Both the position numbers and the translations under genes were made by a program. This document shows positions 1-43,185 of a stretch of 43,185 bases of DNA, piece by piece. Source of the stretch: an uncultured Nitriliruptoraceae bacterium (GTDB taxonomy: Bacteria; Actinomycetota; Nitriliruptoria; Nitriliruptorales; Nitriliruptoraceae); the NCBI GenBank assembly GCA_913060655.1, contig CAJXTG010000012.1, forward strand, positions 1 to 43,185. Reading direction: 5' to 3'. Within the stretch, counting starts at the first letter, position 1, and each line of letters starts with the position of its first letter. A model generated the notes under the pieces. That model ran no database searches. It had not been told where the DNA came from and worked only from the letters and a program-made list of their open reading frames with translations.

Positions 1-270
1 GTCGCGGCGGGCGAAGCTCCCGCCCGCGGGTGCCCCGCCGCCACCCCGTCCGATCCCGAGCCACAGCTTCACGAGCGCCCACGTGCTGCGGCGGGTGGCG
101 ACGGTCAGGCCGACCCCGACGGCGAGCGCGACCGGCACGACCCGCAGCGGGGCCGTGCCGACGAGCCGGCGGGCCACGAGCACGGGCACGCCGACGATCG
201 TGGCCGCGATCCCGGCCGCGTTCAGCGTCGCGAGCACCGCCCCGCGCACGTCGTCGACGTCAGGCGTCAC
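1..270 (-). CDS. Small membrane protein, 3' part outside window (AtpI-like by position)
   Basis: A GTG-started frame (268-270) stays open to the window edge, giving 90 residues. Its start overlaps the stop of the WecA-like gene by 11 bases, so translation is probably coupled. It shows two hydrophobic stretches (about residues 12-35 and 45-60), then a basic/glycine-rich tail (IGRGGGGAPAGG). I do not recognise it by sequence. In many actinobacteria a WecA/Rfe-type transferase is followed by atpI and then atpB, so ATP synthase protein I is the best positional guess. This would be confirmed if atpB lies just beyond base 1. The function is inferred from context only. Confidence 0.5.
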   Translation of the reverse strand, partial: MTPDVDDVRGAVLATLNAAGIAATIVGVPVLVARRLVGTAPLRVVPVALAVGVGLTVATRRSTWALVKLWLGIGRGGGGAPAGGSFARRD

Positions 271-1339
271 GCCGGCGCTCCCGCTCCCCGATGAACAGGT
301 CCCGGCCGCGGCTGTTGTCGTAGACGGGGACCTTCGCGAGCAGCGCGAAGAAGAACAGGTCGAACAGGGCGGTCAGGCCGAGCAGCAGCACCGCGCTCGT
401 CGTGTCGATGCGGAACACGAGCAGCGCCACCCAGCCGTGCGCGAGGCTCGCGATCGCGATGAGCCCCACGGCGACGGGGACCGGCAGGCCGACGCGGACC
501 AGCCGGTGGCTGGTGTGGTCGCGGCCGCCCTGGAAGGGGCTGATGCCGTGCCGGATCCGGGCGACGGTCACCAGCAGCGTGTCGAGCACCGGCACGGTGA
601 GGATGAGCACCGGCACCGCCGCGGTGATCAGCCAGTCCCGTCCGAGCGACAGCTGCATGCCGAGCGCCGCGAGCATCACGCCGAGGAACAGCGACCCGGC
701 GTCCCCCATGTAGATGCGGGCCGGTGGCCGGTTGTCACGCAGGAACCCGGCGGCGGCGCCGGCGACGGCGAACGCGAGCGCGCCGACGAGGACCTGCCCG
801 TTGACCAGCGCGATCACGCCGAACCACAGGCTCGCGATCGTCGCCGTCGACGCGGACAGCCCGTCCATGTTGTCCAGCAGGTTCAGCGCGTTGGTGATGC
901 CGACCGTCCACACCACCGTGATGCCGAGGTCGAGCGCGAGGACGCCCGTCAGCTCCACGCGGATGCCCAGCGCCCACAGGCCGAGCGCGGCGGCGAACTG
1001 CAGGCCGAACCGCAGCGCGACCGGCAGCCCGCGCAGGTCGTCGACGAGGCCGGTGAGCGCCATCGTCAGCGCGATGCCGAGCAGCCCGAGCAGCTGGGTG
1101 AGCGTCGCGAGCTCCTCACCACGCACCACGGCGGCCAGCACGATCGCGAGGGTGACCGCGACGACGATGGCGACGCCACCGAGGTACGGGGTCGGTGTCG
1201 AGTGGGACTTGTGCTCCCCGGGCCGGTCGAGCACCCCGAGCCGCAGCGCCGCCCGGATCGCGAGCGGCGTGAGCACGAGGGAGATGACGCCGGCGACCGC
1301 GAAGGCCGCGAGGGACTGGAGGAGGGTCGTCGCGCTCAC
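260..1339 (-). CDS. WecA/MraY-family undecaprenyl-phosphate sugar-1-phosphate transferase
   Basis: This polytopic membrane enzyme would transfer a sugar-1-phosphate (GlcNAc-1-P in the WecA/TagO group) from a UDP-sugar to undecaprenyl phosphate, the first lipid-linked step of a surface glycan. Family motifs are present in order: DRPGEHKSH near residue 38, a GG pair near 54, the DD pair at 100-101, NLLDNMDGL at 153-161, a GDAGS loop near 210, and the cytoplasmic GRDHTSHR motif near 275. About ten hydrophobic segments are seen over 359 residues, a normal length. Two GTG starts are possible. The one at 1339 lies seven bases after a TAGCGT -10-like box; the one at 1348 sits just after the upstream stop. 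Neither has a Shine-Dalgarno. It lies downstream of the glycosyltransferase and epimerase on the same strand, which fits a glycan-assembly operon. Confidence 0.88.
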   Translation of the reverse strand: MSATTLLQSLAAFAVAGVISLVLTPLAIRAALRLGVLDRPGEHKSHSTPTPYLGGVAIVVAVTLAIVLAAVVRGEELATLTQLLGLLGIALTMALTGLVDDLRGLPVALRFGLQFAAALGLWALGIRVELTGVLALDLGITVVWTVGITNALNLLDNMDGLSASTATIASLWFGVIALVNGQVLVGALAFAVAGAAAGFLRDNRPPARIYMGDAGSLFLGVMLAALGMQLSLGRDWLITAAVPVLILTVPVLDTLLVTVARIRHGISPFQGGRDHTSHRLVRVGLPVPVAVGLIAIASLAHGWVALLVFRIDTTSAVLLLGLTALFDLFFFALLAKVPVYDNSRGRDLFIGERERRRDA

Positions 1340-1349
1340 GGCGTCCACG

Positions 1350-3692
1350 CTAGCCGCGGGGCCGCACCGGGCCGCGGCGGTACAGGTCGGTGAGCAGCGT
1401 GCCGACGGCGTCGACACCGAAACGTTCCTGCGCGCGCGTGCGTGCCGCCGCACCCATCCGGTCGCGCACCTCGTCGTCGGACAGCAGCCCGAGGATCGCC
1501 GCGGCGACCGCCGTCGCGTCACGGGGCACGACCCGTCCGGTGACCCCGTCACGGACGACCTCGCCGGCGCCGCCGACGTCGGTGGTCACGCACGGCCTCC
1601 CGGCCATCGCCGCCTCGATGAGGGTCACCGGCATGCCCTCGTTGTCGGAGGTGACGGCGACGACGTCGGACGCCGCGTGGACCGTGCCCACGTCGCCCCG
1701 CCAGCCGAGGAACCGCACGTCGGCCGTGCGCGGTGCCGCCTCGAGCTCCGCCCGCAGCTCGCCGTCACCGACGACGAGGAACACGGTCCCGGGCCGTCCG
1801 GCCGCGACCTGCTCGGCGGCGGTGAGGAACCGGTCGGGCCGCTTCACGCCGCTCAGGCGGCCGACGAACGCGACGACGGGCACGTCGTCGGCCAGCCCGA
1901 GCGCGGCCCGTGCCGCCGCCCGCTCGCCCGTCCCCTCGTCCCGCACGCCCGGTGGCAGCACCGTGTACTGCGCCGCCGTCCCCACCCCGGCGGCGAGCAG
2001 CTCGTCGCGCACCCGGCTCCCGACGGCGAGGAGGTCGTCGCTGCGGCGGGCGAGGCGCCGCTCGAGCGCGGTGAACACCGCGGTGACGGGGGCGGGGAAG
2101 TAGCCGTGCAGCGTGTGCCCGTGGAAGGTGTGGACGATGTGGGGCACGCCGGCACGCAGCGCCGCCCACCGGCCGAGCAGGCCCGCCTTCGCCGTGTGGG
2201 TCTGCACGACGTCGGGGGCGAGGTCGACGAGCAGGGCGGTCAGGCGCCGCAGCGTCGCCAGGTCCCGCAGCGGGGCGATCGCCCGGCCGAGGCCGGGCAG
2301 CCGCACGATGCGCGGGTCGTCCGCCAGCGCCGTGTCCCGCACGGCGAACCAGTCCTCCTCGTCGTCGGCGACGGTGCCGGTGATCAGCGTCTGCGGGAAC
2401 CGCTCCGGGTCGAGCCCGTCGAGCAGCCCGGCGAGGATCCGGGCGGGCCCGCCGACGTTCATGCGGGCGATGACGTGCACGACGTGGACGGGGCCGGGCT
2501 CACGCGGGTCGTCGGCGAGCTCGGCCGCGACGTCGGCGTCCCACAGGGCCCGGTACTCCCGGGCGGCACGCGCCGCCGAGTACACGCGGGCGACCCGCTC
2601 CCGCGCGAGCAGCCCGCGGGCGGCGCGGGCGTCGGCGTCGAGGGCGACGACACGGCCGACCGCGGCCGCGAGCGCGTCGACGTCACCGGCGGCGACGACC
2701 TCGCCGGTGTCGCCGACGACGGCACGGCAGTCGCCGACGTCGGTGGCGACGGGCACGAGCCCCGACGCCATCCCCTCGAGCAGCGCGTTGGGGAGCCCCT
2801 CCGTCCGCGACGACGACACGATCAGGTCGGCCGCACGTGCGAGCCGCGCGACGTCGTCGCGTTCGCCGAGCCCGATGACGCGCGGCCCGTCGGCACCGTC
2901 GTCGGCGAGCGTCCCCGTGCCCGTGCCGACGAGCAGGACGGCCAGCCGAGGATCGTCGGCATGGACGCGTCGGAGCGCGGCCAGCAGCGTCGCATGGTCC
3001 TTCTGCGGGTGGTGGCGGGCGAGGGTCAGCGCGACGACGGCGTCGTCGGCGAGGCCGAGCTCGGCGCGCACCGCCGCCCGGTCGGCCGCGTCGGGGTGGA
3101 AGCGTTCCACGTCGCACCCGTTGGGCAGCAGCACCCAGCGGCGCGGGCGGTAGCCGGCGGCGACGTGGTGCCGGCGGCCCGTGCGGCTGTTGATCGCGAC
3201 GGCGTCGGGCCGGGAGGAGCGGCGTGCGAGCAGCGCGATCGTCGCCCGCGTCGTGCGGGGCAGCCCGACGGTGGTGTGCAGCGACCCGCGCAGGTTCCAC
3301 ACGACGCGGGCGTGCCGGCCGGCGCCGGCGAGCGGCCGGGCGAGCAGCAGGAGCAGGCAGGCGTGGTACATCCAGCCGACGACCAGGGTCGGCCGCAGCC
3401 GGCGCAGCAGCGTCGCCAGCCGCCACACGCCGCGCAGCAGGTCGCGCCCCGGTCGCATCCCGAGGCCCTGCACCTCGACCCCGGCGGCGACGAGCTCGTC
3501 GGCGAACAGGCCGCCGTCGACGAGGCTGACGACGACGTGCCGCTCCCGCGGCGTCCCGGACGGGCCGGTGGGGACCGCACCGGGGCGGGGCACGACCTGG
3601 GAGAGGACCCGTTCGGCGCCACCCTGACCGAGGGTCGTGATCAGGTGGACGACGGTGGTCGGGGCGTCGGACGCCTCCGCGGCGGCGGTCAC
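1350..3692 (-). CDS. Tandem GT4-GT4 glycosyltransferase fusion
   Basis: This is a 780-residue protein with two complete GT-B (GT4-type) glycosyltransferases in one open frame. The first spans about residues 1-395 (N-terminal HLITTLGQGGAERVL loop, EGLPNALLE as the EX7E motif). The second spans about 402-780 (HVIARMNVGGPA at about 405-416, FVGRLSGVKRPD, EGMPVTLIE as its EX7E). Both keep the acidic donor-binding motif, so both look active. They would add two sugars, probably at the inner membrane on an undecaprenyl-linked acceptor. The start is a GTG one base after the epimerase stop. No stop codon separates the halves. A GTG at 2478-2480 just before the second domain has no clear ribosome site, so a fused product is more likely than two genes. 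Confidence 0.85.
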   Translation of the reverse strand: MTAAAEASDAPTTVVHLITTLGQGGAERVLSQVVPRPGAVPTGPSGTPRERHVVVSLVDGGLFADELVAAGVEVQGLGMRPGRDLLRGVWRLATLLRRLRPTLVVGWMYHACLLLLLARPLAGAGRHARVVWNLRGSLHTTVGLPRTTRATIALLARRSSRPDAVAINSRTGRRHHVAAGYRPRRWVLLPNGCDVERFHPDAADRAAVRAELGLADDAVVALTLARHHPQKDHATLLAALRRVHADDPRLAVLLVGTGTGTLADDGADGPRVIGLGERDDVARLARAADLIVSSSRTEGLPNALLEGMASGLVPVATDVGDCRAVVGDTGEVVAAGDVDALAAAVGRVVALDADARAARGLLARERVARVYSAARAAREYRALWDADVAAELADDPREPGPVHVVHVIARMNVGGPARILAGLLDGLDPERFPQTLITGTVADDEEDWFAVRDTALADDPRIVRLPGLGRAIAPLRDLATLRRLTALLVDLAPDVVQTHTAKAGLLGRWAALRAGVPHIVHTFHGHTLHGYFPAPVTAVFTALERRLARRSDDLLAVGSRVRDELLAAGVGTAAQYTVLPPGVRDEGTGERAAARAALGLADDVPVVAFVGRLSGVKRPDRFLTAAEQVAAGRPGTVFLVVGDGELRAELEAAPRTADVRFLGWRGDVGTVHAASDVVAVTSDNEGMPVTLIEAAMAGRPCVTTDVGGAGEVVRDGVTGRVVPRDATAVAAAILGLLSDDEVRDRMGAAARTRAQERFGVDAVGTLLTDLYRRGPVRPRG

Positions 3693-3693
3693 G

Positions 3694-4653
3694 TCAGCGC
3701 CGCTGGTCCTCGACCACCGAGTCGATGATGCCGTCGAGGTCGAGCGTCTGCTTGAAGCTGACCGCCGCGGCCGCACGGTCCGTGTTCGGGACGCGCCGCT
3801 CCATGTCCTCGAAGCCGGCCTCGTACGCCTCGTCGTAGGGGATGACGCGGATGGAGCTCTGCGACCCGGTCCGTGCGATCACCCGCTCCGCGAGCGTCAT
3901 GATGCTGACCTCCTCGCTGCCACCGAGGTTGAACACCTGCCCGTAGGCCTCCTCGGTGTCGACGAGCCGGGTGAGCGCGTCGACGATGTCGCCGACGTAG
4001 CAGAAGCAGCGCTGCTGGGTCCCGTCGCCGTAGACGGTGAGCGGCTCGTCACGCAGCGCCTGGTTCACGAACCGGGGGATGACCATCCCGTAGTGGCCGG
4101 TCTGGCGCGGGCCGACCGTGTTGAACAGGCGGACGATGACGCTGCGCAGCCCCTTCTGCCGCCAGTACGTGTAGGCGAGGATCTCGTCGATCGCCTTCGC
4201 CTCCGAGTACGACCAGCGGCTCTTCAGCGGCGAGCCGAGGATCCGGTCGTCGTCCTCACCGAGCCGGTCCGACGTGTTCTTCCCGTAGATCTCGCTGGTG
4301 GACGCGACGAGGATGCGCGTGTCGTACTTGTGGGCCTTCTCGAACACCAGCTCGGAGCCGCGGATGTTCGTCGCGAGGCTCTCCAGCGGCTTCTCGACGA
4401 TGAGCTGCACGCCGACGGCGGCGGCGAGGTGGAACACGGTGTCGCAGCGGGCGACGCAGTCGTCGAGCAGGTCGGCGTTGAGGATCGACCCGAGGACGAA
4501 CTCGAAGTCGGGGCGGCCGAGCAGATGCTCGATGTTCTCGTAGCGGCCGGTCGAGAGGTCGTCGAGGACGACGACCTGGTGGCCGTCGGCGAGCAGCCGG
4601 TCCGCGAGGTGGGAGCCGATGAAGCCGGCCCCGCCGGTGATGAGCGCCTTCAC
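3694..4653 (-). CDS. NAD-dependent sugar epimerase/dehydratase (extended SDR)
   Basis: This 319-residue extended short-chain dehydrogenase starts with the Rossmann motif ITGGAGFIGSH. It carries the catalytic YxxxK as YSEAK, with a conserved TSEIYG strand before it, and ends with the usual substrate-binding C-terminal domain. Such enzymes convert nucleotide sugars (UDP-glucose 4-epimerase, UDP-glucuronate decarboxylase and relatives). The sequence resembles the UDP-glucuronate decarboxylase/epimerase branch, but the substrate cannot be fixed. The start is a GTG with GGAGG seven bases upstream, preferred over an upstream in-frame start at 4701. A TAGGCT -10-like box overlaps the preceding flippase stop (4718-4723), so it may have its own promoter. 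It presumably supplies a sugar to the fused glycosyltransferase next to it. Confidence 0.87.
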   Translation of the reverse strand: MKALITGGAGFIGSHLADRLLADGHQVVVLDDLSTGRYENIEHLLGRPDFEFVLGSILNADLLDDCVARCDTVFHLAAAVGVQLIVEKPLESLATNIRGSELVFEKAHKYDTRILVASTSEIYGKNTSDRLGEDDDRILGSPLKSRWSYSEAKAIDEILAYTYWRQKGLRSVIVRLFNTVGPRQTGHYGMVIPRFVNQALRDEPLTVYGDGTQQRCFCYVGDIVDALTRLVDTEEAYGQVFNLGGSEEVSIMTLAERVIARTGSQSSIRVIPYDEAYEAGFEDMERRVPNTDRAAAAVSFKQTLDLDGIIDSVVEDQRR

Positions 4654-4720
4654 GTCGCCGCCTCCCTCATGGCCGCCGGTGGCCGCCGGGCGGTCCCGCA
4701 CCGTCCGGACGGGCCCGAGC

Positions 4721-6001
4721 CTACTCCCGGGCCCGCTGCGGCCCCGGACCGTCCCCGGCGCTCCGGCCCGCCCGGCGGGCCATCAGCGCGGCGGCGGTGA
4801 GCTCCCCCGTCGCGAACGCGGCGGCGACCGTCACCGCGGGGGCGGGCCCGGCCAGCGGAGGGAGGAGCAGCAGCACGGCGACGGCGGCGGCGAGCCCGCC
4901 GGCCCAGCGGCGCGCCAGCATCGCCGTGCGCCCCTCGGCGACGAGCAGCTGGCCGAGCAGCTGCGACAGCGCCGCACCGGCGACCCCCGTCGCGGCGAGC
5001 GCGGCGACGAGCGGGTCCGGACGGAACGCCGCCCCGTACAGCAGCGTCACGACCGTCGGCCCGGCGACCCAGCCGGCCGCCCCGGCCAGCGTGACGGCGG
5101 CGAGGCCGGCCAGCTCGATCGTCCTGCGGATGCGGGCCACGCGACCTGCGTCGCCGGCGAGCCCGAGGCGCACGAGCAGCTCCAGCAGCCGCCCCTGGAC
5201 CAGGTAGACGATCGTGACGGGCGCGCGGAACAGCGTGAACGTGACGAACACGATGCTGATCGTGGCCGGTGCGGCACCGAGCGCGGCGACGGCGAGCGGT
5301 GCGCCGGCGAGCAGCAGCTGCGACGCGCCGCTCGCCCCGACGTAGGGGGCGAGGAACGCGCCGGCACCGCCCGACGCCGGGGCGTTCGCCCGCCGCTCGA
5401 ACCGCAGCGCCGGGACGAGCAGCCCCAGCGCCGGCCCGAGCGCGACACCCCAGGCGATCCCGACCGGCCCGCCGACGATCAGCAGGCCGAGCCCGCCGAA
5501 CACGAGCCGTCCGGCGCCCTCCAGGCCGAGCATCAGCCCGTACAGGTCGAAGCGGCGCTGGCCGATCGCCAGCCCGCGGACGACGAACAGCGGGGCGGTC
5601 ACACCGACGAGCACCACCGCCAGGCCGACGAACGCCCACTCGCCGAGGAACAGCGCGTCGCGCGTCAACGTCGTGAACGTCGCCGCGCCGGTCGCGGTCA
5701 GCGCCGCGACCGCACCGATCGCCCACGACCGGCGGCTGAGCACCCGCCGGCCCGCCGTCGCCTCCCGCGCGACGTACTGCTCGACGGGGGTCAGGCCGAC
5801 CGTGCCGGTGAGGAACATCAGGGTCCACAGCACCGACACGGGGGCGAACAGGTCGGGGCCGAGCAGCCGGCCACCGACCAGCTGGAACACGTACGCGAGC
5901 AGCGTGCCCGCGGCGATGCCGGCGGCGAGCCGCCGGTCCCCGGCGCGCGCCGTCGCGCCCCCCGCGGGGGCGCCGACGTGCCCGCCGTCGGCGGAGCTCA
6001 G
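4721..6001 (-). CDS. Polysaccharide/lipid-linked sugar flippase (MOP superfamily)
   Basis: An integral membrane protein of about 426 residues with 12 or so hydrophobic segments, beginning [20 protein letters not shown]. Composition and topology match the polysaccharide biosynthesis/Wzx-like branch of the MOP exporters, which move undecaprenyl-linked glycans across the inner membrane. The start is unusual. After the fumarase stop there is no ATG, GTG or TTG in frame before the first transmembrane helix. The best candidate is CTG in a CTGA overlap with the fumarase TGA (5998-6001). In-frame starts further upstream lie deep inside fumC and give arginine/alanine-rich shadow sequence. Coupling to fumC translation is likely. 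The family call is reasonable; the start is uncertain. Confidence 0.75.
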
Positions 6002-7389
6002 AGCATCCCGCCCTGCGTCATGCGCAGGTAGTCGAGCACCCGGTCCAGCAGCGCCTCGTCGACCCCGTCGGCGAGCGCCGCCTCCCGCAGGGTGATGCCC
6101 TCCTTGTGGGCCGTCTTCGCGAGCGCCGCCGACCGCTCGTAGCCGATCTCGGGCACGAGGGCGGTGACCTGCATGAGGGAGCGTTCGACGAGCCGCGGCC
6201 CCTGATCGGTCGCGGTCGTGCCGACGAGGCACTTGTCGACGAACACGTCGCTGACGGCGGCGAGCAGCCGCTGCGACTCGAGCACGTTGCGGGCCATCAG
6301 CGGGATCATGACGTTCAGCTCGAGCTCGCCGGAGAGCCCGCCGACGGCGACCGCCGCGTCGTTGCCGATGACCTGCGCGGCGACCTGCCGGACCGACTCG
6401 GGGATGACCGGGTTGACCTTCCCCGGCATGATCGACGAGCCCGGCTGGATCTCCGGCAGCTGCAGCTCGTACAGGCCGGTGCGCGGGCCGGACGCCATCC
6501 ACCGGACGTCGTTCGCGATCTTGATGAGGCTCACCGCGACGGTGCGCAGCGCCCCCGACACGTCCACGAGCGCGTCACGCGACCCCTGCGCCTCGAAGTG
6601 GTCCTCCGCCTCCCGCAGCGGCAGCCCGGTGCGCTCCCGCAGCAGCGCGATGACCCGGTCGACGAACCCGGGCGGGCAGTTCAGCCCCGTGCCGACGGCC
6701 GTCCCGCCGAGCGCCAGCTCGTGGATGCTCGTCATCGCCCGCTCGATGCGTTCGACGCCGAGCTCGATCTGCCGCGCGTAGCCGGCGAACTCCTGCCCGA
6801 GGGTCACCGGCGTCGCGTCCATCAGGTGAGTGCGGCCCGACTTGACGACCCCGTCGAACTCGTCGGCCTTCGTGCGCAGCGTCGCAGCGAGCCGGCGCAG
6901 CGCCGGCAGCAGCACCTCCGCGCCGGAGACGGCGACGGCCAGGTGCACCGACGTCGGGAACGTGTCGTTGGACGACTGCGACGCGTTGACGTGGTCGTTG
7001 GGATGCACCACGTCGGAGGTCAGGTCGGCGTCGAGGCGCAGCTTCGCCAGGTTCGCGATGACCTCGTTGAGGTTCATGTTCGTCGAGGTGCCCGACCCCG
7101 TCTGGAACACGTCGACGGGGAACTGGTCGTCGTGGTCCCCGGCGATGATCTCGTCGGCGGCCGTGCGGATCGCCGCGGCGACCTCCGAGGTGACGACACC
7201 GGTCTCCTCGTTCGCCGTCGCCGCCGCCCACTTCAGCATCGCGTGCGCCGCGACGACCTCCATCGGCACCGGCTGGCCCGACACGGGGAAGTTCTCGACG
7301 GCCCGCTGGGTGCTCGCACCCCACAGGGCCCCGGCGGGGATCGTCATCTCACCCATCGTGTCGCGGGCGACGCGTTCTGGGGTCGGCAT
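5998..7389 (-). CDS. fumC: Class II fumarate hydratase
   Basis: This 463-residue iron-independent fumarase interconverts fumarate and L-malate in the TCA cycle, in the cytosol as a homotetramer. Visible signatures are [36 protein letters not shown] (A-site residues), [30 protein letters not shown], and the superfamily signature [11 protein letters not shown] with its mobile catalytic serine. The ATG at 7389 has GGAGG five bases upstream and is preferred over an in-frame start at 7443. A TAGCCT box at 7443-7448 on this strand could serve as its -10. It is the first gene of a minus-strand run whose next member is a glycan flippase, an odd partner. Confidence 0.97.
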
Positions 7390-7442
7390 GGGGGCCTCCG
7401 AGGGGCGGTCGGGCGCGGCGGTGCGCGCGGGCGGACACGGCA

Positions 7443-7448
7443 AGGCTA
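7443..7448 (-). promoter_or_regulatory. Putative -10 box of fumC (TAGCCT)
   Basis: TAGCCT on the minus strand lies about 54 bases before the fumC ATG and would give a leader of roughly 45 bases containing the GGAGG ribosome site. No clear TTGACA-type -35 is seen. It is the same hexamer found before several other genes in this window. Confidence 0.4.
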
Positions 7449-7594
7449 GGTCGCCCGGCCGGAGGCTGAGGCGCGCCCCTCGCTACCGTCGGGGCGTCGC
7501 CCGGCCCGGGCGACGACGGGCCGGGGCCGACGGTGCCGGGGCCGACGGGCCAGGGACGACGGGCGGGGCCGACGGGGCGGGGTGGAGGCGCGAC

Positions 7595-8434
7595 GTGGAG
7601 CAGCGACCGGACGGCACCGACCCGGACGGCGACCCCGGCGACACGGGCGACCCGAGCGACGCGGGCGAGCCGAGCAGCGCTGCGGGTGACACGGGCGAGG
7701 TGGGCTCCGCCGACGCCGTCCCGCCGCCGACACCGTTCGAGCAGCCGCAGGGCCCGCCCGTCCTGCCGCCGACCGTCCCCGCACCTGACGGCGGACCTAG
7801 CGGCGTCGAGGGCCGACGCCGGCGCCGCCGTGGCCGCGGACGCCGCGTGCTCGTCGGCCTGCTCGCCGTCCTGCTCGTCGGCGGCGCCGCGTTCACCGGC
7901 GGGCTCGCCGCCGCCGACCGCATCGACGTCCCCGACGTGCTGCGCGGGCGGGCCGCGGTCGAGGCGGAGGACGACGCGGCGCTCGTCGCGCTCCTCGAGG
8001 ACATCGTCCGTACCGAGGCCGTCATGCTCGCGTTCAACGACACGGTCGCCGACCGGCTCGCCGACACCGACGACGAGGCGGCCGCGCTCGCCGTCGTCGA
8101 GAACGCCGCGTCGTACGGTGCGGGTGGGCTCGCGGTGCTCCGACCCGGACTCGTCGACCGCACCGGCGGGCGGGCGGACACCGTCCGCGACGCCTACCTC
8201 CCGCACCTCGACGCGTGGATCGACTACCTCCGTGCCCTGTCGGTCCGCCCCGAGCTGCTGTTCCTCGACGACGCCCAGCAGCCGTACCTGCTGCTCATCA
8301 ACGCGACCGCGGAGGAGTTCGCCGACGCGCTGGAGGCGCTGCTCGCCCGCGACCCGTCACCGCGGGCGGCGACGCTCGCCGAGCGCATCCTCGACGACGG
8401 GTTCCGCTCCGAGGGGCCCGACCCGACCCTGTGA
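7595..8434 (+). CDS. Membrane-anchored protein with acidic repeat-like N-terminus, unknown function
   Basis: A 279-residue protein I cannot assign. Residues 1-70 are low-complexity, acidic and proline-rich, with degenerate GD-type three-residue repeats (GDPGDTGDPSDAGEP). An arginine block (RRRRRRGRGRR) and one transmembrane helix (VLVGLLAVLLVGGAAFTGGL, about 86-105) follow. The rest is a helical, probably extracytoplasmic domain rich in Ala, Leu, Asp and Glu. This gives an N-in, C-out topology. The GTG start has GGAGG six bases upstream. It is divergent from fumC, with a TACCGT box at 7484-7489 as a possible -10. No catalytic motif is visible. Confidence 0.7.
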   Translation: MEQRPDGTDPDGDPGDTGDPSDAGEPSSAAGDTGEVGSADAVPPPTPFEQPQGPPVLPPTVPAPDGGPSGVEGRRRRRRGRGRRVLVGLLAVLLVGGAAFTGGLAAADRIDVPDVLRGRAAVEAEDDAALVALLEDIVRTEAVMLAFNDTVADRLADTDDEAAALAVVENAASYGAGGLAVLRPGLVDRTGGRADTVRDAYLPHLDAWIDYLRALSVRPELLFLDDAQQPYLLLINATAEEFADALEALLARDPSPRAATLAERILDDGFRSEGPDPTL

Positions 8435-8667
8435 GCCGCGCCGGACCGCACCCGGCGGACCCGCCCCGGCGACCCGGGGAAGCGGCCGGGGGAGCGCCCT
8501 GGGGAGCGCCCTGGGGGAGCGGCCACCGTCCGTTCGGACGGGTCCGGCAGGGCCCGGTGGGCGGGCACCCGCGGCGTTCGCCTACCCTTGCGGGACCTTC
8601 GAGCGCCCGCCGGTACCCCGCCGGTCCGGCCGCGGCGCCGGCGGATCCACACGACGGGGAGCGCAGG
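8435..8667. other. Intergenic region with tandem repeat, hairpin and possible promoter
   Basis: This 233-base gap holds a perfect 12-base tandem duplication (8489-8500 and 8501-8512, unit GGGGAGCGCCCT, with a third degenerate copy). A six-base hairpin follows at 8526-8541 (CCGTCC, GTTC loop, GGACGG), which may end transcription of the upstream gene. A TACCCT box at 8583-8588 could be the -10 for the M23 peptidase gene, whose GTG is at 8668. No coding frame with sensible composition was found. Confidence 0.4.
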
Positions 8668-9714
8668 GTGAGGGTCGTCACGTCGGGCGCGCGCACGGGC
8701 GTGCGAGGAGCCGTGCTGCGCACGCTCCTGGCCGTCGCGCTGCTCGCCCCCGCCGCCCTCGCCCCTGCACCCGCCGCCGCACAGGTGCCCGGCCTCGACG
8801 ACGCCCGCGAGCGGGCCGAGGGGCTCGAGACCGACCTCGACGTCGCCGCCGCCCGCTACGAGGAGCTGTGGGCCGCCGTCGAGGAGGCCACCTTCGCCCT
8901 CGAGGAGCTGGAGCGGCGCGCCGGCGAGCTCGAGGGTGAGCTCGCCGAGACGGACCGTCGTCTCGCCGAGCGGGCCCGCGAGCTGTTCATGCGCGGCACG
9001 TCCAACGCGTTCGAGCTGCTGCTCGGGGAGGGCGGCCCCGCCGCCGCGATCGAGCGGGCCGGGCTCGCGTCCGTGCTGCAGCAGCGGGACACGGCGCTGC
9101 TGGAGGAGGCCCGCGCCGCCCGGCTGGCCCTCGACCAGACGGTCGCGCTCGTCGAGCTGCAGCGCGCCGAGCTCGCCGACCTCGAGGCGGAGGCGCAGGA
9201 GGCCCGCGACGCCGTCGCCCGCGAGCTCGAGGTCGCCCAGCGGGAGGTGCGCAGCCTCGAGGCGCTCGCCGCACGGCAGCGGCTCATCGAGAACGCCCGC
9301 CAGTCCGGCATCTACTCGTGCATCATGGACCGCCGGCTCGTGTCGTTCCGCGACACGTGGGGCGCACCGCGCTCCGGCGGCCGGCGCCACCAGGGCACCG
9401 ACGTGATGGCCCCGTTCAACGTGCCCGTCTACGCGTTCACGTCCGGCGTGATCGTCCGCCGCTCCTACAGCCGCCTCGGAGGCATCGGCCTCTACCTGCG
9501 CGGCGACGACGGCGCGACCTACTACTACGCGCACCTCAACGGGTACGCGCCGAAGGGGACGGTCGGACGGCGGGTCGTCGCCGGCGAGCACATCGCCTAC
9601 AACGGCTACACCGGCAACGCGTCGCGCTACGCGCCCCACATCCACTTCGAGCGCAACCCTGCGGGCAGGGCGAAGCAGAACCCCTACCCGTACCTGTTCG
9701 CGGCCTGCCGCTGA
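8668..9714 (+). CDS. Secreted M23 metallopeptidase with coiled-coil domain
   Basis: A 348-residue exported protein resembling EnvC/NlpD-type factors. A signal peptide runs to about residue 37 (LLAVALLAPAALAPAPAAAQ). A long charged coiled coil covers about 45-215, rich in Glu, Ala, Leu and Arg. The C-terminal LytM/M23 domain carries the zinc ligands in HQGTD and HIHFE. It would cleave, or activate cleavage of, peptidoglycan cross-bridges outside the membrane. The second zinc motif is intact, so it may be catalytic rather than a pseudo-enzyme. The GTG start at 8668 is preceded by GGGGAG; a longer in-frame start at 8215 would lie inside the upstream gene. The final residues, AACR, end just after the domain. 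Confidence 0.9.
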   Translation: MRVVTSGARTGVRGAVLRTLLAVALLAPAALAPAPAAAQVPGLDDARERAEGLETDLDVAAARYEELWAAVEEATFALEELERRAGELEGELAETDRRLAERARELFMRGTSNAFELLLGEGGPAAAIERAGLASVLQQRDTALLEEARAARLALDQTVALVELQRAELADLEAEAQEARDAVARELEVAQREVRSLEALAARQRLIENARQSGIYSCIMDRRLVSFRDTWGAPRSGGRRHQGTDVMAPFNVPVYAFTSGVIVRRSYSRLGGIGLYLRGDDGATYYYAHLNGYAPKGTVGRRVVAGEHIAYNGYTGNASRYAPHIHFERNPAGRAKQNPYPYLFAACR

Positions 9715-9753
9715 CCCTGCGGCCACCGCACGACGGACGTCCCGAGGTCACCC

Positions 9754-10197
9754 ATGCGTGTCGCCCTCCTCGCAGGCATCGCCGCCGGCACCCTCATCGC
9801 CCTCCAGACGGCGATCATCAGCGCGTTCGGTGAGCGGCTGCCCGCGTTCGTGCTCGCCACCTGGGTGCACGTCGGCGGGCTCGTGTTCGCGCTCGGCGCC
9901 GTCGCCCTGACCCGCACGGACCTGCAGTTCGCCGCCGTCCGGGCCGCCCCGTGGGGGCTGCTCGCCGGCGTCGCCGGGGTCCTGCTGATCACCGGCATCG
10001 CCGTCGCCGTCGGTGGGCTCGGGCTCGCCTCCACCCTCGCGCTCGTCACCGCCGTCCAGCTGCTCGTCGGGTTCGGGCTGGAGACGACCGGCATCGTCGG
10101 GCGGGCCGTCGCGCTCGACCCGGTGCGCATCATCGGGGCGACGCTCATCGTCGTCGGCGTGTACGTCGTCGTCGGCCGGGGACCTGCCGCCGCCTGA
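9754..10197 (+). CDS. DMT-superfamily small transporter (DUF606/YdcZ-like)
   Basis: A 147-residue membrane protein with about five hydrophobic helices and few charges, starting [21 protein letters not shown]. Length and pattern match the DUF606 (YdcZ) branch of the drug/metabolite transporter superfamily, which often works as dimers or paired half-transporters; the substrate is unknown. The ATG has GAGG about six bases upstream. It lies 39 bases after the M23 peptidase gene and 7 bases before the DUF1996 lipoprotein gene, so the four genes could share a transcript. No partner half-transporter is adjacent. Confidence 0.7.
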   Translation: MRVALLAGIAAGTLIALQTAIISAFGERLPAFVLATWVHVGGLVFALGAVALTRTDLQFAAVRAAPWGLLAGVAGVLLITGIAVAVGGLGLASTLALVTAVQLLVGFGLETTGIVGRAVALDPVRIIGATLIVVGVYVVVGRGPAAA

Positions 10198-10204
10198 CGG
10201 CGCC

Positions 10205-11395
10205 GTGACGACGCGATACCGTCGGGCTGCCGACAGAGGAGCTCGTATCCGCCGGTCCGCAGGGAGGTGGCTCGCCGCCGCACTCGCTGCGCTGATGTTC
10301 GGTGCGTGTGCCGCGGCCGACGAGCCGGGTGAGCCGTCCGCCGACGGGTCGGCGGCCGGCCACGGTCCGTCGCATGGCATGGCCGGCTCCGAGGGGTCGG
10401 CGGATGCCGAGGGCCTCCGAGAGCGCATCACGCTGAACGCCGTCGACTGGTCGTCGGAGGACGGTGCGCCTCCGCCCCCGCTCGTGCCGGAGCGCGAGGC
10501 GGCGGGGGACCGCGAGGACGGCAGTGGCGCGTTCCGCACGCACTGCCTCGAGTCTCACCTGCTGGCCGACGACCCGCTCGTGTGGCCCGACGAGCCCGGC
10601 CGGTCCCATCTCCACGTGTTCTTCGGCAACCCCGACGTCGAGGCAACCACGACGGTCGCGTCGCTCGCGGAGGCGGACACGACGACGTGCGACGGGGTGA
10701 CCCTCAACCGCTCCGGCTACTGGGTGCCGGCACTGCTCGGCGCAGACGGTGAGCGCATCCGATTCATCGACCCGCTCTTCTACTACAAGACGGGCTACCA
10801 CGTCCCGGCCGACACGGTCCGCCCGCCGCCGGCCGGGCTGACGATCATTGCCGGCGACGCGATGGCCGACGCACCGCAGGACGTCGAGGTCGCGAAGTTC
10901 CGCTGCCTCAGCTGGGAGGCGCCGGAGCCCCAGTTCAGCACCGGCGACCCGCTCGACCATGTGCCCGTCATCCCCGACTGCGAGCAGGGCGACATCGTCG
11001 AGATGCGGCTCGTGTTCCCCCAGTGCTGGGACGGTGAGCGCCTCACCGCCCACGACCATGCGAGCCACATGGCGTACCCGACCTCCGCGACTGCGCCGGA
11101 CGTCGGCACCGGGTCCTGCCCGCCGTCGCACCCGGTGGCGATCCCCGAGATCTCCTACAACTTCGGGGTGCGGGTCACCGAGGAGACCGGCCCGTCGACG
11201 GCATGGCGGTTCGTCACCGACCCTCCGGACGCGGAGCACGGCGGCATCTCCTTCCATGGCGACTGGATGAACGGTTGGGATGCGGACGTCATGGACACGA
11301 TCGTGCGCAACTGTCTCAACGAGGCCCGCGAGTGCATGGTCGGCCTGCTTGGGGACGGGACGCAGCTCCGACCCGTCCCGCTCGAGGGCGAGTGA
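10205..11395 (+). CDS. DUF1996 lipoprotein
   Basis: A 396-residue secreted protein. A basic N-region and hydrophobic core (WLAAALAALMFGAC) end in a lipobox-like cysteine, so it is probably a lipoprotein. The body matches DUF1996: a Cys-Ser-His segment (CLESHLLADDPLV), the strongly conserved SHLHVFFGN, a YWVPALL strand, and the terminal FHGDWMNGWD with a following NC. DUF1996 is known from fungal secreted proteins and actinobacteria; its function is not established, though the conserved His/Asp set suggests metal or carbohydrate binding. A low-complexity linker separates the anchor from the domain. The GTG start follows the transporter stop by seven bases and has no good ribosome site. Third positions are slightly less uniformly G/C than in neighbours, a weak hint of later acquisition. 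Confidence 0.82.
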   Translation: MTTRYRRAADRGARIRRSAGRWLAAALAALMFGACAAADEPGEPSADGSAAGHGPSHGMAGSEGSADAEGLRERITLNAVDWSSEDGAPPPPLVPEREAAGDREDGSGAFRTHCLESHLLADDPLVWPDEPGRSHLHVFFGNPDVEATTTVASLAEADTTTCDGVTLNRSGYWVPALLGADGERIRFIDPLFYYKTGYHVPADTVRPPPAGLTIIAGDAMADAPQDVEVAKFRCLSWEAPEPQFSTGDPLDHVPVIPDCEQGDIVEMRLVFPQCWDGERLTAHDHASHMAYPTSATAPDVGTGSCPPSHPVAIPEISYNFGVRVTEETGPSTAWRFVTDPPDAEHGGISFHGDWMNGWDADVMDTIVRNCLNEARECMVGLLGDGTQLRPVPLEGE

Positions 11396-12747
11396 GCACT
11401 CGGACGGCCGTCGCCCGTGCGCTCGCTGCTGGCACGTTCCTCGTCGCCGCCGGCTGTGCCAGCGCGGACGTCGCGTCGGAGGCCGCGTCAGGGGCCACGT
11501 CGGGGATCACGTCGGAGGACGGCAGGCCGGCGCCCCTCAGCTGGCGCGGTTACGAGCGGTTCCCGTCGCTGTACTTCGCCGCCGAGCCGAGTGGCCCGTT
11601 CAGCGCCGAGCAGCTGCGCCGCATCGCGCGCTTCGAGCTGGCCATCATCGAGTTTCGCATGGGTCAGTTCGCCGACGAGTTCGACGGTGGCCGGTGGGCC
11701 GGCGGCGACCTGCAGGGGCTGATGAACGCGCAGGTCGAGCGCATCAAGGCCGTCGCCGGGCCCGACATGCCGGTGCTGACGTACCTGAACGCGAAGTGGG
11801 CGGGCACGATGTTCGCCCACCAGCGACGCATCCTGGCCGACCAGGACCTGTTCCTGCCCGACCCGCGGCACTGCGAGGGCTTCATCGAGTACCCGCTGGA
11901 CGTCGGTGAGACCGGCCTGACCTCGCCGCTCGACCGCTGCCGCTGGGACTTCCGCCGCGCCGACACCCGCGCCGCCTTCGTCGAGATGGTCGAGCGAGCC
12001 GCGGCCGGCCCCGCGGACGGGATCTTCCTCGACAACGGCCACTCCGTCGCCTGCGACGGCGAGGGTGAGCTGAGCCGACTGTCCAGCGCCGAGCGGGAGT
12101 CGTTCATGCGCGGTCAGCACGTGGCCTACCGGGAGGCGTTCACGACGCTGAGGCGGCTCGGACGGCGGCCGGTGCTGTCGACGACGGTCGGCTTCGCCCG
12201 CTACGGCGCGCAGGTCCCGTTCGAGGATGCGTGCCCGCTACCTGAGGAGGACCTGCTGGCGGAGCTCGACGGGGTCCCGTTCACCCGCAACAACGAGTTC
12301 TGGATGTGGAACCTCGGCGAGCTGGCATCGACGCAGATGCTCAACACGCTCGAGGAGTCCCGCCGTGGCGTCCCCATCATCGTGCACGTGCCGTACTTCC
12401 CCGAGGACGACGGTTGCCTCGAGGGCTGCTTCGGCGTCGACGGGCAGCGGGTGCGGTTCACCGAGCAGGAGTTCCTCGAGTTCACTGCCGCGGCCTTCCT
12501 CGTCGTCATGTCACCCGGCAGCTACTTCGGCTTCTCCGACATGCAGGCGGAGCCGGAGGGGGGCGGCTGGTTCGACGAGAGCTGGGATTTCCACCCGCTC
12601 TACGACGCGATCGTGACCGGCGCGCCCGTCGGGCCGGTCCGCGTCTCCGAGGACGGCATGCGGTTCGCCCGCACGTTCGAGCGGGGCATGGTGACGGTGG
12701 ACGTCGGGAGGGGGACCGCGGAGCTTGACCTCTCCGGCGACCCCTGA
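11392..12747 (+). CDS. Lipoprotein with TIM-barrel glycosidase-like domain (GHL15-like)
   Basis: A 451-residue lipoprotein. GTFLVAAGCAS gives a clear lipobox, followed by an Ala/Ser/Thr linker. The body reads as a putative glycosidase-type barrel: a strand-acid motif FELAIIEFRMG, VLTYLNAKW, DGIFLDNGHSVACDG (acidic residue at the end of a strand, as in putative glycoside hydrolases of the GHL15 kind), VLSTTVGF, TRNNEFWMWNLGE, then VVMSPGSYFGFSD. Several cysteines suggest disulfides outside the membrane. The GTG start overlaps the DUF1996 stop (GTGA), showing tight coupling. A role in cutting or binding an extracellular glycan is inferred; the family placement is from memory of motif patterns and no activity is claimed. 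Confidence 0.68.
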   Translation: MSTRTAVARALAAGTFLVAAGCASADVASEAASGATSGITSEDGRPAPLSWRGYERFPSLYFAAEPSGPFSAEQLRRIARFELAIIEFRMGQFADEFDGGRWAGGDLQGLMNAQVERIKAVAGPDMPVLTYLNAKWAGTMFAHQRRILADQDLFLPDPRHCEGFIEYPLDVGETGLTSPLDRCRWDFRRADTRAAFVEMVERAAAGPADGIFLDNGHSVACDGEGELSRLSSAERESFMRGQHVAYREAFTTLRRLGRRPVLSTTVGFARYGAQVPFEDACPLPEEDLLAELDGVPFTRNNEFWMWNLGELASTQMLNTLEESRRGVPIIVHVPYFPEDDGCLEGCFGVDGQRVRFTEQEFLEFTAAAFLVVMSPGSYFGFSDMQAEPEGGGWFDESWDFHPLYDAIVTGAPVGPVRVSEDGMRFARTFERGMVTVDVGRGTAELDLSGDP

Positions 12748-12760
12748 GGGGTATCGCGGC

Positions 12761-14098
12761 TCAGCCGAGGAGCGCGTCGACCTCGGGGCCCCAGTCGTCG
12801 CGATCGACCGCGGCGGCCAGGTCGGTCAGGAAGCGGGCGGCGTCCGCCCCGTCGACCAGCCGGTGGTCGTAGGTCAGGCACAGGTAGGTGCGGTGGCGCA
12901 CCGCGATCCGGTCGGTGCCGTCCTCGGCGGTGACGACGACAGGGCGCTTCTCGATCGCCGGGGTCGCGAGGATGCCGACCTCCGGCGGGTTGAGGATCGG
13001 CGTGTCGAACAGCGACCCGCGCGACCCCGTGTTGGTGATCGTGAACGTGCCGCCGGTGAGGTCGTCAGGACCGATGCGGCGGGTGCGGGCCCGCTCGGCG
13101 AGGTCCGCGATGCGCAGCTGCAGCGTGACCGGCCCCAGCGTGTGCGCGTCCCGGATGACGGGCACGATCAGGCCGGTCGGTGCGTCGACCGCGATGCCGA
13201 GGTTCACGCCGCCGTGCAGCGTCCGCTCGCCGGCGTCGACGTCGATGGACGCGTTGAGCAGCGGGTGGGCGGCGAGGGTGCGTGCCGTCGCGTGCGCGAG
13301 GAACGCGAGGGGGGAGAGCGACACGCCGTGCCGGGCGCGTGCCGCATCCCGCACGCGGGCCCGCAGCGCCATGATGCGGGACACGTCCGCCTCGACCGCC
13401 GACGTCAGCTGTGCGGTCGTCCGCAGGCTGTCGTGCATGCGCCGCGCGATCACCGTGCGCGTGCGGGACAGCGGTTCGGTCCGGCTGGCCCCGTCCCACG
13501 TCGCGGTCGGTGCGACGGCCGCGGGCCGGGTGCCGTTGGCCGGGGTGCGCCGGCCGGCGGCCGCCCGCACGTCGTCGGCGGTGAGGCGCCCATCCGTCCC
13601 CGTCCCGGTGAGCGCCGCCGGGTCGAGGCCGTGCTCGCGCAGCAGCCGGCGCACCAGCGGCGACAGCCGTCGCCGGCGTGCGGCCGGGTCGAGCACCGTC
13701 GTCGCGGCGGGCGCCGTGGGTGCGGCTGCGGGCGCTGCGGGTGCAGGCGCGGCTGCGGGTGCTGCTGCGGTCGCTGCGGCTGCGGGTGGTGCCGCGTCGG
13801 CCGGTGCAGCGGTCGCGGCAGCCGGAGCCGCAGATCCGGCGTCCGCCGGTGCGTCGGCGTCGGCCGGCTCGAGCTCCAGCAGCACCGCCCCGACGGCGAC
13901 CTCCGCCCCGACGTCAGCGACCAGCCGGATGACGGTTCCCGACCGGGGTGCGGGCACCTCCGTGTCGACCTTGTCGGTCGACACCTCCGCGACGGCCTGC
14001 CCCTCGGTGACGTGGTCGCCGACGGCGACGAGCCAGCCGATCAGCGTGCCACCCTCGACGGACTCGCCGAGCTCGGGGAGGGGGACCGGGACCGTCAT
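12761..14098 (-). CDS. Dihydrolipoamide acyltransferase (E2 of a 2-oxo acid dehydrogenase complex)
   Basis: A 445-residue E2 with standard domain order. The lipoyl domain spans residues 1-75, with the lipoylated lysine at 43 (STDKVDTEV). A long Ala/Pro linker (about 80-135) precedes the peripheral-subunit binding domain (LSPLVRRLLREHGLDPAAL, about 143-180). The acyltransferase core follows from about 215, with the catalytic HxxxDG as HRLVDGAD near the end. It carries an acyl group from E1 to CoA in pyruvate, 2-oxoglutarate or branched-chain complexes; the substrate cannot be told here. Unusually, no E1 or E3 gene is nearby. It starts eight bases after the PEP carboxykinase stop, so the two are probably cotranscribed. 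Confidence 0.92.
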   Translation of the reverse strand: MTVPVPLPELGESVEGGTLIGWLVAVGDHVTEGQAVAEVSTDKVDTEVPAPRSGTVIRLVADVGAEVAVGAVLLELEPADADAPADAGSAAPAAATAAPADAAPPAAAATAAAPAAAPAPAAPAAAPTAPAATTVLDPAARRRRLSPLVRRLLREHGLDPAALTGTGTDGRLTADDVRAAAGRRTPANGTRPAAVAPTATWDGASRTEPLSRTRTVIARRMHDSLRTTAQLTSAVEADVSRIMALRARVRDAARARHGVSLSPLAFLAHATARTLAAHPLLNASIDVDAGERTLHGGVNLGIAVDAPTGLIVPVIRDAHTLGPVTLQLRIADLAERARTRRIGPDDLTGGTFTITNTGSRGSLFDTPILNPPEVGILATPAIEKRPVVVTAEDGTDRIAVRHRTYLCLTYDHRLVDGADAARFLTDLAAAVDRDDWGPEVDALLG

Positions 14099-14105
14099 CG
14101 TCGGT

Positions 14106-15647
14106 TCAGCCGTCCGCCGCCGCGGCGACCCGCGGGTCGAGCCGGTCGAAGCCGGCGAGGTAGGCCCGTCGGGCCCGCTTGAGCGCGTCCACGGTGTCCG
14201 CGTACTCCTCCTGCCGGCCCTGCCGCGCGTAGAGGCGGGAGGGCTGCAGCAGCTCGACGTCGTCGATGCCGGGGCACGACACCGCGACCTCGTAGCCGAA
14301 GTCCGGGTCGGTCTCCCACACGATGGTGCCGTCGATGATGCCGTCCTGCACGGCCGCCGAGGTCGCGATCGTCACGTTCTTCGACCGCTCGTCACCCTCC
14401 GGCCCGCCGATCCGGCCGGTGTTGAGCAGGTAGACCTCGAGGTCGCACGTCTCGAGCAGCTCGAGGAACCGGTTGCCCATCGAGGACTCCTCCTCGAACC
14501 AGAACGGGTTCGTCCCCGGCACGCGCAGCTTCTTGCCGGCCTCGTGCGCGCCGCCGGCGCTGGTCCCCTCGGTCTCACCGAGCATGAAGTACGTCGCGGC
14601 CTGCTCCGGCGTGAGCCGGGCGACCGCGGGGATCAGGTCGGCGTTGCGGTTGAGGATGAACAGGTACGACGCGCGGGGCAGGTCGCGCGGGTCACGGTGG
14701 CGGATGTTCGCCAGCGGGAACGTGACCCGCCCGTTCGCCGTGTACGAGTCGTCGAAGAAGTCGACCTTCCCCGTCGCCGCGTCGACGGCGACGGACTCGA
14801 GCCACGCGTCCGGCCGGGTCGCGCCGGCGTGGATCGTCGGCTCGTCGTCGGGGTCGAGGCCGTAGGACTTCGCGAAGCACCCGTTCTCGGTCGTGTGGAC
14901 GGTCCCGTCCGGCATCAGCGCGATGAAGTCGTCCTGCACCGGCAGCGAGCCGCGGACGTCACGGAACGTCGTCGTCGTCTTCCCCGTGCCCGACAGGCCG
15001 ATGATCAGCGCGAGCCGCTCCTCACCGTCGGGCGTCGCGTCGGCGGGGAACGTCTTCGCGCCGGAGTGCATCGCGAGGCCGCCACGCTCGTGCACCAGGC
15101 GGTTCCACATGCGCAGGCCGCCCATCTTCGACTCGCCGAAGTAGTCGGAGCCCATCACGCGCGTCGTCCACGTGTCGAGGTCGACGAGGATGAGGCACTC
15201 CTCGTGATGCTCGGGGATGCGCAGCCCCGGCGTGTAGATGATGGTGAACTCCGGCGTCCACGCGTCGTCCGGCGGGAAGTACAGCTGCTGCTGCATCGCG
15301 ACGACGTTCGCGTTGCGCTGCTCCATGTACAGGCGCGCGCCGGTGCGGAACGCCGGGTCGGGGCCGATGTAGCCGCGCAGCTCGACCATGTCCTGCTCGG
15401 CGATGTACGCGTCCTGCTTCGCGGCGTACGCGGCCGCGTCGGCGCGGGACATCACCGGCTTGCCGGTCTCCACGTCGGACACGAAGAACGTCGACGGCGT
15501 GAGGCGGGCGAGGATGCGTGCCGTGTAGTTGAGGTTGCCGAACTCGGTCTCGACGACGTTCGGCATGTGCTCGACGACCCAGGCGCGGAGCTGCTCCTGC
15601 GACGGGTCGACGGTGACGGAACGTGCAGGGGGCAGCGGTGCGGTCAT
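14106..15647 (-). CDS. pckA: ATP-dependent phosphoenolpyruvate carboxykinase
   Basis: This 513-residue enzyme converts oxaloacetate and ATP to PEP, CO2 and ADP, the first committed step of gluconeogenesis. The ATP-type P-loop GLSGTGKTT, the metal/nucleotide motif DDSYTANGRVTFPL, the NRNADLIP strand, and the FMLGETEGTSAG segment identify the ATP form (EC 4.1.1.49) rather than the GTP form common in many actinobacteria. Length is slightly short of E. coli PckA, within family range. The ATG at 15647 has GGAG six bases upstream; a longer frame to 16229 would run through the divergent ABC gene and is rejected. A TAGGGT box at 15740-15745 may be its -10. Confidence 0.96.
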   Translation of the reverse strand: MTAPLPPARSVTVDPSQEQLRAWVVEHMPNVVETEFGNLNYTARILARLTPSTFFVSDVETGKPVMSRADAAAYAAKQDAYIAEQDMVELRGYIGPDPAFRTGARLYMEQRNANVVAMQQQLYFPPDDAWTPEFTIIYTPGLRIPEHHEECLILVDLDTWTTRVMGSDYFGESKMGGLRMWNRLVHERGGLAMHSGAKTFPADATPDGEERLALIIGLSGTGKTTTTFRDVRGSLPVQDDFIALMPDGTVHTTENGCFAKSYGLDPDDEPTIHAGATRPDAWLESVAVDAATGKVDFFDDSYTANGRVTFPLANIRHRDPRDLPRASYLFILNRNADLIPAVARLTPEQAATYFMLGETEGTSAGGAHEAGKKLRVPGTNPFWFEEESSMGNRFLELLETCDLEVYLLNTGRIGGPEGDERSKNVTIATSAAVQDGIIDGTIVWETDPDFGYEVAVSCPGIDDVELLQPSRLYARQGRQEEYADTVDALKRARRAYLAGFDRLDPRVAAAADG

Positions 15648-15739
15648 GGGAGGCTCCGGCGTCGACGCCGATCCCCGTTGACCGGCGTCATGCCCCCAGG
15701 GCCGATCGCCGCAGGGCGCCGTCCCTGACGGGCGCGGCG

Positions 15740-15749
15740 ACCCTAGCAT
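15740..15749. promoter_or_regulatory. Overlapping divergent -10 boxes between pckA and the ABC ATPase
   Basis: The ten bases ACCCTAGCAT contain TAGGGT on the minus strand (15740-15745, towards pckA) and TAGCAT on the plus strand (15744-15749, towards the ABC ATPase). The two would compete for polymerase. A TTGACC at 15678-15683 on the plus strand lies downstream of the plus box and is probably unrelated. This is inferred from hexamer resemblance and position only. Confidence 0.35.
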
Positions 15750-15805
15750 CGGCGCCCGTCCGTCCCGGGCCGCGGACGCCGGACCGTGAACGTGAGGTGC
15801 GACCG

Positions 15806-16636
15806 ATGAGCGGGCAGGACGCGCGCGCCGCCATGCTGCGCGGCGTCGGCGTCCGCATCGACGGGGCGACGCTGCTCGACGACGTCGACCTCGACGTCGT
15901 CCACGGCCGGCACCTCGCGCTGCTCGGACCGAACGGGTCGGGGAAGACGACGCTGCTCGGGGTGCTCGCCGCCCGCCGGTTCCCCACCGCCGGTGCGGCG
16001 ACGGTGCTCGGCGTGCGGTTCGGCCGCGACGACCTGCGGACGGTGCGCACCCGCATCGGGTTCGTGTCCGTCGCCGCCGACGCGCTCGACCGTGCCCGTG
16101 CCCGCGTCGACCATCTCGTCGCCGCGGCGGCGACCGGCACGACGTGGCCCGTCGGCGACCCGTTCGCCACGGGACCGCCCGGCCTCGCCGCGCGGGTCGC
16201 GGGGGCGTTGGAGCGCGTCGGCATCGCACCGCTCGCCGAGCGGCGGCTCGACACGCTCAGCCAGGGCGAGCGACAGCGGGTCCGCATCGCCCGCGCCCTC
16301 AGTCTCGCCCCCGACCTGCTGCTGCTCGACGAGCCGTTCGCCGGGCTGGACCTCGCCGGGCGGGAGCGGCTCGTCGGCGACCTCGACCGGCTCCTCGCCG
16401 AGCCGGACGGTCCGACGGTCGTCCTCGTCACCCACCACCTGGAGGAGCTGCCGACCCGCATCGCCGACGTCGCCCTGCTGCGGGCGGGGCGGCTCGAGGC
16501 CGCCGGCCCGGCGGCGGCGACGCTCACCGACGCGACCGTGTCCGCCACGTTCGGACTGCCCGTGGTCGTGCACTCCGACGGCGGCCGCTTCCACGCCGTC
16601 GCCGCGCCGGGCGTGGGCGACCCGCCGACCCGTTAG
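15806..16636 (+). CDS. ABC transporter ATP-binding protein, stand-alone
   Basis: A 276-residue single ABC ATPase: Walker A GPNGSGKTT, signature LSQGERQRVRIA, Walker B LLLLDEP, and the H-loop VTHHLEELP. It resembles the YlmA/ModF-like group of single-domain ATPases rather than a typical importer subunit. No permease or binding protein gene is adjacent, so its partner, if any, lies elsewhere. The ATG is preceded by GAGG at good spacing; an upstream in-frame start at 15623 runs through the pckA promoter and is rejected. Its stop codon TAG (16634-16636) is part of a TAGCCT box that may drive the thiolase gene. Confidence 0.85.
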   Translation: MSGQDARAAMLRGVGVRIDGATLLDDVDLDVVHGRHLALLGPNGSGKTTLLGVLAARRFPTAGAATVLGVRFGRDDLRTVRTRIGFVSVAADALDRARARVDHLVAAAATGTTWPVGDPFATGPPGLAARVAGALERVGIAPLAERRLDTLSQGERQRVRIARALSLAPDLLLLDEPFAGLDLAGRERLVGDLDRLLAEPDGPTVVLVTHHLEELPTRIADVALLRAGRLEAAGPAAATLTDATVSATFGLPVVVHSDGGRFHAVAAPGVGDPPTR

Positions 16637-16670
16637 CCTGCCGGCCCCGGCCGGACCATCGACGCCGGAG

Positions 16671-16712
16671 GACCGAACGGGCCAGCGGCCCGACCGAGCG
16701 GGCCAGCGGCCC
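16671..16712 (+). repeat. Two-copy 21-base tandem repeat, each unit a hairpin
   Basis: Two head-to-tail 21-base units (16671-16691 and 16692-16712) differ at one base (A or G at position 7). Each contains CGGGCC, an AGC loop and GGCCCG, so the thiolase leader RNA could fold into two successive six-pair hairpins just before the start codon at 16726. Confidence 0.8.
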
Positions 16713-16725
16713 GAGGGGGACAGGG

Positions 16726-17934
16726 ATGCCAGAGGCCGTCATCGTCGCGACCGCCCGCACGCCGATCGGGCGCGCCTTCAAGGGGTCGCTCGTCGAGCAC
16801 CGTCCGGACGACCTCGTCGCCGACGTCATCGCCGCGGCGATGGCGAAGGTCCCCGCGCTCACCCCCGACCGGATCGACGACCTGCACCTCGGGGCCGGTC
16901 TGCCCGGCGGCGAGCAGGGCTTCAACATGGGGCGTGTCGTCACGACGCTGCTCGGCTGGGAGCAGGTGCCCGGCACGACCATCACCCGCTACTGCGCGTC
17001 GTCGCTGCAGACGACCCGCATGGCGATGCACGCGATCCGCGCCGGCGAGGGGCACGCGTTCGTGTCCGCCGGGGTCGAGATGACGTCCCGCTTCGTCAAC
17101 GGCACCTCCGACGGGCCCGAGACCGCCCGCAACCCGCGCTTCGCCGACGCGATGGCGCGCACGCAGGCGACCGCCCAGGGCGGCGAGGACACGTACACGG
17201 CGCCCGACGGGCTGCCCGACATCTACATCCCGATGGGGCTCACCGCGGAGAACGTCGCCCGGGTGACGGGCACGACCCGCGAGGCGATGGACGACTTCGC
17301 GTACGCGTCGCAGCAGCGGTACGCCGCCGCGGCGGAGGCCGGGTTCTGGTCGCAGGACGTCATGCCGGTCACGCTCGCCGACGGCTCGGTCATGGACCGT
17401 GACGAGTCGCCGCGGGTCGCCGACCGCGACAAGATGGCGACGCTGCAGCCGGTGTTCCGTCCCGACGGGCTCGTCACCGCCGGCAACGCCTGCCCGCTGA
17501 ACGACGGTGCGGCCGCCGTCATCGTCGTCAGCGACGTGCTCGCCGAGGAGCTCGGGCTCACCCCGCTCGCGCGGGTCGTGTCGACGGGCGTCTCCGCCCT
17601 CAACCCGGAGCTGATGGGCCTCGGACCGGTCGAGGCGTCGACGCGTGCGCTCGCGACGGCCGGGCTGACCATCGACGACATGGACATCGTCGAGATCAAC
17701 GAGGCGTTCGCCGCCCAGGTGCTGCCGTCCGCCGCACAGCTCGGCATCGACCACGAGCGGCTCAACCCGCACGGTGGGGCGATCGCCGTCGGCCACCCGT
17801 TCGGGATGACCGGGGCGCGCATCACCTCGACGCTGATCAACGGGCTCGCCGCACGCGACGGCCGCTACGGCCTCGAGACGATGTGCGTCGGCGGCGGGCA
17901 GGGCATGGCGATGGTGCTCGAGCGGCTCACCTGA
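16726..17934 (+). CDS. Thiolase (acetyl-CoA C-acyltransferase)
   Basis: A 402-residue thiolase that either cleaves 3-ketoacyl-CoA in beta-oxidation or condenses two acetyl-CoA. The acylated cysteine is C90 (RYCASS). The other catalytic motifs are present: NEAFAAQ, GGAIAVGHPFGMTGAR with its histidine, and CVGGGQGMA with the second cysteine. Length is normal for FadA/AtoB. The ATG follows a purine-rich GGGGGACAGGG segment. The leader carries a TAGCCT box at 16634-16639 and the tandem hairpin repeat. No other beta-oxidation gene is immediately adjacent; an enoyl-CoA hydratase lies far off at 40004-40726. Degradative versus biosynthetic direction cannot be decided. Confidence 0.95.
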   Translation: MPEAVIVATARTPIGRAFKGSLVEHRPDDLVADVIAAAMAKVPALTPDRIDDLHLGAGLPGGEQGFNMGRVVTTLLGWEQVPGTTITRYCASSLQTTRMAMHAIRAGEGHAFVSAGVEMTSRFVNGTSDGPETARNPRFADAMARTQATAQGGEDTYTAPDGLPDIYIPMGLTAENVARVTGTTREAMDDFAYASQQRYAAAAEAGFWSQDVMPVTLADGSVMDRDESPRVADRDKMATLQPVFRPDGLVTAGNACPLNDGAAAVIVVSDVLAEELGLTPLARVVSTGVSALNPELMGLGPVEASTRALATAGLTIDDMDIVEINEAFAAQVLPSAAQLGIDHERLNPHGGAIAVGHPFGMTGARITSTLINGLAARDGRYGLETMCVGGGQGMAMVLERLT

Positions 17935-17952
17935 GCCGCAGCGGCCGGCCCG

Positions 17953-18417
17953 TCAGGGCAGGCGCAGCGCGACCACGCGGACCTCGAGGGTCGACCCGGC
18001 GGGCGTCTCGAAGCTGCGGGTCTCGCCCTCGCGCGCACCGAGCACCGCACGCCCCATCGGCGAGTCGGCGCTGAGCACGTCCAGCTCCGGATGCCGGTCC
18101 TCACGGCTGCCGACCAGGTAGGTCTCCTCGTCACCGGCGACGTCGAGGACGACGACGACCCCTGCGGCGACCTCGTCGGCGGTGTCCCGCTCGCCGATGA
18201 CGGCGTTCTCGAGCAGCGCCTCGAGCTGGCGGATGCGGGCCTCCATGCGGCCCTGCTCGTCCTTCGCCGCGTGGTACTCGGCGTTCTCACGCAGGTCGCC
18301 GTGGGCGCGCGCCACCTCGATCTCCGCGGAGATGCGCGGACGACCGTTCGTACGCAGGTCCTCGAGCTCGGCCTGCAGCCGGTCGTGGGCCTCCTGGCTG
18401 AGGAAGGTCTCGGCCAT
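17953..18417 (-). CDS. greA: Transcription elongation factor GreA
   Basis: A 154-residue GreA. The N-terminal coiled-coil domain carries the acidic tip residues that enter the RNA polymerase secondary channel to promote cleavage of backtracked RNA. The characteristic GDLRENAEYHAAKDEQ segment is present at about 44-59, with the C-terminal domain from about 85 (SPMGRAVLGAREGE). Length is normal. The ATG has GAGGTG nine bases upstream. The gene is convergent with the thiolase (18-base gap containing a GCCGC/GCGGC repeat) and divergent from uppS. It has an unusually long, hairpin-rich upstream region. Confidence 0.96.
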   Translation of the reverse strand: MAETFLSQEAHDRLQAELEDLRTNGRPRISAEIEVARAHGDLRENAEYHAAKDEQGRMEARIRQLEALLENAVIGERDTADEVAAGVVVVLDVAGDEETYLVGSREDRHPELDVLSADSPMGRAVLGAREGETRSFETPAGSTLEVRVVALRLP

Positions 18418-18633
18418 GACGGGATTCACCTCGTTCGTGTTCGTCGGACGTGCCGGACCTGGGGGGCGCCGGAGGCGCTCCGGTTCCGGTCCGGTTCTGG
18501 GGGACCGTGGCGGTCCTCTGAGGGGGCGTGGTGCCCCGGCGGGTCCGCGAGCCCGGATGCGGGTGCGGCTCGGCGTGCCCTGCTCGGCGAGGGTACCAAC
18601 GGGCCGTGGGGGCCGCACGACTAGCCTGCGCAC
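18418..18633 (-). promoter_or_regulatory. greA upstream region with three short hairpins
   Basis: A TACCCT box on the minus strand within a GGTACC palindrome (about 18590-18595) could give greA a leader of about 165 bases. Within it are three short perfect inverted repeats: GGGGC/GCCCC near 18523-18537, GGACCG/CGGTCC at 18502-18516, and CCGGAG/CTCCGG at 18469-18483. On the plus strand TAGCCT at 18622-18627 precedes uppS by six bases. No recognised riboswitch is evident. Confidence 0.3.
18622..18627 (+). promoter_or_regulatory. -10 box of leaderless uppS (TAGCCT)
   Basis: TAGCCT ends exactly six bases before the uppS ATG at 18634, and no Shine-Dalgarno is present. The start of transcription would coincide with the start codon. 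The same spacing recurs at three other genes here. Confidence 0.5.
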
Positions 18634-19413
18634 ATGCCCGTGAAGCTGCAGGAGCTCGTCTACCGCGTCTACGAGCGCGGTCTCGCACGGGAGGTCACCG
18701 CCGGGGACCTCCCGCAGCACGTCGGCGTCATCCTCGACGGGAACCGCCGCTACGCGGCCGCCCGCGGGTCCGCCCCCAACGTCGGGCATGAGGCCGGTGC
18801 GGCGAACATCGACTGCTTCCTGTCGTGGTGCCTCGACCTCGGCATCCCCTACGTGACGCTGTGGCTGCTCTCCACCGACAACCTCGCCCGTGATGACGCG
18901 GAGCTCGACGGGCTGCTGCGCATCATCGGCGACACCGTCGAGCGCATCGGGACGGCGAACGGCGACGCGGCGGGGGTGCGGGTCACCGCCGTCGGCGCGC
19001 TCGACCTGCTGCCCGACGACGTCCGTCTGCGGCTGAAACGGGTCGAGGAGGACACGGCCCACCACGACCGGATGCGCGTGCAGGTCGCCGTCGGTTACGG
19101 TGGGCGGCAGGAGATCATCGACGCGCTCCGGAGCCTGCTGCGCGACCGGTCGGCCCACGGGCACACGTTGGAGGACGTCGCCGCGACCCTCGCTCCCGAG
19201 GACATCGGCGACCACCTCTACACCACCGGCCTCCCCGACCCCGACCTCATCATCCGCACGTCCGGCGAGGTCCGCCTCTCCGGCTTCCTGATGTGGCAGT
19301 CGGCCCACGCCGAGTACCACTTCTGTGACGCGAACTGGCCGGAGTTCCGCCGCATCGACTTCCTCCGCGCCCTCCGCGACTACCAGGGCCGGACCCGCCG
19401 CTACGGCCGCTGA
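18634..19413 (+). CDS. uppS: (2Z)-prenyl diphosphate synthase family protein
   Basis: This 259-residue cis-prenyltransferase elongates an allylic diphosphate with isopentenyl diphosphate to make polyprenyl carriers for cell-wall and glycan lipids. Motifs: the diphosphate-binding ILDGNRRYA with the catalytic aspartate at 35, TLWLLSTDN, VAVGYGGRQEII, and RTSGEVRLSGFLMWQSAHAE in the C-terminal third. The GEVRLSGF and DGNRR variants resemble the short-chain enzymes of actinobacteria (Rv1086-like) more than classical UppS, so the product length is uncertain. It appears leaderless. Its product class would feed the WecA-type enzyme encoded at 260-1339. Confidence 0.93.
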   Translation: MPVKLQELVYRVYERGLAREVTAGDLPQHVGVILDGNRRYAAARGSAPNVGHEAGAANIDCFLSWCLDLGIPYVTLWLLSTDNLARDDAELDGLLRIIGDTVERIGTANGDAAGVRVTAVGALDLLPDDVRLRLKRVEEDTAHHDRMRVQVAVGYGGRQEIIDALRSLLRDRSAHGHTLEDVAATLAPEDIGDHLYTTGLPDPDLIIRTSGEVRLSGFLMWQSAHAEYHFCDANWPEFRRIDFLRALRDYQGRTRRYGR

Positions 19414-19458
19414 CCCGCACGACCCGCACGACCCGCACCATCCGCACGACCCGCACCG
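19414..19458 (+). repeat. Five-copy 9-base tandem repeat
   Basis: Five consecutive 9-base units (CCCGCACGA consensus, with three single-base variants) begin directly after the uppS stop and end 20 bases before the TTG of the ABC ATPase gene. Such an array can vary in copy number by replication slippage, which would alter the intergenic spacing. Confidence 0.85.
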
Positions 19459-19478
19459 CTCCCGCAGGAGGTCGACCG

Positions 19479-20432
19479 TTGTCCGACCCGATCGTCCACG
19501 TCCGTGACGTCGTCCACGACTTCGGTCGGGTGCGCGCCCTCGACGGCGTCAGCCTCGACGTCGAACCGGGCGTCGTCTACGGCCTGCTCGGCCCCAACGG
19601 CGCGGGCAAGACCACGCTGATCCGTGTGCTCGCGACGCTGCTCCGGCCCACGTCCGGCAGCGCCCACGTCGCCGGGGTCGACGTGCTCGCCGACCCGACC
19701 GCCGCCCGCGCCCGCATCGGGCTCGCCGGCCAGTTCGCCGCCGTCGACGCGTACCTGACGGGCCGCGAGAACGTCGAGATGGTCGGCCGGCTCTACGGGC
19801 TGCGGGGGTCGCAGGCGCGTGAACGTGCCGGCGAGGTGCTCGAGGCGATCGGGCTCGCCGACGACGCCGACCGGCGCGTGTCCACCTACTCCGGCGGGAT
19901 GCGGCGCCGGCTCGACCTGGCCGCGTCGCTCGTCGGCCGGCCGCAGGTCATGTTCCTCGACGAGCCGACGACCGGCATCGACCCGCGCAGCCGCATGGAG
20001 GTGTGGGAGCTCGTCGTCGACCTCGTCGAGCGGGGCACCACCGTGCTGCTCACCACCCAGTACCTGGAGGAGGCGGACCGGCTCGCCGACCGCATCGCCG
20101 TCATCGACCACGGGCGGATCGTCACCGAGGGCACCGCCGACGAGCTCAAGGAGCGCGTCGCCAGCGCCGTGCTCGAGGTCCGCACCGCCCCCGACGACCT
20201 CGAACGGGCCCGCACGCTGCTCGCCGGCATCGTCGGGGAGGAGCCGAGCACCGACCCGTCCGGGTCGGCGCTGCGCATGCCGGCGCGCGACGGCACCGGC
20301 ACGCTCGTCGCCGCCGTCCGGGCGCTCGACGGGGCCGGCATCGCCCCCGAGGACGTGACGCTGCAGCGGCCGTCCCTCGACGACGTGTTCCTCGCCGTCA
20401 CCGGCGACGTCCCCACGGAGGTGTCCGCATGA
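19479..20432 (+). CDS. DrrA-type ABC exporter ATP-binding protein
   Basis: A 317-residue ATPase of the daunorubicin-resistance (DrrA) type: Walker [10 protein letters not shown], signature YSGGMRRRL, Walker [13 protein letters not shown], the H-loop [15 protein letters not shown], and the family's characteristic C-terminal domain (about 225-317). It energises the adjacent permease for drug or lipid export. The start is a TTG with an excellent AGGAGGT seven bases upstream, so TTG is convincing. The gene overlaps its permease by four bases. It lies 65 bases after uppS, separated by the 9-base repeat array. Confidence 0.93.
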
Positions 20433-21286
20433 GCGCCCCGACGACCGACCACGCCCACACCGTCAGCGTGCTGCGCACCCGCACGACGCCGGCGACGGCG
20501 GTGCGGGACGCGCTGGTCATCGGCCGGCGCAACCTGCTGCGCAACGTCCGCCTGCCCCAGCTGCTCGTGTTCGCGACCGTGCAGCCCGTCATGTTCCTCG
20601 TGCTGTTCGCGTACGTGTTCGGCGGGGCGATCGAGGGGACGCTGCCGCCGGCCGCGGCGGGGGAGTACCTGAACTGGCTCGTCCCCGGCCTGATGATCCA
20701 GGTGGCCGCGTTCGGCGCCGGGCAGACCGCCCTCGGGCTCGCCGAGGACCTGCAGAACGGCGTCATCGACCGGTTCCGCTCGCTCCCGATGGCGCGCTCC
20801 GCGGTCCTCGCCGGCCGCACCGGCGCGGACCTCGTGCGCAACGCGTTCGTCATCGGGCTGATGGTCGTCGTCGGCTCCGCCCTCGGCTTCCGCTACCAGA
20901 CGACGCTGCTGCGCTTCCTCGCCGCGTTCGCCCTGGCGCTGCTGTTCGCCCACTCGCTGTCGTGGGTGATGGCCGCCGTCGGCCTGCGGGTCCGCACCCC
21001 CGAGGCGGTGCAGTCCGCCGCGTTCATCCCCGTGTTCCCGCTCGTGTTCGCCTCGTCGGTGTTCCTGCCGACGGCGACGATGCCGGACTGGCTGCGCGTG
21101 TTCGCCGACAACCAGCCGCTGACCGTCGTCACCAACGCGATGCGCGGCCTGATGCTCGGCCCCGGGGCGCTGCCGCCCGGGCAGGACCTCGTCACCGAGG
21201 TCGCCCGGTCGCTCGCCTGGGTCGCGGTGATCACCGCCATTGCGGCGACCGGCGCGATCCGTGCCTACCGCCGCATCGCCGCCTGA
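20429..21286 (+). CDS. DrrB-type ABC-2 exporter permease
   Basis: A 285-residue ABC-2 permease with six hydrophobic segments. It includes [21 protein letters not shown], the [19 protein letters not shown] cytoplasmic loop typical of DrrB/ABC-2 proteins, and [32 protein letters not shown]. It forms the membrane part of the exporter with the preceding ATPase; the start codon sits in an ATGA overlap with that gene's stop. The substrate is unknown: DrrAB systems export hydrophobic drugs or lipids. No regulator gene is adjacent. Confidence 0.93.
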
Positions 21287-21378
21287 GCGACGACCCGCCT
21301 CGGTAGCCTGCCGAGCGACGCCCGCGGGCAACGACGCCCACGAGCGGGGCCCCTGGGTGCGGGCCGGGAGGGACGACG

Positions 21379-22374
21379 ATGGCCGGCAGCACCGAGCGCC
21401 CCGACCGCAACCTCGCCATCGAGATCGTCCGCGTCACCGAGGCCGCCGCGATGTCGGCCGCCCGCTGGCAGGGCCGCGGCGACAAGGAGGCCGGCGACCA
21501 GGCCGCCGTCGACGCGATGCGCCAGGTCCTCGACACGGTGGTGATGGAGGGCACGATCATCATCGGCGAGGGCGAGAAGGACGAGGCGCCCATGCTGTTC
21601 AACGGCGAGCGGGTCGGCACCGGCCAGCCGCCGCACGTCGACCTCGCCGTCGACCCCGTCGACGGCACCCGGCTGCTCGCCGAGGGCCGTCCCGGGGCGA
21701 TCGCGGTCCTCGCCGCCGCACCGGCCGGAGCGCTGTTCGACCCGGGCCCGTGCGTCTACATGGAGAAGCTCGTCGTCGGCGGGCAGGTCGCCGACGTCGT
21801 CGACCTCGACCGGCCCCTGCCCGACAACCTGCGGGCCGTCGCCCGTGCGCTCGACCGCGACGTCAGCGACATCACCGTGATGATGCTCGACCGTGACCGG
21901 CACGAGCGGGCGAAGGCCGACGTGCGGGGCGTCGGCGCCCGTCTGCAGCTCATCCCCGACGGCGACGTCGCCGGCGCGATCCTCGCCGCCTGGGAGGAGC
22001 GGCCGCAGGTCGACGTGCTGTACGGCATCGGGGGCACGCCGGAGGGCGTGACGTCCGCCTGCGCGGTCAAGGCGCTCGGCGGGCAGATCCTCGGCCGCCT
22101 GTGGGCGCGGGGTGACGCGGAGGCGAGCGAGGCGCGTGACGCCGGCTACGACCTGGAACGCATCCTCACCGTCGACGACCTCGTCACCTCGGAGGACTCG
22201 TTCTTCGCCTGCACCGGCATCACCAACAGCCAGCTGCTCCGCGGCGTCCTGTTCGACGGCATCGGGGCGGTCACCCACTCGCTGGTGATGCGCTCGAAGT
22301 CCGGCACGGTCCGCACCATCGAGGCCCGCCACCGGCTGAAGAAGCTGCGCGAGTATGCCGCCGTCCCCTACTGA
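21379..22374 (+). CDS. glpX: Class II fructose-1,6-bisphosphatase
   Basis: This 331-residue GlpX hydrolyses fructose-1,6-bisphosphate to fructose-6-phosphate, the final control step of gluconeogenesis. Motifs: [14 protein letters not shown] near residue 34, [10 protein letters not shown] at 63-72, and the metal-binding [10 protein letters not shown] at 91-100. Length is typical. The ATG at 21379 has GGGAGG about seven bases upstream, and a TAGCCT box lies at 21304-21309. Actinobacteria commonly rely on this class. It complements PckA in the same window. The nth gene begins within its last 20 bases. Confidence 0.95.
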
Positions 22375-23068
22375 GCCGGCCGTGGGGCGTGCCGAGCCGA
22401 CCGTGGGACGCGACACCCGGCGTGCCGTCCGCGGGCCGCGCCTCCTCGACCGCCTCGCCGCCGCGCTGCCCGACGCCCGCATCGCGCTGGACTTCACGAC
22501 GACGTGGGAGCTGCTCGTCGCGACGATGCTCAGCGCCCAGTCGACCGACGAGCGGGTCAACCGGGTCACCCCCGCCCTGTTCGCACGCTTCCCCGACGCG
22601 GCCGCCACCGCCGCCGCGTCGCAGGAGGAGCTCGAGGGGCTCATCGGCCAGCTCGGGCTGTTCCGCAGCAAGGCCCGCAACGTCCGGGCGACCGCCGCGC
22701 TCGTCGTCGAACGCCACGGCGGGGAGGTCCCCGCCGACATGGACGCGCTCGTCGCGCTGCCCGGCGTCGCCCGCAAGACGGCGAACGTCGTGCTCGCCAA
22801 CGGCTTCGGGATCCACGCCGGCATCGCGGTCGACACGCACGTCGGGCGGGTCGCCCGCCGGCTGGGGCTCACCCGTGCGAACGACCCGGTCGGGGTGGAG
22901 CGCGACCTGATGCGCCTGTTCCCCACGGACCGGTGGCTCGCCGTGTCCGACCTGCTCATCCACCTCGGCCGGGGCCCCTGCGACGCGCGGGCACGCGACT
23001 GCGCCGCCTGCCCGGTGGAGGACCTGTGCCCGTCGTCGAGCGTCGCCGGACGGGCCGACCGGCGCTGA
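22355..23068 (+). CDS. nth: Endonuclease III (DNA glycosylase/AP lyase)
   Basis: A 237-residue base-excision-repair enzyme that removes oxidised pyrimidines and nicks the abasic site. The helix-hairpin-helix motif LPGVARKTANVV carries the catalytic lysine, and VDTHVGRVARRLGL carries the catalytic aspartate. The 4Fe-4S loop is intact (C-x6-C-x2-C-x5-C in CDARARDCAACPVEDLC). The ATG overlaps glpX by 20 bases. A GTG about 27 bases further on (AVGRAEPTVGR) is an alternative start, because the first 25 residues are not conserved family sequence. Its stop lies inside an inverted repeat shared with the convergent gene. Confidence 0.95.
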   Translation: MPPSPTEPAVGRAEPTVGRDTRRAVRGPRLLDRLAAALPDARIALDFTTTWELLVATMLSAQSTDERVNRVTPALFARFPDAAATAAASQEELEGLIGQLGLFRSKARNVRATAALVVERHGGEVPADMDALVALPGVARKTANVVLANGFGIHAGIAVDTHVGRVARRLGLTRANDPVGVERDLMRLFPTDRWLAVSDLLIHLGRGPCDARARDCAACPVEDLCPSSSVAGRADRR

Positions 23069-23099
23069 CCGTCGCGCCGGCGGCCCGGGTCGGTCAGCG
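23063..23099. terminator. Inverted repeat spanning two convergent stop codons
   Basis: CGCTGACCG (23063-23071) and CGGTCAGCG (23091-23099) form a perfect nine-pair stem with a 19-base loop. The left arm contains the nth stop codon and the right arm contains the stop of the convergent gene at 23094. There is no T-tract, so if it terminates transcription it would be a GC-rich, bidirectional type. Confidence 0.45.
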
Positions 23100-23840
23100 G
23101 GCGCGGCGGCGGGCCCGGCCGCGCGCCCAGCCCCACGCGGCGAGCGCGACGAGCGCAGCGGTACCCGCGGCGGCGACCAGCGGCCGGTGCAGCGGCTCGT
23201 CGACGGTCGTGGCGGACGCCAGCACCTCCAGCGTGTCCGCCCGGACCGTCAGCCCACCGGCGTCGTCGGGGTCGGCGCGCCGCAGCACGCCGGTGACGCG
23301 CACGACGTCACCGCGCCGGCCGTAGCGGCCCGGTGGCCCCAGCCCCTCGTGGAGCCCGTCGGGCAGCCACACGGCCAGTCCGGCGCTGAACCCCTCCCGC
23401 TGGCGGTGCGGGCCGAACGGTCCGACCGTCAGCGCGTACGGGTCGTCGTTGACCTGCACCCAGGCGCCGCCGTCACGGCGCAGCACGTCGCCGACGACCT
23501 CCCCGACGTAGACGACGTCGACACCGTCGAGCAGCCGCGGGCAGGCCGTCGCGATCGCGGAGGTGAGCCGCCCGTCGGGGCGCAGCCCCGCGCGCAGCTC
23601 GGCGAGACGCCGGGCGTCGTCGGTGCGGGTGCAGCGCACCGGCGTGTCGAGCAGCGGCGGCGCCAGCCCCTCCACGGGGGCGACGCCCGTGCCGGTCGGG
23701 GCGGCGCGCTCCAGCTGCGTGGTGAGCGTCAGCAGCAGGCCGAGCACGACGACGACGGCGAGCAGCGGCCAGCGGACCCGCCGCCGGTCGCGCGGCCGGA
23801 CCCGCTCCGGCCCCTGCTCCTCCGCGGACGGCCCGGTCAT
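23094..23840 (-). CDS. Membrane-tethered protein with OB-fold-like domain, last gene of Trk operon
   Basis: A 248-residue protein without a firm family. A basic N-terminus precedes one transmembrane helix (WPLLAVVVVLGLLLTLTT, about 23-40), and a second helix lies near the C-terminus (LVAAAGTAALVALAAWGWA). The central domain has beta-strand patterns like an OB fold: VVYVGEVVGDVLRRDGGAWVQVND and GDVVRVTGVLRRADPDDAGGL. The two helices would place this domain outside the cytoplasm. Its ATG overlaps the trkH stop by four bases (ATGA), so it is coupled to potassium uptake genes. A regulatory or ligand-sensing role is only a guess. Confidence 0.7.
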   Translation of the reverse strand: MTGPSAEEQGPERVRPRDRRRVRWPLLAVVVVLGLLLTLTTQLERAAPTGTGVAPVEGLAPPLLDTPVRCTRTDDARRLAELRAGLRPDGRLTSAIATACPRLLDGVDVVYVGEVVGDVLRRDGGAWVQVNDDPYALTVGPFGPHRQREGFSAGLAVWLPDGLHEGLGPPGRYGRRGDVVRVTGVLRRADPDDAGGLTVRADTLEVLASATTVDEPLHRPLVAAAGTAALVALAAWGWARGRARRRAR

Positions 23841-25384
23841 CGCTGGTCCGCCCGCGGACGGCCGCCGAGCGCGCGGCTGCCGCGCCGGAACGACAGCAGG
23901 TAGCCGACGAGCACGAGCACGGCGACGAACTCGAGCCGGCCGAGGATCATCTGCAGCACGTACACGGCCTGCAGCGCCGGCGACAGGTCGGGGGTGACCA
24001 CGCCGATGGAGATGCCGATGTTCGAGCCGACCGACACGCCCTCGAACAGCGCCTCGGTGACGTCGACGTCCTCGGTGAGCAGCGCCGTCATCGTCCCCAG
24101 CAGGAACGAGAGGATGAACAGCAGCAGCGCCGTCGTCGCCGCCCGGGCCGTCTCCGGCCGGAGGATGCGTCGACGGCCGACGTGGTAGGTGGTGACGACG
24201 ACGGCCGACTCGGGCAGCAGGAAGCGGCGGATGTCGTGCACGACCCCCTTGAAGGCGAGCGCGACGCGCAGCACCTTGATGCCGCCGGCCGTCGACGACG
24301 CCATCCCGCCCACGGCCATCGCCCCGACGAGTACCGCAGGGGCGAGCACCCCCCAGTCCGTCAGGTACGTCTCGCCCGCGTTGACCTGGTGGCCCGTCGA
24401 GCTGACGGCCGACACGAGGGTGAACAGGCCGCGCCGCACGAGCGCGCCGAGCGTGTCGTAGGTGCCCTCGCGCACCAGCCCGAGGGTGAGCAGCACGAGC
24501 AGCCCGGAGCCGAGCACGACCAGCGTGCGCGTCTCGACGTGCTCGACGCACTCGCGCAGGTCCCGCGACCACAGGGCGTGATGCAGCGCGAACGACAGCA
24601 TCCCGGCGAACATCAGCAGCATCACGATCAGCTCGACCGCCGTCGAGTGGTAGTAGCCGACCGACGCCTGCATGACGGAGAACCCGCCGGTCGAGAACGA
24701 CGCGAGGAAGAGCGCGAGCGCGTGCTCGACGGCCCGGGCGAGGGAGAACCCGGCGCTGAGGAGGGCGGGCACGAGCGCGGCGAGGCTCGCGACGAGGAAC
24801 GCGAGGGTGACCCGGGCGATGAACCGCGAGGTGCGCAGGACGTTGGGGAGGATGCGTTCGTCGCGCGCCTCGGACACGTACAGCGTCCCGACGCGGGACC
24901 CGCCGGCGCTGAACAGCGCGAGGATGACGATGATGATCCCCAGCCCCCCGGCGATCTGCAGCAGGTGGCGGTACAGCGTCATCGACGCCTCGAGATGGTC
25001 GAGGTCGTGGATGACGGACATGCCGGTCGTCGTCAGCGCGCTGACCGCCTCGAAGTAGGTCGCCAGCGGGCTGGAGAAGCGGCCGGTGACGTGCATCGGG
25101 ATGGCGGCGAACGCCGATCCGACGATCCACGCGAGCGCGACGATGACCATGCCGTGCGCCCAGCTGAGCGCCCGGCGGGTCTCGAGGAACGCGTCGCCGA
25201 GCCAGCGGGCCGTGAGGCTCACGCTCGCGCCGAGCACCAGCGCCGCGGCCGCGTTCCACTCCCCACCGGCGAGCGCGACGGGCACCGGGGCGAGCATGAC
25301 GAGTCCGAGGCCCCCGAGGACCTTCCCGAGGTAGAAGCCGATGAGCCGGAGGTCCCCGACGTCCGGCCGCAGCACCGTGCTCAC
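23837..25384 (-). CDS. trkH: Trk/Ktr-type potassium uptake membrane subunit
   Basis: A 515-residue channel-like transporter with four repeated membrane-pore-membrane units. The selectivity-filter loops can be picked out as TTTGMS, STGGFS, SSTGHQ and SNIGIS, each with the conserved glycine. The gating segment (GGMASSTAGGIKVLR) is present before the last repeats. It conducts K+ inward, gated by cytoplasmic TrkA rings. The GTG start is in a GTGA overlap with the stop of a 46-codon gene. Both TrkA-like proteins needed for gating are encoded just upstream, so the system looks self-contained. Confidence 0.94.
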   Translation of the reverse strand: MSTVLRPDVGDLRLIGFYLGKVLGGLGLVMLAPVPVALAGGEWNAAAALVLGASVSLTARWLGDAFLETRRALSWAHGMVIVALAWIVGSAFAAIPMHVTGRFSSPLATYFEAVSALTTTGMSVIHDLDHLEASMTLYRHLLQIAGGLGIIIVILALFSAGGSRVGTLYVSEARDERILPNVLRTSRFIARVTLAFLVASLAALVPALLSAGFSLARAVEHALALFLASFSTGGFSVMQASVGYYHSTAVELIVMLLMFAGMLSFALHHALWSRDLRECVEHVETRTLVVLGSGLLVLLTLGLVREGTYDTLGALVRRGLFTLVSAVSSTGHQVNAGETYLTDWGVLAPAVLVGAMAVGGMASSTAGGIKVLRVALAFKGVVHDIRRFLLPESAVVVTTYHVGRRRILRPETARAATTALLLFILSFLLGTMTALLTEDVDVTEALFEGVSVGSNIGISIGVVTPDLSPALQAVYVLQMILGRLEFVAVLVLVGYLLSFRRGSRALGGRPRADQR

Positions 25385-25521
25385 GTCGCACCGCCGGCGA
25401 CGAGCAGGATCAGCCCCATCACGGCGGTCGCCACCGCGAGGGTCGCGAGCCCGAGCCCGGCGACGGTCGCGACGCCGCGCACGTCCGCACGCCACGTGAA
25501 CCGGCGGCGTCCGACGACCAT
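25381..25521 (-). CDS. 46-residue single-helix membrane peptide in Trk operon
   Basis: A short ATG-started frame fits exactly between trkA and trkH, with start and stop in four-base overlaps on both sides (ATGA with the trkA stop, GTGA with the trkH start). It begins with a basic stretch (MVVGRRRFTWRADVRG) followed by one hydrophobic helix (about residues 17-42) and no tail, predicting N-in topology by the positive-inside rule. Codon use matches its neighbours (GC at third positions). I know no family for it. Position suggests a small accessory subunit of the potassium transporter, similar in idea to KdpF or other small transporter peptides. Whether it is made is unproven. Confidence 0.65.
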   Translation of the reverse strand: MVVGRRRFTWRADVRGVATVAGLGLATLAVATAVMGLILLVAGGAT

Positions 25522-26183
25522 CAGGCCGTCCCGAGCAGTGCGGCGCTGAGCGCGTCGCCGGACTCCGGTCCGGCCAGCGCGATGATCTCGTCGCCGGCGA
25601 CGATCTCGGTCCCGCCGCGGGGGATGATCGTCTGCTCGCCACGGAACACGGCGACGACGACGGCGTCGTCGGGCAGCCGGAGCGCGTCGAGCCGCCGGGC
25701 CGGTGGCGCACCCGGCCCCTCGGGGATGCGCAGCTCGACGAGGTTCGCCCGGCCGCCGCGCACCGACGTGAGGTGGATGAGCTCGCCGACGGAGAACTCG
25801 TTCTCGATCAGCTCGGAGATCAGCCGTGTCGACGACACCGCCTCGATGCCCAGCGTCTGGAAGATCTCGACGTTGTTCGGGTCGTTGACGCGGCTGATGA
25901 CGCGCTTCGTACCGAACTCGATGCGGGCCAGCTGGCAGGCGACGAGGTTGAGCTCGTCCTCGTGGGTGGTCGACACGAACACGTCGGCCCGCTCGGTGTG
26001 CGCCTGCTCGAGGTAGCGCAGGTCGGCGGCGTCCCCCTCGATGACGAGCACGCCGGTCTCGGCGACGAGCGCCTCGACCCGTTCGCCCTGCAGCTCGACG
26101 ACGGTCACCTCGTGGCCCTTGCGGACCAGGTCGCGTGCGACGTAGCGGCCGATGCGCCCGCCCCCGACGATGACGACGTACAC
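25521..26183 (-). CDS. trkA: TrkA-family potassium uptake regulator (first of two)
   Basis: A 220-residue RCK protein. The N-terminal Rossmann domain binds NAD(H)/ATP (VVIVGGGRIGRYVARDL, acidic VEL at the second strand end). The C-terminal TrkA-C domain begins near residue 140 and ends GDEIIALAGPE. It forms a cytoplasmic ring that gates TrkH. The start is GTG, one base after the stop of the upstream trkA-like gene. The two copies probably form a mixed or paired ring, as in bacteria with two-gene TrkA systems. Confidence 0.93.
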   Translation of the reverse strand: MYVVIVGGGRIGRYVARDLVRKGHEVTVVELQGERVEALVAETGVLVIEGDAADLRYLEQAHTERADVFVSTTHEDELNLVACQLARIEFGTKRVISRVNDPNNVEIFQTLGIEAVSSTRLISELIENEFSVGELIHLTSVRGGRANLVELRIPEGPGAPPARRLDALRLPDDAVVVAVFRGEQTIIPRGGTEIVAGDEIIALAGPESGDALSAALLGTA

Positions 26184-26184
26184 C

Positions 26185-26898
26185 TCAGCCCTCCCCGTCG
26201 GCCGTCACGGCGTCCGACGCGGTCGACACCGGGTCGAGCACGTCCTCGCGCTCGAGGTCGCGCACCAGCGGGGCGAGGTTGCGGGCGCTGACGGGGCCGA
26301 CGGCGGCGGTGACGACGTCGCCACGCTCGAGGACCTCGTGCTCGTCGGGGATGGTGACGTGCCCGCCGCGACGCAGGGCGGTGATGCGGATCGGCCCGCG
26401 GCGCTCGAACTCGACGACGCTGAGCCCGTGCCCACCGTGGTCGACCTCGAGGTCGACGACGGACACGTCGTCCTCGGGGAACAGCACGTGCAGGGGGAGC
26501 GCACCGCGGAACTCGTTGAGGAACAGCTTCGCGACCGCGCCGGTGGAGGACACGTACGACACGCCGAGCCGGCGGTACACCTCGGCGTTGTCGGGGTTGA
26601 ACAGGCGGGCGACGCTGCGGCGCACCCCGTACAGGTGCGTCGCGATCTCGACGGCCATCAGGTTCGTGTTGTCCGAGCGGGTCACGGCGATGAAGCCGTC
26701 CGCGTCGGCGATGCCGGCCCGCTCGAGCACGTCACGGTCGGTGACGCTGCCGACGACGGTGTCCCCGTTGAACGCGGTGCCGAGCCGGTCGAAGGCCCGC
26801 TGGTCGCTGTCGACGACGACGACGTCGTCGCTGTCGGCGGACAGCTGCTCGGCGACCGCGGAGCCGACGAAGCCGCAGCCCCCGACGATGATGAGCAT
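26185..26898 (-). CDS. TrkA-family potassium uptake regulator (second), first gene of Trk operon
   Basis: A 237-residue RCK protein with the Rossmann motif IIVGGCGFVGSAVAEQL, the VVVVDSD strand end, and a TrkA-C domain (about 140-215) containing VTIPDEHEVLERGDVVTAAVG. It is related to, but clearly diverged from, its downstream neighbour (for example GCGFVG versus GGGRIG), so the pair is an old duplication. The ATG has GGAG about nine bases upstream. It is the first gene of a five-gene minus-strand run and is divergent from ispH. Confidence 0.93.
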   Translation of the reverse strand: MLIIVGGCGFVGSAVAEQLSADSDDVVVVDSDQRAFDRLGTAFNGDTVVGSVTDRDVLERAGIADADGFIAVTRSDNTNLMAVEIATHLYGVRRSVARLFNPDNAEVYRRLGVSYVSSTGAVAKLFLNEFRGALPLHVLFPEDDVSVVDLEVDHGGHGLSVVEFERRGPIRITALRRGGHVTIPDEHEVLERGDVVTAAVGPVSARNLAPLVRDLEREDVLDPVSTASDAVTADGEG

Positions 26899-27000
26899 GG
26901 GAAGGTGCTCCGCGCGCGGTGGGGGCGACGTGGCGGGACGCGACGTGCCCGAGGACCCCGACAGTCTGCCACAGCGGGCGGGGGGACGGGAGGCCGTCGG

Positions 27001-27006
27001 TACCCT
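27001..27006 (+). promoter_or_regulatory. -10 box of leaderless ispH (TACCCT)
   Basis: TACCCT ends six bases before the ispH ATG at 27013. The GGGAGG further upstream lies before the box and cannot be a ribosome site if transcription starts at the ATG. Confidence 0.45.
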
Positions 27007-27012
27007 CGCCGC

Positions 27013-28047
27013 ATGGCCCCCCACACGCTGCTGCTCGCCGCTCCGCGCGGGTTCTGCGCCGGGGTGGACCGTGCCGTGCTGATCGTCGAGAAGGCGCTGG
27101 AGGCCTACGGCGCCCCGGTGTACGTCCGCCACGAGATCGTCCACAACACGCACGTCGTCGAGTCCCTGCGCCGTCGCGGCGCGGTGTTCGTCGAGGACGA
27201 GTCGACCGTCCCCGAGGGCGCGGTGATCGTGTTCAGCGCCCACGGCTCACCGCCGGAGGCGTTCGAGAACTCGCGCCGGCTCGGCCACACGCTCGTCGAC
27301 GCGACCTGCCCGCTCGTCACGAAGGTCCACCACGAGGCCCGCCGGTACGCGCGGGACGGCAAGCGGATCGTCCTCGTCGGCCACGAGGGCCACCAGGAGG
27401 TCGTGGGGACGATGGGTCAGGCGCCCGACGCGATCACGCTCGTGGAGACGCCCGACGACGTCGCCGCGCTCGACCTCGACGCCGACGACGAGGTCGCCTA
27501 CATCACGCAGACGACGCTGTCGATGGACGAGACCGCGTCGGTCGTGGAGCGGCTGCGGCAGATGTTCCCCATGCTCGAGCAGCCGAAGAGCGACGACATC
27601 TGCTACGCGACGCAGAACCGGCAGGACGCGGTGAAGGTGCTCGCCGACCGCTGCGACCTGATCCTCGTCGTCGGCTCCGACACGTCATCGAACTCGAAGC
27701 GCCTCGTGGAGGTGTCCCGGGACCGCGGCGTGCCCGCCCACCTCATCGAGGACGCCGGGGACCTCGACGCCGACTGGCTCGCCGACGTCGGCACCGTCGG
27801 GCTGACCTCCGGCGCGTCCGCCCCCGAGGAGCTCGTCGAGGGTGTCATCGACTGGTTCCGGGCCCGCGGCGAGCTCACCGTCGACACCGTCATGGTCGTC
27901 GACGAGGACGTCGAGTTCGCCATGCCGTCGGTGCTCGCCCGGCGCCTGCGGGAGCTCGACGGCGACGGGGCCGACGGTCAGGACGACGCCGCGGACGGCG
28001 CGGACGGCGCCGACGCCGTGTCCGCGTCGGCCGAGGCGCCGCGGTAG
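27013..28047 (+). CDS. ispH: 4-hydroxy-3-methylbut-2-enyl diphosphate reductase
   Basis: A 344-residue iron-sulfur enzyme, the last step of the MEP pathway, making IPP and DMAPP. The three cluster cysteines are in GFCAGVDRAV (C15), DATCPLV and DDICYATQNRQ. The catalytic glutamate lies in the SxxSNSxRL-type region (GSDTSSNSKRLVEV), and HxxP-type histidines are present. It supplies precursors for UppS and other isoprenoids. The last 30 residues are a low-complexity Asp/Ala/Gly tail beyond the normal end (DGADGADAVSASAEAPR). This tail overlaps the convergent RNase D gene by 70 bases. The gene appears leaderless. Confidence 0.96.
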   Translation: MAPHTLLLAAPRGFCAGVDRAVLIVEKALEAYGAPVYVRHEIVHNTHVVESLRRRGAVFVEDESTVPEGAVIVFSAHGSPPEAFENSRRLGHTLVDATCPLVTKVHHEARRYARDGKRIVLVGHEGHQEVVGTMGQAPDAITLVETPDDVAALDLDADDEVAYITQTTLSMDETASVVERLRQMFPMLEQPKSDDICYATQNRQDAVKVLADRCDLILVVGSDTSSNSKRLVEVSRDRGVPAHLIEDAGDLDADWLADVGTVGLTSGASAPEELVEGVIDWFRARGELTVDTVMVVDEDVEFAMPSVLARRLRELDGDGADGQDDAADGADGADAVSASAEAPR

Positions 28048-29186
28048 GCGCGCCACAGCACGTCGCCGAGCAGCTCCTGCTGCCAGGGGCGCAGGCCGGC
28101 CGCGGCGCACAGCGCGTCCGCGTCGGCCGGGTCGGCACGCACCGCGTCCTTCAGCGTCTTCGACGCGCACAGCACCCCCGGGTCGAGGTCGAGCCGCTTC
28201 GCGACCTTCGAACGGGCGCTGCGCAGCCGGTCGTAGGCGCGCGTGTCCCGGTCCGTCCAGCGCCGCCGGTCCGGGTCCGGCGGCGGCGGGTCGTGCGCCG
28301 CGGCGTCCTCGACGACGGCGAGGAACCGCTCGGCGTGCTCCGGCTCCATGCGGCGCCGCCGGCGTGCGCGCCGCGCGAGCTGCGCGGCCGTGCGGGGCGG
28401 CTCCACGGCGAGGGCGACGATGACCTCGTCGTGCAGCAGCAGGTTCGGCGCGAGGTCCTCGGCACGGGCGAGCTCCTCGCGCGCCTCCCACAGCAGCCGG
28501 GCGACGACCTGCTGCTGCGGCGTGAGCCGCCCGACGCCGCGCACGCGCCGCCACGAGCGCGTGTCGGTCAGCGCGTTGTCGATGCTCGCGACGAGCTCCT
28601 GCTCGAACCAGGCGGTCCGGCCGGCGGCGTCCAGCCGCTCCGCGAGCACCGCCCACAGGCGCGGCAGGTGGATGACGTCGCCCGCCGCGTACGCCTGCAT
28701 CGGTGCGGGGATCGGCCGGGCGGCCCAGTCGGCCCGCTGGAACGCCTCCTTGTCCCCGTCGACGTGGACGTCGAGCACGTCGGCGAGCAGCGCGTTCAGG
28801 CCGATGGGCAGGCCCAGCACCGCCGCCGCGATCGCCGTGTCGACCAGCCGCGGCGGCTCCACCCCCTTGGACGCGAGCGGGCCGACGTCGTTGCTCGCGG
28901 CGTGCAGCACCGTCGTGCGGGTCGCCAGGTGCGCCTGCAGGGCGGCGAGGTCGTCGAGGACCATCCCGTCGAGCAGCACGCACGCGTCGGGCCCGCCGAC
29001 CTGGACGAGCGCGGCATGCCGGAAGTAGCGGTCCGCGTCGGCCCGTTCGACGTCGACGCCGAGCACCGGCAGGTCCAGCCCGGCAAGCGCGTCGGGGACG
29101 GCGGACGGCTCGTCGACCAGCGTGATCGCCGGCTGCGGCGGCGTCGTGCCGGCCACGGTGCGCGTATCGTCCGGGTCCGTTTCCAC
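27978..29186 (-). CDS. rnd: RNase D-like 3'-5' exoribonuclease
   Basis: A 402-residue RNase D homologue for 3' trimming of tRNA and other RNAs. The DEDD catalytic motifs are visible: motif I LGVDVERADADRYFRH (D and E), motif II HAASNDV, and motif III YAAGDVIHL with tyrosine and aspartate. An HRDC domain follows (about 215-290), with a second HRDC-like segment to the end. Motif I is DVE rather than the usual DTE, which keeps the acidic pair. The GTG start lies six bases after a TAGCCT box with no Shine-Dalgarno. The last 20 residues are Ala/Ser/Pro-rich and lie inside the 70-base overlap with ispH. Confidence 0.9.
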   Translation of the reverse strand: METDPDDTRTVAGTTPPQPAITLVDEPSAVPDALAGLDLPVLGVDVERADADRYFRHAALVQVGGPDACVLLDGMVLDDLAALQAHLATRTTVLHAASNDVGPLASKGVEPPRLVDTAIAAAVLGLPIGLNALLADVLDVHVDGDKEAFQRADWAARPIPAPMQAYAAGDVIHLPRLWAVLAERLDAAGRTAWFEQELVASIDNALTDTRSWRRVRGVGRLTPQQQVVARLLWEAREELARAEDLAPNLLLHDEVIVALAVEPPRTAAQLARRARRRRRMEPEHAERFLAVVEDAAAHDPPPPDPDRRRWTDRDTRAYDRLRSARSKVAKRLDLDPGVLCASKTLKDAVRADPADADALCAAAGLRPWQQELLGDVLWRAYRGASADADTASAPSAPSAASS

Positions 29187-29192
29187 ACGGCG

Positions 29193-29198
29193 AGGCTA
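29193..29198 (-). promoter_or_regulatory. -10 box of leaderless RNase D gene (TAGCCT)
   Basis: TAGCCT on the minus strand ends exactly six bases before the GTG at 29186. The overlapping plus-strand bases read TAGTGC, which might serve the divergent deacetylase gene. Confidence 0.45.
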
Positions 29199-29222
29199 GT
29201 GCCGCCGCCCGGAGGTCCCGCG

Positions 29223-30047
29223 ATGTCCGTCCTGCTGTGCGTCCACCCCCATCCGGACGACGAATCGATCGCCTGCGGCGGCGTGCTCGCCCGGGCCGCC
29301 GCCGAGGGGGTCCGCACGGTCGTGGTGACCTGCACCGGCGGGGAGGAGGGCGAGAACCTCGCGGGCATCGACCTCGGTGACGTGCCCCTCGTCGAGCACC
29401 GGCGCCGTGAGCTCGACGCGGCCGTCGCGATCCTCGACGTGACCGTCCACCATCGGCTCGGCTACCGCGACTCGGGCATGGCCGGCACCGCCGGCAACGA
29501 CCATCCGGCGTCGTTCCACCTGGCCGACCTCGACGAGGCGGCGGCCCGGCTCGCCGCGATCGTGCGGGCCGAGCGGCCCGACGCGGTCGTGTCCGATGAC
29601 GAGCACGGGTCCTACGGCCACCCCGACCACATCAAGGCGCACCACGTCACCGTGCGGGCCGTCGCCCTCGCCGCCGACCCGGACGCGGCCGTCCCGGGCG
29701 AGCCGTGGCGGGTGCCGCGCCGCTACGTGCACACGTTCTCCCGCACCCGCCTGCTCGACGCGCACCGGGCGCTGCTCGCTGCGGGGCTCGCGTCCCCGTT
29801 CGGCGACGACGACGAGCCGGCGCCGTTCGGGGTCGACGACGCGCAGGTCACCACCCGCGTCGACGTGACCGGGCACGTCGCGACGAAGATCGCGGCGATG
29901 GGTGCGCATGCGAGCCAGATCGGGCCCGACGCGTTCTTCATGAACGTCCCCGCCGACCTCGTCGACACGTTCCTCGGGGTCGAGGAGTTCATCCTCGAGG
30001 AGGGCACGGCCCCCGCCGGCGGGGCCGACGTGCTCGTCGTCCCCTGA
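29223..30047 (+). CDS. PIG-L family deacetylase (MshB/Mca-like)
   Basis: A 274-residue zinc hydrolase of the LmbE/PIG-L family, which removes acetyl from GlcNAc-inositol (MshB, mycothiol synthesis) or cleaves mycothiol conjugates (Mca). Zinc and catalytic motifs: HPHPDDES at 9-16, VTCTGGEEGEN, LGYRDSGMAGT, and HPDHIKAHH with the third zinc histidine. The YRDSGM segment is typical of the mycothiol enzymes. MshB versus Mca cannot be decided without alignment. The ATG has GGAGG seven bases upstream. It is divergent from the RNase D gene and convergent with upp. Confidence 0.88.
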   Translation: MSVLLCVHPHPDDESIACGGVLARAAAEGVRTVVVTCTGGEEGENLAGIDLGDVPLVEHRRRELDAAVAILDVTVHHRLGYRDSGMAGTAGNDHPASFHLADLDEAAARLAAIVRAERPDAVVSDDEHGSYGHPDHIKAHHVTVRAVALAADPDAAVPGEPWRVPRRYVHTFSRTRLLDAHRALLAAGLASPFGDDDEPAPFGVDDAQVTTRVDVTGHVATKIAAMGAHASQIGPDAFFMNVPADLVDTFLGVEEFILEEGTAPAGGADVLVVP

Positions 30048-30074
30048 CGGGCGCGCCCGGTCGGCGCGGGCCGC

Positions 30075-30722
30075 TCAGTGCGGCGTGCCGAACAGGCGGT
30101 CGCCGAAGTCGCCCAGCCCCGGGACGATGTAGCCGCGCTCGTCGAGTCCCGGGTCGACCGCCGCGGTGACGACCCGCACCCGCGGGTCACCGTCGAGGAC
30201 CCGGTCGACGCCCTGCGCGGTCGCGACGACGGACACGACCACGACCTGCGCGGCGCCGGCGGCGTCGAGCGCCGCCACCGCGTCCGCCGCGGAACCGCCC
30301 GTCGCGAGCATCGGCTCGAGGACGAGCACCCACGCCCCGTCGAGCGGCGGCACCTTGAAGTAGTAGCGGCGTGCGGTGAGCGTGTCGGGGTCCCGCTCGA
30401 GCCCGACCATGCCGACCTGCGCGTCGGGGAGGACGTCGTGCACCCCGGCGAGCAGGCCGAGTCCCGCGCGCAGCACCGGCACGGCCACCACCGGCACGCC
30501 CGGCGTCGACGTCGGGGCGTCCGCGAGCGGCGTGCGCACCGTGCCCGTCGCGACCGGCAGCCCCGCGGTCGCCCGGGTCGCGAGCACCGCGCCGAGCCGG
30601 GCCGCGTGGGCGCGGAACTCCGGCGGTGCGGTGCGCTCGTCCCGCAGCGCCGCCAGCGCCGCCCCCGCGAGCGGGTCGTCGGAGAGGACGGTGAGCCGGG
30701 CGTCGCCGTCGGTGCCAGTCAT
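30075..30722 (-). CDS. upp: Uracil phosphoribosyltransferase
   Basis: A 215-residue salvage enzyme converting uracil and PRPP to UMP. The PRPP loop is LVLEPMLATGGSA (the family usually has D-P-M-LATGGS; here E precedes P), and the uracil-binding C-terminus is DERGYIVPGLGDFGDRLFGT. VLRAGLGLLAG and YYFKVPP are also present. The start at 30722 yields a normal-length protein. A TAGGCT box on its strand at 30767-30772 overlaps the plus-strand box of the divergent lipoprotein gene. This is the only nucleotide salvage gene seen here. Confidence 0.95.
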   Translation of the reverse strand: MTGTDGDARLTVLSDDPLAGAALAALRDERTAPPEFRAHAARLGAVLATRATAGLPVATGTVRTPLADAPTSTPGVPVVAVPVLRAGLGLLAGVHDVLPDAQVGMVGLERDPDTLTARRYYFKVPPLDGAWVLVLEPMLATGGSAADAVAALDAAGAAQVVVVSVVATAQGVDRVLDGDPRVRVVTAAVDPGLDERGYIVPGLGDFGDRLFGTPH

Positions 30723-30765
30723 CGCGTCCCCCGCTGCGCCCGCCGGGACGTCCGGAGCGCGGGGT

Positions 30766-30772
30766 TAGCCTA
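30766..30772. promoter_or_regulatory. Shared divergent -10 element (TAGCCTA)
   Basis: Seven bases contain TAGCCT on the plus strand (30766-30771, six bases before the lipoprotein GTG at 30778) and TAGGCT on the minus strand (30767-30772, towards upp). Polymerase bound one way would exclude the other, so the two genes could be reciprocally expressed. Confidence 0.45.
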
Positions 30773-30777
30773 GGCCG

Positions 30778-31968
30778 GTGCCGCCGTCCCGCCCGTCCCG
30801 TCCCTGTCGCCGTCGCGTCCTGCCGGCCGCCGTGCTGCTCGTCACGCTCGCCGCCTGCACCGCACCCGACGCGCCCGACACGCCCGCCGAGCCCGCCGCC
30901 CCGAGCGTCGAGCGCACCGCACCGTCCGGGGTCGGGCCGGTCCTGCTCGTGCTGCCCCCCGCCGACGAGCTCGCACCCGCGGCGCGTGCCGCGCTGCGGG
31001 CGCAGGTCGACGACGCCGTCGCCACCGCCGGGACGGACGTCACGGTGCTCGAGCCGGCGACCCGCGCGGCGCTGCCCGCGACCGTCGAGCTCGCCGCCCG
31101 CCGTGCCGCCGCCGCCGGCGCGGTGCCCGGCGGCGCCCCCGGCACGGTGTGCGTCCTCGGCGGCCGGCAGACGGCGGCGCTGGCCAGCGCGCTCGCCCGC
31201 TACCCGGCGGCCACCGGCTGCCGCACCCCGGCCGCCGCGTCCGCCGACGCCGACCCTGCCGCCGCCACCTCCGCGGACGGTGGCGGCGACGGTGCCCTCG
31301 CCGCCGATGCCGCCACGGGCGCGCTCGCCGTCGACGTCGACCTCGGCCGCCTCGGCCGGGCCCTCGGCGTCGCCGCCCGCGCGGCCGCCGGCGGTGGTGG
31401 TGTCGTCGTCCTCGACGCCGGCGATCCGCTGCTGGACCGCCGCTGGCGCGACGGGGTGCTCGACGGGGCGCGGGAGCCGCTGACCGGCACCGCCCGGACC
31501 CACGTCGCGACCGGTGCGGCGGAGGTCGTCGCCCTGCTCGACGCGCAGGCGGCGCTGCGGGCGGCCGGCATCACCCCCGGCAGCCCTCGCACCGCCGAGG
31601 AGCTCGCCGAGGGGCGTGCCGGTGCCGCCCCCGACGGGGCGCCGACGGGCGCACCGTCCGGTGCGAGCGTCGCCCGCACCCTCCCACCCGTCGGTGCGGT
31701 CGTGCTCGACGCGAGCGTCGACGCCGCCGTCCTCGCTGACGTGCTCGCCGACCGCGGCATCGCCGTCGCCGGCCCCGCGGCGCTGCTGGCCACCGCGGAT
31801 CCCGCCGCCGACGTCGTGCTCCGCACCGCCGTCCGCTGGGAGCGCCCCCTCGGCGTCCTCCTCGCCCGGGCCGTCGGCGCCGACGCGGCCGCACCCGACG
31901 TCGACGACGTGCTGCGGCTCACGCCCGGCACGACGGGCGACGCGGGCGACGCGGGCGACGCCGGCTGA
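30778..31968 (+). CDS. Secreted lipoprotein, possibly BMP-type binding-protein fold
   Basis: A 396-residue lipoprotein: arginine-rich start, hydrophobic VLPAAVLLVTLAAC with a good lipobox, then an Ala/Pro/Asp-rich linker. The body alternates beta strands and helices (VGPVLLVLPP, VCVLGGRQTAAL, GALAVDVDLGRLG, VVVLDAGD, VGAVVLDAS), as in periplasmic-binding folds. RWRDGVLDGARE and the late VVLRTAVRWERPLGVLLARA loosely recall nucleoside-binding BMP/Med lipoproteins, but conservation is too weak to assert this. The C-terminus is a GDA repeat from 9-base units. Extreme alanine content blurs any assignment. It appears leaderless and divergent from upp. Confidence 0.55.
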   Translation: MPPSRPSRPCRRRVLPAAVLLVTLAACTAPDAPDTPAEPAAPSVERTAPSGVGPVLLVLPPADELAPAARAALRAQVDDAVATAGTDVTVLEPATRAALPATVELAARRAAAAGAVPGGAPGTVCVLGGRQTAALASALARYPAATGCRTPAAASADADPAAATSADGGGDGALAADAATGALAVDVDLGRLGRALGVAARAAAGGGGVVVLDAGDPLLDRRWRDGVLDGAREPLTGTARTHVATGAAEVVALLDAQAALRAAGITPGSPRTAEELAEGRAGAAPDGAPTGAPSGASVARTLPPVGAVVLDASVDAAVLADVLADRGIAVAGPAALLATADPAADVVLRTAVRWERPLGVLLARAVGADAAAPDVDDVLRLTPGTTGDAGDAGDAG

Positions 31969-31982
31969 GCGTCGCCACCACC

Positions 31983-31988
31983 TACGCT
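31983..31988 (+). promoter_or_regulatory. Putative -10 box of pyk (TACGCT)
   Basis: TACGCT lies 23 bases before the pyruvate kinase GTG at 32012, leaving a short leader that contains GGAGG (32001-32005). No convincing -35 is seen. Confidence 0.3.
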
Positions 31989-32011
31989 GCGGCGACGACA
32001 GGAGGACGCAC

Positions 32012-33472
32012 GTGCGCAGGGCGAAGATCGTGGCCACCCTCGGACCGGCGCTCGACGACCCGGTCCGGCTGCGCGCCGCCATCGACGCCGGTGCCGACGT
32101 GTTCCGCTTCAACTTCTCCCACGGCGACCTCGAGGAGCATCGCGAGCGGCTGCGGCTCGTGCGCGAGCTCGGCGAGGAGGCCGGCCGGGTCGTCGGCACC
32201 CTCGGCGACCTGCAGGGCCCCAAGATCCGCCTCGGTGACGTGCCGGACGGCGGGGTGACGCTCACCGAGGGCGCGGAGGCCGTCCTCGTCGCCGGTGCGG
32301 CGAGCCTGCCGGCGACCGCCGACGAGGACGGCACGCCGCTGCTGCCGGTCGTCTACCCGGCGCTCGCCGACGACGTCACCGCCGGTTCCCTGATCCTCAT
32401 CGACGACGGGTCGCTGCGCCTCACCGTCGAGTCGTCGGACCCCGTGACCCGCCGGGTCCGCACCCGCGTCGTCGTCGGTGGCGTCGCCACCGCCCGCAAG
32501 GGCGTGAACCTGCCGGGCGTGCAGGTGTCGGCCCCGTCGATGACGGACAAGGACCGTGAGGACCTGACCCGCATGGTCGAGCTCGGCGTCGACTGGGTCG
32601 CGCTGTCGTTCGTCCGCCGCGTCGAGGACGTCCTCGAGGTGCGGGCGCTCATCGACCAGCTGGGTGGGCAGCAGCCCGTCATCGCCAAGCTCGAACGGCC
32701 CGAGGCGCTCGACGACCTGGAGGCCATCGTCGCCGCGTCCGACGCGATCATGGTCGCCCGCGGCGACCTCGGCGTCGAGATCGGCCCGGAACGTGTCCCC
32801 GCCATCCAGAAGGAGATCATCGACCTCGCGAACCGGCTGGGCCGGCCCGTCATCACCGCGACGGAGATGCTCGACTCGATGATCCGCAGCCCCCGTCCGA
32901 CGCGGGCGGAGGCGTCCGACGTCGCCAACGCCGTGTTCGACGGCACCGACGCGCTGATGCTGTCGGGCGAGACGGCGGCGGGCCGCTACCCGGTCGAGGC
33001 GGTGCGCACCATGGCCCGCATCATCGAGGTCGCCGAGTCCAGCGGCGGCCGCGTGCGCGAGGTGTGGCCGGACACGGCGCACGAGCTCGGCCGGTCCGTC
33101 GCGAAGTCGGCGACGCAGATCGCCGAGGAGGTCGACGCCGTCGCCATCCTCGTGTTCAGCCTCTCGGGCGCGTCCGTCCAGCTCGTGTCGAAGTACCGAC
33201 CGCACCAGCGGATCGTCGGGCTGACCCCCGACGAGCGGGCGCTGCGCCGCTTCGCGCTCATGTGGGGCACCGACGGTGCGATCGTCCCGACCGAGGACCG
33301 CTCGCTGGACCTGATGCGCTCCGCCGACGCGGTGTGCCGGGCCGGCGGCATCGGCCGGGTCGGGGACCGTGTCGTCATCGTCGCCGGCGTGCCCGGCGGG
33401 CTCGGCGGGACGAACCGGGTGATCGTGCACGAGCTCGGCGACGAGTCGAACCTGACCGTCGCCGGCCGCTGA
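32012..33472 (+). CDS. pyk: Pyruvate kinase
   Basis: A 486-residue glycolytic enzyme converting PEP and ADP to pyruvate and ATP. Motifs: FRFNFSHGD at about 29-37, DLQGPKIRLGD, KGVNLPGV, IAKLERPEAL with the active-site lysine, MVARGDLGVEI, and TATEMLDSMIRSPRPTRAEASDVANAVFDGTDALMLSGETAAG. The C-terminal allosteric domain (from about 345) is present and ends DESNLTVAGR. The GTG start has GGAGG eight bases upstream. It stands opposed to PckA and GlpX in the same window, so both glycolytic and gluconeogenic steps are encoded. Confidence 0.97.
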   Translation: MRRAKIVATLGPALDDPVRLRAAIDAGADVFRFNFSHGDLEEHRERLRLVRELGEEAGRVVGTLGDLQGPKIRLGDVPDGGVTLTEGAEAVLVAGAASLPATADEDGTPLLPVVYPALADDVTAGSLILIDDGSLRLTVESSDPVTRRVRTRVVVGGVATARKGVNLPGVQVSAPSMTDKDREDLTRMVELGVDWVALSFVRRVEDVLEVRALIDQLGGQQPVIAKLERPEALDDLEAIVAASDAIMVARGDLGVEIGPERVPAIQKEIIDLANRLGRPVITATEMLDSMIRSPRPTRAEASDVANAVFDGTDALMLSGETAAGRYPVEAVRTMARIIEVAESSGGRVREVWPDTAHELGRSVAKSATQIAEEVDAVAILVFSLSGASVQLVSKYRPHQRIVGLTPDERALRRFALMWGTDGAIVPTEDRSLDLMRSADAVCRAGGIGRVGDRVVIVAGVPGGLGGTNRVIVHELGDESNLTVAGR

Positions 33473-33494
33473 CGGGGCGGACGGGAGGCGCAGG

Positions 33495-33863
33495 GTGGAG
33501 CTGCCGGAGGCGGCCCTCGCGCACCGCTACTGCCTGCTGACGACCCGCACGCGGGTCGGCGACCGGTCCCACACCGCGGAGCTGTGGTTCATCCCTGCGC
33601 CCGGCGGCGTCTACCTGATGTCCGGCTCCGGCGGGCTGACGACGTGGTTCCTGAACCTGCAGGCGGAGGAGGAGGGGGTGCTGCGCATCGGCGACGACGC
33701 GTGGCAGGTCCGCGCGGCGTTCCCCGGGCGCGACGATCCGGCCCGGCGCAGCGCGCTCGAGGCGTTCCACGCCCGCTACGACCGTGACGGCAAGGACCGG
33801 CTGGCCCCGTGGCTGCGGGACGCGGTCGTCGCCCATCTCGTGCTCGTCCGCGCGCTCGCCTGA
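33495..33863 (+). CDS. Split-barrel nitroreductase-like protein (DUF385/F420-type)
   Basis: A 122-residue protein matching the short deazaflavin(F420)-dependent nitroreductase/PPOX split-barrel group. A conserved first strand (RYCLLTTRTRVGDRSHTAELWFI) is followed by the core GGVYLMSGSGGLTTWFLNLQ and then LRIGDDAWQVRAAF. Members reduce quinones or nitro compounds with F420H2 or bind flavin. Cofactor choice is not determinable here. The GTG has GGGAGG about seven bases upstream. It follows pyk by 22 bases and may be cotranscribed. Confidence 0.72.
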   Translation: MELPEAALAHRYCLLTTRTRVGDRSHTAELWFIPAPGGVYLMSGSGGLTTWFLNLQAEEEGVLRIGDDAWQVRAAFPGRDDPARRSALEAFHARYDRDGKDRLAPWLRDAVVAHLVLVRALA

Positions 33864-33885
33864 GCCGCCCGGCCGACGCACCACC

Positions 33886-33924
33886 GCGATCCGCCGCAGC
33901 GATCCGCCGCCGCGATCCGCCGCC
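33886..33924 (+). repeat. Three-copy 13-base tandem repeat between convergent genes
   Basis: Three contiguous 13-base units (GCGATCCGCCGCC; the first ends in A) fill the 90-base gap between the nitroreductase-like gene and the SH3-like/Nudix gene, which converge here. No hairpin terminator of comparable strength is seen. Confidence 0.85.
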
Positions 33925-33953
33925 GCGCCGCCGTCCGTCGGACGCCGGGCCCG

Positions 33954-34715
33954 TCAGGCGCCGACGTCGATCGGGGTCGTGGGCGGCCCGTCGCGCAGCA
34001 GCCGGGCGAGCGCGTCGGGCAGCGCCGCGGGGGCGAGGGCGTCGTCGCCGCCGACCGCGCGCAGCTCGTCGACGGTGAACCACCGGGCCCCCGCGGTCGC
34101 GAGGTCGTCGAGGGGGATGGTGGTGACGTCGAGCCCCGGCACGCGGACGAGGAACCACCGTTCCCGCTGCCGCAGCCAGATCCCACGGAACGTGAACGTC
34201 GCCGTCCGCGACCACACCCACGGGCCCGGCGTCACCGCGAGGCCGACCTCCTCGGCGAGCTCACGTGCCGCCGCCTCCTCGTACGACTCGCCCGGGTCGA
34301 GCCCCCCGCCGGGCGCGGTCCACACCGTCCGCCCGCCGCCCGGCAGGTGCGCGACGAGCAGCACCCGGTCGTCCGCGTCGAGCACGAGCGCGCGGGCCGC
34401 CGCCCGCTCGATCGGGTCGTCGGCGCTCGCACCGTGCGCCTCGGCGTCGAGCCGCGGGTGCGCCGGCACGACCCTCGAGGCGACGACCTGCGCGGGGTCG
34501 ACGACGTGCAGCGTGCCGGCCCGGTCGACGACGATCCAGCCGTCGTCCGCGTGGGACAGCAGCCGGCCGACCCGGTCGGTCGGCCGCGGCCCGTCCCCGT
34601 CGTCGACGAGCATGCGGACGCTGACGCGCTGGCCGACGTGCTCGGCGGTGACCTCCCGCCGGTAGGTCGCGCGGGACGCGTCGACCGCCGGCCGTTGCCG
34701 TGGCGCGTCGCTCAT
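33954..34715 (-). CDS. Nudix hydrolase with N-terminal SH3-like domain
   Basis: A 253-residue two-domain protein. Residues about 20-85 (VGQRVSVRMLVDDG, TDRVGRLLSHADDGWIVVDRAGTLHVVDPAQVVASRVVP) resemble the small SH3-like domain at the N-terminus of actinobacterial GNAT proteins of the Rv0428c kind. Residues about 100-245 are a Nudix domain with a full Nudix box (GGGLDPGESYEEAAARELAEEVGL). Nudix enzymes hydrolyse nucleoside diphosphates linked to other groups. It lies 16 bases after the ppx/gppA stop as the fourth gene of the polyphosphate run. The domain pairing is unusual and the substrate unknown. Confidence 0.85.
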   Translation of the reverse strand: MSDAPRQRPAVDASRATYRREVTAEHVGQRVSVRMLVDDGDGPRPTDRVGRLLSHADDGWIVVDRAGTLHVVDPAQVVASRVVPAHPRLDAEAHGASADDPIERAAARALVLDADDRVLLVAHLPGGGRTVWTAPGGGLDPGESYEEAAARELAEEVGLAVTPGPWVWSRTATFTFRGIWLRQRERWFLVRVPGLDVTTIPLDDLATAGARWFTVDELRAVGGDDALAPAALPDALARLLRDGPPTTPIDVGA

Positions 34716-34731
34716 CGTCCGCCCCGCCCGC

Positions 34732-36273
34732 TCATGCGGCGTCCCGCACGCGGAGGCGCAGCGGCAGGGCGAAGCGCCGGTCGAACAGGGCGCTGCGGTC
34801 CTGCACGGCGCGGGCCGTCGGGGCGCTCGCCGGCGCGGACAGCTCGAGCTCGAGCCCGGCGCCGCTGCGGCGGGCGCCGAGCAGGGTCACCTGCTGGTCG
34901 TGGGTCGTGTCGAGCGCGTCGGCGACCTGCAGGAGGGCGAGCAGGTCGGTGGTGCGGGCCCGGCCGGTCGCGTCCAGCGCGGCGAACGGCGGGAACCGGC
35001 GGGAGATGCCGCGCGAGGGGTGGAAGCGCACCAGCGTGAGCAGCACCGCGAGCTCGTCGGGGTCGAAGCCGCGCAGCTCGGCGTGCTCCAGCAGGTAGGC
35101 GCCGTGCTCCTGCTGGCGGCGCAGCGCGAGGGCCGTGCCGATCGCGTGCAGCGACGCGGCGTGGCCGAGCAGCTCGCGGGCGTCGTCGTCGTGGCCGTGC
35201 ACGGCCGCCGTCGCGTCGAACAGCCGCCGGGCGGTCGCGGCGACGTGCGTCGGATGGGGGTCGTCGCCGCTGAAGGTGTGCTGCAGCCAGTCGACCTGCC
35301 GCTCGCGCAGCGTCCGGCCGGCGGGGACGAGCGTGCGGCCGAAGCGGTGCAGCAGCACCCCCTCGCGCAGCCCCCAGTCGCTGACGCGCACGTCCGGGCC
35401 GGCGAGGCGTTCGAGGGCGGTGCTGAGCACGAGCGCGGCGACGTGCAGGTGGTCGGCGCGGCGGGACTTCACGCCGGGCAGCTCCGCCCGGGCGTCGGTG
35501 CCGACGGCGGTCAGCGCGGCCGTCGCGTCCGCGAGCTCGTCACGGGCCAGCGGCGCCTGGTTGACCGTCGCGGGCAGCCAACGTCCGGCGCGCAGCGCGA
35601 CGAGCCGGGCGAGGGCGCGCACCGTCCCGCCGACGGCGACGGCGGTCGCCGGGGCGTGGGAGCGAACGACGTCGACGGCGGGTGCGAGCGTGTCGTGCAC
35701 GTGGGTGCGCAGGCGCTCGAGGTCGGCGGCGGGCACGAGGCCGGCGACAGGCCCGTCCGGCCCCTCCGCGTCGCCCACCATCGCGCTCAGCCGGCTCGCC
35801 CCCAGCGGCAGCGACGTCGCCCACAGGATGCGTTCCCCGCTGCCGACGGCGAGCTCCAGCGAGCCGCCGCCGAGGTCGAGCACGAGCGTCGGCTCGTCGG
35901 CGACGTCGACGCCGGCGCGGGCGCCGAGGTAGGCGAGCCGGGCCTCCTCCTCGCCGTCGAGCAGCTCCAGCGGCGTCCCGGCCGCGTCCGACAGGCGGGC
36001 GACGAGGTCGCCGGCGCCGGGGGCGCGCAGCGCCTCGGTGCCGACGGCGACGACGGTCTCCGCGCCCGAGCGCCGTGCGAGCTCCGCGAGCCGCTCGACC
36101 GTCGCGACCGCGCGCACCGCGAGGTCGACGGGGACGGTGCCGTGGTGGGCGACCGCCCGGCCGAGGTGGAGCATCTCCCGCTGGCGGCGCACCGGGTGGA
36201 CGGTGCTGCCGTCGACGTCGGCGACGAGCAGGTGGAACGAGTTGCTGCCGAGGTCGAGGACGGCGGCGCGCAT
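34732..36273 (-). CDS. Exopolyphosphatase / pppGpp phosphatase (Ppx/GppA family)
   Basis: A 513-residue actin-fold phosphatase that releases phosphate from polyphosphate ends or converts pppGpp to ppGpp. Family motifs: LDLGSNSFHLLVADV at 6-20, EALRAPGAG, LDGEEEARLAYLGA with the catalytic glutamate, and LVLDLGGGSLELAVG for the second phosphate loop. The C-terminal HD-like helical domain (about 320-440) has LLGHAASLHAIG and YLLEHAELRGF. Length matches two-domain Ppx. The ATG shares one base with the preceding Nudix stop (TGATG). Next to ppk, a polyphosphate role is favoured; GppA activity cannot be excluded. Confidence 0.9.
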   Translation of the reverse strand: MRAAVLDLGSNSFHLLVADVDGSTVHPVRRQREMLHLGRAVAHHGTVPVDLAVRAVATVERLAELARRSGAETVVAVGTEALRAPGAGDLVARLSDAAGTPLELLDGEEEARLAYLGARAGVDVADEPTLVLDLGGGSLELAVGSGERILWATSLPLGASRLSAMVGDAEGPDGPVAGLVPAADLERLRTHVHDTLAPAVDVVRSHAPATAVAVGGTVRALARLVALRAGRWLPATVNQAPLARDELADATAALTAVGTDARAELPGVKSRRADHLHVAALVLSTALERLAGPDVRVSDWGLREGVLLHRFGRTLVPAGRTLRERQVDWLQHTFSGDDPHPTHVAATARRLFDATAAVHGHDDDARELLGHAASLHAIGTALALRRQQEHGAYLLEHAELRGFDPDELAVLLTLVRFHPSRGISRRFPPFAALDATGRARTTDLLALLQVADALDTTHDQQVTLLGARRSGAGLELELSAPASAPTARAVQDRSALFDRRFALPLRLRVRDAA

Positions 36274-36743
36274 CAGACGGTCCCGAGCACGCGGGCGAGC
36301 AGCGTCCGCTCGCCGGCGTGGGTCAGGTCGCGCAGCGCGTCGTCGACGGGCCACCAGGCGGCCCGGTCGACCTCGTCGTCGGGCGGGCGGGCCGCCGGGT
36401 CGGCCGCGTCGGCCGCCGGCCGCATCACGAACCAGTGGACCTCCTTGTGGGCGGGCGCACCGGCGTGCAGCAGCGCGTGGGCGGTCGTGCCGGCCCCGTC
36501 GACGACGGCCGCGTCGACGCCGGTCTCCTCGGCGACCTCGCGCCGGGCGGTGGCGGCGAACGTCTCGCCCGGGTCGACGTGCCCCTTCGGCAGCGACCAG
36601 TCGTCGTAGGCGGGGCGGTGGACGACGAGCACCCGGGTGTCCGCGCCGGTGCCGTCGAGCACGACCCCACCCGCCGCGACGAGCGTCGCCGACGGGGACG
36701 GCCCGGGCGACGCAGGGTCGGTGCCGTGCTCGCCCGCGCTCAT
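36273..36743 (-). CDS. Nudix hydrolase (MutT-like), between ppk and ppx
   Basis: A 156-residue single Nudix domain with the box GHVDPGETFAATARREVAEETGV and the preceding YDDWSLPKGH. Mycobacterial MutT1, also encoded beside ppk, shares the WSLPKGH type of start but carries an extra histidine-phosphatase domain that this protein lacks. MutT1 acts on 8-oxo-GTP and diadenosine polyphosphates. By context this enzyme could act on Ap4A-like or related polyphosphate-linked nucleotides. The ATG overlaps the ppk stop by four bases (ATGA). Confidence 0.88.
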   Translation of the reverse strand: MSAGEHGTDPASPGPSPSATLVAAGGVVLDGTGADTRVLVVHRPAYDDWSLPKGHVDPGETFAATARREVAEETGVDAAVVDGAGTTAHALLHAGAPAHKEVHWFVMRPAADAADPAARPPDDEVDRAAWWPVDDALRDLTHAGERTLLARVLGTV

Positions 36744-39079
36744 GCCCGCAGCGTAGGTCGCTCGCTCCGTCGCCTGGCGCGTTCCTGCAGGGTCGCGTGC
36801 GTCTCGAGGCCGACCATGGGGGTGACGCGACGCCAGACGCTGTCGGCACCCAGCTCCCACGCGAGCAGGTCGTCGGTGCGGGCGACGTCGAGGATCTCGT
36901 CGAGCCGGGCGGCGAGCCGTGGGTCGTCGACCGGGGCGAGCGCCTCGACGCGCCGGTCCAGGTTGCGCGGCATCAGGTCGCCGGAGCCGATGAGCCGCTC
37001 GACGCCGCGCGCGTCGCTGCCGAAGCGGTAGATGCGCGAGTGCTCGAGGTAGCGGCCGACGACGGAACGCACCGTGATCGTCTCGGACAGGCCGGGCACA
37101 CCCGGGCGCAGCGCGCAGATGCCGCGGATGAACAGCTCGACGCGGGTGCCGCGCTGCGACGCGTCGTACAGCGCGTCGATCATCGCCGGGTCGACCAGCG
37201 CGTTCGCCTTGATGACGATGTGGCCGTCGTCGGCGGCGGCCTCGCGGGCGATCAGCTCGGCGATGCGCGGCCGGAACCGCTCGGGGGCGACGACGAGCCG
37301 CCGGTAGCGGGGCTGGCGGGCGTAGCCGGTGAGGACGTTGAACAGGTCGGACAGGTCCGCCCCGAGGGCCTCGTCGCTGCTGAGCAGCCCGAGGTCCTCG
37401 TAGATGCGTGCGGTCTGGTCGTTGTAGTTGCCGGTGCCGACGTGGACGTAGCGGCGGACCGTGCCGCCCTCCCGACGCACGACCAGCGCGATCTTCGTGT
37501 GCGTCTTCAGCCCGACGACGCCGTAGGCGACGTGGACGCCGGCCTCCTCCAGCGCGCGCGCCCACACGATGTTCGCCTCCTCGTCGAACCGGGCCTTGAG
37601 CTCGACGAGCGCGACGACCTGCTTGCCGGCCTCGGCGGCGTCGAGCAGCGCCCGGATGATGGGGCTGCCGGGGCCGGAGGTGCGGTAGAGGGTGATCTTG
37701 ATGGCGAGCACGTCGGGGTCGTCGGCGGCCTGCTCGACGAACGCCTGCACCGACGTCGCGAACGCGTCGTAGGGATGGTGGACGAGCACGTCCCGTTCGC
37801 GCAGCACGCCGAACAGGTCGACCTCCTCCCCGGGGGCCCCGGCGAGCTCGGGGCTGGTGATCGGCGTCATCGTCGGACGCTTCAGGTCGGGCCGCTCCAG
37901 GTCGGTGAGGACCATCAGCCCGTTGAGCCCGAGCGGTGCGGGCAGCACGTGCACGTCACGTTCGGTCAGCTCGAGCTCCCGCATCAGCAGGTCGCGGACC
38001 TCGGCGGACATCGCCGGTTCGACCTCGAGGCGCACCGCACGGCCGAAGCGGCGCCGGTTCAGCTCCGACTCGATGGCGAGCAGCAGGTCGTCGGCCTCCT
38101 CCTCCTCGACCTCGAAGTCGGCGTTGCGGGTGACGCGGAACGTGTGGTGGTCGAGCACGTCGACACCGGGGAACAGCCGGTCGAGGCGGGCGGCGACGAG
38201 CGACTCGAGGGTGACGAACCGGTGGTGGCCCGCCGGCGCGGGGACGGGCACCAGCCGGGGGAGCACCGGCGGGATCTTCACGCGGGCGAACCGCTCGTCG
38301 CCGTCGGCGTCCCGCAGCCGGACCGCCAGGTTGAGCGACAGGTTGGAGATGTAGGGGAACGGGTGGGCGGGGTCGACCGCGAGCGGCGTCAGCACGGGGA
38401 AGACGAGGTCGTCGAACACCCGGTCGAGGTGGGCGCGCTGCTCGGCGGTCGTCTCGCGGTCGTCGAGGATGGCCACCCCCTCGTCCTCGAGCTCCCGGAG
38501 CAGGACGCTGTGCACGAGCAGCGCCTGCCGCTGCGTCAGCTCGCGCACGAGCGTGTCGATGGCGTCGAGCTGGGTCGCCGGGTCGATGCCGTCGGCGTTG
38601 GTGCCGGTCACGTCCGCGTCGACCTGCTCGTGGAGGCCGGCGACACGCACCTGGAAGAACTCGTCGAGGTTCGACGTGAAGATCGCGACGAACTTGATGC
38701 GCTCGAGCAGCGGCAGCGTCGCGTCCTCGGCGACGGCGAGCACCCGCTCGTTGAACTGCAGCCACGACAGCTCGCGGTTCAGGTAGCGGGGCCCGTCCCC
38801 GCCGGACGTCGTCCCGCCGGACGTCGTCCCGCCCGCGACGTGCCCTGTGGTGTGCCCCGCGGTATGCCAGGGGAGGATGTCGAGCGTGTGGGGCCGCCGG
38901 TCCGGCGCCCCGGGCGGCACCGTGCCGGGCACGACGGGGGAGGTCGCGGGGGTCGGCGGGGCGTCCGCGTCGTCACCGCGCGGGACGGTGCGGGGCATGC
39001 GGGCACCCTCGGCGCGGGCACGCAGCCACGTCCAGCGCGCCGGGCGCCGTCCTCGGCGCTCCTGGCCCGTCGGGTCCAC
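36740..39079 (-). CDS. ppk: Polyphosphate kinase
   Basis: This 779-residue PPK1 polymerises the gamma-phosphate of ATP into polyphosphate. The N-domain starts near residue 98 with YLNRELSWLQFNERVL and SNLDEFFQVR. The catalytic lobes carry VALVELKARFDEEANI, GLKTHTKIALVVRRE with the phosphorylated histidine, RYVHVGTGNYND, and SSDEALGADLSDLFN. About 97 residues precede the N-domain and are low-complexity (Thr/Gly/Pro, duplicated TTSGG, HTAGHTTGH). The chosen GTG (39077-39079) has AGGGAGG five bases upstream; an ATG at 38998 with a weaker site is the alternative. It leads a four-gene run behind a PHO-box-like promoter. Confidence 0.95.
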   Translation of the reverse strand: MDPTGQERRGRRPARWTWLRARAEGARMPRTVPRGDDADAPPTPATSPVVPGTVPPGAPDRRPHTLDILPWHTAGHTTGHVAGGTTSGGTTSGGDGPRYLNRELSWLQFNERVLAVAEDATLPLLERIKFVAIFTSNLDEFFQVRVAGLHEQVDADVTGTNADGIDPATQLDAIDTLVRELTQRQALLVHSVLLRELEDEGVAILDDRETTAEQRAHLDRVFDDLVFPVLTPLAVDPAHPFPYISNLSLNLAVRLRDADGDERFARVKIPPVLPRLVPVPAPAGHHRFVTLESLVAARLDRLFPGVDVLDHHTFRVTRNADFEVEEEEADDLLLAIESELNRRRFGRAVRLEVEPAMSAEVRDLLMRELELTERDVHVLPAPLGLNGLMVLTDLERPDLKRPTMTPITSPELAGAPGEEVDLFGVLRERDVLVHHPYDAFATSVQAFVEQAADDPDVLAIKITLYRTSGPGSPIIRALLDAAEAGKQVVALVELKARFDEEANIVWARALEEAGVHVAYGVVGLKTHTKIALVVRREGGTVRRYVHVGTGNYNDQTARIYEDLGLLSSDEALGADLSDLFNVLTGYARQPRYRRLVVAPERFRPRIAELIAREAAADDGHIVIKANALVDPAMIDALYDASQRGTRVELFIRGICALRPGVPGLSETITVRSVVGRYLEHSRIYRFGSDARGVERLIGSGDLMPRNLDRRVEALAPVDDPRLAARLDEILDVARTDDLLAWELGADSVWRRVTPMVGLETHATLQERARRRSERPTLRA

Positions 39080-39107
39080 CGTCCCCTCCCTGTCGGTGAC
39101 GGGCGGC

Positions 39108-39140
39108 ACGGTACGACGGCTCGCTGAACGCAGGATGAAC
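39108..39140 (-). promoter_or_regulatory. ppk promoter with PHO-box-like direct repeats
   Basis: On the minus strand two adjacent 11-base units read GTTCATCCTGC (39130-39140) and GTTCAGCGAGC (39119-39129). Both begin with GTTCA, the core of the actinobacterial PhoP direct-repeat units. A weaker third unit (CGTCAGCCGCC) lies at 39141-39151. A TACCGT -10-like box follows at 39108-39113, placing the repeats over the -35 region as expected for activation. Transcription would start near 39101, with the ppk GTG at 39079. Confidence 0.55.
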
Positions 39141-39186
39141 GGCGGCTGACGGGACGGGCCGGCCGCGCACCGCCGGTGCGCACCGC

Positions 39187-39192
39187 TATCAT
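39187..39192 (+). promoter_or_regulatory. Putative -10 box of the ferredoxin gene (TATCAT)
   Basis: TATCAT lies 50 bases before the ferredoxin ATG and is the most AT-rich hexamer in the gap. It would give a leader of about 43 bases that includes GAGGAG. Confidence 0.4.
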
Positions 39193-39241
39193 CCCCGCCG
39201 CGCTGCAGCGGACCGATCCGGACCGAGCCGAGGAGACGGGC

Positions 39242-39565
<324 letters not shown>

Positions 39566-39587
39566 GCGCCACCCGCGACGTCGTGCA

Positions 39588-39609
39588 GGGCCCCGCTCCG
39601 GCGGGGCCC
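39588..39609 (+). terminator. Intrinsic terminator-like hairpin after ferredoxin gene
   Basis: GGGCCCCGC (39588-39596), a TCCG loop and GCGGGGCCC (39601-39609) form a perfect nine-pair stem, followed on the plus strand by TCCGCTTTC. It lies between convergent genes and may act in both directions. Confidence 0.7.
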
Positions 39610-39674
39610 TCCGCTTTCGGGCGGCGCATGCGTCCGGCCGGTGCGCGTCGGTCGGTCGGCGACGGCGGGGCCCG

Positions 39675-40007
39675 TCAGCCGCCGGTGCGTCGCCGGCGTG
39701 CGCCCTTCGCGGCGGGCAGTCCGAACCGGCGGGCGAGGCGCAGCGCCGCGCCGAGCAGGGTCGCGTGCACCAGCCGGTCGCGGATGACCGCCGGGTCCGT
39801 GTCCTGCCGGTCCGTGTCCTGCGCGCCCGACCCGGCGGTGGCGTCGGACGTGGGGTCGGTGGGGGCGCCGGTCGGGGCCGGTCGCCGGGCGATGAGCCGC
39901 CAGCCGGCGTCGACGGCTCTCACCGCGGCGACGAGCACCGCCCCGCCGACGAGCGGGCGCACGTCCTTGGGCAGGCGGTCGAGCAGGCGCGGCGTCCGGC
40001 GGCTCAT
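39675..40007 (-). CDS. Small DUF4235-like protein
   Basis: A 110-residue protein with one hydrophobic segment (LVGGAVLVAAVRAVDAGWRLIA), an acidic Thr/Asp spacer, a second amphipathic stretch (LVHATLLGAALRLARRFG) and a basic tail. The two-helix layout with a polar spacer recalls DUF4235 proteins, small actinobacterial membrane proteins of unknown role; this is a resemblance, not a firm match. Its ATG overlaps the enoyl-CoA hydratase stop by four bases (ATGA). Confidence 0.6.
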   Translation of the reverse strand: MSRRTPRLLDRLPKDVRPLVGGAVLVAAVRAVDAGWRLIARRPAPTGAPTDPTSDATAGSGAQDTDRQDTDPAVIRDRLVHATLLGAALRLARRFGLPAAKGARRRRTGG

Positions 40008-40726
40008 CCCTGCACCGCCGCCCGCAGCCCGTCGACGAGCGTGGTGACGTCGGCGTCGAGCCCGGCCAGGATCGCCTCGGCGTCCGCACCGCGGATCCGC
40101 CGCTTGTTGCCGGCGTAGGCGCCGGCCGGCAGGGCCGCGAGCTCCGCCAGCCGCTCCTCGGCGGCGGGGACCACCGCGTCGGGCGGTGCGAGCACGTCGG
40201 CCATGCCGACCTCGACGGCGCGCGCCGCGTCGAGCCGCGTGCCGGCGATCAGCAGCCGGTCGAGGTCGGTCGGGTGGAGGCGGGCCGCGGCGAGGGTGAT
40301 GCCGAAGCGGGGGATCTCCATCCCGTTCGTCGTCTCGTTCAACCCCCACGCGCCGCCCTCGGCGGCGACCGCATGGTCGGCGCACAGCGCGAGCATCGTG
40401 CCGGCCGCGACCGCATGGCCGGTGGCGGCGACGACGACGGGCCGCGGGTGCGTCCACAGGGTGACGAGCAGGCGACCGCAGGCGCGCAGCAGCTCGCCGA
40501 TGTCCTCGGGCGGGCTGGCGACCATCCAGCGCAGGTCCAGGCCGGCGCTGAACATGCCGTCGCGCCCGCGGAGCAGCACCGGCGCGTCAGGGTGGGTGCG
40601 CAGCAGCTCGTCCAGCGCGGTGCACACCTCGGGGCGCAGCACGTTCGGTCCGCCGTCGTCGAGGGCGACGTCGAGCACACCGTCCGTGCGCACGGTCGCG
40701 TGGACGGTGCCGTCCGTGCCGCCCAT
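40004..40726 (-). CDS. Enoyl-CoA hydratase/isomerase family protein (crotonase fold)
   Basis: A 240-residue crotonase. The oxyanion-hole strands are FSAGLDLRWM and GHAVAAGTMLALCADHAVA, followed by GAWGLNETTNGMEIPRFG with a glutamate at a usual acid position. The family hydrates enoyl-CoAs in beta-oxidation, but many members do other CoA chemistry, and the reaction is not determinable. The ATG at 40726 has GGAGGGG about five bases upstream. It is followed by the coupled small DUF4235-like gene. No other fatty-acid gene is adjacent. Confidence 0.88.
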   Translation of the reverse strand: MGGTDGTVHATVRTDGVLDVALDDGGPNVLRPEVCTALDELLRTHPDAPVLLRGRDGMFSAGLDLRWMVASPPEDIGELLRACGRLLVTLWTHPRPVVVAATGHAVAAGTMLALCADHAVAAEGGAWGLNETTNGMEIPRFGITLAAARLHPTDLDRLLIAGTRLDAARAVEVGMADVLAPPDAVVPAAEERLAELAALPAGAYAGNKRRIRGADAEAILAGLDADVTTLVDGLRAAVQG

Positions 40727-40776
40727 GTGCCCCTCCACCTTCGGTCCTGTCGGCGGGCAGGGTAGGGCGGGCGCGT

Positions 40777-42279
40777 TCAGATGAGCAGGCGGGCGGAGGG
40801 GCGCGGCGGGGCCGGTTCGAACCGTGACCAGGCGTCGGCCAGCCGTCCGACCGCCTCGACGAGGCGTGCCGGCTCGTCGACGTACGCCATGCGGATCGCG
40901 CGACGGTTGCCGTCGTCGACCGACAGCGCGGGCCCGGGCACGACGGCGACGCCGTGCTCGAGCGCGAGCTCGGCGAACTCCTCGGCGTTGCCCGACGGCA
41001 GGTGCACCCACAGCGACAGCCCGCCGGAGGGGACGGGGACCTCCCAGTCGGGCAGGCGGTCGCGCAGCGCCGCGACCAGCGCGTCACGGCGGGGCCGCAG
41101 CTCCTCGGCCCGCTCGGCACGGATGGCGTCGACCTGCTCGAGCAGGCGGACGGCCAGCAGCTGGTCGAGCAGCGGCGAACCGAGGTCGGCGACGGTCTTG
41201 GTGGCGAGGGTGCGCATCACCCAGTCGGACGGGGCGGCGATCCAGCCGATGCGCAGCCCGGCCCAGCACAGCTTCGCCGTCGAGCCGATGGTGAGCACCG
41301 TGCCGTCGGGCGCGAGCGACGCGATCGACGCGGGGAGGCCGTCCCCGTCGAGGTCGAGGTCGGCCATCGACTGGTCCTCGATGACGATGATGCCGGTGCG
41401 TTCGGCGACGCGGGCGATCGTCTCCCGGCGGGCGAGCGGCAGGACCGCGCCGGTCGGGTTGTGGAAGTCGGGCGCGACGTACAGCAGGCGGGCGCCGCTG
41501 CGCAGCACGAGGTCCTCGAGCAGGTCGGTGCGCACGCCCTGGTCGTCGAGGGGGAGCGGCACGGCGCGGGCGCCGAAGCGGCGCAGCACGTCGAGGGCGC
41601 CGGGGAACGTGGGCGACTCGACGATGACGCTGTCGCCGGGCTGCACGGTCTGGCGGGCGATCAGGGAGATCGCCTGGTGGGCGCCGGTGGTGATGACGAC
41701 ACGGTCGGGGGTGGTGCTCAGGCCGCGGCCTGCGAGGTGGGCGGCGACCGCCGCGCGCAGCTCGGGCAGGCCGTGGGGGAGGTAGCCGTGGTGGGCGAGC
41801 AGCGCGTCGAGCTCGGGGCCGTGCGGCTCGTCGATGGCGCGGCGCACGGCCCGTGTCGCCGGCAGCGCCGCGACGGACAGGTCGATGGTGTCGGGCGGCA
41901 GGGCGCCGGGGCCGGTGGCGGGTCGGCCGCGCTGCCCGTCGGCGGCGAGGAACAGCCGGCCCGTCGCGACCGCGTCGACACGCTCCGGGCTCGGGTCGGG
42001 CCGGCGCACCCAGGTGCCCGACCCGCGGCGGCTGTCGAGCCAGCCGTCCCGCTTGAGCCGTTCGTAGGCGGCGACGACGGTGGAGCGGCTGACGGCGAGG
42101 GAGCGGGCGAGCGACCGTTCGGCCGGCAGGACGGTGCCCAGGGCCACGTCCCCGCGGTCGATGAGCCGCTTCAGCCCGTCCGCGATCCGCAGGTAGAGCG
42201 GCCCGTCGTCGTCGCCGGACACCTCCGCGACGAGCAGGCCCGCCAGCCTCGGACCACTCTCACGAATTGGCTGGTCCAA
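40777..42279 (-). CDS. MocR-type transcriptional regulator (GntR HTH plus aminotransferase domain)
   Basis: A 500-residue fusion. The winged-helix GntR domain spans about 20-95 (PLYLRIADGLKRLIDRG, LPAERSLARSLAVSRSTVVAAYERL, GSGTWV). An aminotransferase fold-type I domain (about 120-490) carries the PLP lysine in GSTAKLCWAGLRIGW. MocR regulators sense PLP or amino-compound ligands; targets are often adjacent aminotransferase, pyridoxal-synthesis or transport genes. None lies next to it here. The start is TTG, with GGGAG about 11 bases upstream. Its upstream region carries repeated GGTCCAAT elements, consistent with autoregulation. Confidence 0.92.
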   Translation of the reverse strand: MDQPIRESGPRLAGLLVAEVSGDDDGPLYLRIADGLKRLIDRGDVALGTVLPAERSLARSLAVSRSTVVAAYERLKRDGWLDSRRGSGTWVRRPDPSPERVDAVATGRLFLAADGQRGRPATGPGALPPDTIDLSVAALPATRAVRRAIDEPHGPELDALLAHHGYLPHGLPELRAAVAAHLAGRGLSTTPDRVVITTGAHQAISLIARQTVQPGDSVIVESPTFPGALDVLRRFGARAVPLPLDDQGVRTDLLEDLVLRSGARLLYVAPDFHNPTGAVLPLARRETIARVAERTGIIVIEDQSMADLDLDGDGLPASIASLAPDGTVLTIGSTAKLCWAGLRIGWIAAPSDWVMRTLATKTVADLGSPLLDQLLAVRLLEQVDAIRAERAEELRPRRDALVAALRDRLPDWEVPVPSGGLSLWVHLPSGNAEEFAELALEHGVAVVPGPALSVDDGNRRAIRMAYVDEPARLVEAVGRLADAWSRFEPAPPRPSARLLI

Positions 42280-42280
42280 T
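42266..42280. promoter_or_regulatory. ATTGG/CCAAT inverted repeat at the MocR start codon
   Basis: ATTGG (42266-42270) and CCAAT (42276-42280) flank CTGGT. The right half lies in the sequence GGTCCAAT, which recurs 96 bases upstream. A second site over the start codon would suit repression of the regulator's own gene. Confidence 0.4.
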
Positions 42281-42363
42281 GTCTATCCACTCCCTGCCCT
42301 GCTGCGGTTGCAGGACGGCGTCGGAAGGGTACTCTGCGCATATCGCTCAGGTGGACTTCGAAC

Positions 42364-42376
42364 GGACCGGTCCAAT
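42364..42376. promoter_or_regulatory. Operator-like palindrome GGACCGGTCC with AAT
   Basis: The perfect ten-base palindrome GGACCGGTCC (42364-42373) continues into AAT, so the sequence CGGTCCAAT matches the TGGTCCAAT at 42272-42280. On the regulator's strand both read ATTGGACC. The two copies are 96 bases apart, about nine helical turns, on either side of the probable promoter. Confidence 0.45.
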
Positions 42377-42544
42377 CGGCCCCGACGGAGACCTGGACGA
42401 TCGCCGCGGCGGGTGCTCTCCCCCCGAGCCGAGCCGCGACGACAACTGAACCGCACGCGCTCAACGACCCTCTCCCAGGTCGAGCGCGGCGGCGCTCGGG
42501 AAGGATCGGCGTTCTCCCCCCTGAGGGCGGCTCTCCCACCGCCC

Positions 42545-42566
42545 CGCGTGACCCCCCCGTCACGCG
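42545..42566. other. Eight-pair hairpin with C6 loop
   Basis: CGCGTGAC (42545-42552), six C residues, and GTCACGCG (42559-42566) form a perfect stem-loop. Together with the hairpin at 42593 it could form a GC-rich terminator region for the minus-strand gene at 42689-43048. Confidence 0.5.
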
Positions 42567-42592
42567 CTGCCGAAGCCCCCGAGCCCAGACGA

Positions 42593-42622
42593 CGTCCCCC
42601 CGGTGCCTGCACCGGGGGGACG
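42593..42622 (-). terminator. 13-pair GC-rich stem-loop after the 42689 gene
   Basis: CGTCCCCCCGGTG (42593-42605) and CACCGGGGGGACG (42610-42622) pair perfectly around a four-base loop. It lies 67 bases beyond the stop of the minus-strand gene at 42689. There is no T-tract on either strand, so termination would depend on stem strength or Rho. Confidence 0.5.
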
Positions 42623-42688
42623 CGTCGTCCGGGGGGCCGCGGGGGGAGGGACGTCAGGGGACGGCGGCGCGAGCCGGCGGCGTCCCCC

Positions 42689-43048
42689 TCAGCCGGCGTG
42701 GCGGCCGAGCAGGACCTCCCGCATCGTCAGCGCCCGCCGCGCCGCCAGCGCGACGTACAGCAGCAGGCCGCCGCTGCCCGTCACCGCGGTCACGACGAGC
42801 CACCCCAGGGCCGGGACGACCCGCCGCTCGCGCCACGCGATCCACGCCCAGCCGGCGACCAGTGCGAGCCCCAGGTCGACGAACGTGACCCGGCCCCACA
42901 CGAGCCCACCGATCTCCGCCCCCTCGGCCGCGAGCTCCGCGCCGGTGCCCAGCGCCACGACGATCGTCGCGAACATCGCCAGCGCACCGAGCGTCGCCGC
43001 GACCCGCAGCACCCGCACGGCCGGCTCCGGCCCGTCCGGGGCGCTCAT
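42689..43048 (-). CDS. Small three-helix membrane protein, unknown function
   Basis: A 119-residue membrane protein with three hydrophobic segments (about 13-32, 53-72 and 79-102). After the second helix is a charged turn (WRERRVVPALGW); the C-terminus is basic (RRALTMREVLLGRHAG). I do not recognise the family firmly; the pattern recalls small uncharacterised DUF1475/DUF2834-type proteins. The ATG overlaps the stop of the upstream gene by four bases (ATGA), so the two are coupled. Confidence 0.65.
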   Translation of the reverse strand: MSAPDGPEPAVRVLRVAATLGALAMFATIVVALGTGAELAAEGAEIGGLVWGRVTFVDLGLALVAGWAWIAWRERRVVPALGWLVVTAVTGSGGLLLYVALAARRALTMREVLLGRHAG

Positions 43049-43185
43049 GGCTCCACCGGGGGGATGACGCCCGGCGGCAGCTGGTCGCGCCCGGCGAGCG
43101 GCGACAGCTCGAACTCCTCGCGCCCGATGCGCAGCGGTTCGATCGGCGTGCCACCGTCGAGGTGGTCGCGCACGAGCGCCTCGAC
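43045..43185 (-). CDS. C-terminal end of an unknown gene (runs off the window)
   Basis: The last 46 residues of a gene entering from the right edge. The fragment contains VRDHLDGGTPIEPLRIGREE and finishes with a proline-rich tail (GVIPPVEP). Its TGA overlaps the start of the three-helix membrane protein gene. The fragment is too short to assign. Confidence 0.55.
   Translation of the reverse strand, partial: VEALVRDHLDGGTPIEPLRIGREEFELSPLAGRDQLPPGVIPPVEP

Follow-up and report, generated by a model that had tools for sequence, protein, structure and literature searches.

A putative PHO box of the streptomycete type before the polyphosphate kinase operon of a Nitriliruptoraceae bacterium

The window, a stretch of 43,185 nucleotides from an uncultured Nitriliruptoraceae bacterium, carries on its minus strand a polyphosphate gene cluster led by ppk and, diverging from it across one intergenic region, the ferredoxin gene fdxA. 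Because ppk, a Nudix gene, ppx and a second Nudix gene overlap or are 16 nt apart, the wording "whole polyphosphate operon" used by the sequence-only reading of this DNA is reasonable. The features of the locus are:

33954..34715, minus strand: second Nudix protein, separated from ppx by 16 nt; by its spacing probably the last gene of the ppk operon
34732..36273, minus strand: ppx/gppA-type exopolyphosphatase (TIGR03706, E=2.6e-59, below the cut-off), its start overlapping the Nudix stop
36273..36743, minus strand: Nudix hydrolase (MutT1-like), its start overlapping the ppk stop
36740..39079, minus strand: ppk, polyphosphate kinase 1 (TIGR03705, 787.5 bits, above the cut-off, over 36740-38998)
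39083..39090, minus strand: likely Shine-Dalgarno sequence GGGAGGGG before the ppk GTG, judged from sequence and spacing
39108..39113, minus strand: -10-like hexamer TACCGT, which begins 16 nt from where the second GTTCA begins, behind the 5-nt spacer CGTCG
39119..39140, minus strand: PHO box core of two adjoining 11-nt direct repeat units, GTTCATCCTGC (39140-39130) and GTTCAGCGAGC (39129-39119)
39141..39151, minus strand: weak third unit CGTCAGCCGCC, with 3 of 5 core letters and TCA in phase
39242..39565, plus strand: fdxA ferredoxin (NF045480, 170 bits, above the cut-off), a divergent neighbour that is not assigned to the box

The start of ppk is likely the GTG at 39079, in view of the Shine-Dalgarno sequence and a short leader of about 20 nt.

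Read directly, positions 39151 to 39108 of the minus strand run CGTCAGCCGCC / GTTCATCCTGC / GTTCAGCGAGC / CGTCG / TACCGT. Two adjoining GTTCA units and a weaker third with TCA in phase had been proposed to precede ppk, and they do so to the base, with exact coordinates. Actinobacterial PHO boxes consist of at least two adjoining 11-nt repeats with a GTTCA core, and two perfect cores of this kind are present at 39140-39119. The units begin with GTTCATC and GTTCAGC, each identical in 6 of 7 letters to the GTTCACC core of Streptomyces coelicolor. In G002 and G003, two genomes of the same genus, the third-unit place holds CTTCCCCGATC and CGCACCGGTCC, respectively, and since it is thus not conserved the weak third unit is probably not essential.

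The full 22-letter ppk pair has a single exact copy in a search of the genome, and in 20,000 shuffles of the stretch 39080-39241 that keep its dinucleotide composition the perfect pattern GTTCAN6GTTCA was found on neither strand. Genome-wide there are 3 perfect pairs, and the empirical frequency of GTTCA predicts about 1.8. This is no enrichment, and the count was rejected as functional proof. By gene calls and protein scan, each of the three is upstream of a gene or between two genes, namely before ppk, at the phoU end beside a low-molecular-weight (LMW) phosphatase (ArsC-like) gene, and before a MIP channel gene. Scans that allow one mismatch in the pair are noisy, with 23 matches in the window's own genome (G000), mostly within coding frames by crude gene calls, and 31 in G002 against 12 for the reversed pattern. 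As the pair count alone proves nothing, the case for the ppk box is carried by position and conservation.

Conservation was examined in G000 and in three other genomes of the same genus, G001 (78% complete), G002 and G003. No ppk match was found in G001; in both others the perfect pair is present before ppk, again 16 nt from the -10. Conservation at orthologous promoters therefore extends to 3/3 genomes of the genus with a ppk match and is patchy beyond it. The four genomes together hold eight perfect pairs: at ppk in G000, G002 and G003, on the phoU side in all four, and at the MIP gene in G000, so that 7/8 occupy two orthologous places. When a TAnnnT hexamer 16 nt from the start of the second unit is required as well, the three ppk promoters are the only matches without mismatch in these genomes, and at two mismatches or fewer there are 8 matches against 1 for the reversed control. 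Between species of the genus the ppk box is 73-77% identical, as against 28-42% for its flanks.

For the wider comparison, upstream regions were scored by mismatches, out of 13, to the motif plus -10; this score took the place of a Streptomyces weight matrix. The ppk upstreams, placed by tblastn, comprise 43 of 59 ppk matches, own included, with second copies, fragments and G053 set aside. Eleven of the 43 score two or fewer and 15 score three or fewer, against 0/43 at three or fewer in each of two controls; the remaining 28 score four or worse. Three of the eleven are the genus itself, which leaves 8/40 ppk upstreams outside it within two mismatches. Good boxes are found mostly in the window's family, plus G056 and G057 of one other genus. 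Background-level scores were obtained for named ppk loci beyond these relatives, most of them from Acidimicrobiia (79 of 80 named loci covered; L131 lacks upstream DNA). Of the named loci, L099, L101 and L119 reach two mismatches or fewer; to judge by their box sequence, which is identical for L119, they represent or seem to represent genomes already counted among the relatives (G032, G003 and G056). Only two zero scores stand out among the named loci, because the other-strand control also gave two at this threshold. On these sequence comparisons, predicted PhoP control of ppk is real but patchy across the relatives.

The distance from box to -10 follows an 11-nt ladder. Pairs were picked solely on their cores, after which the 66 nt that follow were searched for every TAnnnT. 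Among 46 pairs, 8 of them with no hexamer, 38/39 downstream hexamers lie at 16, 27, 38 or 49 nt, in genomes that are related and not independent. A fixed helical phase to the -10 is thus found, of the form 16+11n. The ppk promoters take the lowest rung, all 8/8 upstreams with a pair at one mismatch or fewer (own included) having the -10 at 16 nt. At pstS it lies at 38 nt (17 of 25 loci with a pair) or 49 nt (2), and at phoU-side boxes at 27 or 38 nt. A TTGACA-like -35 at 17 nt is found in none of the 8 ppk promoters, where 1-3 of 6 letters agree (background, taking the best of four spacings, averages 2.4-2.5), as is expected of activator-dependent promoters. The earlier proposal that the units overlie the -35 region of a TACCGT promoter agrees with this arrangement, in which TACCGT follows 16 nt from the start of the second unit. 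Boxes of the Escherichia coli regulator PhoB replace the -35 and lie about 10 nt before the -10. Their core is CTGTCAT, not GTTCA. Tandem 11-nt units are common to both (excerpt of PMC4415409). The ladder agrees with the simple and complex operators that the same excerpt describes for S. coelicolor. From its lowest rung, ppk could have an activation threshold unlike that of pstS. The different rungs of the two genes allow a comparative approach to the way in which PhoP operators might order gene induction.

A candidate regulator for such boxes is encoded in the genome. Contig C2 carries phoU, phoP-phoR (with a PhoR/PnpS-like kinase) and pstBACS together, so that the PhoRP system whose absence had been set beforehand as a refutation is found. 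The best match of PhoP among solved structures is RegX3 of Mycobacterium tuberculosis (E=1.1e-79), and its recognition helix is near-identical to that of RegX3 (GDTKTLDVHIRRLRGRIE versus GDTKTLDVHVKRLRSKIE). In NCBIfam the scores for MtrA, YycF and PhoB are similar and all below cut-off, MtrA being slightly above PhoB, and the name PhoP consequently rests on synteny and on RegX3. The OmpR-type (Trans_reg_C) regulators of the genome number only four. The comparison with the mycobacterial SenX3-RegX3 system covers the regulator, recognition helix included. The pst genes of the same contig have a larger operator:

L014:14630-14576, minus strand: four-unit PHO box before pstS, reading GTTCACCTCCC GTTCTCCTTCG GAGCCGAGGTG GTTCACCCCCC CTGCC TACGGT

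Its TACGGT lies 38 nt after the second unit and 16 nt from the last. In a set of 30 pstS loci, one per genome, out of 52 genomes matched (own and genus included; -10 allowed at 16, 27 or 38 nt), 28/30 upstreams score two or fewer of 13 mismatches against 0/30 in each of two controls. Enrichment of the PHO code at phosphate genes, for which a weight matrix had been suggested, is thus seen with the mismatch score. In the 45-nt gap between phoU and phoP no PHO box was found, by eye or in the scan at two mismatches or fewer. With PhoRP present and GTTCA boxes at both pstS and ppk, the proposed conservation of the PhoP code in this lineage is supported.

The second orthologous place of the perfect pairs is on the phoU side of this cluster:

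L014:7810-7842, plus strand: phoU-side PHO-box promoter on contig C2 of G000
L212:1335 (G002), L202:2211 (G001) and L217:3031 (G003): phoU-side PHO box in the other genus members
L014:7320-7745, minus strand (also L015, L227, L225): ArsC-like LMW phosphatase gene between purN and phoU in G000, G001 and G002

In G003 the box precedes a second phoU (phoU2), which lies tail to tail with phoU1, and boxes are also present in phoU loci of other family members. G000, G001 and G002 lack phoU2 here but keep the perfect pair and a -10 at the 27-nt phase, which point into the 3' end of phoU1. The phoU search gave a single match in each of G000 and G002 and, in G001, an additional weak match at another place. 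The ArsC-like gene lies beyond the leftover promoter in G000-G002 and is not beside the box in G003. The box itself is 77-95% identical, against 21-41% for its flanks. PhoP activates phoU in Streptomyces, a negative feedback (excerpt of PMC12096830). We tentatively suggest, as a rather doubtful possibility, that one feedback of the phosphate circuit has been inverted in the genus, the leftover promoter making antisense phoU1 RNA under starvation, perhaps reaching into phoPR, and ppk on its lowest rung responding at another threshold. If true, a promoter that formerly drove a brake would now act against the remaining brake, phoU1. The excerpt of PMC12096830 describes no antisense phoU promoter of this sort.

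Further candidate sites and one side observation are recorded here:

L017:1501-1560, plus strand: perfect PHO box preceding the gene of a MIP-family channel (PF00230); TAGCGT follows at 38 nt and is 7 nt ahead of an ATG
L033:1501-1522, plus strand: one-mismatch PHO box before an ArsR-like/LMW-phosphatase domain fusion, divergent from a PhoH-PIN gene
L037:1501-1516, minus strand: one-mismatch PHO box before the gene of a phosphonate-binding-type protein
L011:2403-3038, plus strand: predicted protein with a terminal run of about 30 aspartates, adjoining a two-component system

From its promoter sequence the MIP channel gene looks like a leaderless PhoP target, and a relation of the channel to arsenic or glycerol is a guess. 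The perfect pair at this gene was found in none of the other three genomes of the genus.

The closest known counterparts are the PHO boxes of Streptomyces, which share the 11-nt direct repeats, the GTTCA core, the positions at pstS and ppk and the PhoRP-PhoU-Pst system (excerpts of PMC4415409 and PMC7866108). The pstS units of S. coelicolor are gttcacccggc and gttcatttacg (excerpt of PMC3004843). The present genome differs in belonging to another class (its closest named relatives are Nitriliruptoraceae MAGs), in having ppk, Nudix and ppx in one operon, in that no box was found in the phoU-phoP gap, and in that the ppk of most relatives has no box. The sequence-only reading had called ppk a known PhoP target in streptomycetes. 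This is too strong, since the literature is mixed on the sign of ppk control. PHO boxes at ppk are reported for S. coelicolor and S. tsukubaensis (excerpt of PMC7866108); according to the excerpt of PMC3004843, PhoP control of ppk is only indirect in S. lividans, the S. coelicolor gene is under neither PhoP nor Pi control, and ppk of Amycolatopsis is lower in low phosphate. In Microbispora ppk is up in low phosphate (excerpt of PMC4203916). Both of the latter genera share with the present genome direct repeats before ppk in high-GC actinobacterial DNA, and an Amycolatopsis extract gave a band shift; their ppk expression responses are opposite.

A PhoP that binds the box and represses ppk, its operator over the -35 blocking polymerase so that less polyphosphate is made under scarce phosphate, is unlikely. 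The Amycolatopsis ppk, down-regulated with a PHO box, would be a precedent, and a box over the -35 is termed a repressor position in the excerpt of PMC7244524. However, the ppk promoter offers no -35 for polymerase to use unaided, the final repeat of the pstS operator, at a promoter expected to be activated, has the same 16-nt geometry, and the operon includes ppx, with which induction in starvation would be sensible for mobilising polyphosphate. Ownership of the site by another OmpR-type regulator that reads related repeats, of the MtrA or GlnR type, is very improbable. By the title of a paper, some Streptomyces promoters see competition between GlnR and PhoP, and the regulator of the pst cluster itself leans slightly to MtrA over PhoB, but the other three Trans_reg_C proteins are below the MtrA cut-off, no GlnR family is among the matches listed, and the same box stands at pstS in 28/30 loci.

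It is slightly less probable still that the box serves mainly fdxA, which starts at 39242 on the opposite strand of the same intergenic region. The orientation of the units and the in-phase -10 point to ppk, and in the relatives L059, L061, L184 and L187 an fdxA-like sequence adjoins, by eye, a ppk that has no good box. A chance match in a GC-rich genome has a negligible probability: about 1.8 perfect pairs are expected for a genome of this size and 3 were seen, but the shuffles of the intergenic stretch, the orthologous places of seven of the eight pairs and the constant 16-nt phase before ppk all argue against it.

Activation is preferred to these alternatives, and we put at roughly 80% the probability that the repeats are a genuine PhoP operator activating the ppk operon under scarce phosphate, a reading in which attachment of PhoP, its activating effect and the length of the transcript are deduced from the DNA. 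PhoR would phosphorylate the RegX3-like PhoP when phosphate is scarce, and PhoP~P would bind both GTTCA units in head-to-tail fashion. The operator lies over the -35 place, a position from which PhoP may be expected to recruit RNA polymerase to a promoter with no usable -35. Transcription of ppk would then be switched on, followed by Nudix, ppx and the second Nudix gene through presumed read-through. The sequence-only interpretation is in this sense supported, PhoP binding and phosphate induction being predictions.

The arrangement appears to be a known kind of switch from Streptomyces, traced into a distant actinobacterial class. The papers listed for Nitriliruptor with PhoP concern, by their titles, sirtuins and metal tolerance. 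Use of the GTTCA PHO code of streptomycetes is indicated in a distant and poorly studied class, where polyphosphate metabolism would be joined to that code in some lineages and not in others.
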